Of a DNA stretch of 43,754 bases, positions 1 to 43,754 are shown in pieces. Numbering within the stretch: position 1 is the first letter of the stretch; every line of letters begins with the position of its first letter. Origin of the DNA: Chthonomonadales bacterium (GTDB lineage: Bacteria; Armatimonadota; Chthonomonadetes; Chthonomonadales; CAJBBX01); NCBI GenBank assembly GCA_013360745.1, contig JABWBA010000024.1, positions 1 through 43,754 on the forward strand, read 5' to 3'. Both the position numbers and the translations under genes were made by a program. The notes under the pieces were generated by a model. That model saw only the letters and a program-made list of their open reading frames with translations, was not told the origin of the DNA and searched no databases.

Positions 1-3000
1 GCCGTCAACCGAGAAGTCGATGCTCTTATTGTAGAGCGGCACGTTGTCGCTCCGGAGGAGCCGGGCTTTGAGCTCCGTCCGGCCCGATATCCGCTGCGTT
101 CGATCGAACGTGGCGATTTTCGTCGTCCAGCTCTGGGCGGTCAGGGTACCGCTTCCCGACGAACCGGTGTAGCTGCCGTCGCCTGTGAAGGCGCCGGCAA
201 TCGTCCGTGTTGCGGCTCCGCTGGAGATAGTCCAGTTCAGCTCGGCTCTACCGGACCCGTTCGTTACGGCTGAACCAACGGCGGTGCCGTCGATGGAGAA
301 GCTGATCGTCCGCCCCTGGACCCACGCGCCATCGACCGGTCTGCTGAGATAGCCTCTCAGGGCGACGGACTCCGTGATGGTGCCCGTACGGGGCGGGACG
401 TAGAGGGATGTGCCGACCTTCGTTACCGTGAGGGTGCCGGTGTCCGTGGTCGGTTCGTGCGCGGCATCACCGGCGAACGCGGCTTCGAGGTTCAGCGCTC
501 CGGAGCCGATCGTGTCGGGTATCACGTAGGATGAGGAGGCGAGGCCTGAGGCGTCGGCCACTCCGCTGCCGGCCGCCGTTCCCTGAACGGTAAAGGTGAC
601 GGTTCGACCTGCGAGAGGGGCCGCGTTATCGGTTCGCGTTAGAAGCGCAGAGAGGGTGACCGTCCCCGCAACGGAGCCAGCCGCGTCCTGCACGGCGAGG
701 GTGGCAGGCCAGCCGGTCACGGTCAGAGAACCCGAACCGGAGGTCGCGTTATGGTCCGCATCGCCCGCAAAGGCCGCGCCGATCGTCTTGCTGCCCCGGC
801 CCTGAGCCTCCGGGATCGTATAGGTCACGCTCGCGCTGCCCGATCCGTCGGTGGTTCCATCTCCGACGCCGGTGCCTTCGACGCTGAAGGCCACGAGCTT
901 GCCGGCGAGGAGGGCTCCGTCGGTCGTACGGGAGAGAACCGCGCTCAGCGTAACGGTATCGTTGAAGGCGCCCGCGGCGGCGGAGACTGCGAGCGTCGTA
1001 TCCGCTTTCTGCACCGTCAGAGTGTCGGTGTCGGTGGACGAGGTGTAGACCGCATCGCCGGCGAAGTCCGCCTGGATCGTCCTGCTGCCCGGGCCGGGCC
1101 CGACCGGTATCACATAGGACACGGACGCGATGCCCGACGCATTGGTCCCGGCGGAGCCCGCCGCGGAACCATCAACGAGAAAGGCCACGGTTCTGCCGGA
1201 CACCGGCAGCGCATCGGAAGCGCAGAGCAGAGTCGCCGACAGGGTGACGGTCTGCCCGATAGGCCCGGATATCGGGTCCACCGCGAGTGTCGTATCGCCT
1301 ATTGCGACGGTCAGCGTGTTGGTTCCGAAGCTCGCGAGATGCGCCGCATCCCCGGCGAAATCCGCCCGGATGGTCTTGGCGCCGATACCGTTGACCTCGG
1401 GGATCGTATAGGTCAGGGCGCCGACCCCCGAACCGTTGGTGGTGGCCGTGCCCACACTCGTCCCGTCGACCCTGTACTCGAGCGTACGGCCGGATAGCGG
1501 CAGGCTATCGATCGTTCGGGTCAACGTCGCCTGGAGCTGGATGGATTCGCGGATCTTGCCCGACACGGCCGTCACAGCGGTGGTCGTAGGCGCCTGGTTC
1601 ACGGTTAGCGTTCCCGAGCCGGAGCTGGCCCCGTAGGGCGGATCCCCGGCGAACGAGGCGCTGATGGTGTTGGCGCCGATCCCAGCTGCCTCCGGAATCG
1701 TATAGGACACCGACGCAACGCCGGAGCCGCTGGTGGTTCCGCTTCCGACGGAGACACCGGCCACCGAGAAACTGACCGTTTTGCCGGAGACGCCGGTCCC
1801 GTCGGAGGTGCGGGTCAGCGTGGCCTGAAGGGTTACCGTCTCGCCGACTACGCCGGCGATGTCGTTGACGACCAGCGTCGTGTTATAGCCGGCCTGAACG
1901 GTGAAACCGCCCGCAACCGTGGCGGATTGGCCATCGGGATTGGTCAGGACGATGTCGCGCGCGCCGGCGGAGGCGTTCGCTGCGATGTCGAAAGTGACCT
2001 GAACGCTCGTCGGGCTGATATAGTTGATCGCGTAGTTGCTGATCCCGTTGGGCGAGCCGCCGTTGAGGACCACAGCCAGGCGATTCGGGAATCCGGAGCC
2101 CGGATCGAAGATGCCGGTTCCGGTGAGGTTCAGCACGTATCCCGACGTCCCGGACTGGCCGGTCGCAGCAGGGTTGTTCAGGGTGGGCGCCGGAGCCATC
2201 AGCTGGGCAACCCAGGTTCCCCAGATATTCTGGGTTCCGGTCGCATACTCCTGAATCGTCCATATGGAGAGATCGTCGTTCGGGTCGACCGAGGATGCGC
2301 TATAGTCGCCCCACCGGTTGGCGCTGCCTCCAAAGGTGACGGTGTATTTATTCGAGCCCGGCTTGATCTGCAGTACCGATTGGAGGGTGCCGGCGCTATC
2401 GCCCTCCAGGCGTCCCGCGGTCTCGGCTGCGACGTACCGGCTCCCGTTCGAATCGGAGAAGGAGACGGCCATCTGGCCGAGTCCGTTGACGGCGATGGAT
2501 GGATAAAAGAAGAAGAGCGGATCGGAGCCTGCCGCATCGTACAGTCGTCCGCTCTGCAGGACCGAAGCGGAGGCGGTAGACACATCGATCTCATACCATT
2601 CGACGGCACATCGGTCGGCCCCGGTTGCCCCTCCGGTGCCGTTGACACCGATATGGCGAGCGGCATAGAGACGATTGCCGCGGATCATGGCCGGCTGCAT
2701 CCGCATGTCGCCGGTATCGATGTTGATGGTACTGCCCTTTGCCGGAGCGGAGGGCGGCTGGGCGAATGCGGGTGTGCTCAGCGAGTCGACGGAGCTGATC
2801 GAGGGCGCACCGGAAACGGGCCACGTGATCGACGCGACGTTGACGTTATCGTATGCGTATGCATTCGCTCCGATAATCCAGGCGCGGCCGGTTGGAGAAA
2901 CCGCGTCGAAGTTCACCGCGGCCTGAGGTGTCGCATAGAATCCGGGCGGATCCTCGAAATAGTAGACCGTTCCCATCGAGGGTGAACCTGCGATGAGGGA

Positions 3001-3846
3001 GGCCTTTCTCGTGCAGGCGATGCGCACGGTAAAACCGGACGGGGGGAACATGCCGACCGGGATGTAGACGCCGTTATCGTCGACGCCCAGGGCTGGAAAG
3101 TCGGTGAAGTTATCGACCTTTCCCACGGCGATCAAGTACTTGTCCCAGACGCCGGTCGGATCCGAAGTGCGGGATACCGCAAGGATCATGTGGTTGTTGG
3201 TTCCGGAGGCGGCATCCAGGGCGACCGCGAAAAACCGCGAGCTCCTCCGATCGTAGACGATGCGGGGATCGAAGGCGTAGTTCGTCGGATAGTTGACCCC
3301 CCCGTAGGTCATCGCCATAAAGGCATTGAGCGTCACATGACTGAGGCGCGTACCGGCCCGGTTGTAGATCGCAGCGGAGCCGTTGATCAGTTCGATGTAA
3401 TGGTTCGGACCGATTGCCCCGCATGTATCGGGCGGTATCATGCCGGAGCCGCTCGAGTATTGATCCTGGAGGCTGATCCCGGCGAAGCTCGCGCCGAGCG
3501 TTTGCGGCGCCAGGATATGCCGCTCATCGGGAGGGCGGAGTCCCGGTTCCGACGGAAGGAACGTCGCCGGGAGGAAGATCAGGCTGGTGTCCGCAGGGGG
3601 CTTCGTGCGCACGCGGCCCGCTTTATGGGCGCCGACGCGGATCAGATGGGGCGGTGCGGGGCGGATACCCGCGGCGATCTCCTGCCGCCATCGGGCATCG
3701 CGCAGCTCCATATCACGAAACGTCTCCGTGAAGGGTCTCTGCGATCCGCGAACCTCGGTAACCGGGGTAGGTTGAGCCGGTATCGCGATCGGGATTATGA
3801 ATAACGCCAGACTGCATATCCAGCCCTGGCATCTCTTTGACGCCAT
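1..3846 (-). CDS. Large secreted protein with bacterial Ig-like repeats (3' end beyond window)
   Basis: The frame is open from an ATG at 3846 to the left edge: 1282 codons without a stop, so the C-terminus is missing. GGAGG lies 5 nt before the ATG. Residues 1-24 form a signal peptide (Lys/Arg-rich start, hydrophobic core, cleavage probably after IPA). Residues about 90-550 resemble secreted beta-rich proteins, with FDPRIVYD and RWGDYSASSVDP (near 509) as landmarks. Residues about 553-650 look like an IPT/TIG domain ending in NPDGQSATVAGGFTV. From residue 653 onward there are six full and one partial repeat of about 98 residues, each with VTLxATLxRT, GRTVxFxVDG and FAGDAxY landmarks, typical of Ig-like domain repeat (Big_3/Big_5-type) proteins. 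The protein is probably exported and anchored or cell-surface associated; the anchor would be in the missing part. Specific function is unknown. No catalytic motif was recognised. Confidence 0.85.
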   Translation of the reverse strand, partial: MASKRCQGWICSLALFIIPIAIPAQPTPVTEVRGSQRPFTETFRDMELRDARWRQEIAAGIRPAPPHLIRVGAHKAGRVRTKPPADTSLIFLPATFLPSEPGLRPPDERHILAPQTLGASFAGISLQDQYSSGSGMIPPDTCGAIGPNHYIELINGSAAIYNRAGTRLSHVTLNAFMAMTYGGVNYPTNYAFDPRIVYDRRSSRFFAVALDAASGTNNHMILAVSRTSDPTGVWDKYLIAVGKVDNFTDFPALGVDDNGVYIPVGMFPPSGFTVRIACTRKASLIAGSPSMGTVYYFEDPPGFYATPQAAVNFDAVSPTGRAWIIGANAYAYDNVNVASITWPVSGAPSISSVDSLSTPAFAQPPSAPAKGSTINIDTGDMRMQPAMIRGNRLYAARHIGVNGTGGATGADRCAVEWYEIDVSTASASVLQSGRLYDAAGSDPLFFFYPSIAVNGLGQMAVSFSDSNGSRYVAAETAGRLEGDSAGTLQSVLQIKPGSNKYTVTFGGSANRWGDYSASSVDPNDDLSIWTIQEYATGTQNIWGTWVAQLMAPAPTLNNPAATGQSGTSGYVLNLTGTGIFDPGSGFPNRLAVVLNGGSPNGISNYAINYISPTSVQVTFDIAANASAGARDIVLTNPDGQSATVAGGFTVQAGYNTTLVVNDIAGVVGETVTLQATLTRTSDGTGVSGKTVSFSVAGVSVGSGTTSGSGVASVSYTIPEAAGIGANTISASFAGDPPYGASSGSGTLTVNQAPTTTAVTAVSGKIRESIQLQATLTRTIDSLPLSGRTLEYRVDGTSVGTATTNGSGVGALTYTIPEVNGIGAKTIRADFAGDAAHLASFGTNTLTVAIGDTTLAVDPISGPIGQTVTLSATLLCASDALPVSGRTVAFLVDGSAAGSAGTNASGIASVSYVIPVGPGPGSRTIQADFAGDAVYTSSTDTDTLTVQKADTTLAVSAAAGAFNDTVTLSAVLSRTTDGALLAGKLVAFSVEGTGVGDGTTDGSGSASVTYTIPEAQGRGSKTIGAAFAGDADHNATSGSGSLTVTGWPATLAVQDAAGSVAGTVTLSALLTRTDNAAPLAGRTVTFTVQGTAAGSGVADASGLASSSYVIPDTIGSGALNLEAAFAGDAAHEPTTDTGTLTVTKVGTSLYVPPRTGTITESVALRGYLSRPVDGAWVQGRTISFSIDGTAVGSAVTNGSGRAELNWTISSGAATRTIAGAFTGDGSYTGSSGSGTLTAQSWTTKIATFDRTQRISGRTELKARLLRSDNVPLYNKSIDFSVDG

Positions 3847-4059
3847 CGCATCCTCCATTCGGGAAATGCGCGCCGCCAGAGCGCGTGAACCATTTTCGCT
3901 AAGGAATGGGCCATCGTACTATACGACGGAATATTGGATTATGCACCAGAATGCCGTACATTCCTGCGAGAACATGCCGGGCTCCACAGCCATACCAACG
4001 ATCCCTGCCGATGCATTCCGCTTGAGTGTCCCGCGGGCGATTCGAGGACGGAAGGCAGG

Positions 4060-5238
4060 TTAGCTCCAGTTCTCGGTGAACCGGAAGATGGCGTCGAAAT
4101 AGGTTCGGGTGATCAGGATGGCGGTAGCGCCGCCGATGATCAGGAACAGGGTGATGGCCAGCCGATACATCCAGAATCGAGCGGAATCGACGGCCCGCTG
4201 TACGTTCGCCTGATAGTACTCTGCGATGCGGTCCAGCATCTCGACGACCTGGCCCGCCAGTACACCGGTGGCGAGCAGCTGTTCGGCTTCGTTGGTGAAT
4301 AGCCCGACGCTCTGGAAGGCGTCATGGAGCGGCACGCCCCGCTCGATCTGATCTCGAGCCTCCGCAAGACGGGAGCGGAGGAGACCGTTGGGCACGACAT
4401 TCGAGGCGCCTTCCCATGCTCGGATCGGGGATAATCCGGCCGCGTAGAGCCGACGAAGCATCCGGATGAATGCGCAGAGGGATCGCTGCCGGTCCAGCTC
4501 ACCGAACACAGGCGTCCGCAGCGTCCAGCGGTCACGCCACCGGCCTCGGCCGTGTCGAAACCTGCGGCGCCACAGAGCGCGCACGCCCCAGAGCAGCGCC
4601 AGCGTGATGGGGATGTTGCGGAGGAGCGCGAGCTGCAGATAGCGCAGCGGCTGGTTGTCGGGAAAAAGGGTCGGGAACATCGGCTGCGCCAGAGCCAGCG
4701 CCAGCAGCGCTTGTAGTACCAGCGCTCGGGGGAGCCAGATGCCTTTGTAAAAGGCGATCTCCTGTTCGTACTCCAGGCCGATCTCATCAAGTGCGATCTC
4801 GATGAACCCGCCGGTCTCACCGGCACGAACCGCAGCGATGACGTGCTCGGGGAAGAGGGCCGGGAACCGCTCCATGGCCGAGGAGATGGATCCGCCCGTG
4901 CGAGTCTCCTCACGCATCGCGGCGGCGGCGGCCCGAAGTCCGGGCTGGGCGGTTCGGTTTGCCAGATCCTCGACGGCGCTGAACGGCGAGATGCCCGCTC
5001 GTACGAGCGCCGCGAACTGCCGAAAGAACAGCGCGCGCTCGACCGGCGACGGTTCGACAAGGCGGGGCTGCCGACGTCCGGAGACCTTCGGTTCCGGAGT
5101 CTCAGGGCCGAGGATCTGCACCACGGTGTAGCCTCGTGCGCCGAGGCGGGCGCGGACTTCGGCGTCATCACGGGCCGACATAGCTCCGGTGAGCTCTCGG
5201 CCCTGGGGGTCGTTCACGCGATAGCGAAATAGCGGCAT
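4060..5238 (-). CDS. GspF/PilC-like type II secretion system F family inner-membrane protein
   Basis: A 392-residue protein with two T2SF-type helical domains (about 64-185 and 260-350), each beginning with the pattern FxRxxxxLxxAGxSPxxA, and hydrophobic segments near 168-190, 205-222 and 358-378. This is the usual architecture and length of the platform protein of type II secretion and type IV pilus machines. The N-terminal 43 residues (MPLFRYRVND...) match the typical GspF start, so the ATG at 5238 is preferred over an in-frame extension of 53 codons that would overlap the upstream gene. In known systems this protein works with a GspE/PilB ATPase and pseudopilins; none of these is in the window, so it is solitary here. 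It starts 19 nt after the stop of a glycosyltransferase gene and may be co-transcribed with the glycan cluster. Confidence 0.85.
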   Translation of the reverse strand: MPLFRYRVNDPQGRELTGAMSARDDAEVRARLGARGYTVVQILGPETPEPKVSGRRQPRLVEPSPVERALFFRQFAALVRAGISPFSAVEDLANRTAQPGLRAAAAAMREETRTGGSISSAMERFPALFPEHVIAAVRAGETGGFIEIALDEIGLEYEQEIAFYKGIWLPRALVLQALLALALAQPMFPTLFPDNQPLRYLQLALLRNIPITLALLWGVRALWRRRFRHGRGRWRDRWTLRTPVFGELDRQRSLCAFIRMLRRLYAAGLSPIRAWEGASNVVPNGLLRSRLAEARDQIERGVPLHDAFQSVGLFTNEAEQLLATGVLAGQVVEMLDRIAEYYQANVQRAVDSARFWMYRLAITLFLIIGGATAILITRTYFDAIFRFTENWS

Positions 5239-5257
5239 CGACGCCCCCGCGATCGGC

Positions 5258-6436
5258 TCAGCAGGCCGAACGGAGCAGAGAGTCGTAGACGGCCTCAACG
5301 CCGCGGGCCGTTCGATCGATAGAGAAGCAATCGATGGCGCGCGCTCGTGCCGCCCGGCCCATGGCTTCGGCTCGATTCGGATCGGCAAGAAGCTCAAGGA
5401 TTGCCGCGGCCATAGCCTGAGCGTCGGACATCGGGACCAGAACCCCGGTTCTGCCGTCGAGGACGATTTCGGTGACGCCGCCGCCCCGGGTAGCGATGAC
5501 CGGCCTCGCCTCCATCATCCCCTCGAGAACAACCTGTCCGAAGGGCTCTGGAACCGTCGACGCGTGCACAAGGATCGTCAAACGCCGGTAGGCGCCCAGA
5601 ACGTCTTCGGTGAATCCCGTAAAGGTAACGAGGTCGTCCAGGCCCAACCGACGACACTGTTCCCGAATCTGCGCTTCGTATTCCCTTTCGTCGAAGAGGG
5701 CCGCACCGATAATCAGAAATCGGGCATTCGGAGCCGAACGGCGCACGATGGCCGCTGCGTCAAGAAAGATATGCTGACCCTTCCACGGTGACAGCCGACC
5801 GACGAGGCCGATCACCGGCTGAGCCCAGTCGTACGGCGCGACGGGTTCGGAGATCGGCGGGATACCATCGTGGACGACGACTCCTCTGGTGTCGGCGGCT
5901 GACGGAAGCCGCAGAGTCTCGAGCGTGGCATGGGAGTTCGCGATGAGGCGATGGGGCAGGATCCGGCAGGCGGTGCGGAACGCCTTCGCGGCAGCCGCGG
6001 GCAGATAGTCGTCGGCGATCCGATCCCGGATATGCCAGACGAGGGGCCGTCGGGCCAGCCGCGCCGCCGCACCGGCCAGAAGGTCGGACTTGAGCGAGTT
6101 GGTATGGACCAGATCAACATGCCGATCGACCATGAACCGTCGGAGCTTAGCGATAAAGCCCGGGGTAGAGGGTTGGAGCAGCTGGCGGACCAGGCCGCCG
6201 CCTTTGAGCGTGTCCTTCCGGACGTCGGCCACACTGGCGTCGAGATCGAGCGCGTGCACCTCGACGCCCATGTCCCGCAGCCGAGCGTTCAACGGCCCCT
6301 CGGCGAAGAGCAGTGCGACAGGCTCGAAGCGGTCCTTGTCAAGCGCGCGGATGAGATGGCTGAGCGCGATCTCGCCGCCGCTCATCGAGACGGTGTGGTC
6401 GCAAAAGAGGATCGTGCTGCGTCGTGTCGGTCCCAT
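5258..6436 (-). CDS. GT-B glycosyltransferase, GT4 family
   Basis: A 392-residue retaining glycosyltransferase that would transfer a sugar from a nucleotide donor to a lipid-linked glycan at the cytoplasmic membrane face. The N-terminal Rossmann half starts with ILFCDHT and SGGEIALSHLIRAL. The C-terminal donor-binding half has GLVGRLSPWKG and the E-x7-E motif EPFGQVVLE near residue 300. The start is uncertain: ATG at 6436 lies 13 nt after the upstream stop, while GTG at 6466 would overlap it by 17 nt. The ATG is preferred because the fold begins just after it. Donor and acceptor cannot be read from sequence. Confidence 0.88.
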   Translation of the reverse strand: MGPTRRSTILFCDHTVSMSGGEIALSHLIRALDKDRFEPVALLFAEGPLNARLRDMGVEVHALDLDASVADVRKDTLKGGGLVRQLLQPSTPGFIAKLRRFMVDRHVDLVHTNSLKSDLLAGAAARLARRPLVWHIRDRIADDYLPAAAAKAFRTACRILPHRLIANSHATLETLRLPSAADTRGVVVHDGIPPISEPVAPYDWAQPVIGLVGRLSPWKGQHIFLDAAAIVRRSAPNARFLIIGAALFDEREYEAQIREQCRRLGLDDLVTFTGFTEDVLGAYRRLTILVHASTVPEPFGQVVLEGMMEARPVIATRGGGVTEIVLDGRTGVLVPMSDAQAMAAAILELLADPNRAEAMGRAARARAIDCFSIDRTARGVEAVYDSLLRSAC

Positions 6437-6449
6437 GTCCACGCGCTGT

Positions 6450-7601
6450 TCAGTCGATCGCCGCACCCGCGTCCCGCCAGGCTTGCAGGATCGCCGGGAA
6501 TACCTCGGCCCACGCGAACCGCGCCGCGTACGCCCGGCACGCAGCCGGATCCGGAGCGGAATCGGGAACGGTCAGTACGGGGAGCAGCGCCTGGGCGATG
6601 GCTTCGCTGGTCGAATGCCGCGCGACCAGACGCGTGTCCAGAGGCTCCAATACCTCGGGAATGCCGCCGACGGGAGCGCCAACCGCGGGCGTCCCTGCCG
6701 CGAGCGACTCGACCAGAGTGAGGCCGAAGCCCTCCAGCGACACACTCGGCATCGCGGATACGTCGGCGGCGGCGTAGGCGATCGGGAGATGGTCGTCGGG
6801 AAGGAAGCCGAGGAGCTGCACGGTCCCCTCAAGGCCGAGCGACGCGATGCGCGCCCGGAGATCGGTCTCGGCGGGCCCCGCCCCGGCGATGAGAACGAGA
6901 AGCTCGGGCACATCGCATCGCAGGCGTGACGCAGCTTCGATGAGTCGATCGAGGCCCATCCGGCGGGCGAGTCGGCGCACGCTGAGGATCGTTGGTCGAC
7001 CCTCGGGCCACCCAAGCCTCCGGCGCGCCTCCTCGCGATCTGGCAGCCGCTCGTACGCGCTCAGGTCGGCGCCGCCGGGGATCACCGAGATCCGACGGGC
7101 AGAGATGCCATAGCGCTCCGTGAGGATCGCGGCGAACGCGCTGGACAGGGTAATGCATCGGTGCGCACGGCGATAGACCCGCTTCTCGATGGCTCGAGCC
7201 GCGGCCGCCTTGAGCCTTGCTGGCAGACCGCTCTGCTCGGCGAGCATCTCATCGGCCCATGGTCCGTGAAAGTTCACGATGAGGGCGTCATCCTGCGGGA
7301 TGAGGTTCAGGCATGGCCAGGCATAGAGGGCGAAATGGGCGTTGAGGAGCGCCATGCCCTCGAGCGCGGCGCGCCGGCCCCAGGCCCTTGCGCCGCGCAG
7401 TCGGGCTTGCAGGGGCGCCCCTTCTTGGGCCATGCCGCTGAGCGGTATCGGGCCTGTCTGACCTGCGCGGACGAATGTCACGAGGGCTTCCGCGGGCAGA
7501 CGGGCATCGGCGACCGCGTGGGCGAGACCGTGGAAGTAGCGATTCAGGCCGCCGGATCGGTTGGGCAGCCATTCGGAGCCCATCAACCAGAGGTTCCGCA
7601 T
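6450..7601 (-). CDS. GT-B glycosyltransferase, GT4 family
   Basis: A 383-residue glycosyltransferase. The N-terminus has the acceptor-domain pattern NRSGGLNRYFHGLAHAV, like GT4 enzymes of exopolysaccharide loci. The C-terminal half contains ILSVRRLARRMGLDRLIEA, GFLPDDHLPIAYAAADV and the E-x7-E motif EGFGLTLVE at residues 290-298, followed by AAGTPAVGAPVGGIPEVL. It starts 9 nt after the methyltransferase stop and ends just before the next GT4 gene, so it is part of the same transcription unit. The sugar specificity is not determinable. The encoding DNA is very GC-rich, which creates long false reading frames on the other strand. Confidence 0.9.
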   Translation of the reverse strand: MRNLWLMGSEWLPNRSGGLNRYFHGLAHAVADARLPAEALVTFVRAGQTGPIPLSGMAQEGAPLQARLRGARAWGRRAALEGMALLNAHFALYAWPCLNLIPQDDALIVNFHGPWADEMLAEQSGLPARLKAAAARAIEKRVYRRAHRCITLSSAFAAILTERYGISARRISVIPGGADLSAYERLPDREEARRRLGWPEGRPTILSVRRLARRMGLDRLIEAASRLRCDVPELLVLIAGAGPAETDLRARIASLGLEGTVQLLGFLPDDHLPIAYAAADVSAMPSVSLEGFGLTLVESLAAGTPAVGAPVGGIPEVLEPLDTRLVARHSTSEAIAQALLPVLTVPDSAPDPAACRAYAARFAWAEVFPAILQAWRDAGAAID

Positions 7602-7610
7602 TCGCGAAGC

Positions 7611-8402
7611 CTAGCGTCGCAGGATCAGGACCTGGTAATAGGCATAACGACGGAGGAAGGGGAGGATGGCCGGTATCGTACGATCGAGCCATCCGCAGAG
7701 TCGATTCATCCGGTTGTTGCGAAAGCCGAAGAGCTTGGCGTTCAGGAGGAAGAACCAGTCGAACTTCGGGTAGAGGGCCTCCATCGTGGCGAATGGCCGC
7801 GTAAGCGCCACCACATCACTCTTTCGCAGCGGATATTCATCGGGAGTACTCCACTTTGGGATCCCAAAGCGGCCGCATAGGAACCGTCTCGCGAACATCA
7901 ATATCCCGCTTCGTGCGGAGTTTTCGGTAAATACCGCCTTGCCGTTCGGCTGAAGGATTCTGGCGAGTTCGCGGCCTGCTGTCTCGGCGTCGAGATGGTG
8001 GAGGATGAGGTGTCCGCTAACGGCGTGGAACGTTCTGTGACGAAAAGGTAGTGCGTGGGCGCTGGCGACGACCGGCAGCAATCGGTCTTCGAGGCCCAAC
8101 CGACGCGCTCGTTCGCGAGTCGTCGCAACACTAGCCGACGAGACATCCAGCGCTACGACGCGGGCGCCAGCCGCGGCATATTCCGTGGCCCACAGTCCCA
8201 TGCCGCATCCGAGATCGAGGACAAGGTCGTCGCCGATGTCCCCCATCGCGTTGATATGGGCATCATGTAACGGATCGTTTGTTGTCTGCCGCTCTCGAGC
8301 GACGAAGGCTTCTCGGTGACGATTGGCCACGGAATCCCAGTGGGCGGCTTCGGCGGTCTCTGTCTCACGACGATCCGAAACGTTTTGGTTGCCTGTACTC
8401 AA
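7611..8402 (-). CDS. Class I SAM-dependent methyltransferase
   Basis: A 263-residue protein with the SAM-binding motif LVLDLGCGMGLWATEYA followed by an acidic strand end (VVALDVS), then HALPFRHRTFHAV and ILHHLDAETAGRELARIL, the normal order of a Methyltransf_11-type enzyme. It probably methylates a sugar or glycan intermediate. The start is an unusual TTG at 8402: AAGGAG sits 8 nt upstream, and the TTG overlaps the TGA of the preceding acyltransferase (TTGA), giving translational coupling. A longer reading frame upstream exists but would run through the acyltransferase gene. The C-terminus (residues about 215-263) is rich in aromatic and basic residues and may contact the membrane. Confidence 0.85.
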   Translation of the reverse strand: MSTGNQNVSDRRETETAEAAHWDSVANRHREAFVARERQTTNDPLHDAHINAMGDIGDDLVLDLGCGMGLWATEYAAAGARVVALDVSSASVATTRERARRLGLEDRLLPVVASAHALPFRHRTFHAVSGHLILHHLDAETAGRELARILQPNGKAVFTENSARSGILMFARRFLCGRFGIPKWSTPDEYPLRKSDVVALTRPFATMEALYPKFDWFFLLNAKLFGFRNNRMNRLCGWLDRTIPAILPFLRRYAYYQVLILRR

Positions 8403-8845
8403 ACGTCCGGCTCCTTGGGCATTATGATCCGTGCCGGCACGCCGACTGCCGTAGCCCCTGGCGGCACATCGCCGAGGACGACGGCATTGGCGCCGATCCT
8501 GGCTCCAGCGCCGATCGTGATCGTTTGTTCCCGCTTGGCGATGATCTTGGCGCCGGTGCCGATGACGGCTCCGTCCTCGATGGTGATCCTGTAGGGCGAA
8601 CCGATCCACGTGTCGCTGCCGATCGTGACGTGGTTATAGATGCGAACGTGGGATCCGATCGTGACGTTCGGGTGGACGACGATCCCGAGAGACTGGTGCA
8701 TGAGCTCGATATCTCTGCTGACCTGGCATTGGTAGGGGAGCACGGTATGGAATACCACGAAGTTGAGCCCTTTTACCAGCCATGCCAGCGGTTTGAGACC
8801 CGCGCGATAGAACCAGCAGCTCAGACACCAGAGTCGTATCGGCAT
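8399..8845 (-). CDS. Hexapeptide-repeat acyltransferase (serine O-acetyltransferase-like)
   Basis: A 148-residue left-handed beta-helix acyltransferase. The N-terminal 50 residues are hydrophobic and helical. From about residue 52 come hexapeptide turns (IVVHPNVTIGSHVRIYNHVTIG, split here for length: VHPNVTIGS then VRIYNHVTIG), with VIGTGAKII, IGAGARIGANAVVLGDV and the closing GVPARI motif of the LbH/CysE-like group. In glycan clusters such proteins O-acetylate a sugar using acetyl-CoA. The ATG at 8845 overlaps the preceding TGA by one base (TGATG). The gene's own stop overlaps the TTG of the methyltransferase, so three genes in a row are coupled. Confidence 0.88.
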   Translation of the reverse strand: MPIRLWCLSCWFYRAGLKPLAWLVKGLNFVVFHTVLPYQCQVSRDIELMHQSLGIVVHPNVTIGSHVRIYNHVTIGSDTWIGSPYRITIEDGAVIGTGAKIIAKREQTITIGAGARIGANAVVLGDVPPGATAVGVPARIIMPKEPDV

Positions 8846-10344
8846 CAACGGGGGGCGCGGGTCCGGATCGGCTCCGTCGGGCCCAGACGGCGCCGCAGCG
8901 GCCGGGCTGCGTCGACGAAGAGCGGCTCCGGCTCGACTTCCGCAACCGGTTTCGAGATGCCAAAGGGCAATGCGATCACGAGGAGCAGCACAAAGACACC
9001 CGCTCCGTACGCCGAGCCCGTGTAGACGGCATAGGCAACCATGAACGCGACGGCCAGGCGCGTATAGGGCTCGCGATCCGGGTCGATGCTATAGGCGCGG
9101 ACAGAACGGAGCAGCAGCCAGAGGCCCCTCATAAAGAACAGCATCCCCACCCACCCATAACTGAGCATGAGACCGATATAGCCGTTGTCGAAACCGGTGT
9201 TGGCTTTCGATGGATCACTGGAGAGCCGGGTGCCGACCCCGAACGAGCCCATACCTGTGCCGATCGGGTTGTCCTTCCACGCGTCCCAGATCATCTGTGC
9301 GATGCCCTGGCGCGCGGTCATCGACGTATCGGTCTTCAGAGCGGTCATCGACGTGAGACGGTCTGAGATGGTCTCATAGCCAGGAAGATAGGGAAGGGAG
9401 AACCAGACGACCGCCGTCACAAGGACGGTAGCCATAATGGCGTGGATCTTGCGGGCGCCTTTTGCGATGATCAGATAGGCCAGAACCCCGGCTGCCAGCG
9501 CGACCCATGCCGTACGGGTGATCGTCAGAAGGAGGACGTAACCGATGAACGCCGCGCCGGGATAGCTGATCCCGCGTCGCCACTTCGGTTCAACGAGCAT
9601 GGGGATCAGCGCGGTCAACAGGAAGAGGGACGCCTGAAGGGGCGATCCGAACGTGGAGAAGACGCGGATCTCATAGGGTTCCGGGCGCCCGATCGCGATG
9701 AACTCCCTGCTGACGGCCCGCATCCACATCGTATCCCATGCCGGGGCGTAGACATACTGAATCAAGCCGTAGGCAGCGACCCCAAGAGCGATGTAAACGA
9801 TGGAGAGAACCCAGAAATCCCGTTCGCCCGGTATATTGGGACGCCCGGCGGCGTACAACAGGATCGCAAACGGGGCGACGGTGCCGGCGAGTTCGAAGAC
9901 CGCGGGCAGCTCGTTGCGGATATAGCCCACGAAGCCGGCGTAGGCCATCGCCAGAGCCAGGCTGGCGAGCGCCTTGTACAGGATCTGAGGGACGACGATC
10001 CGCTGACGCGTGACAGGGACCGAGAGGGCCATGGTCGCCGCGATCGGCGCAACCGAGATCAACGATCGGGGATGGTATTCCCCCTGCATCCAGTCGACGA
10101 TTCGTCGAACCTCCGGGCTGATCGCCCAGACGAGCACGAGATAGGGCACCAGGTATTTGTTGTCCGAGTGTGCGAGGAGGAATGCGGGGGCTACGAGGAC
10201 GAGTGTGGCAAGGACGTGCGTTTGGAGCACGGTCTGCTGTCCCGTGCGGAGTGTCCAGAGCAACCCGCCGAAGAAGACGATCACCATCAGCAGGATGACC
10301 TTGGTGCCGCTATGTTGTTCTAGTCCCTCGTCCGGTCCGGGCAT
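8845..10344 (-). CDS. O-antigen ligase / polymerase-like membrane protein (Wzy_C family)
   Basis: A 499-residue polytopic membrane protein with about ten to twelve hydrophobic segments. The central region has TRTAWVALAAGVLAYLII, and a large loop follows with TARQGIAQMIWDAWKDNP, GTGMGSFGVGTRLS and NGYIGLMLSYGWVGMLFF, the signature layout of the WaaL/Wzy_C superfamily. These proteins act at the outer face of the inner membrane, either joining finished glycans to an acceptor (WaaL) or polymerising repeat units (Wzy); the two cannot be separated by eye. Because the locus encodes an ABC exporter, a ligase role fits best. GGAG lies 5 nt before the ATG. The last 50 residues are hydrophilic and Arg-rich. 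Confidence 0.85.
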   Translation of the reverse strand: MPGPDEGLEQHSGTKVILLMVIVFFGGLLWTLRTGQQTVLQTHVLATLVLVAPAFLLAHSDNKYLVPYLVLVWAISPEVRRIVDWMQGEYHPRSLISVAPIAATMALSVPVTRQRIVVPQILYKALASLALAMAYAGFVGYIRNELPAVFELAGTVAPFAILLYAAGRPNIPGERDFWVLSIVYIALGVAAYGLIQYVYAPAWDTMWMRAVSREFIAIGRPEPYEIRVFSTFGSPLQASLFLLTALIPMLVEPKWRRGISYPGAAFIGYVLLLTITRTAWVALAAGVLAYLIIAKGARKIHAIMATVLVTAVVWFSLPYLPGYETISDRLTSMTALKTDTSMTARQGIAQMIWDAWKDNPIGTGMGSFGVGTRLSSDPSKANTGFDNGYIGLMLSYGWVGMLFFMRGLWLLLRSVRAYSIDPDREPYTRLAVAFMVAYAVYTGSAYGAGVFVLLLVIALPFGISKPVAEVEPEPLFVDAARPLRRRLGPTEPIRTRAPR

Positions 10345-10397
10345 ATCCGCTCCAGGGCAGGATTCACAGGCTCGTCGATCCCACCGAACCTATTCTA

Positions 10398-11549
10398 CTA
10401 TATGGATCGACCCCCGCTATGGTACGGGGGTGTGTCTTCAAGCGTCTCGACCATGGTTTGGGCGATCACCGGCCACGAGAAGCGAGCCTCGTACAGGCGG
10501 CGCGCTCCGTCGCCCAGATGGGCTCGTAGTTGGGCGTCGGCGATCAAGCGGAGGACGGCATCGGTAAACGCATCTTGATCGTCACACGGCACCAGGAGCA
10601 GAGCTTTCCCGTCTGCGTCCGAGAGCGCCTCGTCCGTCGCGTCACCGTGTGTGCCCACAACGGGCAGCGCGTGTTGCAGAGCGGCCATCAGGGTCCCCCG
10701 TCGGGTCGACACGCCATCAACGAACGGCGCCACGAAAATGTCGCTTGCCATCAGACACTCGGACAATCGCGCCGCACTGAGTCTCCCGGTTACATGGTTC
10801 GGTAATCCATGAAACTCAGAATGAGCTCGGTCGCTGCCGCTGCCCATGTGGAGCAAGAGTAGATCATACCCTTTGGCCACGATACTGCGTGTCGCTGCGG
10901 CCACCTTGCTCCAGTCATGAGAGTGATGCCCCTGTCCAAAGACGCCCAGTACCAGTACATCGTCCGAGATACCAAGGGATTTTCGCGCATTCGACACGCT
11001 GTTGCCCGTTGCCGGTATGTTGGATCCTACAGGTAGATGCACGACTCTGTTGGAGCGCAGCCAGCGTCGATACACCGTCCGCCATTTGCCGACAACGACA
11101 AACGATACGGTCGAGAGACCCGTGAGGATCCGCAGGAGCGGTCCTTGCCACAGGTTCATGGTACGGAGTTTCCAGTTCACCGGCCACGCCATGGCCTCGT
11201 GTACTGTGAGCGCTATTCGGAGTTCGGGCGCCGCTCGACGCAATCGGGTTAGCGCCAGCGGCAAGAATGGATTCCATCCATATCGGCCGTACGAAAAAGG
11301 GCAGTATTGAATCGAGAGCCAATCCGGTCCGAAGCGTTTGACATGCTGAACGAGCCTCAGAGTGGACCATATTTTCGTACAGTCAAATCCGCAGCTTACG
11401 CTATATATCCGGGAGGCGTCCGGGTTTGATGTACCTGTGATAACCGCAACCTGGTGCGCGCCGGCCAGCTCGTTAGCGAGCAGCGCGGTGTAGTCACCGA
11501 TGCCATCCAGAGCGGGAGGAAACGCCCCTGTTACGATGGAGAATCTCAT
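10398..11549 (-). CDS. GT-B glycosyltransferase, GT4-like
   Basis: A 383-residue glycosyltransferase beginning MRFSIVTGAFPPALDGIGDY, the usual GT4 acceptor-domain start. The C-terminal half has LVLGVFGQGHHSHDW and, in the donor site, DGVSTRRGTLMAALQHALPVVGT, where the common E-x7-E pattern is replaced by an RRGTLMAAL segment, as in some polysaccharide GT4 enzymes. The coding region is visibly less GC-rich than its neighbours, suggesting separate acquisition. It is separated by 53 nt from the ligase gene downstream and by 115 nt from the acyltransferase upstream, so it may have its own promoter. Confidence 0.85.
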   Translation of the reverse strand: MRFSIVTGAFPPALDGIGDYTALLANELAGAHQVAVITGTSNPDASRIYSVSCGFDCTKIWSTLRLVQHVKRFGPDWLSIQYCPFSYGRYGWNPFLPLALTRLRRAAPELRIALTVHEAMAWPVNWKLRTMNLWQGPLLRILTGLSTVSFVVVGKWRTVYRRWLRSNRVVHLPVGSNIPATGNSVSNARKSLGISDDVLVLGVFGQGHHSHDWSKVAAATRSIVAKGYDLLLLHMGSGSDRAHSEFHGLPNHVTGRLSAARLSECLMASDIFVAPFVDGVSTRRGTLMAALQHALPVVGTHGDATDEALSDADGKALLLVPCDDQDAFTDAVLRLIADAQLRAHLGDGARRLYEARFSWPVIAQTMVETLEDTPPYHSGGRSI

Positions 11550-11570
11550 TGGCGGCTACCGCACGGATGG

Positions 11571-11600
11571 GGTGACCGGCCCGGAAGCCATACGGTCACC
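11571..11600. repeat. 8-bp perfect inverted repeat in intergenic gap
   Basis: GGTGACCG (11571-11578) and CGGTCACC (11593-11600) are perfect inverted copies with a 14-nt spacer that itself contains short complementary ends. The element lies 21 nt upstream of the start of the GT4 gene ending at 10398. There is no T-tract on the downstream side, so an operator or an mRNA 5' hairpin is more likely than an intrinsic terminator. Confidence 0.5.
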
Positions 11601-11664
11601 GGGGCCAGAGATCGATGTGCGAGCGCATCGGGTCGGCGATAGCTCGGGACTACGACGGAGAGGG

Positions 11665-12267
11665 TCATCGGATCGCGGCTGGCGGTGCATGGATCTCGTC
11701 CAACCGCTTCACCACCTCAGCAGGATTACCGATCACGATAGCGCGGACGGGCACATCGCGGCGTACTACGGCACGATAGCCGACAACGGCGCCGTCTCCG
11801 ACGCTCACACCCTTGAGAACGGCTGCGCGAGAGCAGATCCAGACATGGTCGCCGATGGAGACCGGCCGCGGTACCGGCTCGACGCCCTGCTCACGCAGTA
11901 TGTAGTCAGCGACATGGTGATCCGTATCGAACAGGTAAGCATCAGCCAGGAGACAATCGGAGCCGATGGTGACGGCGCTGGCGGCAAAGATGTACGTGCC
12001 ATTGAATCGGCATCGGGGCCCAATGGTGATCCCGGCATCAGGCGAGGACGTGATGAGCGTGGTCGTACCGCCGGCTTCTCCTGAAAACTCGCAGTCATCA
12101 CCGATCTGAACCGTCCCGGGACCGACAATGCTGAGCTTGCCGGAGATGCGGATGCCTGTACCGAGCTCCAGTCTCGCGCATCGTGACTTCAGTCTCCAGA
12201 GCAGCCAGCGATTGCGGACGCGCCATCGGATCGCCCGATATAGCCGAAGCGGCGTCAGGCGAGGCAC
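11665..12267 (-). CDS. Hexapeptide-repeat acetyltransferase (WbbJ/maltose O-acetyltransferase-like)
   Basis: A 200-residue left-handed beta-helix protein. After a basic N-terminal helix (about 1-30), hexapeptide turns run from about 35 to 185: ISGKLSIVGPGTVQIGDDC, ITIGPRCRFNG, VTIGSDCLLADAYLFDTDHH, VSIGDHVWICSRAAVLKGV, GAVVGYRAVVRRDVP and the closing IGNPAEVVKRL. DTDHH matches the catalytic His region of this family. It should O-acetylate a glycan sugar from acetyl-CoA. The start is taken as GTG at 12267; no ATG is available nearby and only a weak GAGAG precedes it. Confidence 0.87.
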   Translation of the reverse strand: MPRLTPLRLYRAIRWRVRNRWLLWRLKSRCARLELGTGIRISGKLSIVGPGTVQIGDDCEFSGEAGGTTTLITSSPDAGITIGPRCRFNGTYIFAASAVTIGSDCLLADAYLFDTDHHVADYILREQGVEPVPRPVSIGDHVWICSRAAVLKGVSVGDGAVVGYRAVVRRDVPVRAIVIGNPAEVVKRLDEIHAPPAAIR

Positions 12268-12320
12268 CGAAGGCTCTCGTGCGGCGCGACGGCATGACGC
12301 ATCATCGTGCTCCGGTTCTT

Positions 12321-12338
12321 GCTCCGGACCGCCGGAGC
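12321..12338. other. Strong 7-bp hairpin after FkbM gene
   Basis: GCTCCGG and CCGGAGC form a perfect 7-bp stem with a 4-nt loop, 7 nt beyond the TAA of the FkbM-type gene in the direction of transcription. No run of T follows, so it does not look like a standard intrinsic terminator; it could stabilise or process the transcript ahead of the acyltransferase gene. Confidence 0.45.
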
Positions 12339-12345
12339 GGGCGGC

Positions 12346-13230
12346 TTAGCGGAGGCGAACATCGACGCCTCCGGCCTTCAGGTCATCGAGATCCGACACA
12401 GCCAGCAGATTGGGACTGTCCCTATCCAGATGCATGGCATCGTCCCGACTGCAGACCTCCCATGCGGCCGCCCCGGCCGCATGCCGGCGAATACGATAGC
12501 CCCTTGACTCGAGAAGGGTCAGCGGCTCCTCAGGATCGATGCCGAAGCTCTTGAGGTGGCCCGGCACATACTCCATCAGGATCGGTGGATGGACGGCTTC
12601 CAACAATGCAGCCGCCCCTCTCAGCGCGTACAGCTCCGCCCCTTCGAGGTCCAGCTTGATCAGCCGGACGCGCTCCCAGAGCTCATGCGGAACGCTCTGG
12701 TCGAGCGCGGTCATGCACACTCGGACGGAACGCGCATCGACTTCCTCGTTATCCCCTCCTAGATGGCTCCATGGCGCACGATCGCCATCCATCACGGTGA
12801 ACTGCGCCTCGCCGACCCGGTCGCCGAGCGCCTCTTCATGCAGAACGACATTGGCAAACCGGTTCAGCTCGATATTGCGGCTGAGGTTCGCAAAGGTCGC
12901 CGGGTTGGGCTCGTAGGCGTGTACGACGCCCTCGGGTCCCACCGCACGCGAGGCCACGATCGACATCATGCCGACATGTGCGCCGCCATCGATAAACACG
13001 TCGCCTGGCCGGAGCAGCGAACGGATGAACGCCAGATCCGGGTCTGCGTCTCGAAAGCGGTAGAGAAACCGTCCGAAGCCGGTCCCGATATCCGCATAGA
13101 TCCGCGCATGCCCTTCGTCGAAGGGAACGATCAGAGGCCTGTCCGGCGGAAAGCGCTTGAGGACAAGGGACCATGCGCACCGTGCCGCTGTTCGAATCGG
13201 GCTATGACGACAGGCGGGATTCCGGAGCAT
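12346..13230 (-). CDS. FkbM family methyltransferase
   Basis: A 294-residue SAM-dependent methyltransferase of the FkbM type. The SAM site is GDVFIDGGAHVGMMSIVA (about residues 86-103), followed by VHAYEPNPATFANLSRNIEL, and the family landmark IKLDLEGAELYALRGA lies near 200. These enzymes commonly O-methylate sugars in polysaccharide and glycopeptidolipid loci. The ATG overlaps the TGA of the preceding GT2 gene by one base (TGATG), so the two are probably coupled. A 78-nt gap with a hairpin separates it from the next gene. Confidence 0.9.
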   Translation of the reverse strand: MLRNPACRHSPIRTAARCAWSLVLKRFPPDRPLIVPFDEGHARIYADIGTGFGRFLYRFRDADPDLAFIRSLLRPGDVFIDGGAHVGMMSIVASRAVGPEGVVHAYEPNPATFANLSRNIELNRFANVVLHEEALGDRVGEAQFTVMDGDRAPWSHLGGDNEEVDARSVRVCMTALDQSVPHELWERVRLIKLDLEGAELYALRGAAALLEAVHPPILMEYVPGHLKSFGIDPEEPLTLLESRGYRIRRHAAGAAAWEVCSRDDAMHLDRDSPNLLAVSDLDDLKAGGVDVRLR

Positions 13231-14150
13231 CAGGCGACAGCTTCACGGCTGAGCTGCCTGGTTTCGCGAAACCAGCATCGAAGGACAAGGACATTACCAT
13301 AGAGTACCCAGAGGAGTTCAATAAAAGCGGATCGAGGACGTCCACGAACAAGATCCTTCAACAACGCCATCAGCCGCGGCTTGTAGATCCAGCGCACAAG
13401 CGTGGTGAAACGTCGAATGCCGAGACGCCGAGCGTTCAGGGAATAGTACAGGCCGGTGGACTGCGCGCGGAGCGGAATCCGAGATACTGCGGAACCTACG
13501 TTGAATATCCGAATCGGATGATTGATCCGCGCATCTGCGATGAACGGGACCGGAGTATGCTCACGAAGACGAAGGTACAGGTCTTCATCCTCGTGGCCGG
13601 CGGGCGGGTAGCGGGGATTGAAGCCACCGAGACGATGGAACATCGCGGCTCGGACGGCGACATTCGCCGACCAGAACAAGCCGCCGTGAAGGTTGATCGG
13701 GCATTCAGCCATGTCAAGATCGGGATCGCCGATAGGGTGAACCGCTCCTTCCATGGCATCCGCCTGGATCGTGCGCACGGCGGCGTCGTAGGCTCGTAAT
13801 AGTCCGGTGTCCGGCTGGCAATCGTCATCGGTAAACACCAGCCACTCGCCTCTCGCCTCGATGGCGCCGCGGTTCCGATTTGCTGCGGCGCCTCCGCCTG
13901 GACCCCGGACCCAGGTCACCCATGGAAACCGTTCCTGGATCAGCCCCTCCGCCGGGCGCTTCGTTCCGTTGTCCGTGACAATCACCTCATACCGGTTCGG
14001 ATCATATTGTTGAACCGTCGGATCGAGTCGCTCAAGGCACAGCGCCAGCATCTCATTGCGGTCACACGTAGGGATGATGACGCTGAATAGGGGTACGTTG
14101 GTTGATGTTGTCGGGTTCGGATCTTGCACGGATCGATCTCTGCTAGTCAT
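13230..14150 (-). CDS. GT2 family glycosyltransferase (GT-A fold)
   Basis: A 306-residue inverting glycosyltransferase. It has the GT-A start LFSVIIPTCDRNEMLALCL, the nucleotide-binding N in VTDNGT, NRNRGAIEARGEWLVFTDDD with the DXD-type metal site (DDD), and the late ED-type acidic motif in GHEDEDLYLRLRE. The ATG at 14150 is 25 nt after the rfbF stop; a longer frame exists upstream but would run through rfbF. The C-terminus has one hydrophobic stretch near 280. Donor and acceptor are unknown. Confidence 0.9.
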   Translation of the reverse strand: MTSRDRSVQDPNPTTSTNVPLFSVIIPTCDRNEMLALCLERLDPTVQQYDPNRYEVIVTDNGTKRPAEGLIQERFPWVTWVRGPGGGAAANRNRGAIEARGEWLVFTDDDCQPDTGLLRAYDAAVRTIQADAMEGAVHPIGDPDLDMAECPINLHGGLFWSANVAVRAAMFHRLGGFNPRYPPAGHEDEDLYLRLREHTPVPFIADARINHPIRIFNVGSAVSRIPLRAQSTGLYYSLNARRLGIRRFTTLVRWIYKPRLMALLKDLVRGRPRSAFIELLWVLYGNVLVLRCWFRETRQLSREAVA

Positions 14151-14175
14151 GCCCAGAGCTGCCGGTGTGGTCGTG

Positions 14176-14952
14176 CTATGGTTGGGAAAGCCACGGCGGT
14201 ACGGTCGTTGAACGCCAGAGTTCATTAAGCTGTTGAAGATCGCGAAGGGTATCCATGCTGTGCCAGAACCCCGCGTGCCGGTAGGCCTGCAGTTGGCCGC
14301 GTCTAGCGGCACGTTCCAGCGGTTCCCGCTCCAGCACGGTGTCGTCACCATCGATGTGATCGAGGATGTCGGGCTCCATGACAAAGAAGCCGCCGTTGAT
14401 CCAATCGTCCTCGAACTGCGGCTTCTCGACGAACTGCGACACCGTTCCGTCCGCCTCGATCACGAGTTTGCCATACCGCGAGACGGGATGCACGGCCGTA
14501 ACGGTTATCCATTTCCCATGCTCTCGATGGTATTGGAGCAGCGCGTTCAAATCAACATTGCCGATGCCATCCCCATAGGTCAACATGAAGGGCTCATCCT
14601 TGAGAATCGGGGCGAGCCGTTTGATACGCCCGCCGGTCATCGTCGAAGCGCCGGTATCGATGAGGTGCACCTGCCACGGCACATCCGGTGATCGATGGTA
14701 TTCCACGGCGCCGGTGTCGAGGTGTACGGTCAAATCGGAATGCATGGCCCGATAGGAGGTGAAGTAATCGCGGATCACCTCGCCCCGATAGCCCAGTGCG
14801 ATCACAAACTCCGTAAACCCGTGAGCCGCGTAGACGCGCATGATATGCATGAGCATGGGTTCCGGGCCGACCCGCGCCATGGGCTTCGGAATCTCGCTCG
14901 TAACCTCTGCGAGACGGGTACCCAATCCGCCGGCCAGGATCACCACTTTCAC
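14176..14952 (-). CDS. rfbF: Glucose-1-phosphate cytidylyltransferase
   Basis: A 258-residue nucleotidyltransferase that would make CDP-glucose from CTP and glucose-1-phosphate, the first step toward CDP-6-deoxyhexoses. The N-terminus has LAGGLGTRLAEVTSEIPKPM (residues 6-25), the signature of RfbF rather than of RfbA. TYGDGIGNVD (125-134) carries the metal-binding Asp, and VSRYGKLVIEADGTV and EKPQFEDDWINGGFFV follow in the correct order. Length matches the family. The start is GTG at 14952, overlapping the TGA of the SDR gene by 4 nt (GTGA). With the SDR, cupin and rfbG genes just upstream it forms a CDP-sugar cassette. Confidence 0.93.
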   Translation of the reverse strand: MKVVILAGGLGTRLAEVTSEIPKPMARVGPEPMLMHIMRVYAAHGFTEFVIALGYRGEVIRDYFTSYRAMHSDLTVHLDTGAVEYHRSPDVPWQVHLIDTGASTMTGGRIKRLAPILKDEPFMLTYGDGIGNVDLNALLQYHREHGKWITVTAVHPVSRYGKLVIEADGTVSQFVEKPQFEDDWINGGFFVMEPDILDHIDGDDTVLEREPLERAARRGQLQAYRHAGFWHSMDTLRDLQQLNELWRSTTVPPWLSQP

Positions 14953-15926
14953 GCGTCGGACCTCCGAGCTGGCTGGCAGGAACCCGTGGCTATATATTGG
15001 AGCAGCTCCGCGATCCCGGTTCTCATCGATGTTCGTATCGGTCCGATCAAGTCATTCATTCGGCTTACGTCGTATCGGAACCGCGAAGGATTCGCTCCTG
15101 TGGGAGGCGCCGACTGGTTTGGCCGCTCGATGCCGATGCGATGCCCGTACACGCTCTCATATACCTCGGCCACGATGCGCGCCGCCTCCAGAATCGTGAC
15201 CGTCTCACCGCTGCCGATATTGATCGTCGAGGGCGGCGAATCCGCCTCGATCACGGCGCGTACCGTTCGCGTCACATCGGAAATATGGACGAAGTCCCTT
15301 TGAGGCGACCCATCGGATTTCAGCACAATCCGCCCTTGCCTCACCGCCTGAACGCAGAAGTCCTGGATCGCGAGTTGCCAGCACCCGGCCGATGAGGATA
15401 TGGGAACTCCGTAGCCGTTGGATATCCGCAGGCTGGCGCCCTGTACGCCTTCGGTCCGTTCCCATTTCCGGAGCAGAGTTTCACACGCAAGATGGGTCCA
15501 TCCATATCCGTTCATCGGTCTGGCTTCCCGGTCCTCGGTCACCGTCTCGCCCGGTTCTAATCGACCGTAGACTTGCTGCGTTGAGAAGTAGATCGCGCGC
15601 TGGGGCGCTCCGTTCGATCGTGTGAGTCGGGTCATTCTCATCAGAGGAAGGATATTGGTCCTCAATGCCTGCGCCGCAACCTCGGATCGGGTATGGTCGA
15701 GCGATACCGTGTGGACGAGCACATCGGCCCGGGATCGTTGCACTAGATCGACGGCCCGTTTGGTTGTGATGTCGCATTCCAGGACCTGGCGCTCGGTCAA
15801 CCGCCAATCGGGGTTCAACCGCTCCCGATGCCGAACCATTACGACCGGCTCGTGCTCGGTCTCCAGGAGAGCATGGACGAGAGCGGAGCCGAGATAGCCG
15901 CTTGCCCCTGTGATCAAGACCCGCAT
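14949..15926 (-). CDS. NAD-dependent epimerase/dehydratase-like SDR with altered active site
   Basis: A 325-residue extended SDR protein. The Rossmann motif TGASGYLG (6-13) and the catalytic Ser in YFSTQQVYG (113-121) are present. The usual YxxxK is Y141-G-W-T-H145, so the catalytic Lys is His. QRDFVHISDVTRTV and INIGSGETVTILE match the substrate half of the family. Lying between rfbF and a cupin epimerase, it probably acts on a CDP-4-keto-6-deoxyhexose as a 4-reductase or epimerase; the Lys change could reduce or alter activity. It starts 3 nt after the cupin stop and is coupled to rfbF. Confidence 0.85.
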   Translation of the reverse strand: MRVLITGASGYLGSALVHALLETEHEPVVMVRHRERLNPDWRLTERQVLECDITTKRAVDLVQRSRADVLVHTVSLDHTRSEVAAQALRTNILPLMRMTRLTRSNGAPQRAIYFSTQQVYGRLEPGETVTEDREARPMNGYGWTHLACETLLRKWERTEGVQGASLRISNGYGVPISSSAGCWQLAIQDFCVQAVRQGRIVLKSDGSPQRDFVHISDVTRTVRAVIEADSPPSTINIGSGETVTILEAARIVAEVYESVYGHRIGIERPNQSAPPTGANPSRFRYDVSRMNDLIGPIRTSMRTGIAELLQYIATGSCQPARRSDA

Positions 15927-15929
15927 GGG

Positions 15930-16391
15930 TTAGCGCATAACAATGTCCCAATCGTAAGGGACCGTTGGACCGTTGGGATCGTACCGGATGATCTCATCCG
16001 GATCATGCGGTATTGTCGCACAGTTTGCGACGATAGCCATGCGATCGCCGATGCACTTGTAGCCGTTGATCACCCCCGGAGGGATGGTTACCAGGCAATA
16101 GTTGCGGTCGCCGATAAACAGCTCCATGAGGGCGCCGCGAGTCGGCGACGACTCGCGCATGTCATAGAGAACCAGCTTGATCATGCCCGAGACGACCGCG
16201 TAGTTCTGAGTCTGACGCGTATGGTCGTGCCAGCCTTTGACGACACCAGGATAGGCGGTCGAGAAGTAGACTTCCCCGAACTCCTCGAAATGGGGCGCAT
16301 CCGACCTGAGCATATGCATGATGCTGCCTCGTTCATCCGAGATCACCTTCAGAGGAATCACGCGAACGCCTTCGATCGGATTGGTCGCCAA
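15930..16391 (-). CDS. Cupin-type nucleotide-sugar epimerase (dTDP-4-dehydrorhamnose 3,5-epimerase-like)
   Basis: A 153-residue cupin, shorter than classical RmlC (about 180). It shows the family layout: SDERGSIMHML, YPGVVKGWHDHTRQTQNYAV where RmlC has its catalytic His, a beta strand GMIKLVLYDMRESS, and IPPGVINGYKCIG in place of RmlC's IPxGFAHGF. It likely epimerises C3 and/or C5 of a 4-keto-6-deoxy sugar; the CDP-glucose genes on both sides suggest a CDP-linked substrate. The start is TTG at 16391, supported by a strong GGGAGG 7 nt upstream and by the absence of any other start before residue 25. Confidence 0.82.
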   Translation of the reverse strand: MATNPIEGVRVIPLKVISDERGSIMHMLRSDAPHFEEFGEVYFSTAYPGVVKGWHDHTRQTQNYAVVSGMIKLVLYDMRESSPTRGALMELFIGDRNYCLVTIPPGVINGYKCIGDRMAIVANCATIPHDPDEIIRYDPNGPTVPYDWDIVMR

Positions 16392-16508
16392 CTTCCGTCC
16401 TCCCTCGCGATTACAATATTCCGTATAGCGTATCTAAGGGTACCTTACTCGGAGGGCTACGGACCCCGTCGCGACGCTCCTTCGGAGTGAGGCCGTACCC
16501 CCGATATC

Positions 16509-17489
16509 TCAGGTGCGTGCGCGAAGGTACCGCGAATACCAATCGATCGTGCGCAGCAATCCCTGCTCCAGGTCGTACTCCGGCTCCCATCGGAGAATGG
16601 AGCGGGCCTTGTCGGAGCAGAGATACTGGTCCGGTATCTCATGGCGGGCTTCATCGCGGATGACCGGTTCCAACTCCGAATGCATGAGCGCAAGGATTCG
16701 CTGAACCAGAGCGATCGTCGTAATCGGCGCATCGTTGGCGAAGTTGAACGCTTCGCCTGCCAGATTCGGGTCGTGCACCAGCCTCTCAGCCAGCAGCATG
16801 TAGGCGCCGGCTCCATCCTCGACGTATAGATAGTCCCGGGTGCCCAGCCCGTTGGAGCGGATAACCGGCGGTTCCTGACGCAGAACGCTGCGGATGGTGC
16901 CCGGAACGATACGATTCCAGTTCAAGTCGCCGCCCCCGTAGAAGTTCCCGCATCGCGTGATGGCGACCGGAACCTGGAAGGTTGCGGCGAACGACTGCGC
17001 GATCAGGTCGGCGCAGGACTTGCTGGCATCGTACGGATGTCGCCCCTGCAGCGGAGTATCTTCTTTATACGGGAGAGTGGCCTGAGCGCCATAGGCCTTA
17101 TCGGACGACGCCAGGATCACCGCACGGACCAGAGGGCTCCGTCGGGCGGCCTCGAGGACCGTCCAGGTCCCCCGAACGTTCGACTCGAAGGTTGATACCG
17201 GGTTCCTGTTGGCGATACCGACGATCGTTTGGGCGGCAAGGTGGAACACTACGGTCACCTCGTACTCGGCCATGGCGCGCTCGACTGCAGCCTGATCACA
17301 GACGTCACCTTCGACGACCGCTACCCGGTCCAGATGTTCGGTGAACAGGCGTGACCCCGGCACCCGATCCCGAACCAGCGTGACGACGGACGCATGCGAT
17401 CGGAGCAAACGACCGACCAGCCAACCACCCAGCAGGCCCGTGCCGCCCGTGACCAGGACCGACCGATCGCGCCAGAACTCAGCGGTCAT
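16509..17489 (-). CDS. rfbG: CDP-glucose 4,6-dehydratase-like SDR
   Basis: A 326-residue extended SDR that would convert CDP-glucose to CDP-4-keto-6-deoxyglucose using bound [11 protein letters not shown] (14-21) is the cofactor motif, SSDKAYG (128-134) carries the dehydratase Asp-Lys pair next to the catalytic Ser, and Y153/K157 form Yxxx[21 protein letters not shown] closely follows the NxxGGGDWxxDRIVPDxxR block of RfbG proteins. It is about 30 residues shorter than typical RfbG. Its ATG overlaps the TGA of the upstream epimerase gene (ATGA). A 117-nt gap separates it from the cupin gene downstream, where I see no convincing promoter or terminator. Confidence 0.85.
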
Positions 17490-18454
17490 GACCCGCCTCC
17501 ATCACCGCTCCTGAACCATTCTGCGGTTCTTCGCAGCCCTTCCTCGAGACTGACTCCCTCGCCCATCCCGAGCGCCTTCAGCTTCGTCACGTCCACCTTC
17601 CAGTACTGCGCATCGCCTGCCCAGCTCGCGCCGGTATAGTGGAACTCGACGTTTTGCAGGCCGAGAATATCGACGAGCATGGTCGCCAGCTCCGTCACCG
17701 AGTGGTTCTGGCCGGAGGAGATGTTGTAGGCCTCGCCCGGAGCGCCACGATCGGCCAGCAGCCTCAGCCCCGCAACCGTATCCGCGACATAGGTGAAGTC
17801 CCGCTGCTGCTTGCCGTCCCCGAGGATCTCCAGCCGTGTCGGGTCCCGCTCGAGCTTCCGCAGGAAGTCGAACACAATGTACCTGGGCACCCGGGGTCCG
17901 TAGCTATTGAAGATCCGGGCGATCACGGTCGGGATGCCGAATACCTCCAGGTAAATCCGGGCGACGTGTTCTGCGCAGAGCTTGCTGACGCCGTACGGAG
18001 AGATCGGGGCGGGCGGAAAATCCTCCGAGATGGGAAACCGATCCGGCTGGCCGTAGATCGCACCGGAGGATGCGAGCACCACCTTCGGCGTCACCCCCAG
18101 TTTCCGGAGGGTCTCCAGCAGTACGCACGTTCCGACGGCGTTGGCCTCGAAGTCCTGCAGCGGATCATCCACCGAACCAGGCACCGAGGCGTTGGCGGCC
18201 AGATGGTAAACCACATCGGGTCGTACCTCAGCGAGGATATCGCCCAGGGCGTCGCGGTCCCGGACATCGCCTTCGACGAGCTTGATCCGATCCGCCACCG
18301 CCGTGAGGTTGGCTTGCCTCCCGCCGTTGAGGTTGTCCAGCACCGTCACGGCTGCCCCGTCCGCGACCAGCCCCTCCACCAGATGCGAGCCCAGAAAGCC
18401 GCAGCCGCCGGTGATGAGTGCTGTTCCGATGTCTGTTGCCGCGCTTATCGTCAC
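17486..18454 (-). CDS. NAD-dependent nucleotide-sugar epimerase (GalE/WbpP-like SDR)
   Basis: A 322-residue extended SDR with TGGCGFLG (15-22), LASSGAIYG around 127-135 and an intact YxxxK (Y154, K158, in [12 protein letters not shown]). [15 protein letters not shown] and [15 protein letters not shown] complete the pattern of UDP-glucose/UDP-GlcNAc 4-epimerase-like enzymes; substrate is uncertain, and a role in the CDP-sugar route is also possible given its position next to rfbG. The start is GTG at 18454, overlapping the preceding TGA by 4 nt (GTGA) with GGAGGT 8 nt upstream; this is better than the ATG 30 nt further out, which would overlap the glycosyltransferase gene more deeply. Confidence 0.88.
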
Positions 18455-19674
18455 GTCGCCCAACCTCCATCCTTGGCCCTGCATCGCTCGCGTCCGGCCA
18501 CATACTGCGACACAACGCGCTGTGCGATCGCCTCAGGGCTGTAGGCACGCGCTTTCTGCCGGCCTGCCGCGCCCATGGCAGCAGCCAGGGATGCGCTGCT
18601 CAGCAGTCGCATTATAGCCGCAGCGACTGCCGCCGGCGTTGAGCTCTCTGCGAGGATCCCACTACCTGACGCTCCGATCAGCTCCCGCAGCGGGCCGATG
18701 TCGAGAGCCACAACAGGCTTGCCGTGCAGCCCGGCTTCAAGATAGATCAGGCCGAACGACTCAGCCTGCGAAGGCACGCACAGGAGCGTACACGCCGCAT
18801 AGAGGTCCTCGCGATCGTCGTTGCTGATCGGCCCCGGCTCGATGATCCGGGCGTCCTCCAGCAGCCGTCGTTGTGATGCCGTTGGCTCGTCCTGATCTGG
18901 CCCAACGAAGACGAACCGAACTTCGGGGAAGCTCTCCCAGACGATGGGGGCGCTCTCCAGCAGGAGCCCGTAGCCTTTGTAGTGGGCCTTGCGAGCCACA
19001 AAGAGGACGATTGGATGGTCGCCGAGTCCGTGCTTCTCCCTGGCGCGGAGTCCGTCTCCGGCGCCGAGGTTAGGGACGCCGATGCCGACGACCTCCACAC
19101 GACTCGCTGGAACGCCTCCTGCGACATAGAACGCCTTCTCCCACTCGGTGTGCGCCAGGATTCGGTCGGCCTTACAATACAGCCGGAAGTCGAGGGGGGA
19201 ATCGCCCCATGTTCCTGGATGGACGTGGGTGGTCATGATGAACGGGACGCCTTGTTCGTGCGCCAGAGCCTGGGCCGCATAGCCAAACAACTCTCTGCCG
19301 ACCCCGTTGAAGTGGATCACGTCGCAGGCCGGTACTGCGCGCCGGAGCGCAGGCAGCAGGGCGTACCGGAACAGCGCGATGGCCGCCCGATCTGTCGAGG
19401 AGTACCAGTGGAGCCGACAGACCGGCAGGAGAGCCAGGCGCCGCAATCCCCGCGGACAGAGGACCCGCACCTGGACGCCGTCCTCATCATAGGCTGCCTC
19501 CGGGTCTACTTCCGAGAGGCTCTCCCAGGTACTCGTCCGAAGACGGGATGTAAATCGTGTCGCCACCGTGACCTCGTGCCCCTGCCGCACCAACTCCTGG
19601 GCAAGATCACGAGCGTAGATCATCTGCCCTCCGATGATCGGCCAGTAGGCCGACGAAACGATGGCTACGCGCAA
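18451..19674 (-). CDS. GT-B glycosyltransferase, GT4 family
   Basis: A 407-residue glycosyltransferase. It starts LRVAIVSSAYWPIIGGQMIY, with IGGxxxY typical of GT4 acceptor domains. The donor half contains ILFVARKAHYKGYGLLLE-type sequence (here VLFVARKAHYKGYG), FVGPDQDEP, and the E-x7-E motif ESFGLIYLE followed by AGLHGKPVVALDIGPLRELI. The probable start is TTG at 19674, which overlaps the end of the preceding GT2 gene by 10 nt with CAGGG just upstream; an ATG further upstream would lie deep inside that gene. Sugar specificity is unknown. Confidence 0.87.
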   Translation of the reverse strand: MRVAIVSSAYWPIIGGQMIYARDLAQELVRQGHEVTVATRFTSRLRTSTWESLSEVDPEAAYDEDGVQVRVLCPRGLRRLALLPVCRLHWYSSTDRAAIALFRYALLPALRRAVPACDVIHFNGVGRELFGYAAQALAHEQGVPFIMTTHVHPGTWGDSPLDFRLYCKADRILAHTEWEKAFYVAGGVPASRVEVVGIGVPNLGAGDGLRAREKHGLGDHPIVLFVARKAHYKGYGLLLESAPIVWESFPEVRFVFVGPDQDEPTASQRRLLEDARIIEPGPISNDDREDLYAACTLLCVPSQAESFGLIYLEAGLHGKPVVALDIGPLRELIGASGSGILAESSTPAAVAAAIMRLLSSASLAAAMGAAGRQKARAYSPEAIAQRVVSQYVAGRERCRAKDGGWAT

Positions 19675-20630
19675 TGGACCCTGCGCCGGCCGGCTCCGGA
19701 ACCGGTGACGAGCGATTGCGCGTACCGTCGGAGCGCTCCGAGCGTGAAACGAGTTGCTCTGAGCACCCTTCCGGACCGTGCATCCGACCACGCCGTCCTG
19801 AAACCCTTCCATGGGTCCAGACGGTAGTATCGGAACCACTCCGCTTGCCGCACCGTGCTGCGCTGTTCATCGGCCAGCCAGTCAGCCATGCGCCACCAAT
19901 CGACGACGCGTCGTTCGGCGCGCTCCTGCTTACCGGCCACACGTGAGCTCTGACCTGGTCGGACCCGATACCGGTACAGGCGCCTGGGGACATAGTGCAC
20001 GTCGCCGTAGAACGTGAGTTGGGGAAACAGGATCACCCCCTCACCGTGCTGACCAAAGGCCTCATCCCACCCGGTCGTGCGATCGTAGGCGGATCGTCGA
20101 ATAAAGGCGACAGGTTCCGGCGCCGGAGCCCAGCAATACAGGCTCACGAACGGTGTTTCGGGTTCATCATCGTGCAGCGCCCGAACACCGAGACCGCTCG
20201 GCACATATCGTGCGCCCGCTGGGGTCGTCAACGGTTCATCATTCAGGTCGACCCACTGAAACGCACAGTAAGCCATGCTAACCATCGGGTGCGCTTCCAT
20301 ATAGCCAACCATCGTCTCCAGCAGATCGGGCGCGAGGGTGTCGTCCGGATCTGGAAAGTAGACGTACTTCGTACCATCGGTCGCCGCGGCATATCCACGA
20401 TTACGTGCCGCACACACGCCGCCGTTCGTCGTGGTGATCAGCCGTTGACGGGTGTCCGTTCCGATTGCAGCCCGAATCGCCTCCGCCGTATGATCGGTAC
20501 TCCCGTCATCGACGAGGATCTGCTCCCAGTCGGTAAACGTTTGACTCTGGACGCTCTGGATCATGCGTTCCACATAGGGAGCCACGTTGAAGCAGGGTGT
20601 GACAATGCTCACGCACGGTACCGAAGACAT
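19665..20630 (-). CDS. GT2 family glycosyltransferase
   Basis: A 321-residue GT-A glycosyltransferase starting VSIVTPCFNVAPYVERMI, with ILVDDGSTDHT (nucleotide site), CAARNRGYAAATDGTKYVYF and the metal site DPDD. WDEAFGQHGEG follows in the acceptor half. The C-terminal 70 residues are rich in Arg and Trp. Its ATG immediately follows the TAG of the next GT2 gene with no gap, and its end overlaps the TTG of the GT4 gene downstream. Confidence 0.9.
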   Translation of the reverse strand: MSSVPCVSIVTPCFNVAPYVERMIQSVQSQTFTDWEQILVDDGSTDHTAEAIRAAIGTDTRQRLITTTNGGVCAARNRGYAAATDGTKYVYFPDPDDTLAPDLLETMVGYMEAHPMVSMAYCAFQWVDLNDEPLTTPAGARYVPSGLGVRALHDDEPETPFVSLYCWAPAPEPVAFIRRSAYDRTTGWDEAFGQHGEGVILFPQLTFYGDVHYVPRRLYRYRVRPGQSSRVAGKQERAERRVVDWWRMADWLADEQRSTVRQAEWFRYYRLDPWKGFRTAWSDARSGRVLRATRFTLGALRRYAQSLVTGSGAGRRRVHCA

Positions 20631-21578
20631 CTATGCGCGGCCGGGCAGGTTTGGCAAAGGCGCCGGGATGCGCAGCGCGGCTTTGATCGCTACTTTGAGC
20701 ATGCGCATATCGCACACAGTCGGATCGAGCGCCAGCATCTGTCGGAAAAACCGCAGCGCGATCGAAGGATTCCTCGTCCAAGCATAGTGCTCGATCGCGA
20801 CACGCCTGCAGAAACGGGCCGAGTTCCTCTGCAGCGCCTGCCGCAGCGGATCCTGAACAGGCAAGGACCGCATGGCTTTGCGATGGGCCGCGACGATGTC
20901 CAGATCCTGCTTGTAGCGCTCGGTGACGGTCTTCGACGCCTCGTGGAGCCTGTAGAGCGACAGCAGTCGGTCCATCCCCCGGATCCGATGCCCGAGCAGC
21001 ATCGCCCGGAGCCAGTAATCATGGTCGAAGGCGTACTGCATGCCGTTGTCAAACTCGCCCACCGCTCGGCAGACATCCAACCGGAGGAACAGCGAAGGCT
21101 GGGGGACCAGATTATAGGCGATGAAGTCCTCGATGCTCAGATCGCCTGCATAGAGACATTCATCCATCGGCGAGCCGTCCGCCGTAATATACTGACACCT
21201 GCCCAGCAGCATCGTCAGGGACGGATCCGACGCAAACGCTTCGCCGACCGCATGCAACGTTCCCGGCGTATACAGGTCATCGGAGTTGAGGAACGCGAAT
21301 AGATCGCCCGTGGCCCGCCGCAACCCCTTGTTCAGCGCGTCGGTCTGCCCTTTGTCCTTCTCGCTGACCCACCAGGCCAGATGCCCCTCGTACTTGCGGA
21401 TGATCTCGACGGAGCCGTCCGTACTCCCCCCATCGACGATCATCCACTCGAGGTTCGGGTAGTCCTGCTCAACGATCGACTGAGCCGTCGCCTCAAGGTA
21501 CTGCGCCTGGTTGTAGGACGGGGTGACGAGGGTGATTCTGGGTGCCATCGTCATCGTCCGCCTGTTTCCATCACTCAT
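20631..21578 (-). CDS. GT2 family glycosyltransferase
   Basis: A 315-residue GT-A glycosyltransferase. It has ITLVTPSYNQAQYLEATAQS, MIVDGGSTDGSVEII, KDKGQTDALNKGLRRATGD and the FLNSDD metal-site motif, the pattern of the WcaA-like GT2 group that reads NKGxxxAxGDxFxxLNSDD. FDHDYWLRAMLLG in the second half matches the same group. The start is uncertain among three in-frame ATGs: 21578 (8-nt overlap with the kinase gene), 21590 (20-nt overlap) and 21548 (after the kinase stop). 21578 is chosen for tight coupling. Confidence 0.88.
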   Translation of the reverse strand: MSDGNRRTMTMAPRITLVTPSYNQAQYLEATAQSIVEQDYPNLEWMIVDGGSTDGSVEIIRKYEGHLAWWVSEKDKGQTDALNKGLRRATGDLFAFLNSDDLYTPGTLHAVGEAFASDPSLTMLLGRCQYITADGSPMDECLYAGDLSIEDFIAYNLVPQPSLFLRLDVCRAVGEFDNGMQYAFDHDYWLRAMLLGHRIRGMDRLLSLYRLHEASKTVTERYKQDLDIVAAHRKAMRSLPVQDPLRQALQRNSARFCRRVAIEHYAWTRNPSIALRFFRQMLALDPTVCDMRMLKVAIKAALRIPAPLPNLPGRA

Positions 21579-22569
21579 GCACGGCCCCATCCAGCTGCGC
21601 TGCTGCGCGGATCTCGTCCAGGGTCACCGATGCGGTACCGGACTTCCGGACCACGGCGCCGCCGGCCCAGTTAGCGACGCGCGCTGCATCGACCACCGTA
21701 AGCCCTGCCATCAGGGCGGCCGTGGCCGCAGTCACCACGGTGTCTCCGGCGCCGACAGTATCATACACTTCTACCGGCACGGCGTCAAGATGCACCCGCT
21801 CGGGGTCGGCGGCGTACAGGCAGAGCCCGGACGCACCGCCCGTAACGATCAGGGTGTCGATATCGAGCGAACGCCGCAGGCTGCCGGCGGCGTCCGAAGG
21901 CGCGGTCGCGCCCGGTTCATCGACGGCCTCGGCCAGTTCGTGTTCATTCATCGTTATAAGGTTGGCGCCTCGCAGGTGTGCGAGATGAGCGGGTTTGCAG
22001 TTGGCGGTCACCATCACGCCGCGCTCCCGCACGTATCGCACACGCTCTGGAGTCATCACGCCTGCGACGACGCCCTTCCTGTAGTCGCTGATCACCAGTG
22101 CGCCGACCGTGTCGCGGATCCGATCTCGAAGTCGCTCCCAGAGAGCGGTTCGCAGATCCTCCGGCAAGGGCTTTCTCGACTCATGATCGACCCGAACAAC
22201 CTGCTGATTGTGGGCGACGATGCGGGTCTTGGACGTCGTCGGCCGATCGGGATCATACAGGATACCATCGACAGGGATTCCCGCCGCCTGGAGGCGCCCC
22301 TTCAACAGCTCGGCTTCCCGATCGCACCCGACGATGCCGAACGCCTGCACATCCAGCCCGAGAGTCCGCAGGTTCACTGCCACGTTGGCCGCACCGCCCG
22401 GTGTGTACGTTCTTCGATCCGGATCGGCTTCGAGAACCGGCACAGGGGCTTCGGGAGAGATGCGCGAGACCATGCCGTAGATGTACTCGTCGAGCATCAG
22501 ATCTCCGAGCACGACGACCGTTCTGCCCGCTGCCGTGGCAAGCCTGTCGAGCAGTGCGCTGCGGTCCAT
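21571..22569 (-). CDS. rfaE1: PfkB-family heptose-7-phosphate kinase (RfaE1/HldE kinase domain-like)
   Basis: A 332-residue ribokinase-fold enzyme matching the N-terminal kinase domain of HldE, which phosphorylates D-glycero-beta-D-manno-heptose 7-phosphate at C1. Landmarks are VVLGDLMLDEYIYGMVSRISPEAP-type start (18-42), PGGAANVAVNLRTLG (57-71), ISDYRKGVV (160-168), ITMNEHELAEAV and the catalytic GAGD (273-276). The adenylyltransferase half of bifunctional HldE is absent. No gmhA, gmhB or hldD is in the window, so the heptose pathway would have to be completed elsewhere. A related sugar phosphate as substrate cannot be excluded. The ATG overlaps the upstream TGA by one base. Confidence 0.85.
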   Translation of the reverse strand: MDRSALLDRLATAAGRTVVVLGDLMLDEYIYGMVSRISPEAPVPVLEADPDRRTYTPGGAANVAVNLRTLGLDVQAFGIVGCDREAELLKGRLQAAGIPVDGILYDPDRPTTSKTRIVAHNQQVVRVDHESRKPLPEDLRTALWERLRDRIRDTVGALVISDYRKGVVAGVMTPERVRYVRERGVMVTANCKPAHLAHLRGANLITMNEHELAEAVDEPGATAPSDAAGSLRRSLDIDTLIVTGGASGLCLYAADPERVHLDAVPVEVYDTVGAGDTVVTAATAALMAGLTVVDAARVANWAGGAVVRKSGTASVTLDEIRAAAQLDGAVHE

Positions 22570-23768
22570 CAGCGGCGCCGGGCGAGGCTGGCCGCTTCGC
22601 GCGCCGCGTCCAGGAACACCCTTGCGAAGGATTGCATCCGCTGGGACAGCGATGCCCGAGCGTGCGCCTCCAGTTCATTATCCGGACCGGATCGGCCGCG
22701 CGCCCACACGGCGGCCAGCCGTTCGGAGAGATCGTGTGGATCGTCGACACGGAAGTACACACCTCCCGGCGGATCCTGTTCCAGATGGACGGGCAGATCG
22801 GAGGCCAGGACGCTCTTGCCCAGCGACTTCGCCTCCTCGATGCCGGTGTTCCAGCCCTCGAACCGCGAAGGCTGGAGCAGCGCTATCGACTGGCGCATCA
22901 GGGGCAATACGTGCGCGCGCGGAACGTACCCCAGCATGACCAACCTGTCGCGCATGCCGGCCCGCGCTATCGCCGCGAGGAGCTCACCGAAAAACGTCGG
23001 ATTCCGGCTGTCATGCGCATTGCCGGAGCATGCGACGATGACGCCGGCCTCTCGCGCCGGCTCCATCTGAAGCGCCTCCAGAACTCGATGATGGTTCTTA
23101 TGCGCCCAGAACTGGTTGGGCGTGTAGAAAAAACGGTCGGACAGATGGTATTCGTCGCATACCCATGCCGGATCGCGATCATAGATCCCATCGGGCATCG
23201 GCGAGACGAACCGGACGACTCGGGCCTTCGCTGCTGCCTCCGGAAAGAGCCGGGCGAGGTCGGCCTTCACCGCTTCGCTGCTCATGACGAGGACATCGGC
23301 GCTCAAGGCGATGGCCGCGGACGAATCATGAACCCGGGCAGCGCCCTCGGGCGAATAGGCCTCCGGAACGTGAGCATACTGGAAATCGGGAATCCATCCG
23401 ACGAACGGGACCGGTCCGGCATCCGGAAAAACCTGCGTACCGAACAGCGCATCCGCCCCCCAGTCGCGCAGGGCCTTTTCCGTTGTCGACACGGCCCGCA
23501 CCGGCAATCCGGACCTTCCAGCCCGGTTCAGCGCCCGTCGCCCGAGCGACAGGCCCGAACTGCCCGCAGGGATGACGATCAACTCGTCCGCCAGGTCGCC
23601 CACTCGGCGCGCATCGCCTGCGTCATCCCAGCTGATCAACCCCGTGACCGGCCGTTCCGGCTCCGGCAACGTCGCGAAAGCCGCCCGCAACAGCCGGTAG
23701 TACTCCAGCCCGCCTGTCCATTGCTCGCTCATCGGACCCAGGGCCAGACGGAAACGACGATGGCTCAT
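22569..23768 (-). CDS. GT-B glycosyltransferase, GT4 family
   Basis: A 399-residue glycosyltransferase beginning MSHRRFRLALGPMSEQWTGG. The central part has GWIPDFQYAHVPEAYSPE and the donor half YTPNQFWAHKNHHRVLEAL, then SRFEGWNTGIEEAKSLGKSV with the E-x7-E residues, and ASDLPVHLEQDPPGGVYF. The PDFQ/HxP and FWxHKNH patterns belong to GT4 enzymes found in O-antigen loci. The ATG at 23768 overlaps the methyltransferase TGA (ATGA), which is why a longer in-frame extension was rejected. Confidence 0.9.
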   Translation of the reverse strand: MSHRRFRLALGPMSEQWTGGLEYYRLLRAAFATLPEPERPVTGLISWDDAGDARRVGDLADELIVIPAGSSGLSLGRRALNRAGRSGLPVRAVSTTEKALRDWGADALFGTQVFPDAGPVPFVGWIPDFQYAHVPEAYSPEGAARVHDSSAAIALSADVLVMSSEAVKADLARLFPEAAAKARVVRFVSPMPDGIYDRDPAWVCDEYHLSDRFFYTPNQFWAHKNHHRVLEALQMEPAREAGVIVACSGNAHDSRNPTFFGELLAAIARAGMRDRLVMLGYVPRAHVLPLMRQSIALLQPSRFEGWNTGIEEAKSLGKSVLASDLPVHLEQDPPGGVYFRVDDPHDLSERLAAVWARGRSGPDNELEAHARASLSQRMQSFARVFLDAAREAASLARRR

Positions 23769-24640
23769 GGATGCGCACCTCCGTTGACGAACAGGAACGA
23801 ATACAGCCGCCCCGGGGTTCGATCGAAATGCGACATCCGCCTCAAATACGCCGAGAGCGCCGGCCTGCACGAGAGCGCGATTCGAGCCGCCATGGCGCCG
23901 ATCTTCCGGCTCAGATTGGCGACCGCCTCCCCACGGATTCCCGCAGCCGTTTTCGGATAGTAGTTGATGACGGAATCGTAGGGGCCCAGGATATGACGGC
24001 ATTCCAGACCCGCCGCGCTAGCCGCATCCTGGTATTCGTCCAGCCTGAATGCGTGCTCGCCGCCGTACATCGAATGGAGGGGATGGCTGCCCAGGAAGGC
24101 CTCGAGCTGCGCGTCATTGTCGGCGACGTGCTCCCGCGTTGCCAGCATCAGTCCGCCGGGCTTCAATACTCTGGCGCACTCCGCAAGGCCCGCGGGAAGG
24201 CTGCGAAAGTGATGCAGGGCCTGACGAGCGTAGACGGCATCGAAGGCGCTGTTGGCGAACGGAAGCGCTTCGGCTCCTCCGCCCGCAACCAGCAGCGTGC
24301 CCGAACCGACATCGAATGCAATGGAAGTCACAGCTCCCAGTCCTACGGTGGAGGAGAGGTCGGGGTCCATGGCCGCGACGGTGTGGCCGAGGCGTGCGAA
24401 CGCGTAGGAGGCGATGCCGTTGCCGCAGCCGAGATCGAGTACCGTACGCGAACGCGTCGACCGTTCCATCTGGAGCAGCCGCACGACCGCACGGAACTCG
24501 TCACTCGCAGCGAACCGCCGTGCCTCGGCCAATACATCGTGGCCGAGATACGATTCCCGCACCACATGGCCAAGGCCCGGCTGCTTTCGAAGCCAGAGGA
24601 CGGCCTCTTCCCAGGTAGCCTGCTCCGATCGCGTCATCAT
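23765..24640 (-). CDS. Class I SAM-dependent methyltransferase
   Basis: A 291-residue protein with the SAM motif VLDLGCGNGIASYAFARLGH, AMDPD at the second strand end, EALPFANSAFDAVYARQALHH and ARVLKPGGLMLATREHV, the standard Methyltransf_11 order. The N-terminal 60 residues are helical and precede the fold, and the C-terminal 80 residues probably form a substrate cap. It likely methylates a glycan or sugar intermediate. Two adjacent ATGs (24640, 24637) are possible starts; no clear SD is visible, and the preceding gene stops 9 nt upstream. Confidence 0.87.
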   Translation of the reverse strand: MMTRSEQATWEEAVLWLRKQPGLGHVVRESYLGHDVLAEARRFAASDEFRAVVRLLQMERSTRSRTVLDLGCGNGIASYAFARLGHTVAAMDPDLSSTVGLGAVTSIAFDVGSGTLLVAGGGAEALPFANSAFDAVYARQALHHFRSLPAGLAECARVLKPGGLMLATREHVADNDAQLEAFLGSHPLHSMYGGEHAFRLDEYQDAASAAGLECRHILGPYDSVINYYPKTAAGIRGEAVANLSRKIGAMAARIALSCRPALSAYLRRMSHFDRTPGRLYSFLFVNGGAHP

Positions 24641-24649
24641 CGTTGATGA

Positions 24650-25765
24650 TCAGAGCCGCTCGAAACTGCCCACAAGCGTCTCCATCCGTTCCCGCCAGTT
24701 ATGGTCCCGCAGGGTGCGCGCCTGACCGGCGGAGGCCATCGCTTCGCGGCGCTCATTATCCGCCAGAAGGTTCGCCACCACCTCGGCGCATTCATCTGCC
24801 GATCGATAGTCCGCGACCTCGCGGCCAGCATCGAAGTAGTCGGACAGATTCGGCTTTGCATCGGTGACCAGGGCCGCGCCCACACCGGTCGCTTCGAAGA
24901 GGCGGAGGTTGTTGCAGTATGGTTCAATATCGCCATGGTGGTTAAGCGTAACTCTCGAGGCGGCCAGGATCCGATACATCGACAATCCCCAGGCCTTCCC
25001 CTGCACGCGCTCGCGAAGCGGGGATCCTGATGGCAGCGCCTCAGGGGTCGATGTCCAGATGCGCAGATCGGCGTGTCGCGCGACTCGTTCCAGCCATCCG
25101 ATGCGGCTGGAGTGTACCCCGTGCAGAGATCCCACGAAACTGACGGGTATCGTTCGATCCGGCTCACCGAGCCGGTCCTGCACGCTCGGATCGAACGCCA
25201 GACGGTGGAGTTCCGCTCGTAGACCGCGCCTCTCGAACCGCTCGACTGTGGGCGGGAACGACGATATCGCAAGATCGTAGAGGCTCCAATCCCGATCCGG
25301 CAGGGGTGTGGCCGCGTGCTGCACCACGAGGCATCGGGTGAGCGGCCGGAGGGCGCGGACCATCGCGTCATCGATCGTGAAGGCGTTCTGATTGAGGATG
25401 ACATCGGGCTGGAAGTCCCTGACCTGGGCGAGCAGCGCCGGCAGCTCCCAACCCTTATCCGGGACCCGGACCCGCCACGGCAGGACGCCGCGCCGCATCC
25501 GCCACACGGGGCGGCTCGGAGGCGGGAGCCTCACGCCGTGCTCACGCGCCCAGGCGCGTTGGAGCGGTCCGTTGTTAATATACAGCTCGCGCGCCTCATG
25601 GCCGAGTGCACGAAGATTGCGGCTGTAGAAATCGGCGACGCTGAAGAGGCTGTCGTATCTGGCTCTGAGCTGGTCGTCATAGGAGCGGGACGCAAGGCCC
25701 GGTTCGCGCCCATAGAGGTCCGAGAGAAACTCCGGGTAATCCGTGTTAACGATAAGGATGCGCAC
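24650..25765 (-). CDS. CgeB-like glycosyltransferase
   Basis: A 371-residue GT-B protein of the CgeB (spore-maturation protein B) type. The N-terminus is MRILIVNTDYPEFL, followed by FYSRNLRALGHEARELYIN. The middle has DVILNQNAFTID and CLVVQHAATPLPDRDW, and the C-terminal half has VSFVGSLHGVHSSRIGWLERV, VTLNHHGDIEPYCNNLRLFEATG and LSDYFDAGREV, which are typical of the family (N-x-RxFEATGxGA and LxDYFDxGxE). Such enzymes occur in O-antigen and capsule loci. GTG at 25765 is the start, 6 nt after the GT2 stop. Confidence 0.87.
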   Translation of the reverse strand: MRILIVNTDYPEFLSDLYGREPGLASRSYDDQLRARYDSLFSVADFYSRNLRALGHEARELYINNGPLQRAWAREHGVRLPPPSRPVWRMRRGVLPWRVRVPDKGWELPALLAQVRDFQPDVILNQNAFTIDDAMVRALRPLTRCLVVQHAATPLPDRDWSLYDLAISSFPPTVERFERRGLRAELHRLAFDPSVQDRLGEPDRTIPVSFVGSLHGVHSSRIGWLERVARHADLRIWTSTPEALPSGSPLRERVQGKAWGLSMYRILAASRVTLNHHGDIEPYCNNLRLFEATGVGAALVTDAKPNLSDYFDAGREVADYRSADECAEVVANLLADNERREAMASAGQARTLRDHNWRERMETLVGSFERL

Positions 25766-25771
25766 GTCGGG

Positions 25772-26743
25772 TCAGACGGATGGAGTTCCGGAAGCGTTCC
25801 AGGACTCCAGCTGGCCGCACACCTGCCCCAGCCGTTCGAGACGGTAGGAGGCGTGCTCCCAGATGTAGTTGGGCAAAGCCGGATAGCGGCGTCGATCCCG
25901 TATAAGGGCGGCTCCGGCGATATCGAGGGCGAAGCCGAGCGCAATCCTGAGCATCTTGAAGCGGAGCCGAAGCGCTCCAGCGCCGGGTACCGGGTCGTTG
26001 GCGCTGCATCGGTACCCGTACAGCCCGCCGAGAAACCGTCGCCGGATGATCCATAGGACGCTCATCTTCTCGGGGCGAACCAGGTGGTCGACGCGAAGGC
26101 CGGGCTCGATGTGGATCGCGTCGGGTCCGAAGCGTTCCCGAAGCCGGTCCTGGAGCGCGGTCTCCTCGCCATACGCCATGGTCATCCCCGTCATACCGAG
26201 CTCAGGATCGAAGCCGCCGACATCCTCGAGCGCGTCCTTCCGAATGACCATGTTCATGCCAGACAGCGAACGGCCGATCAGAGGTCCTCGGTCTGAACCG
26301 AAGTCAACCGAACCGTAGGCGTCACGGAACCAGACCGGCCTCGGCGTCATATAGAACGCTCCCGCAGGCCCGCCGAACATGACCGGATGGACCTCGCGGA
26401 TAACCCGGAGCGCCGTCGAGACCCACTCCGGCGGCAGTTTGCAGTCGTCGTCCACATAGGCGACGTACTCGCCCCTGGCCTCTCGATAGCCCCTGTTGCG
26501 GGCGTGGGACAGGCCGACCTGTTCCTCCCGGATGCACCGGAGGCCGGGAATGCGGCCCGCAAACGGTCGTACGGCGGCGGCGATGTCTCCCGGCGAAGCG
26601 TTGTCGATCACGAGCGCTTCATAGGCCTGAGCCGGGGCGTCCTGTTCCGCCAGCGTGCTCAGGACCTGAGCGACGAGGTCCGGGCGGTTATAGGTGCAGA
26701 TGACGATGGAGAGCGAGAGTATCTCGCCGTTACCGTCCGACAC
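25772..26743 (-). CDS. GT2 family glycosyltransferase
   Basis: A 323-residue GT-A enzyme: LSIVICTYNRPDLVAQVL, ALVIDNASPGD, GLSHARNRGYREARGEYVAY and the DDD metal site, then GGFDPELGMTG and the acidic motif GEETALQDRLRE. It resembles the GT2 protein at 32136-33134, and both follow a related GT4 gene, so the pair looks duplicated. The start is placed at GTG 26743, which has AGGAAGG 8 nt upstream and overlaps the GT4 stop by 14 nt. A TTG at 26761 would give a protein six residues longer. Confidence 0.88.
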   Translation of the reverse strand: MSDGNGEILSLSIVICTYNRPDLVAQVLSTLAEQDAPAQAYEALVIDNASPGDIAAAVRPFAGRIPGLRCIREEQVGLSHARNRGYREARGEYVAYVDDDCKLPPEWVSTALRVIREVHPVMFGGPAGAFYMTPRPVWFRDAYGSVDFGSDRGPLIGRSLSGMNMVIRKDALEDVGGFDPELGMTGMTMAYGEETALQDRLRERFGPDAIHIEPGLRVDHLVRPEKMSVLWIIRRRFLGGLYGYRCSANDPVPGAGALRLRFKMLRIALGFALDIAGAALIRDRRRYPALPNYIWEHASYRLERLGQVCGQLESWNASGTPSV

Positions 26744-27872
26744 GCTCGAGGCCTTCCTCAATCCACTCAGTCGTTTCGCGGACCATCTTCTCCGGAGCGA
26801 ACTCCGTCCGAATCCGCTCGCGACCGATCTCGCCCATGTGCCGTCCCATGCCGGGATCTTCCATCACGGCGAGGATCGCCCGGGCCATCGCTTCGGCATC
26901 ATCCGGCGGCGTCAGGATCGCGCATCCTTCATCGCCAACGGCCTCCCGGATGCCCGGAATGTCCGTTCCTACCACAGGCAGCCCGGCTGCCATCCCCTCA
27001 AGGACGCCGTTGGGAACCCCCTCCCAGCGGGAACTGAATACGCAGCAATCGGAAGCCGCAAGAACACTGGGGACGTTGTCACTCCAACCGAGGAATCGAA
27101 CTGATCGGCCCAAGTCAAGCTCAAAGGCGAGTGCCTTAAGTGCCGTACCCAGGCCAGCGTCAAGACCTGGCAGTATTAGAAGGAGCCTATCCGGTGCACA
27201 TCGAGCGCGATCGAGTACGATCCTCCATGCACGCAGCAATGTTGGATGATCTTTGAAGGCATGGAGATTAGCCGCCATGCACGCGAGCCACATGTTATCT
27301 GTCAGTCCGTTATCGGATCGCCATATGGTACGCTGCGGAATCGAGTTCGGGATCTCGACACCGTTGTGAATGACCCTGATGCTCTCTAGGGGAGCGCCAA
27401 GCGTATTCGCAAGGAAACCGGCGCCGTGTCGCGAGTTTGATGCGAACCACGGCGTCGAACGCACCGCTAGTCTCTCCCAGCGAGGTTCCACCCGTTGGCG
27501 ACCTTCGTCGCGTTGATTCCACATACAGAGGCGTGCACCCGTCAGACGCCAGATGAGTCCACTCGCGATATTCGGGCGCATGGTGTAAGGCAGCAAAACG
27601 GTCGGCCGGAACGCACGCAGTTGTCTCGCGAGCCTAAGGAGACTCGCAATACGGCGGCGCCTGCCGTTATCCCACTCAAGCTGGTGCACGACCCATGGAA
27701 CACCTCGTTCTTCACACCACTCCGCGCCTCCGGCCGACAGGTGGAACGCAGCTACCACCGGACGTACTGAACACAGCTGTCGATACCCCACGGCTAGGTA
27801 AAGGCTCTGTCTTCCCGCCCCTGCTAGGCCTAGTCCGTTCGGTAGAATGACTATATCGTACTGGTCACGCAT
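26730..27872 (-). CDS. GT-B glycosyltransferase, GT4 family (paralogue of 33131-34267)
   Basis: A 380-residue glycosyltransferase. LLPYTMRPNIASGLIWRLTG, then ARLCMWNQRDEG, is nearly the same block as in the GT4 gene at 33131-34267. The donor half contains HAFKDHPTLLRAWRIVLD, FLGWSDNVPSVLAASDC and the E-x7-E motif EGVPNGVLE, followed by AAGLPVVGTDIPGIRE. The first third (about 27.4-27.9 kb) is less GC-rich than the last third. It begins 2 nt after the stop of the preceding gene. Confidence 0.9.
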   Translation of the reverse strand: MRDQYDIVILPNGLGLAGAGRQSLYLAVGYRQLCSVRPVVAAFHLSAGGAEWCEERGVPWVVHQLEWDNGRRRRIASLLRLARQLRAFRPTVLLPYTMRPNIASGLIWRLTGARLCMWNQRDEGRQRVEPRWERLAVRSTPWFASNSRHGAGFLANTLGAPLESIRVIHNGVEIPNSIPQRTIWRSDNGLTDNMWLACMAANLHAFKDHPTLLRAWRIVLDRARCAPDRLLLILPGLDAGLGTALKALAFELDLGRSVRFLGWSDNVPSVLAASDCCVFSSRWEGVPNGVLEGMAAGLPVVGTDIPGIREAVGDEGCAILTPPDDAEAMARAILAVMEDPGMGRHMGEIGRERIRTEFAPEKMVRETTEWIEEGLERVGR

Positions 27873-27874
27873 TG

Positions 27875-28750
27875 TCAGTACCGGAACCTGTCAATTCGGG
27901 TGTTTAGGCGCTCGCGCAGCGAACGCCAGTAAGCACCCACAACGCTTTCTTTAGCTGGGGCTTTGTGCACGGACACTGAATACGGCTCGTCCTCAAGAAA
28001 CCCACGCCGCCGGTAATCAACGACTATCCCGTGACGCTCGAACAAGGGCACTACAGCGTCTCGCACCCACTTGCCGCGAGTAATCCCTCTGTGATCAAAA
28101 GGGTAGACCTGTCTGCCCGATATGGTAAATACGTGCCTGTTAACAGTCAACATCCTCTTGCGGGTCCTGCGCCCTCGAATGTGACTCGTCTCCTCAAACA
28201 TCCACGGGCTGTCAGTTGGCCGAACGTACCGGTAAAAATCGAGCCGGTTCCACAATCCAGGTTGAAGACAGAAGCGGTACCGAGCCGCTACATCCACTTC
28301 CCACAGCAACGGGTGTTCAGTCAAATGGAACGGACCGTGGCTTCCTCGCGGGGACAGTCCAATCTGCATTGTGTCTTGGTGTGTCCAGCTCGTCTGCGAC
28401 ATAAAAGCCGCGAACTCGGCTATTGTGTCGCGTTCCACTTGATCTTCGAGAAAGAAATCCTCCTGAAGGTAGAGGACTATGGGCGTCGTGATCGTCTCCA
28501 GGCACATGCGTAGGCGTGTGCCCCACGGGAGCTGTCGCCCCCGATGAAGACCCGTCTGCACGCATCTCAGCGCTAGCGAGGACCAAGAGAAGTCCTTGCA
28601 GTCAGTCAACAGGACTATTTCGCATTCGTTTGGTGACCAGTACTTCTCAAAGAGGTGGAAGAAAGGAGGCCAGCAGTCCTCGTACGCATCACACGAACTT
28701 ACGACAATCGTGACTAGATCATCGAGTGCCACGGACACTAGCACCTCCAT
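27875..28750 (-). CDS. Putative GT-A-like protein of unknown specificity
   Basis: A 291-residue protein that I do not assign to a named family. It begins with a strand DDLVTIVVSSCDAYEDCW, then a second strand IVLLTDCKDF, a helix RLRMCLETI and TTPIVLYLQEDFFLED, where the acidic QED sits where GT-A enzymes keep the DXD metal site. RFCLQPGLWNRLDFYRYV and WMFEETSHIRG follow. This order suggests a GT-A glycosyltransferase. No signal peptide or membrane segment is visible. The gene is clearly poorer in GC than its neighbours (a 60-nt stretch from 28081 has 28 G/C) and lies directly after a truncated glycosyltransferase, so it probably arrived by recombination. Confidence 0.65.
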   Translation of the reverse strand: MEVLVSVALDDLVTIVVSSCDAYEDCWPPFFHLFEKYWSPNECEIVLLTDCKDFSWSSLALRCVQTGLHRGRQLPWGTRLRMCLETITTPIVLYLQEDFFLEDQVERDTIAEFAAFMSQTSWTHQDTMQIGLSPRGSHGPFHLTEHPLLWEVDVAARYRFCLQPGLWNRLDFYRYVRPTDSPWMFEETSHIRGRRTRKRMLTVNRHVFTISGRQVYPFDHRGITRGKWVRDAVVPLFERHGIVVDYRRRGFLEDEPYSVSVHKAPAKESVVGAYWRSLRERLNTRIDRFRY

Positions 28751-28962
28751 TCCGTCGCGCCCAGGCCATAGGGCTGCGTCATATGGGGAACCTTCTTGGG
28801 ACGCAGGACTATATTCAATGCCACTCTGTGCTTACTGAGTTCCGGTAGATGCATGCGACGCGCATCCGCCTGCCTCTCCGCGCCGCCGAGCAAGAGACCG
28901 TTTAGGACGAAAACGAAGCGGCGGGGCGATGGTCGAGCGGGTGGCATAGAACGGGAGGTCAT
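28738..28962 (-). pseudogene. Truncated GT4 glycosyltransferase, N-terminal stub
   Basis: The frame starts with an ATG overlapping the TGA of the GHMP kinase (ATGA) and encodes 74 residues. Residues 16-31 (FVFVLNGLLLGGAERQ) are the standard N-terminal strand, glycine loop and AERQ helix of GT4 enzymes, and residues about 40-55 (PELSKHRVALNIVL) fit the second strand. Then the similarity stops and the frame ends after an unrelated tail (HMTQPYGLGATEW). The remaining 300 or so residues of a glycosyltransferase are absent. It overlaps the start of the next gene by 13 nt. The simplest reading is a gene cut by insertion or deletion when the low-GC neighbour arrived; a functional mini-protein is unlikely. 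Confidence 0.7.
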
Positions 28963-29963
28963 GGGGCCTGTGCAGCCACATCCAGCCCCTCGCACGGCCT
29001 CGGCTCGAACAGCCTGTCGGCGCCGGCTTCGAGCAGGGCCGCGCGCACGCGGTCCGGATCGGTCGTCAGCGCCAGGATCGTGCCGCCGCCGCCCGCTCCG
29101 GCCAGTTTGGCTCCGAAGGCCCCTGCCGAACGTGCGGCTTCGATGAGCCGTTCGTTGGCCGGACCGGACCCGCCGAGATCCGCCACGATTCGATGGTTCT
29201 CGTTCATCAACGCTCCCAACCGCCTCCAGTCGCCATCCAGCAGGGCGCGCTTGCCGAGCCGGGCCAGCCGCGCGATCTCCTCATAGCCCTCGATTACGGC
29301 CCGATCACCCTCGAGCCATCTGTCCCGAGGCGAGCGGTGCACATCGCCGCTGTGGTGCTTGATGCCGGTATGCGCGGCGATCAGCGGCAGTTCCGGCACA
29401 TACGCGGCCAGCGGCTCCACGGTCGCCAGCGGCTCGTCCTCGGCCTGTTCGAGGCTGGCTTTACCGCGGCAGTCGATGAGGCTCAGGCCGCCGAACACGG
29501 CCATGTGCGCATCCTGATAGCCGCACAGCACGCCCAGGCTCCGGTACTCCACCCTGCGCGCCATCTCGGCCATCGCCCAGGGGTTGAGGCCCCAGCCGTA
29601 CCGGCGGTCCAGCGCTCCCACGGCCGCGGCGATGAGGGCCGCCGAGCCGCCCATCCCCGCCTGCACCGGAACATCGGTGCTCAGCTCCATCCGGAAGCCC
29701 GCATCCGGCCCGATGCCGAAGTGGCGCAGGATCGCCCGGCCCATATCGAGCCGATCCCCCGCCGGCTGCAGATCCGCCTCCCCGGCGATCATCAGCTCGG
29801 CCCCGCCGCAGGCGACCGTCAGCCCCTCTGCCGGGCGCAGCGCGCACTTCGCCCGCTCTTGCGTCGTGACGCTGATCACCGTCCCGCCGTACATGTCCGT
29901 CGGATTGCCGATGATCCCCACACGACCGGGGGCTGAACACAGGATCACACCGCCAACCCTCAT
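28959..29963 (-). CDS. GHMP-family sugar kinase (glucuronokinase-like)
   Basis: A 334-residue GHMP kinase that would phosphorylate a sugar, most likely at C1, from ATP. The three family motifs are present: PGRVGIIGNPTDMYGG (12-27), the phosphate loop QAGMGGSAALIAAA (101-114) and KLAGAGGGGTIL near 290. The GNPTDMYGG form and LGVLCGYQDAHMAVFGGL (143-160) recall glucuronokinases more than galactokinases, but HddA-type heptose kinases are also GHMP enzymes and an RfaE1-like kinase lies in this locus. The ATG overlaps the GT2 stop (ATGA). This is one of the most GC-rich genes here, next to one of the least. Confidence 0.83.
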   Translation of the reverse strand: MRVGGVILCSAPGRVGIIGNPTDMYGGTVISVTTQERAKCALRPAEGLTVACGGAELMIAGEADLQPAGDRLDMGRAILRHFGIGPDAGFRMELSTDVPVQAGMGGSAALIAAAVGALDRRYGWGLNPWAMAEMARRVEYRSLGVLCGYQDAHMAVFGGLSLIDCRGKASLEQAEDEPLATVEPLAAYVPELPLIAAHTGIKHHSGDVHRSPRDRWLEGDRAVIEGYEEIARLARLGKRALLDGDWRRLGALMNENHRIVADLGGSGPANERLIEAARSAGAFGAKLAGAGGGGTILALTTDPDRVRAALLEAGADRLFEPRPCEGLDVAAQAP

Positions 29964-30910
29964 CCCTTATCCTCGTTGATCTTCGGCATACCAACCATGG
30001 ACCGTTTCGCCAGCGATGCCAGCACCCGAAGCAGGCCCACGTCTCGGAGCAAGCCGGGCCATGCGCGGATGGCGCGACGATAATGGTACCACGCCTCTCT
30101 CCAATCACCCCGCTCATACGCCGCGAAGCCGGCGGCACACACCTCCCGAACATAGCCCCGAAGCTTTGCGCGGGCGATCTGGACCCCGTCCTGATAGGCC
30201 CGCTCGCAAGCGTCACAGCCCGGGTGCATCCTCCGGAGCTTTCGGAGCACCCGGATCCGGTTCGCGTACATCAGCTCTCCGTGTCGCGACAGCTGCTCGG
30301 GGAACGAACGGTACTCCGCCAGCGGCTCATCGAGACAGACCGTACGATATTGGTCCGCAATCCTGACCCAGAGATCCCAATCATCGCAACCGCGGATCGT
30401 AGGGTCGAACCCGCCGGCGTTCAGGGCGGCGTCCCGCCGAAACATCGTGTTGTTCGTGCCGATGTGGTTCTCCCTCTTCCACTCATGCACTCCGAACCGA
30501 TCCGGGTCGGGCGGTGCGCTCTCTCGCAGCCGCTCCCCCGCCTCATTCATCACGTAATAGGGGCCGGTGACAATCGCCACCTCTGGATCGGAGAAGAGTG
30601 GCGCCTGCCGTTCCAGCTTATGCGGCAGCCAGCGGTCGTCGTGGTCCAGCAGGCCAATCAGCTCACCCGATGCTCGCTCCAACGCCAGCTGCCGCGCCGC
30701 CGAAGTCCCCCGATTGCGCTGCTGCAGGAACACCACCCGATCGCCGAAGCTCCGGATGACGTCAGGCGTTTCATCTGTCGAACCGTCGTCCACTGCGATC
30801 ACTTCCACATGAGGATACGTCTGGCTCAGCGCGCTCTCGATAGCCTCCCCGACGAAACGAGCCTTGTTATAGCAGGGGATGATGACGGAGACCACAGGGA
30901 CGGCGCTCAT
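29960..30910 (-). CDS. GT2 family glycosyltransferase
   Basis: A 316-residue GT-A enzyme with VSVIIPCYNKARFVGEAIES, VIAVDDGSTDETPDVI, NRGTSAARQLALERASGELI and the DHDD metal site. TNNTMFRRDAALNAGGFDP and CDDWDLWVRIAD mark the acceptor half. The last 70 residues (YERGDWREAWYHYRRAIR) look like a TPR-like helical extension, seen in several GT2 proteins of glycan loci. The ATG overlaps the preceding TGA (ATGA), and its stop overlaps the kinase start, so it is tightly coupled on both sides. Confidence 0.91.
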   Translation of the reverse strand: MSAVPVVSVIIPCYNKARFVGEAIESALSQTYPHVEVIAVDDGSTDETPDVIRSFGDRVVFLQQRNRGTSAARQLALERASGELIGLLDHDDRWLPHKLERQAPLFSDPEVAIVTGPYYVMNEAGERLRESAPPDPDRFGVHEWKRENHIGTNNTMFRRDAALNAGGFDPTIRGCDDWDLWVRIADQYRTVCLDEPLAEYRSFPEQLSRHGELMYANRIRVLRKLRRMHPGCDACERAYQDGVQIARAKLRGYVREVCAAGFAAYERGDWREAWYHYRRAIRAWPGLLRDVGLLRVLASLAKRSMVGMPKINEDKG

Positions 30911-32130
30911 ATTCGCGCTCCCCCCAGAGAGCGTCGAAGCCGTCGGACGGCTCGAGCCGCGAGTCGTCGACCCCTCTGGACGGCTCGGCGAAGCGTCAAC
31001 GCCCCCGCAGAGGGACCTGCGGACCCGGGCAGAGACCGCATAACGTCATCGAGCCTGGCTGCAACCATCGATTCGCTGCAGGTGGCCTCAATGAGCCGTT
31101 GGCCCATCAGTCCGAGCTCCCGATACCCATCCGGCGAGGATAGCGTCGATATCGTATGCGCGGCGAGCTCTTCAGCCGTGGACCCGATGAGGACCTCACT
31201 TCCGTGCCGGGCGCCCAGACCCTGAATGCCGAACGATGTCGTTACAACCGGCACACCGGCCGCCATCGCCTCAACAACCTTGCCTTTCATCCCTGCTCCG
31301 TACCGAAGCGGCGCAATCGATACCATGGCGGCATCAAGGAATGGCGCCGTATCCGGCACGCGCCCCATCAGCCGAATCCCCGGCTGATCGGCCAACGCAA
31401 CAACCTCAGGTGGCGATGCGCCACCTACGACCGTTAGTTTGGCGTCCGGAACCGTCGCCAGCACGCGAGGCCACGCCTCCGAGACGAACCAGAGCAGGCC
31501 GTCAACGTTCGGCCTGTGCTTGAATCCCCCAACAAAGAGGACCTCACGGTCACGCAGGCGATCCGCCCGAACGGATGTGCGATATAGCAGCGGGACGACC
31601 ATTATCGGTGTAACAACCGATTCCTCGCGGAGGAGATCGCGGTCCTCGCAAGTATGAACGACGAGTCCATCAACTCCAGCATATGTCTCCAGCTCTCGAG
31701 CCTTCTGCTCCTCGCGGTTCGCCGGTTGCATCACGCCGAGCTGCCGTGCCGCTTCGCTGCGAGCGAAATGCACATCGCGCGTGTGCACGACCGTGCTCGC
31801 CCATGGTTGGCGCTCGTGCACGATGGCCATGTTCCACCATGCGCTATGCCAGAACTCGAACATCACCACATCGAACGGGCGCCGCCATAGCAAATCGCCC
31901 ACGCTCAAGTCCGATTCACCGGTAAGATCGATTCCACTATCCCGAAGCGCCCCCTCAGCCTCTTCCCGCCCATCATTGCGGAACGCGAACAGGGCGACAT
32001 CATGGCGTCGGCTCAGAATGCGCAGAGTCTCGACGAGCTGACGGTCGCCAGCGTTCCCGGTATAGACCGGATACGAAGGTGCGACTACGAGGATGCGGCG
32101 ACAAGGCGAGTCCGTACCGCCACGGCTCAC
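30907..32130 (-). CDS. GT-B glycosyltransferase, GT4 family
   Basis: A 407-residue glycosyltransferase. RILVVAPSYPVYTGNAGDRQ starts the fold, VVHTCEDRDLLRE and VLFVGGFKHRPNVDGLLWFV mark the linker and donor domain, and YGAGMKGKVVEAMAAGVPVV supplies the donor-binding Glu in the form used by a GT4 subgroup (GxGxKxKxxEAMA). FGIQGLGARHG follows. The start is placed at GTG 32130, 5 nt after the GT2 stop; the open frame continues upstream but only inside that gene. The C-terminal 45 residues are Arg-rich. Confidence 0.88.
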   Translation of the reverse strand: MSRGGTDSPCRRILVVAPSYPVYTGNAGDRQLVETLRILSRRHDVALFAFRNDGREEAEGALRDSGIDLTGESDLSVGDLLWRRPFDVVMFEFWHSAWWNMAIVHERQPWASTVVHTRDVHFARSEAARQLGVMQPANREEQKARELETYAGVDGLVVHTCEDRDLLREESVVTPIMVVPLLYRTSVRADRLRDREVLFVGGFKHRPNVDGLLWFVSEAWPRVLATVPDAKLTVVGGASPPEVVALADQPGIRLMGRVPDTAPFLDAAMVSIAPLRYGAGMKGKVVEAMAAGVPVVTTSFGIQGLGARHGSEVLIGSTAEELAAHTISTLSSPDGYRELGLMGQRLIEATCSESMVAARLDDVMRSLPGSAGPSAGALTLRRAVQRGRRLAARAVRRLRRSLGGARI

Positions 32131-32135
32131 TATGC

Positions 32136-33134
32136 CTATCGACCTCGCACCGTTCGCTGCATCCTGGCGAACCCAGCGATCAGGAGGCGACGAAGGAAGA
32201 CGGCAATACTGAGCAACGCGGCTCCAATGTAGCAAAATATCCGGAGCGCGCGCCTGTTCCGACATGATGTATCGAGGACGCCTTGCGCCGACGACGATTG
32301 GCACGCCATCCGGAATGCCCCTACCTCGTTCCGGCGTATCCGTGCGTAGAGCGCTTCTCCCCATGCGTCGCCTAGCTTTCGTACAGCCCTGCCAGCCGTG
32401 TATCTATCCGGCATCGCCCGAGCGTTCGCAACCCCCTGCCCTCGGGTGCGACGAAAAAACCAGGACTTGTTCAGGCGATCCTCCGATACGTGGTGAACCA
32501 CCGAGGCGCCGGGTACGTACAGTACAGCTCCTCCCGCATTGCGGATCCGACGGGCAAACTCCACTTCCTCACCGCCGATCAGCGCCTGATCCACGTACCC
32601 GAGCGCAGGATCGAACCCACCTACCGATAGTCCGATGTCGCGGCGCACCGCGAAGTTGCCGCCGCGGATCTCCGTCGTCGTACATACCGACTTCCCGAGG
32701 TCGAAGTATCCGAGATAAGCATCGAAAGAACGGTCGAGCCACGCCGGCCGCGTTTCTGGGTAACCGACCGTGATCCGGCCGCCTATACACGCCACGCTCG
32801 GGTCCTGCATCGCCTCGAGTATAGCCCGTATCCAGTTCGGCTCGGCAGTTGCATCATCATCGATATAGGCGACAACGGCGAACCGCGCCTCCCGTAAGCC
32901 TCGATTGCGGGCATGGGACAAGCCTATCGTCTCCTCTCGAACATATCGGAGGTGCGCTACTGATTCCGCTAGAGACGCGATCAGTGCTTCGGTGCAGTCT
33001 TCTGAGGCGTTGTCGATGACCAGGATCTCGTTCGCCCCGGGCTTCTGTGATTCCAATGAACGGAGACACGCCTCGAGCGTATCCGCTCGGTTGCGCGTGC
33101 AGATGATGACAGACACCGTCAGGCCGTCCGTCAC
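32136..33134 (-). CDS. GT2 family glycosyltransferase
   Basis: A 332-residue GT-A enzyme: VSVIICTRNRADTLEACLRS, ILVIDNASEDCT, GLSHARNRGLREARFAVVAY and the DDD metal site, then IRGGNFAVRRD, GGFDPALGYVDQ and GGEEVEFARRIRNAGG. The C-terminus has a hydrophobic stretch (about 300-322) that could be a membrane anchor. It parallels the GT2 protein at 25772-26743. The start is GTG at 33134, overlapping the preceding TGA by 4 nt (GTGA). Confidence 0.9.
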   Translation of the reverse strand: MTDGLTVSVIICTRNRADTLEACLRSLESQKPGANEILVIDNASEDCTEALIASLAESVAHLRYVREETIGLSHARNRGLREARFAVVAYIDDDATAEPNWIRAILEAMQDPSVACIGGRITVGYPETRPAWLDRSFDAYLGYFDLGKSVCTTTEIRGGNFAVRRDIGLSVGGFDPALGYVDQALIGGEEVEFARRIRNAGGAVLYVPGASVVHHVSEDRLNKSWFFRRTRGQGVANARAMPDRYTAGRAVRKLGDAWGEALYARIRRNEVGAFRMACQSSSAQGVLDTSCRNRRALRIFCYIGAALLSIAVFLRRLLIAGFARMQRTVRGR

Positions 33135-34267
33135 CCGGCCATTTCTCCGATGAACCCGGCCGTCGTCGAGAGGTTCGTCTCCGGATCAAAAGCCGTCGAG
33201 ATCCGTTCACGGTTCGCTCGTCCTACGGCGGTTGCAGCGACCCGGTCGCAGAACGCGGATTGTATTATATCTGCGAGGCCCACAGGATCGCCGAGGGGCG
33301 CTAGGCCGAGCGGAGTGACCACGCCAAGGACATCGCGGATACCAGCAATATCAGTCCCGACTACGGGCAGACCCATGGCCATCGCTTCCAGCACAGCGTT
33401 CGGACTGGCCTCGCTGCGCGCGCTATGCACCGCGAGATCCGCGGCCGCTAACAGGCGCTCTGGATCCGGCGCCGCCCCAAGAAACCGAACGTTGCGACTG
33501 GATAGCCCGAGGTCAAACGCAAGTAGCCTGAGAGCAGTACCTGGACCATAGTCCCGTCCGGCAAGCAGCAAGACGCTATCGCGAAGCCGCTCTCGAACGA
33601 GTGCCCAGGCACGGATCAGCGTCTCATGATCCTTCGAGTCGGAGAGATGAGCGATCATCACCGCGACCTTGGCGTCGGATGCGAGGCCCAGCGCGCGTCG
33701 CGCCTCGGCCCTGTCTGGTGGTGTCTCCGGTCCGAAGACTGCATTCCGGATCACTCGTCTTGGGCGGTGAGCGGGCAAGTCATGCTCCTGAGTCAGCCAT
33801 TCGAGCCCGACATCGCTGTTGGATAGGAATCCTGACATCGAGCTGACAGCCCGATGTTCCAGACGCCTGCCCATTCGGTGGAGGCCAACATCTCGCTGGT
33901 TCCAGATGCAGGCGCGTGCGCCCGTCCAACGCCACACGTTGCCGCAAAGGACGTTCGGTGGATTTGTGTATGGTAACAGGACGTCTGGCTGCGCCTGCCG
34001 GAGGGCGTGGCTGAGCCGCAGCATCCCTACCAGTCTGCCGCGGCGCGACCTGCGCCAGCGAACGGGCACGCTCCGACAAGGGATCCCTCTGGCCTTGCAG
34101 ATATCCACGATCCTCCCGGGCGTGTCGATGCCCCAGATCTCGACATCGGCCCCACAACGATCATGCAGGTAGTCTGCGAGGTAAAGACCTTGCCTTTCCG
34201 CTCCGCCGAGTTCCAGCGACTGCTGCACCAGGACCAGCTTCAGCCCAACGAGTATCGGAGGGCCCAC
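33131..34267 (-). CDS. GT-B glycosyltransferase, GT4 family (paralogue of 26730-27872)
   Basis: A 378-residue glycosyltransferase. SLELGGAERQGLYLADYL is the canonical GT4 N-terminus. LLPYTNPPNVLCGNVWRWTG and ARACIWNQRDVG match the block in the GT4 gene at 26730-27872. The donor half has HLSDSKDHETLIRAWALV, FLGAAPDPERLLAAADLAV and the E-x7-E motif EASPNAVLE, then AMGLPVVGTDIAGIRD. The start is GTG at 34267, 1 nt after the ATP-grasp stop. Confidence 0.9.
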   Translation of the reverse strand: MGPPILVGLKLVLVQQSLELGGAERQGLYLADYLHDRCGADVEIWGIDTPGRIVDICKARGIPCRSVPVRWRRSRRGRLVGMLRLSHALRQAQPDVLLPYTNPPNVLCGNVWRWTGARACIWNQRDVGLHRMGRRLEHRAVSSMSGFLSNSDVGLEWLTQEHDLPAHRPRRVIRNAVFGPETPPDRAEARRALGLASDAKVAVMIAHLSDSKDHETLIRAWALVRERLRDSVLLLAGRDYGPGTALRLLAFDLGLSSRNVRFLGAAPDPERLLAAADLAVHSARSEASPNAVLEAMAMGLPVVGTDIAGIRDVLGVVTPLGLAPLGDPVGLADIIQSAFCDRVAATAVGRANRERISTAFDPETNLSTTAGFIGEMAG

Positions 34268-34268
34268 T

Positions 34269-35288
34269 TTATCCGCCTAGCCGGACCAGGAAGTCCTCGA
34301 CCTGGGCATCTTCGGGCCATATGTGCCCCGGATGCCATACGAGGTCCCTGTCCCAGTGGCCCGGGCAGTGCTGGACGGCCCATGAGACATAGGTGTAGCT
34401 CACCTCGCCAACGACTGCCTCGCTCCCGCGCCAGAGACCGTCGATAGCACAGCTCTGGGCGCACAGACGTTTGGTCGTCTCGAACGCAAGACGGATGAAC
34501 GCCGGATCGATCTGCGTATGCTCGTAGTCGATCTTGCCGCTACCGCTGGCTCGAAAGTCCTGATCCCGGTTCCATCGCCTGAAGCCGAAGGCCCTATTCC
34601 CAATAACCGTGATACGAGTATCGTGCGCGTTGTTGGGCAGGTACTCCTGAAAGAGAACGTAGTTTCGATGGACCTCCCACGGCAGGCCAGCAGGCTCTGG
34701 AGCTGGAGGGTAGCCGCGACGCACGAGACGCCATGCGGCCCGGATCCGTGCCCATCTTGATGGCCAGGGGCCGGGAGCTTCATCTCCGAGAGAGCGGACA
34801 CCGCTGCTGAACAGGGCCTCAATCCAACGTACGGCGGTGGCACGGGTATCTATAAGGCGTACGTTCTCCGATCCTGCTCCGGACCAGAGTTTGAGCACGA
34901 GTGGGAACTGCGCGGATGAGAGCCACTCCAGGGCCTGATCGCGGTCGAAGAACACCGACGTTTGGGGCGTCGGGATGTGGAGGGCCTCCAGCAGAAAGGC
35001 TTGGGCAAGCTTATCATCATAGTGCCAGCACGTCTTCTGGTCCGGGTACACAGCTAGCCCGAGCTCTCGCTCAACCACAGGCAGCAATCTGCGCGCGATC
35101 TGCCTGTGTTCAGGCAGGTGCCCGTGGCGCCACATGAATCCGGCACAGCCTCGGAGCTGCGACACGATGTCCGGCCGGCGGACATCGACCCAGCGGACCT
35201 CGTGTCCGGCTGCATGGAGGGCGCGCGCCCATCGGGGAGCCGACGCGTCGTCCCGACCGTAGTTATCTGGTTGGATGGCTACAACCAT
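34269..35288 (-). CDS. ATP-grasp domain protein of polysaccharide loci
   Basis: A 339-residue ATP-grasp protein. The N-terminal preATP-grasp part (1-90) includes HEVRWVDVRRPDI. YPDQKTCWHYDDKLAQAFLL and PTPQTSVFFDRDQALEWL lead into the ATP-binding block FPLVLKLWSGAGSENVRLI, whose Lys contacts ATP. FQEYLPNNAHDTRITVIGN and AFGFRRWNRDQDFRASGSGK follow, with metal and phosphate ligands near GEVSYTY. The family is RimK-like and makes amide or thioester bonds between a carboxylate and an amine, so it may attach an amino acid to the glycan, but its substrate is not known. The ATG overlaps the capA-like stop by 10 nt, tying the two genes together. Confidence 0.85.
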   Translation of the reverse strand: MVVAIQPDNYGRDDASAPRWARALHAAGHEVRWVDVRRPDIVSQLRGCAGFMWRHGHLPEHRQIARRLLPVVERELGLAVYPDQKTCWHYDDKLAQAFLLEALHIPTPQTSVFFDRDQALEWLSSAQFPLVLKLWSGAGSENVRLIDTRATAVRWIEALFSSGVRSLGDEAPGPWPSRWARIRAAWRLVRRGYPPAPEPAGLPWEVHRNYVLFQEYLPNNAHDTRITVIGNRAFGFRRWNRDQDFRASGSGKIDYEHTQIDPAFIRLAFETTKRLCAQSCAIDGLWRGSEAVVGEVSYTYVSWAVQHCPGHWDRDLVWHPGHIWPEDAQVEDFLVRLGG

Positions 35289-36478
35289 GCCGTGATTCTC
35301 CGGCGAACAGCCGAGACAGCTCGAGGAAGGATCCCGCTTTTACGGCGCCTCCTCGCCGACGGCCATGGAGCGTCAGGCACGCCCGAGATAGGAGAGGACT
35401 GATACCAGTAGGCCATCCTCCCTCTTTGTAGTTCGGAACGGAAGGATGGCTCTCGCCGTGCTACCGCCTGATCCGGATTGGCGATCCGGTAGGTTGCAAT
35501 GGAGTCCGAGAGCGCCTGGATGTCCACGGTCATGTCTCCCCGATCGACCACCACCAGCTCCGTTTGAGGTCTCCATTTGGTGCAGTTCAGGCGTAAAAGG
35601 CGTACGTGGATGCCGCCCGAACTTCTACGGATCTCGAACTCAGGAGCAATCGATTCGCGATTGGCTGGAGTCTGGTGCTGAATGTCCCGATACAGGACAC
35701 CATTTCGGTCCGAGGCGACCACTTGCACATCGGGAAATACCAGATTGCCCAGACCGTAGAAGACCCATGTGTTGTGGATCTGCTCGTATCCCTGAATGAC
35801 GTGCTGGTGACATCCTACCACGATCTGTGCGCCAGCTTCTGCGGCTACCATCGCTAGCTGCATCTGTTCGGGAACAGGATAGTGCGCCTGTTCCAGCCCC
35901 CAGTGCAGGAACGCTATGACCGCATCAGCCTCCTCACGCGCCGCAGAGACCGTACATCGAAGCGTCTCCAGTCCTAGAGGCATCACGCCCGGCGTCGTCG
36001 GTGTAGCAAGATGCGCCGGATTGGTTGACGGACAACATAGCCCGACGATGGCAACCCGTATTCCGCCAACACTCAGAAGGGCGGGACGCGCCGCCTCGTG
36101 CGAGGTCTGGCCGAACCCGGTGCACTGTATCCCCATGGCATCCAGAGCAGCCCGCGTATCAGAAGCCCCTCCGATCCCGCAATCGAGGACGTGGTTATTC
36201 GCAAGAACTGCGGCGTCGAGAAATGCCAGGTTGTCTGCGATCTCAGGCGTGATACGGAGCGAGGCCCATTTGCTGGGATCCGCGGGCTGCCGGTGAGTGA
36301 TCGCGACCTCCACGTTACCGACCAGCACGTAGGGCACGCTATCGCGGCACAAGACGGATCGTACCTTTCGCAAGGCCTGCTGGCCGACAGACCCGTCCGC
36401 ACTCAAGCATATGTCGCCAACTGTGACAACCCGAACACACGAATCGGTCTCGGCGCCATCCTCCCGCATGTTACCCAT
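35279..36478 (-). CDS. capA: CapA/PgsA-like metallophosphoesterase-fold capsule protein
   Basis: A 399-residue PGA_cap protein, the family of poly-gamma-glutamate capsule protein CapA/PgsA. Landmarks are VVTVGDICL (18-25), VLVGNVEVAIT (51-61), LANNHVLDCG (92-101), LHWGLE (191-196), GCHQHVIQGYE (222-232) and YGLGNLVF (241-248), the metal-site segments of the calcineurin-like fold. No N-terminal membrane anchor or signal peptide is visible, unlike typical PgsA, so it may be cytosolic or act with a partner. No CapB or CapC is in the window. ATG 36478 overlaps the GT4 stop by 8 nt; ATG 36469 is an alternative. Confidence 0.87.
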   Translation of the reverse strand: MGNMREDGAETDSCVRVVTVGDICLSADGSVGQQALRKVRSVLCRDSVPYVLVGNVEVAITHRQPADPSKWASLRITPEIADNLAFLDAAVLANNHVLDCGIGGASDTRAALDAMGIQCTGFGQTSHEAARPALLSVGGIRVAIVGLCCPSTNPAHLATPTTPGVMPLGLETLRCTVSAAREEADAVIAFLHWGLEQAHYPVPEQMQLAMVAAEAGAQIVVGCHQHVIQGYEQIHNTWVFYGLGNLVFPDVQVVASDRNGVLYRDIQHQTPANRESIAPEFEIRRSSGGIHVRLLRLNCTKWRPQTELVVVDRGDMTVDIQALSDSIATYRIANPDQAVARREPSFRSELQRGRMAYWYQSSPISGVPDAPWPSARRRRKSGILPRAVSAVRRRITAWL

Positions 36479-37736
36479 CGACCTGTGCCCTGTCACGCCC
36501 TGCGAATAGCCGACCCAGCGCTTGTGAGTACGCTTCGAGGACTGCGGATTGATCCGCAGTGCAGCGGCGAAATCCGTCTGCGGCCGCCGCCCTCCATGCG
36601 GGATCCGCTCCCGACTGAATGAGCGCTCGAATCGCACCGTCTAGTTCGTCAGGCCATCGGAGGGTCTCTGGGATCACAATACCTGTTCCTGATGACTGAA
36701 GATGGTCGATGTAATCGGCATGCGCGCCCGTCGTTAGGACAGGGAGGCCAGCCGCCATATAGTCCTGCAGTTTGGAAGAGTTCACCACGGTATTCATTGT
36801 ATGTCGGTGCCGCGGGAATACCGCAATATCGCAGGCCGAGAGGTAATCGCCGAGAGTCTCGGGAGGGACGCATAGTACGATCGCCGGATAACGCTGGTCT
36901 TCAGAAGCGAGATGCTCGCGGGCAAGCGCATGATCATCTCGAGGTACCATACAGACGAGGCGGGTCCCATATCCACGACTCTGCATCCAGGCGACCATTC
37001 GGACCAGATCCGGGAACCGTTGCCAAGCGCATCTGACGTTCCCGACATACGCGACGACACAATCCGAACCAACCTGGAGTTGTTCACGTATACGCATCCG
37101 AGAGTTATTGATAAAGGTGATCCCGGTATCGATCGGATCAGGGCATAAGAGGTACGTAGCCTCGTTCGTGCGTTGTTGCCATAAACGAATATGCTCCTGG
37201 CTGACCAAAGCGGTGGCATCTACAGCCTCGACCTGACGGCTATCTGCAGCCACAAACGCATTGAACCGCTCACGCTGCCGGTCGGTAGGATGGTCGAGCG
37301 GGCCGTCTGGTAACGAGTATGTCGACGCATACAGATCTTCGTATGCTCGATCTCCCTCCATCTCGTAGACGACTCTCACCGACCGCCGGAATGCCCGTGC
37401 GAGCTTGCGGCCTCTTAGAGCACCCCAAGGCGAACAACGCCGCACCTGCACCACCACGCCAGATGACGACATCGAACCCAACATCACCAGTCGTGCCGTA
37501 ACCCAATCTCTCGCCCTCGTGCTTCCTACAACAACGAGCCGTACCCCATGTCGAGCCCAGGTCGACTTACAAGCCTCCGATGCATCCGCGTAATCACTGC
37601 GAGTCATGATCGCCAGACAACGTGTTTGCCACCCATACCGCGCAAGGACCTGCATTTTCCGTTCGTATACATGAGCGTGACGCCACGCTTCAGGGCTTAC
37701 CATATAAAGGAACGTGCGTTTTGGCTTGCGAGCCAC
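36471..37736 (-). CDS. GT-B glycosyltransferase-like protein
   Basis: A 421-residue protein with GT-B features. The N-terminus KRTFLYMVSPEAWRHAHVYE and VLARYGWQTRCLA fit an acceptor domain. The C-terminal half has CVVAYVGNVRCAWQRFPDLV, GDYLSACDIAVFPR and SSKLQDYMAAGLPVLTTGA, where a Lys-containing KLQDYMAAG replaces the usual E-x7-E. It is the first gene of the long minus-strand series: GTG at 37736 is preceded by GGGAGGGA 5 nt upstream, and a hairpin overlaps that SD. The region is less GC-rich than the rest. Confidence 0.82.
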   Translation of the reverse strand: MARKPKRTFLYMVSPEAWRHAHVYERKMQVLARYGWQTRCLAIMTRSDYADASEACKSTWARHGVRLVVVGSTRARDWVTARLVMLGSMSSSGVVVQVRRCSPWGALRGRKLARAFRRSVRVVYEMEGDRAYEDLYASTYSLPDGPLDHPTDRQRERFNAFVAADSRQVEAVDATALVSQEHIRLWQQRTNEATYLLCPDPIDTGITFINNSRMRIREQLQVGSDCVVAYVGNVRCAWQRFPDLVRMVAWMQSRGYGTRLVCMVPRDDHALAREHLASEDQRYPAIVLCVPPETLGDYLSACDIAVFPRHRHTMNTVVNSSKLQDYMAAGLPVLTTGAHADYIDHLQSSGTGIVIPETLRWPDELDGAIRALIQSGADPAWRAAAADGFRRCTADQSAVLEAYSQALGRLFAGRDRAQVDG

Positions 37737-37747
37737 GTAAATCCCTC

Positions 37748-37762
37748 CCTGACTTGGTCAGG
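37748..37762 (-). promoter_or_regulatory. Hairpin overlapping the ribosome-binding site of the first series gene
   Basis: CCTGAC-CAA-GTCAGG on the minus strand forms a perfect 6-bp stem with a 3-nt loop. Its 3' arm runs directly into the GGGAGGGA Shine-Dalgarno sequence of the GT4 gene that heads the long operon, so folding would compete with ribosome binding. It lies in the 136-bp divergent gap (37737-37872), which must also hold the promoters of both strands; no convincing -10/-35 pair was recognised there. Confidence 0.45.
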
Positions 37763-37872
37763 CTCTCGGCATCTTTCGTTCTGGAGCGTCTCCTCGACCC
37801 GCGTGCAACAGGACTACCTCACCTCTCGGTGCGCCTACCGTTCCCAAGGCCGATGTAGAGTAGAATACCCAC

Positions 37873-38700
37873 GTGAAGCAACACAGTGCAGCGCTCCGGC
37901 GACTCAATGCAATCCCCATAGTACGCTCAGGGATGCGTGCGCTGTTTCGAGCCACCGTCCGAACACCTTCGATCATCGTCGGCGACACCAATGACCGATT
38001 TCTCCGGTGGGGCTGGTTCACAGTCGATGCGCGTCAGCCATGCGACATCGAAGTAGATATCCGTCACCGGGCACTGCCGTTTTCGGATAACTTCGTGGCG
38101 CGAATCTATGCCTCACACGTACTTGAGCACCTGAACGATGCGCAACTGACGCACTTTCTCGGAGAGGCGTACCGCGTGTTACGTCCCAACGGCGTGATTC
38201 GCATTGTTGTTCCCGACCTACAGCTGTTTGTTGAGTCATACTTGCGTGACGGGCTTGAACTCCACTTTGATCGTCCTGCGTCTACCGAAATCTGCGGAGT
38301 GTCCATCCGCGATGGCCTCCGCTCGTCGATCGCAGCCGGGAAAGTGGATCCTGATGCGCTTCTGCCGCACAATGGTCTCGTCGCTGTAGTCGCGAGCTTC
38401 ACTGATGGCACGCCACCGCTAACGGTTCCGCGTGCTGAGTTCGATGCGCACTTCTCGGTAAGTGATCTGGACACATTCGTAACCTGGGCTGTCGGGTTGC
38501 GCCCAGCGGGCCACGATGATGACCTTGGCCATCGCAACGGCTTCACGTACCGCCGCCTTGCTGATTTCCTGCGCCGCGCAGGTTTCTCGAACGTTTGTCG
38601 AGGGTTTTACAACGATCCGTTCGCGCAATCGGACTTTGCCGGTCTCGATCTTGCGGATAAACAGCATATCTCTCTGTATGTATGTGGTGGTAAGCGATAG
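37873..38700 (+). CDS. SAM-dependent methyltransferase-like protein (COG4627-like), degenerate SAM loop
   Basis: A 275-residue protein, the only clear plus-strand gene. GWFTVDARQPCDIEVDIRH, then LPFSDNFVARIYASHVLEHL (69-88) and AYRVLRPNGVIRIVVPDLQLF (99-119), follow the Methyltransf_11/COG4627 layout. However, the expected glycine-rich SAM loop (GxGxxxxxGW) reads VGDTNDRFLRWGW, so SAM binding may be weakened. GHRNGFTYRRLADFLRRAGF matches the C-terminal half of the group. The start is GTG at 37873 with no obvious SD. It sits between two minus-strand blocks and faces the wzt gene. Confidence 0.75.
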   Translation: MKQHSAALRRLNAIPIVRSGMRALFRATVRTPSIIVGDTNDRFLRWGWFTVDARQPCDIEVDIRHRALPFSDNFVARIYASHVLEHLNDAQLTHFLGEAYRVLRPNGVIRIVVPDLQLFVESYLRDGLELHFDRPASTEICGVSIRDGLRSSIAAGKVDPDALLPHNGLVAVVASFTDGTPPLTVPRAEFDAHFSVSDLDTFVTWAVGLRPAGHDDDLGHRNGFTYRRLADFLRRAGFSNVCRGFYNDPFAQSDFAGLDLADKQHISLYVCGGKR

Positions 38701-38771
38701 CCTTAATGTAATACTGCTGCGCTGGCCGGGCTGTCGCCCGCATTGCGCGGTGTCGTGCCTTAGTCAGCACT
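38701..38771. other. Convergent gap between methyltransferase-like gene and wzt
   Basis: A 71-bp gap between two converging genes. It contains one small hairpin (CGGGC/GCCCG, 38727-38740, 4-nt loop) without a T-tract on either side. No convincing intrinsic terminator is visible. Confidence 0.4.
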
Positions 38772-40064
38772 CTACTCGGTCGCAAGTTCAACGGTTTCCC
38801 AGCCGGGCTCGTGCATTATTACGCTGGGCCAGGTCACGCCACGGCGTTCCAGTAGGGTGTTGGAGTGGCTGACAGAGATGGTCATGGCTATGCCGCGATT
38901 GTCTAGGACGGATGACATGGGATCAACAATGGACGGGTGAAGCCCATACTCGCCTGGTCGTAGGAAGCTCGCAGGCACCCTCAGCTGTGCCCGATACACG
39001 CCACGTTTGCGGTGTCCCCATATCTCGGTTTCTGCATCATACCGCCACCATACGTACATACCCTCACCATCTACAAATCCACAGGTGACGTAGGCGTTCT
39101 GGTTCGCCCGGTTCACCACGTAATCAATCTCGATACGGAACTCGCCGGCGATTGGAACCATCGCACGGAGCGGTTCTCCATCCGATGCGGTTGCACGTAA
39201 GGCTATCAGCGACATGTCCGAACGATCGTTGCGTGTGAACGACACGGTCGCTAGGCCATTGTTGGATGGATCATCATCGGTCGGGCGCGTGAACTCGACG
39301 TACCGCTGAATGGCTTCCTGAACTGGCATAAGGCCAATCCACGCACCCGCATGCACAAGTCCCACCCGCCCGCACAACGACCTCACGCTCGCCATATTAT
39401 GACTCACAAACAACACCGTCCGCCCTTCCCGCGACACCTCTCCCATCTTGCCGAGGCACTTCTTCTGGAAGGCGGCGTCGCCGACGGCGAGGACTTCGTC
39501 GACGATGAGGATCTCGGGGTCGAGGTGGGCCGCGACGGCGAAGGCCAGGCGGACGTACATGCCGCTGGAGTAGCGCTTCACGGGCGTATCGATGAACTTC
39601 TCGATCTCGGCGAAGGCGATGATCTCGTCGAGCTTCCTCGATACTTCGCGACGGGTCATGCCCAGGATGGCGCCGTTGAGGTAGGTGTTCTCCCGTCCGG
39701 TCAGCTCGCCATGAAAGCCAGTGCCCACCTCAAGCAGGCTGCCGACTCGTCCCTTCATCTTTACGGCGCCGCTGGTGGGCGATGTGACGCGGGAGAGGAT
39801 CTTGAGCAGAGTGCTCTTGCCGGCTCCGTTGCGCCCGATGATGCCGAGGACTTCGCCCTGCTTCACCTCGAAGCTGACATCGCGCAGCGCCCAGAACCGC
39901 TCGCCGAGCTTCGCCTTGTCCTCGCTCTCGCCAATCTTGGCCAGCGGGTCCTCGCCGCCCCGCTTCATGGCCCACCAGCGCTCGAGGTCGGCGCGCAGCG
40001 TCCCACCTCCGATGAGCCCGAGGCGGTATTGCTTGGAGAGGTGTTCGACGCGGATGACGGTCAT
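38772..40064 (-). CDS. wzt: ABC transporter ATPase for polysaccharide export with C-terminal glycan-binding domain
   Basis: A 430-residue ATPase partner of Wzm that powers glycan export across the inner membrane. Walker A is GRNGAGKST (77-85), the ABC signature YSSGMYVRL (165-173) and Walker B ILIVDEVLAVGD (185-196); HNMASV supplies the switch His. Residues about 260-425 form a Wzt_C-like beta-sandwich that in homologues recognises the glycan end. MTVIRVEHLSKQYRLG fits the normal start at 40064. No SD precedes it: the 25-copy heptamer array begins 6 nt upstream. The same frame stays open through the array to an ATG at 40256, which would add a 64-residue low-complexity tail (SALSSQL/SALSPQL units). 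Confidence 0.92.
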   Translation of the reverse strand: MTVIRVEHLSKQYRLGLIGGGTLRADLERWWAMKRGGEDPLAKIGESEDKAKLGERFWALRDVSFEVKQGEVLGIIGRNGAGKSTLLKILSRVTSPTSGAVKMKGRVGSLLEVGTGFHGELTGRENTYLNGAILGMTRREVSRKLDEIIAFAEIEKFIDTPVKRYSSGMYVRLAFAVAAHLDPEILIVDEVLAVGDAAFQKKCLGKMGEVSREGRTVLFVSHNMASVRSLCGRVGLVHAGAWIGLMPVQEAIQRYVEFTRPTDDDPSNNGLATVSFTRNDRSDMSLIALRATASDGEPLRAMVPIAGEFRIEIDYVVNRANQNAYVTCGFVDGEGMYVWWRYDAETEIWGHRKRGVYRAQLRVPASFLRPGEYGLHPSIVDPMSSVLDNRGIAMTISVSHSNTLLERRGVTWPSVIMHEPGWETVELATE

Positions 40065-40070
40065 GTTAGC
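40060..40070. repeat. 11-bp direct repeat, left copy (GTCATGTTAGC)
   Basis: GTCATGTTAGC spans the wzt start codon (CAT) and abuts the first unit of the heptamer array. An identical copy lies at 40252-40262, just beyond the array. The position is that expected of a target-site duplication or of a recombination footprint bracketing the array. Confidence 0.6.
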
Positions 40071-40245
40071 TGAGAGCTGAGAGCTGAGAGCTGAGGGCTG
40101 AGAGCTGAGGGCTGAGAGCTGAGAGCTGAGAGCTGAGGGCTGAGAGCTGAGGGCTGAGAGCTGAGAGCTGAGGGCTGAGAGCTGAGGGCTGAGAGCTGAG
40201 GGCTGAGAGCTGAGGGCTGAGAGCTGAGGGCTGAGAGCTGAGGGC
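40071..40245. repeat. Heptamer array A: 25 perfect tandem units TGAGRGC
   Basis: The plus strand reads 25 uninterrupted 7-bp units: 15 TGAGAGC and 10 TGAGGGC, partly alternating, followed by one degenerate unit (GGAGAAG). No spacers are present. On the coding (minus) strand it is GCYCTCA, free of stop codons in all three frames, and pyrimidine-rich exactly where the wzt Shine-Dalgarno should be. Since 7 is not a multiple of 3, gain or loss of a unit shifts the frame. Confidence 0.95.
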
Positions 40246-40251
40246 GGAGAA

Positions 40252-40262
40252 GTCATGTTAGC
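40252..40262. repeat. 11-bp direct repeat, right copy (GTCATGTTAGC)
   Basis: Identical to 40060-40070. This copy contains the TAA of the four-helix-bundle gene (TTA at 40258-40260) and an in-frame ATG (40254-40256) that opens a reading frame through the array into wzt. Confidence 0.6.
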
Positions 40263-40632
40263 GCGACAGCCTGCTGCGGCGTAGGGCAGATAGCATGCGC
40301 GCGATGGTTTCTGCTTGTGTGCGCAGTCGGTCATAGTCATGCGCATTCATATACCCCAGATTGAGGGCGATGGTGGCTTGACACACCGTCTCCATGAGGG
40401 AACCGTAGGCTATCTCCATGAACCGGGCGAAGTCCACGGCAGTGTAGCGTCCCGCTCCCTCGGCGATGTTGGAGGCAACCGAGACCGCCGCTCGGCGCAT
40501 CTGTGCCTGCAAGCCGAAGCGCTCGGCCTCCGGAAAACCGGCGCTGACTACGCAGATGCCTTGCGCCCACTCTATCGCCTTCTTCCATACGTCCAGCCTT
40601 TCATGCCGAAACCCCGCTCCCTCCTCCTCCAT
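40258..40632 (-). CDS. Four-helix-bundle protein (S23/23S rRNA intervening-sequence family)
   Basis: A 124-residue, all-helical protein. FRHERLDVWKKAIEWAQGI, GLQAQMRRAAVSVASNIAEG, RYTAVDFARFMEIAYGSLME and ALNLGYMNAHDYDRL are the landmark segments of the four-helix-bundle proteins first found inside 23S rRNA intervening sequences; the accessory (Avd) proteins of diversity-generating retroelements share the fold. Function is unknown, with nucleic-acid binding proposed. There is no rRNA, reverse transcriptase or variable repeat nearby. It splits wzm from wzt, genes that are normally adjacent. Its ATG follows heptamer array B, whose GAGGG units supply an SD-like sequence 9 nt upstream. Confidence 0.88.
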   Translation of the reverse strand: MEEEGAGFRHERLDVWKKAIEWAQGICVVSAGFPEAERFGLQAQMRRAAVSVASNIAEGAGRYTAVDFARFMEIAYGSLMETVCQATIALNLGYMNAHDYDRLRTQAETIARMLSALRRSRLSR

Positions 40633-40634
40633 AT

Positions 40635-40668
40635 CCCTCAGCCCTCAGCCCTCAGCCCTCAGCTCTCG
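40635..40668. repeat. Heptamer array B: inverted orientation, about five units
   Basis: The plus strand reads CCCTCA, three perfect GCCCTCA units and one GCTCTCG, which is the reverse complement of the array A unit (TGAGGGC on the minus strand). It fills the whole gap between the wzm stop and the four-helix-bundle start, so the small gene is flanked by inverted copies of the same heptamer. Confidence 0.92.
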
Positions 40669-40669
40669 C

Positions 40670-41611
40670 CTACACCGTATCCATAAAATCCCGCTCGACG
40701 CGCTTGAAGAGGATGATGCCGACGAAGAGGACGGAGGCGGCGAAGGCGGCGCTGTACCAGAGCTGGACCGGGGGGCAGGTGGCGACGCCGAGGACGCCGC
40801 GGCGCCAGGTCTCAATGACCGGGGTCATCGGGTTCCAGAGCATCACGGATCGGAGCCGACCCGTGACCATGGATAGCGGGTAGACGACGGGTGTGGAGTA
40901 CATCCACAGGGCGACCAGGAACCCGAGGAGCTGGGTGAGATCTCGGTAGCGGGTTGTGAGCGAGGAGATGATGATCCCCGTCCCCACGCCCATAACCATG
41001 GCGATGAAAGCAAGGATGGGAAGCGTGAAGAGCCAGGCCGAGGGCCGGACGGTTGCGCCGGTAAGGGTGAAGTATAGATAGAACAGCATCAGGACGATCA
41101 ACTGAATGCTAAAGGAGATCAGCTTCGATATGGTATTGGCTAGCGGCGTCACCAATCTCGGGAAGTAGACTTTGCCGAAGAGACCGGCATTGCCAGTGAA
41201 GGTGCTCGCGTTGCCATTGAGGCAGTTGGAGAAGAGGATCCACATGAGGGATCCGGTCATGTAGAACAGGACGGGCGGAACATCGTCGGTCGGGAGCCGG
41301 GCGATCTTGCTGAAGACGACTGTGGAAAGGATCGTCGCGGTTAGCGGCTGGATGAAGTGCCACGCAGGCCCGAGGATGTACTGCTTGTAGGCCGCCACGA
41401 AGTCGCGCCAGACAAAAAGAAAGACGAGGTCCCTGTAGCGCCAGACCTCACCGAGGTTGAGGTCGAGGAGATGGCGTTGGGCGCGGATGATTGTGGTCCA
41501 TCCCCCCTCGTCGGGGCCGAGCTCGGGCAGCGACGAGTCGGCGCCCGGCCCGGGGGATTGCGCCAGGGACGGGGTGGGCACGGCTTCGGAAGTGGTTGGG
41601 TTAGGAGCCAA
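40670..41611 (-). CDS. wzm: ABC-2 type polysaccharide export permease
   Basis: A 313-residue membrane protein with six hydrophobic segments. LGEVWRYRDLVFLFVWRDFV (53-72) and YKQYILGPAWHFIQPL (75-90) are the signature of O-antigen/teichoic acid ABC exporter permeases; NTISKLISF and YRDLTQLLGFLVALWMYSTPVVYP further along also fit. With Wzt it forms the channel that moves a lipid-linked glycan to the periplasmic side. The N-terminal 35 residues are Pro/Ser-rich and likely disordered. The start is uncertain: TTG at 41611 lies at the end of heptamer array C, and the next candidate is GTG at 41581; neither has an SD, and no ATG is available. Confidence 0.9.
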   Translation of the reverse strand: MAPNPTTSEAVPTPSLAQSPGPGADSSLPELGPDEGGWTTIIRAQRHLLDLNLGEVWRYRDLVFLFVWRDFVAAYKQYILGPAWHFIQPLTATILSTVVFSKIARLPTDDVPPVLFYMTGSLMWILFSNCLNGNASTFTGNAGLFGKVYFPRLVTPLANTISKLISFSIQLIVLMLFYLYFTLTGATVRPSAWLFTLPILAFIAMVMGVGTGIIISSLTTRYRDLTQLLGFLVALWMYSTPVVYPLSMVTGRLRSVMLWNPMTPVIETWRRGVLGVATCPPVQLWYSAAFAASVLFVGIILFKRVERDFMDTV

Positions 41612-41643
41612 GAGCTGAGAGCCGAGAGCTGAGAGCGGAGAGC
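41609..41643. repeat. Heptamer array C: five divergent units
   Basis: The plus strand reads CAAGAGC, TGAGAGC, CGAGAGC, TGAGAGC, GGAGAGC: the same family as array A, in the same orientation, but more diverged. It fills the gap between the glycosyltransferase stop and the wzm start, and the putative wzm TTG start is part of its last unit. Confidence 0.85.
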
Positions 41644-41656
41644 GGGCGGCGAGGAG

Positions 41657-42730
41657 TCAGGGGCATGCAATCAGCCCCTGTACTCGTGTTTTGAACTGCT
41701 CGGTATCGAATCGGCGGGCGTTGGCCGCGATGGCTTTATGGTCAAAGGTCATGGTTTCACAGCGCTCGACGGCTTCGCACAGGGCATCGACCGTCTGCGG
41801 ACGGAAGAGTATACCCGTAGTCTGGTCGATCTGTGAGTCGAGGGCGCCGCCGGCGCCGTAAGCGATCACCGGTCGGCCGCAGGCGTTGGCCTCGACGGGG
41901 GCGATGCCGAAATCCTCTTCGCCGGGCATGAGGAAGGCGCGCGCGCCGCTGATGAGCTCGGGCAGTCGTTCGTTGGGGACCCAGCCGAGGAACTCGACGT
42001 TGGGGCCGGCCTTGCGCCGGAGATCGGCTGCCTGACGGCCCGTGCCGACGACCTTGAGGGGGAGGCCCAGGCGGGTGAGGGCTTCGACAGCCATGTCCAT
42101 CCGCTTGTAGGGGACGAAGCGGCTGACGGCGATGTAGTACTCGCCCCGCCGCTCGCAGAGGGTGAAGCGGCTTGTATCGACTGGGGGCGGGATGACGACG
42201 GCGTCGCGGCGGTAGAACCTGGCGATGCGCTGCTGGACGGCGGTGGAGTTGGCGATGTAGGTATCGACGCGAGAGGCGGAGACCTGATCCCACAGGCGGA
42301 GATAGTGAAAGATGACGCGGAGGGCGAAGCCGGCCCGGGCGGCCCGCTCGCCCTTGAGGTAGGTGTCGGTCATCCATACATAGCGCATGGGGGCGTGCAT
42401 GTAGCAGACGTGCCGGGTGTGCGGCTGGGTGATGACGCCTTTGGCGAAGGCGGAGGAGGAGCTCAGGACGAGGTCGTAGCCGCTCAGGTCGAAGCTCTCG
42501 AAGGCGGCGGGATAGAAGGGGAGCATGAGGCGATGGAGCTTGCGGCGCATGGGCCAGCGCTGAAGGCTGGAGGTGCGGATGTCCCAGGCCCTGTATTCGG
42601 GCGGCATGACGGCGGGATCATAGACGGAGGTATAGATGGGGGCGTCGGGATAGAGGGCGTGGAGAGCCTCGACGACCTTCTCGGCGCCACCCATCTGGAC
42701 GAGGAAGTCATGGACGATGGCGACGCGCAT
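41657..42730 (-). CDS. GT-B glycosyltransferase, GT4 family (WbaZ-like)
   Basis: A 357-residue glycosyltransferase starting MRVAIVHDFLVQMGGAEKVV. SSSAFAKGVITQPHTRHVCY and MHAPMRYVWMTDTYL (130s) are typical of WbaZ/RfbZ-like mannosyl- and related transferases. SRFVPYKRMDMAVEAL opens the donor domain, and GEEDFGIAPVEANACGRPVI holds the E-x7-E residues. It is encoded directly upstream of wzm in the export block and may make an early or adaptor linkage in the exported glycan. The ATG at 42730 is 23 nt after the oxidoreductase stop; no SD is evident. Confidence 0.9.
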   Translation of the reverse strand: MRVAIVHDFLVQMGGAEKVVEALHALYPDAPIYTSVYDPAVMPPEYRAWDIRTSSLQRWPMRRKLHRLMLPFYPAAFESFDLSGYDLVLSSSSAFAKGVITQPHTRHVCYMHAPMRYVWMTDTYLKGERAARAGFALRVIFHYLRLWDQVSASRVDTYIANSTAVQQRIARFYRRDAVVIPPPVDTSRFTLCERRGEYYIAVSRFVPYKRMDMAVEALTRLGLPLKVVGTGRQAADLRRKAGPNVEFLGWVPNERLPELISGARAFLMPGEEDFGIAPVEANACGRPVIAYGAGGALDSQIDQTTGILFRPQTVDALCEAVERCETMTFDHKAIAANARRFDTEQFKTRVQGLIACP

Positions 42731-42753
42731 GGTGCAGGAGCGGGGGGTCTGGC

Positions 42754-43746
42754 CTAGCCGACCCGAACGACGGTCTCAGTCTCGAGCGATTCGATGGCGG
42801 CGGCGATGACGATCTGGGCCGCCAGGCCGTCGGCGCCGGAGCCGTCGATCTCCTCGGGCGCGGCTCCCGAGGCAACCTGCTCGGTGAAGCGGCGGAGCCG
42901 GGCGCGGAAGGTGTCCTCGAAGTCCCGATAGCCGCCGAAGACGGGGTTGGTGTAGACGGTCTTTTCGAGGCTGTCGGCAGGGTATAGGGTGGCTTCGCGC
43001 CACATATCCTCGAGTACGAAGCGCCCGCCGGCGCCGGCGACCTCGCAGCGTTCCATGGGGTGGCCCCTGGCGATGTCGTAGCTGCCCGTGAGGGAGCCGA
43101 CGACGCCGTTGGCGAAACGGAAGTTGAACTGAGCGGTCGACCAGATGCTGCGTCCGGGCGCCTTCACGGCGAAGCACTGTACCGCCTCGATGTCGCCGCA
43201 GAAGTGGCGCATGATGTCGATGGTGTGCGGGTGGAGGGCTTTCAGATGGAAGTAGGGCGAGCTCTCGGCGGGATTGCCGATCCACATGGCCATGTTGACG
43301 AAGAGGAGGTGGCCCAGGCGTCCTTCGTCGAGCCATCGGCGGGCGATCCTTGCCGCGGGGGTGAAGCGGTGGTTGAAATCGATGCCGAAGCAGCGTCCGG
43401 CCCTGCGCGCGGCGGCGACCATCGCCTTGGCCTGATCGATCTCGTTGCTGATCGGCTTTTCGCAGAGGACATGGCATCCGGCCTCGAAGGCCTGGAGGGT
43501 CGGCTTGCAGTGGTCGCTGCCATATTCGAAGCCCCCTGTGGCGATGCTGGCGATGTCGGGCCTGAGGGTGGCGAGCATCTCGGCGGCATCGAGGAAACCG
43601 GGGACGCCATGGGTCTGGGCGGCGGTTCGGGCTCGCTCCGGGATGAGGTCGCAGACGCCCACGAGCTCGGCGTTGGGATCCTCCCGGTATAGTCGGGCGT
43701 GAAGATTCCCGATCGGCCCCATTCCGATCACGACTACTCTGAGCAT
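42754..43746 (-). CDS. Gfo/Idh/MocA family sugar oxidoreductase
   Basis: A 330-residue NAD(P)-dependent oxidoreductase. VVVIGMGPIGNLHARLY (4-20) is the Rossmann motif, CEKPIS (95-100) carries the catalytic Lys, and FGIDFNHRFTPAARIA (120-135) and HPHTIDIMRHFCGDI follow as in the family. In polysaccharide loci these enzymes oxidise or reduce nucleotide sugars, often at C3. The start codon is 8 nt from the window edge, so an upstream extension cannot be ruled out, though the sequence starts as expected. It is the first visible gene of the export block. Confidence 0.9.
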   Translation of the reverse strand: MLRVVVIGMGPIGNLHARLYREDPNAELVGVCDLIPERARTAAQTHGVPGFLDAAEMLATLRPDIASIATGGFEYGSDHCKPTLQAFEAGCHVLCEKPISNEIDQAKAMVAAARRAGRCFGIDFNHRFTPAARIARRWLDEGRLGHLLFVNMAMWIGNPAESSPYFHLKALHPHTIDIMRHFCGDIEAVQCFAVKAPGRSIWSTAQFNFRFANGVVGSLTGSYDIARGHPMERCEVAGAGGRFVLEDMWREATLYPADSLEKTVYTNPVFGGYRDFEDTFRARLRRFTEQVASGAAPEEIDGSGADGLAAQIVIAAAIESLETETVVRVG

Positions 43747-43754
43747 GGTTGCGA

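Follow-up and report, generated by a model that had tools for sequence, protein, structure and literature searches.

A GT4 glycosyltransferase gene probably split by recombination in a glycan locus of a Chthonomonadales bacterium

A native GT4 glycosyltransferase gene in a surface-sugar locus of a Chthonomonadales bacterium was probably split by a recombined insert, leaving a short stub upstream, at the stop codon of a GHMP kinase gene, and a rebuilt, mosaic GT4 gene downstream. The evidence comes from the correspondence between the stub and the start of an uninterrupted GT4 gene in a relative, from the collinearity of the flanking genes and the absence of the inserted gene in that relative, from a structural model of the inserted protein with a GT-A fold, and from a tract of atypical codon usage that covers the region.

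The locus and its syntenic relative

The window, that is, the whole stretch of 43,754 nucleotides that was analyzed, is one of the 127 contigs of a 3.3-Mb genome, and its relatives are Armatimonadota. It contains a surface-sugar or glycan biosynthesis locus with profile matches to GT2 and GT4 glycosyltransferases, an NAD-dependent epimerase, an ATP-grasp protein, and PGA_cap, and a reading of the frames adds ABC-transporter-like and further genes. No Rfam families were found in the window. The features discussed below all lie on the minus strand.

25772..26761, minus strand: GT2 gene, directly after GT4 in the window and in the relative
26730..27872, minus strand: intact GT4 gene (380 aa), read as the native GT4 continuation with first ~50 residues of a non-native type
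27875..28738, minus strand: inserted gene (287 aa from GTG 28738; 291 aa from ATG 28750), putative GT-A-fold glycosyltransferase
28738..28962, minus strand: stub frame of 74 codons, from ATG 28962 to the stop TAG at 28740-28738
28867..28962, minus strand: stub codons 1-32, apparently the native 5' end of the GT4 gene
28738..28866, minus strand: stub codons 33-74 and stop, foreign sequence or strongly decayed GT4
28959..29963, minus strand: GHMP kinase gene (PF00288 and PF08544 above cut-off), its stop overlapping the stub ATG as ATGA

Comparisons were made within a phylum set of 291 Armatimonadota genomes, comprising the window's own and 290 others. The syntenic comparator is JAAYVH010000205.1 (L096), from the metagenome-assembled Chthonomonadales bacterium isolate AS27yjCOA_40 and evidently a contig of genome G007, which belongs to the same family as the window genome. 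L096 has the gene order GT2, GHMP kinase, GT4, GT2, GT, and methyltransferase, and its products share 44, 69-75, 61, 70, 64, and 56% identity, respectively, with those encoded in the window. The preliminary description had proposed a search of related genomes for a full-length GT4 gene directly after the GHMP kinase; L096 possesses this gene, with collinear flanking genes, and the inserted gene is absent from L096 and G007. Among the six same-family loci examined (L096 and L104-L108), the kinase-GT4 arrangement was seen in L096 only.

A metagenome chimera of two loci might be suspected in a genome of 127 contigs that was judged from its assembly, but collinear genes flank the insert on both sides, so that two independent wrong joins in one gene would be needed, and the frames are open across the tract. 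An assembly artefact is thus very unlikely.

The kinase gene of the comparator itself is split over two reading frames (L096:1766-2766), which match kinase residues 2-150 and 154-334, respectively; this corresponds to either a frameshift or a sequencing error.

A stranded GT4 start behind the GHMP kinase gene

The preliminary description of a 74-residue frame whose ATG is coupled to the GHMP kinase stop is confirmed by the ATGA overlap. The GT4 gene of L096 starts with GTG 2763 and overlaps the stop of its kinase gene in the same manner, as GTGA. When the translations were placed side by side, with the start codon read as Met, stub codons 1-32 aligned without a gap to codons 1-32 of the L096 GT4, with 18 of 32 residues identical, among them all of the final 13. 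The stub carries the GT4-type start LNGLLLGGAERQA, and its codons 19-31 encode VLNGLLLGGAERQ. At the DNA level, the same segment scored 58 against the 5' end of the L096 GT4 gene, compared to a maximum of 34 in 2000 shuffles. This gap-free match and the shared overlap with the kinase stop argue for the descent of the stub 5' end from a GT4 gene.

It had been proposed that the GT4 N-terminus loses similarity after about 55 codons and that the breakpoint is near 28.80 kb. The GT4 start holds, but not the extent: the similarity is clear as far as codon 32 (28867) and marginal in codons 33-57. Whether the tail is a decayed GT4 was addressed by six protein tests of codons 33-57 or 33-74, four with shuffles (p values of 0.046, 0.39, 0.15, and 0.23) and two with profiles (0.45 and 0.048), and the DNA test of the tail gave 0.83. 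The best local match of the stub in the phylum spans codons 13-55. Codons 33-57 may still be weakly GT4-like, which would move the left join. The tail has a GC content of 57.1%, and no homologue above noise was found in the 290 other genomes (best E value of 0.03); at an E value of ≤1, it matched in 105 of the 291 genomes, own included, as chance allows.

At an E value of ≤0.001, the stub matched in only two of the 291 genomes, its own and G007, and in G007 it matched the beginning of a frame of 407 codons. Conserved short homologues, named beforehand as the finding that would speak for a genuine small gene, were not seen at this threshold in any of the 290 other Armatimonadota genomes, and neither the whole stub nor its tail matched a Pfam family at an E value of 10 or better, the GT4 domain profiles included. 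These results bear on whether the frame could be a small gene in its own right, or a leader peptide maintained by selection. The overlaps at both ends, ATGA at the start and TAGTG at the stop, could indeed hand on ribosomes, but a 42-codon frame of the composition of the tail remains open in 18% of shuffles, and the codon usage of the stub fits the genome poorly. With neither short homologues in these 290 genomes nor a Pfam family, a small gene is extremely unlikely. Judged by these comparisons, the stub is a vestige, the 5' end of a GT4 gene. It most likely has no enzymatic role, and at most it would pass ribosomes arriving at the kinase stop on to the start codon of the inserted gene.

The inserted gene encodes a putative GT-A-fold glycosyltransferase

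The inserted gene probably starts at GTG 28738, which is preceded by GGAGG, overlaps the stub stop as TAGTG, and fits the position at which the relatives begin; ATG 28750 is a possible alternative. No family was found for the protein in Pfam or NCBIfam. PF00535, the Pfam GT2 profile, matched neither the inserted protein nor five relatives at an E value of 1. Against PDB sequences, the best single-sequence E value was 0.07 or worse, and a profile search gave no match at an E value of 1.

AlphaFold2 reached a pLDDT of 35.3 from the single sequence, compared to a pLDDT of 83.9 and a pTM of 0.81 with the alignment of ten distant relatives from viral contigs of IMG/VR (L163-L172). These relatives were detected by profile, and the inserted protein as a single sequence had no match among the viral contigs. 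In VIA-align, the model was closest to human B4GALNT1 (9h6k and 9h6j), with a Z score of 16.8 over 183 residues at 2.6-2.7 Å and 15% identity. The best VIA-align rows were GT-A enzymes, and Foldseek likewise put the model among GT-A glycosyltransferases, with an E value of 1.4e-07. The predicted protein therefore shares the GT-A fold of B4GALNT1, but differs from it in sequence, with 15% identity and no sequence match in Pfam, NCBIfam, or PDB. D94, in an LQED-type motif after a strand, is invariant in 6/6 and 11/11 rows. It stands where a DxD motif usually sits in GT-A enzymes and may belong to a metal-binding acidic motif. The columns of W163, E182, and W224 are likewise conserved between the inserted protein and the ten viral-contig relatives. 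The assignment as a GT-A transferase is well supported by the model, and the activity is putative.

Relatives of the inserted gene are rare, being found in 3 of the 290 other Armatimonadota genomes at 37-47% identity, where they lie in glycan loci and near GT4, GT2-like, GT-D-like, O-antigen-ligase-like, Wzz-type, and methyltransferase-like genes. A plasmid search gave one match at 24.5%, and this Parabacteroides plasmid relative sits in an O-antigen-type locus. The single match of a phage search, at 31.2%, was to a 7.7-kb record that carries no annotation. These proteins appear to form an unnamed glycosyltransferase family common to phages and bacteria. No donor of the insert was found among the 291 phylum genomes, plasmids, phages, and viral contigs.

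The intact GT4 gene downstream

The GT4 protein encoded downstream of the insert is a GT4 member by profile, with PF13692 (E value of 3.6e-27), PF00534 (1.2e-26), and PF13439 (6e-08) above cut-off; in the stub, by contrast, GT4-like sequence is limited to 32 codons and no domain is recognized. The L096 GT4 and the window GT4 are both also hit by GT4 profiles of NCBIfam, at scores below the cut-offs. The two proteins are 61% identical and are orthologous over most of the length of the window GT4, and the next best sequences in the 291 genomes reach 37-42%.

This similarity is unevenly distributed. Identity to the L096 GT4 is 42% at residues 7-40 and 39% at residues 41-76, rises to 71% at residues 77-114 and 89% at residues 115-152, and is 47-53% at residues 153-266 and 63-76% at residues 267-376. 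In residues 7-40, the window GT4 is the outlier of the alignment, with 29-42% identity to the six others compared to 42-76% in the 15 other pairs, and it has AGAGRQ in place of the GGAERQ present in all six other aligned sequences. When similarity to L096 in excess of that to five outgroup sequences was measured site by site, it shifted at residue 50 (permutation p = 0.005), with a main range of 37-73 and weaker alternatives at 271-276 and 362-365 within two log-likelihood units. Because of this shift and of the AGAGRQ outlier, the stub is considered to have the native-type N-terminus and the downstream GT4 a different one.

The alternative that the N-terminus of the window GT4 is native and has diverged fast is a counterpoint to the split reading. 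A related proposal is that the insert arrived with a copy of a GT4 5' end, which is now the stub, and that the downstream GT4 kept its own, fast-diverging N-terminus. In its favor, the N-terminal regions of GT4 proteins vary generally, the N-terminus of the window GT4 is still closest to that of L096 (45%), and, the window itself aside, its first 83 residues match the L096 GT4 best. However, GGAERQ would then have been kept in a supposedly unused stub and lost in the working copy, and no clear flanking repeat was found at 26600-29300, where repeats were short or imperfect, in two or three copies, and possible by chance. Such an insertion with duplication is quite improbable. Nor do these repeats speak for the arrival of the insert on a mobile element.

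Composition and codon usage

Composition was judged against a baseline of 176 genes, taken from 298 kb of the window's genome (mean GC content of 62.8%, standard deviation of 3.2). The preliminary description had called the gene after the stub markedly GC-poor. It is GC-poor, at 55.3% (percentile 0.6), but "markedly" is a little strong, given its GC3 of 63.8% (percentile 8.5) and the lower GC3 of the gene at 36471-37736. The codon scores of the inserted gene and of the window GT4 are both atypical, at percentile 2.3. When a two-level model was fitted across seven consecutive genes, it delimited a tract of atypical codon usage:

26960-28976 (best fit; outer limits 26951..29021), minus strand: atypical codon usage tract of ~2 kb

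Its left edge is at 28976 (29021-28835) and its right edge at 26960 (26972-26951), so that it spans the stub, the insert, and most of the GT4 gene. The tract has a z score of 11.4, above all 52 of the 52 baseline windows, for which the maximum was 8.67. Its right edge lies inside the GT4 gene at residue ~305 and not at residue ~50, and the codon change inside the GT4 gene alone is not unusual, being reached by 10.6% of 141 baseline genes. The two estimates of the right breakpoint disagree, and it would lie between residues ~50, from similarity, and ~305, from codon usage.

Rarity and composition also bear on a scenario of deletions between tandem paralogues. An ancestor with the order GHMP kinase, GT4a, inserted gene, and GT4b could have given rise to the window by a cut of GT4a to 32 codons and to L096 by a deletion that removed the intervening gene and left the front of GT4a joined to the remainder of GT4b. 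This would explain the complete but different N-terminus of the window GT4 without an incoming GT4 fragment. However, it requires two separate deletions, one of them yielding a clean hybrid in L096, and neither a second GT4 nor a trace of the inserted gene was found in L096 and G007. Moreover, few genomes carry the inserted gene (4 of the 291, counting its own), and its composition is atypical, which favors gain. The tandem scenario is therefore unlikely.

A probable recombinational origin of the mosaic

The reading that accounts best for these data is the split of the native GT4 gene by recombination. The ancestral operon would have had the order GT2, GHMP kinase, GT4, GT2, GT, and methyltransferase, as it still does in L096. 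Incoming DNA with an unrelated GT-A glycosyltransferase gene, probably followed by the 5' part of a GT4-like gene, would have recombined into the native GT4 gene. The first 32 codons of the latter would have been left at the kinase stop, where 42 codons of other sequence now follow them, and the remaining GT4 would continue past the new gene, intact and with a different N-terminus. The locus would thereby possess one transferase more than before, with its GT4 retained in rebuilt form. The initial proposal that a GT4 gene was cut by a foreign glycosyltransferase-like gene is thus borne out as to the cut, given the absence of the insert in the relative and the GT-A fold model, but not as to a simple loss, given the intact GT4 downstream. 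We infer the direction of this change from a single syntenic comparator, and it is weakly rooted.

As for the mechanism, the incoming DNA may have paired by homology within the GT4 coding sequence at one end and been joined illegitimately, near codon 32, at the other. On the presumed anchor side, native-type GT4 sequence resumes after residue ~50 by similarity or ~305 by codon usage, and at the putative illegitimate join similarity halts at codon 32. A 9-nt match, GGCGCGGAG, links the stub with GT4 residues 48-52 and may be due to chance. PMC5361080 proposes homology-facilitated illegitimate recombination for the displacement of type VI secretion system (T6SS) effectors in V. cholerae, with fragments beside the newcomer. 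The two cases would share one conserved anchor, another end without homology, and a displaced fragment that adjoins the newcomer, whereas here the stranded 5' end is upstream, the gene that was displaced has been rebuilt and is intact, and the mechanism is a proposal. Homology-facilitated illegitimate recombination or a two-step route would be equally possible, because the same paper notes that the former is rare compared to ordinary homologous recombination.

A bolder extension is that the stub, in frame across the join and overlapping both neighbors, links translation of the acquired transferase gene to that of the kinase gene as a translational bridge, and that the GT-A family, shared with viral contigs, travels as a cassette with a GT4 front, whose capture would rewrite the N-terminal domain of the resident GT4 in one step. 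This idea is speculative and rather unlikely.

The event is of an ordinary kind, nicely preserved. In a phylum that has received little study, the locus would record a legible intermediate stage in the change of a glycan locus. It retains the rebuilt gene together with the stranded 5' end, so that a single locus allows the sequence of events to be argued. A further outcome is a GT-A-fold glycosyltransferase family of bacteria and viral contigs, which has no Pfam model and which sequence profiles alone leave unnamed. A few term searches returned no description of this locus in the literature, which is no proof of absence.

Further observations in the window

The gene at 36471-37736 has a GC content of 57.7%, a GC3 of 57.5%, which is below all 176 baseline genes, and a codon score at percentile 2.3, and it is a candidate for a separate acquisition. 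Furthermore, heptamer arrays of AGCTGAG (~26 copies at 40068-40250, and also at 40635-40667 and 41605-41643) are located beside or between ABC-transporter-like genes of the locus. The three-unit pattern of this heptamer occurs 130 times in the genome (80 forward and 50 reverse, with up to 2 mismatches), compared to 0 for the reversed control, and the listed places are mostly on contigs C18, C91, and C111. The array is possibly a slippage-prone interspersed repeat.
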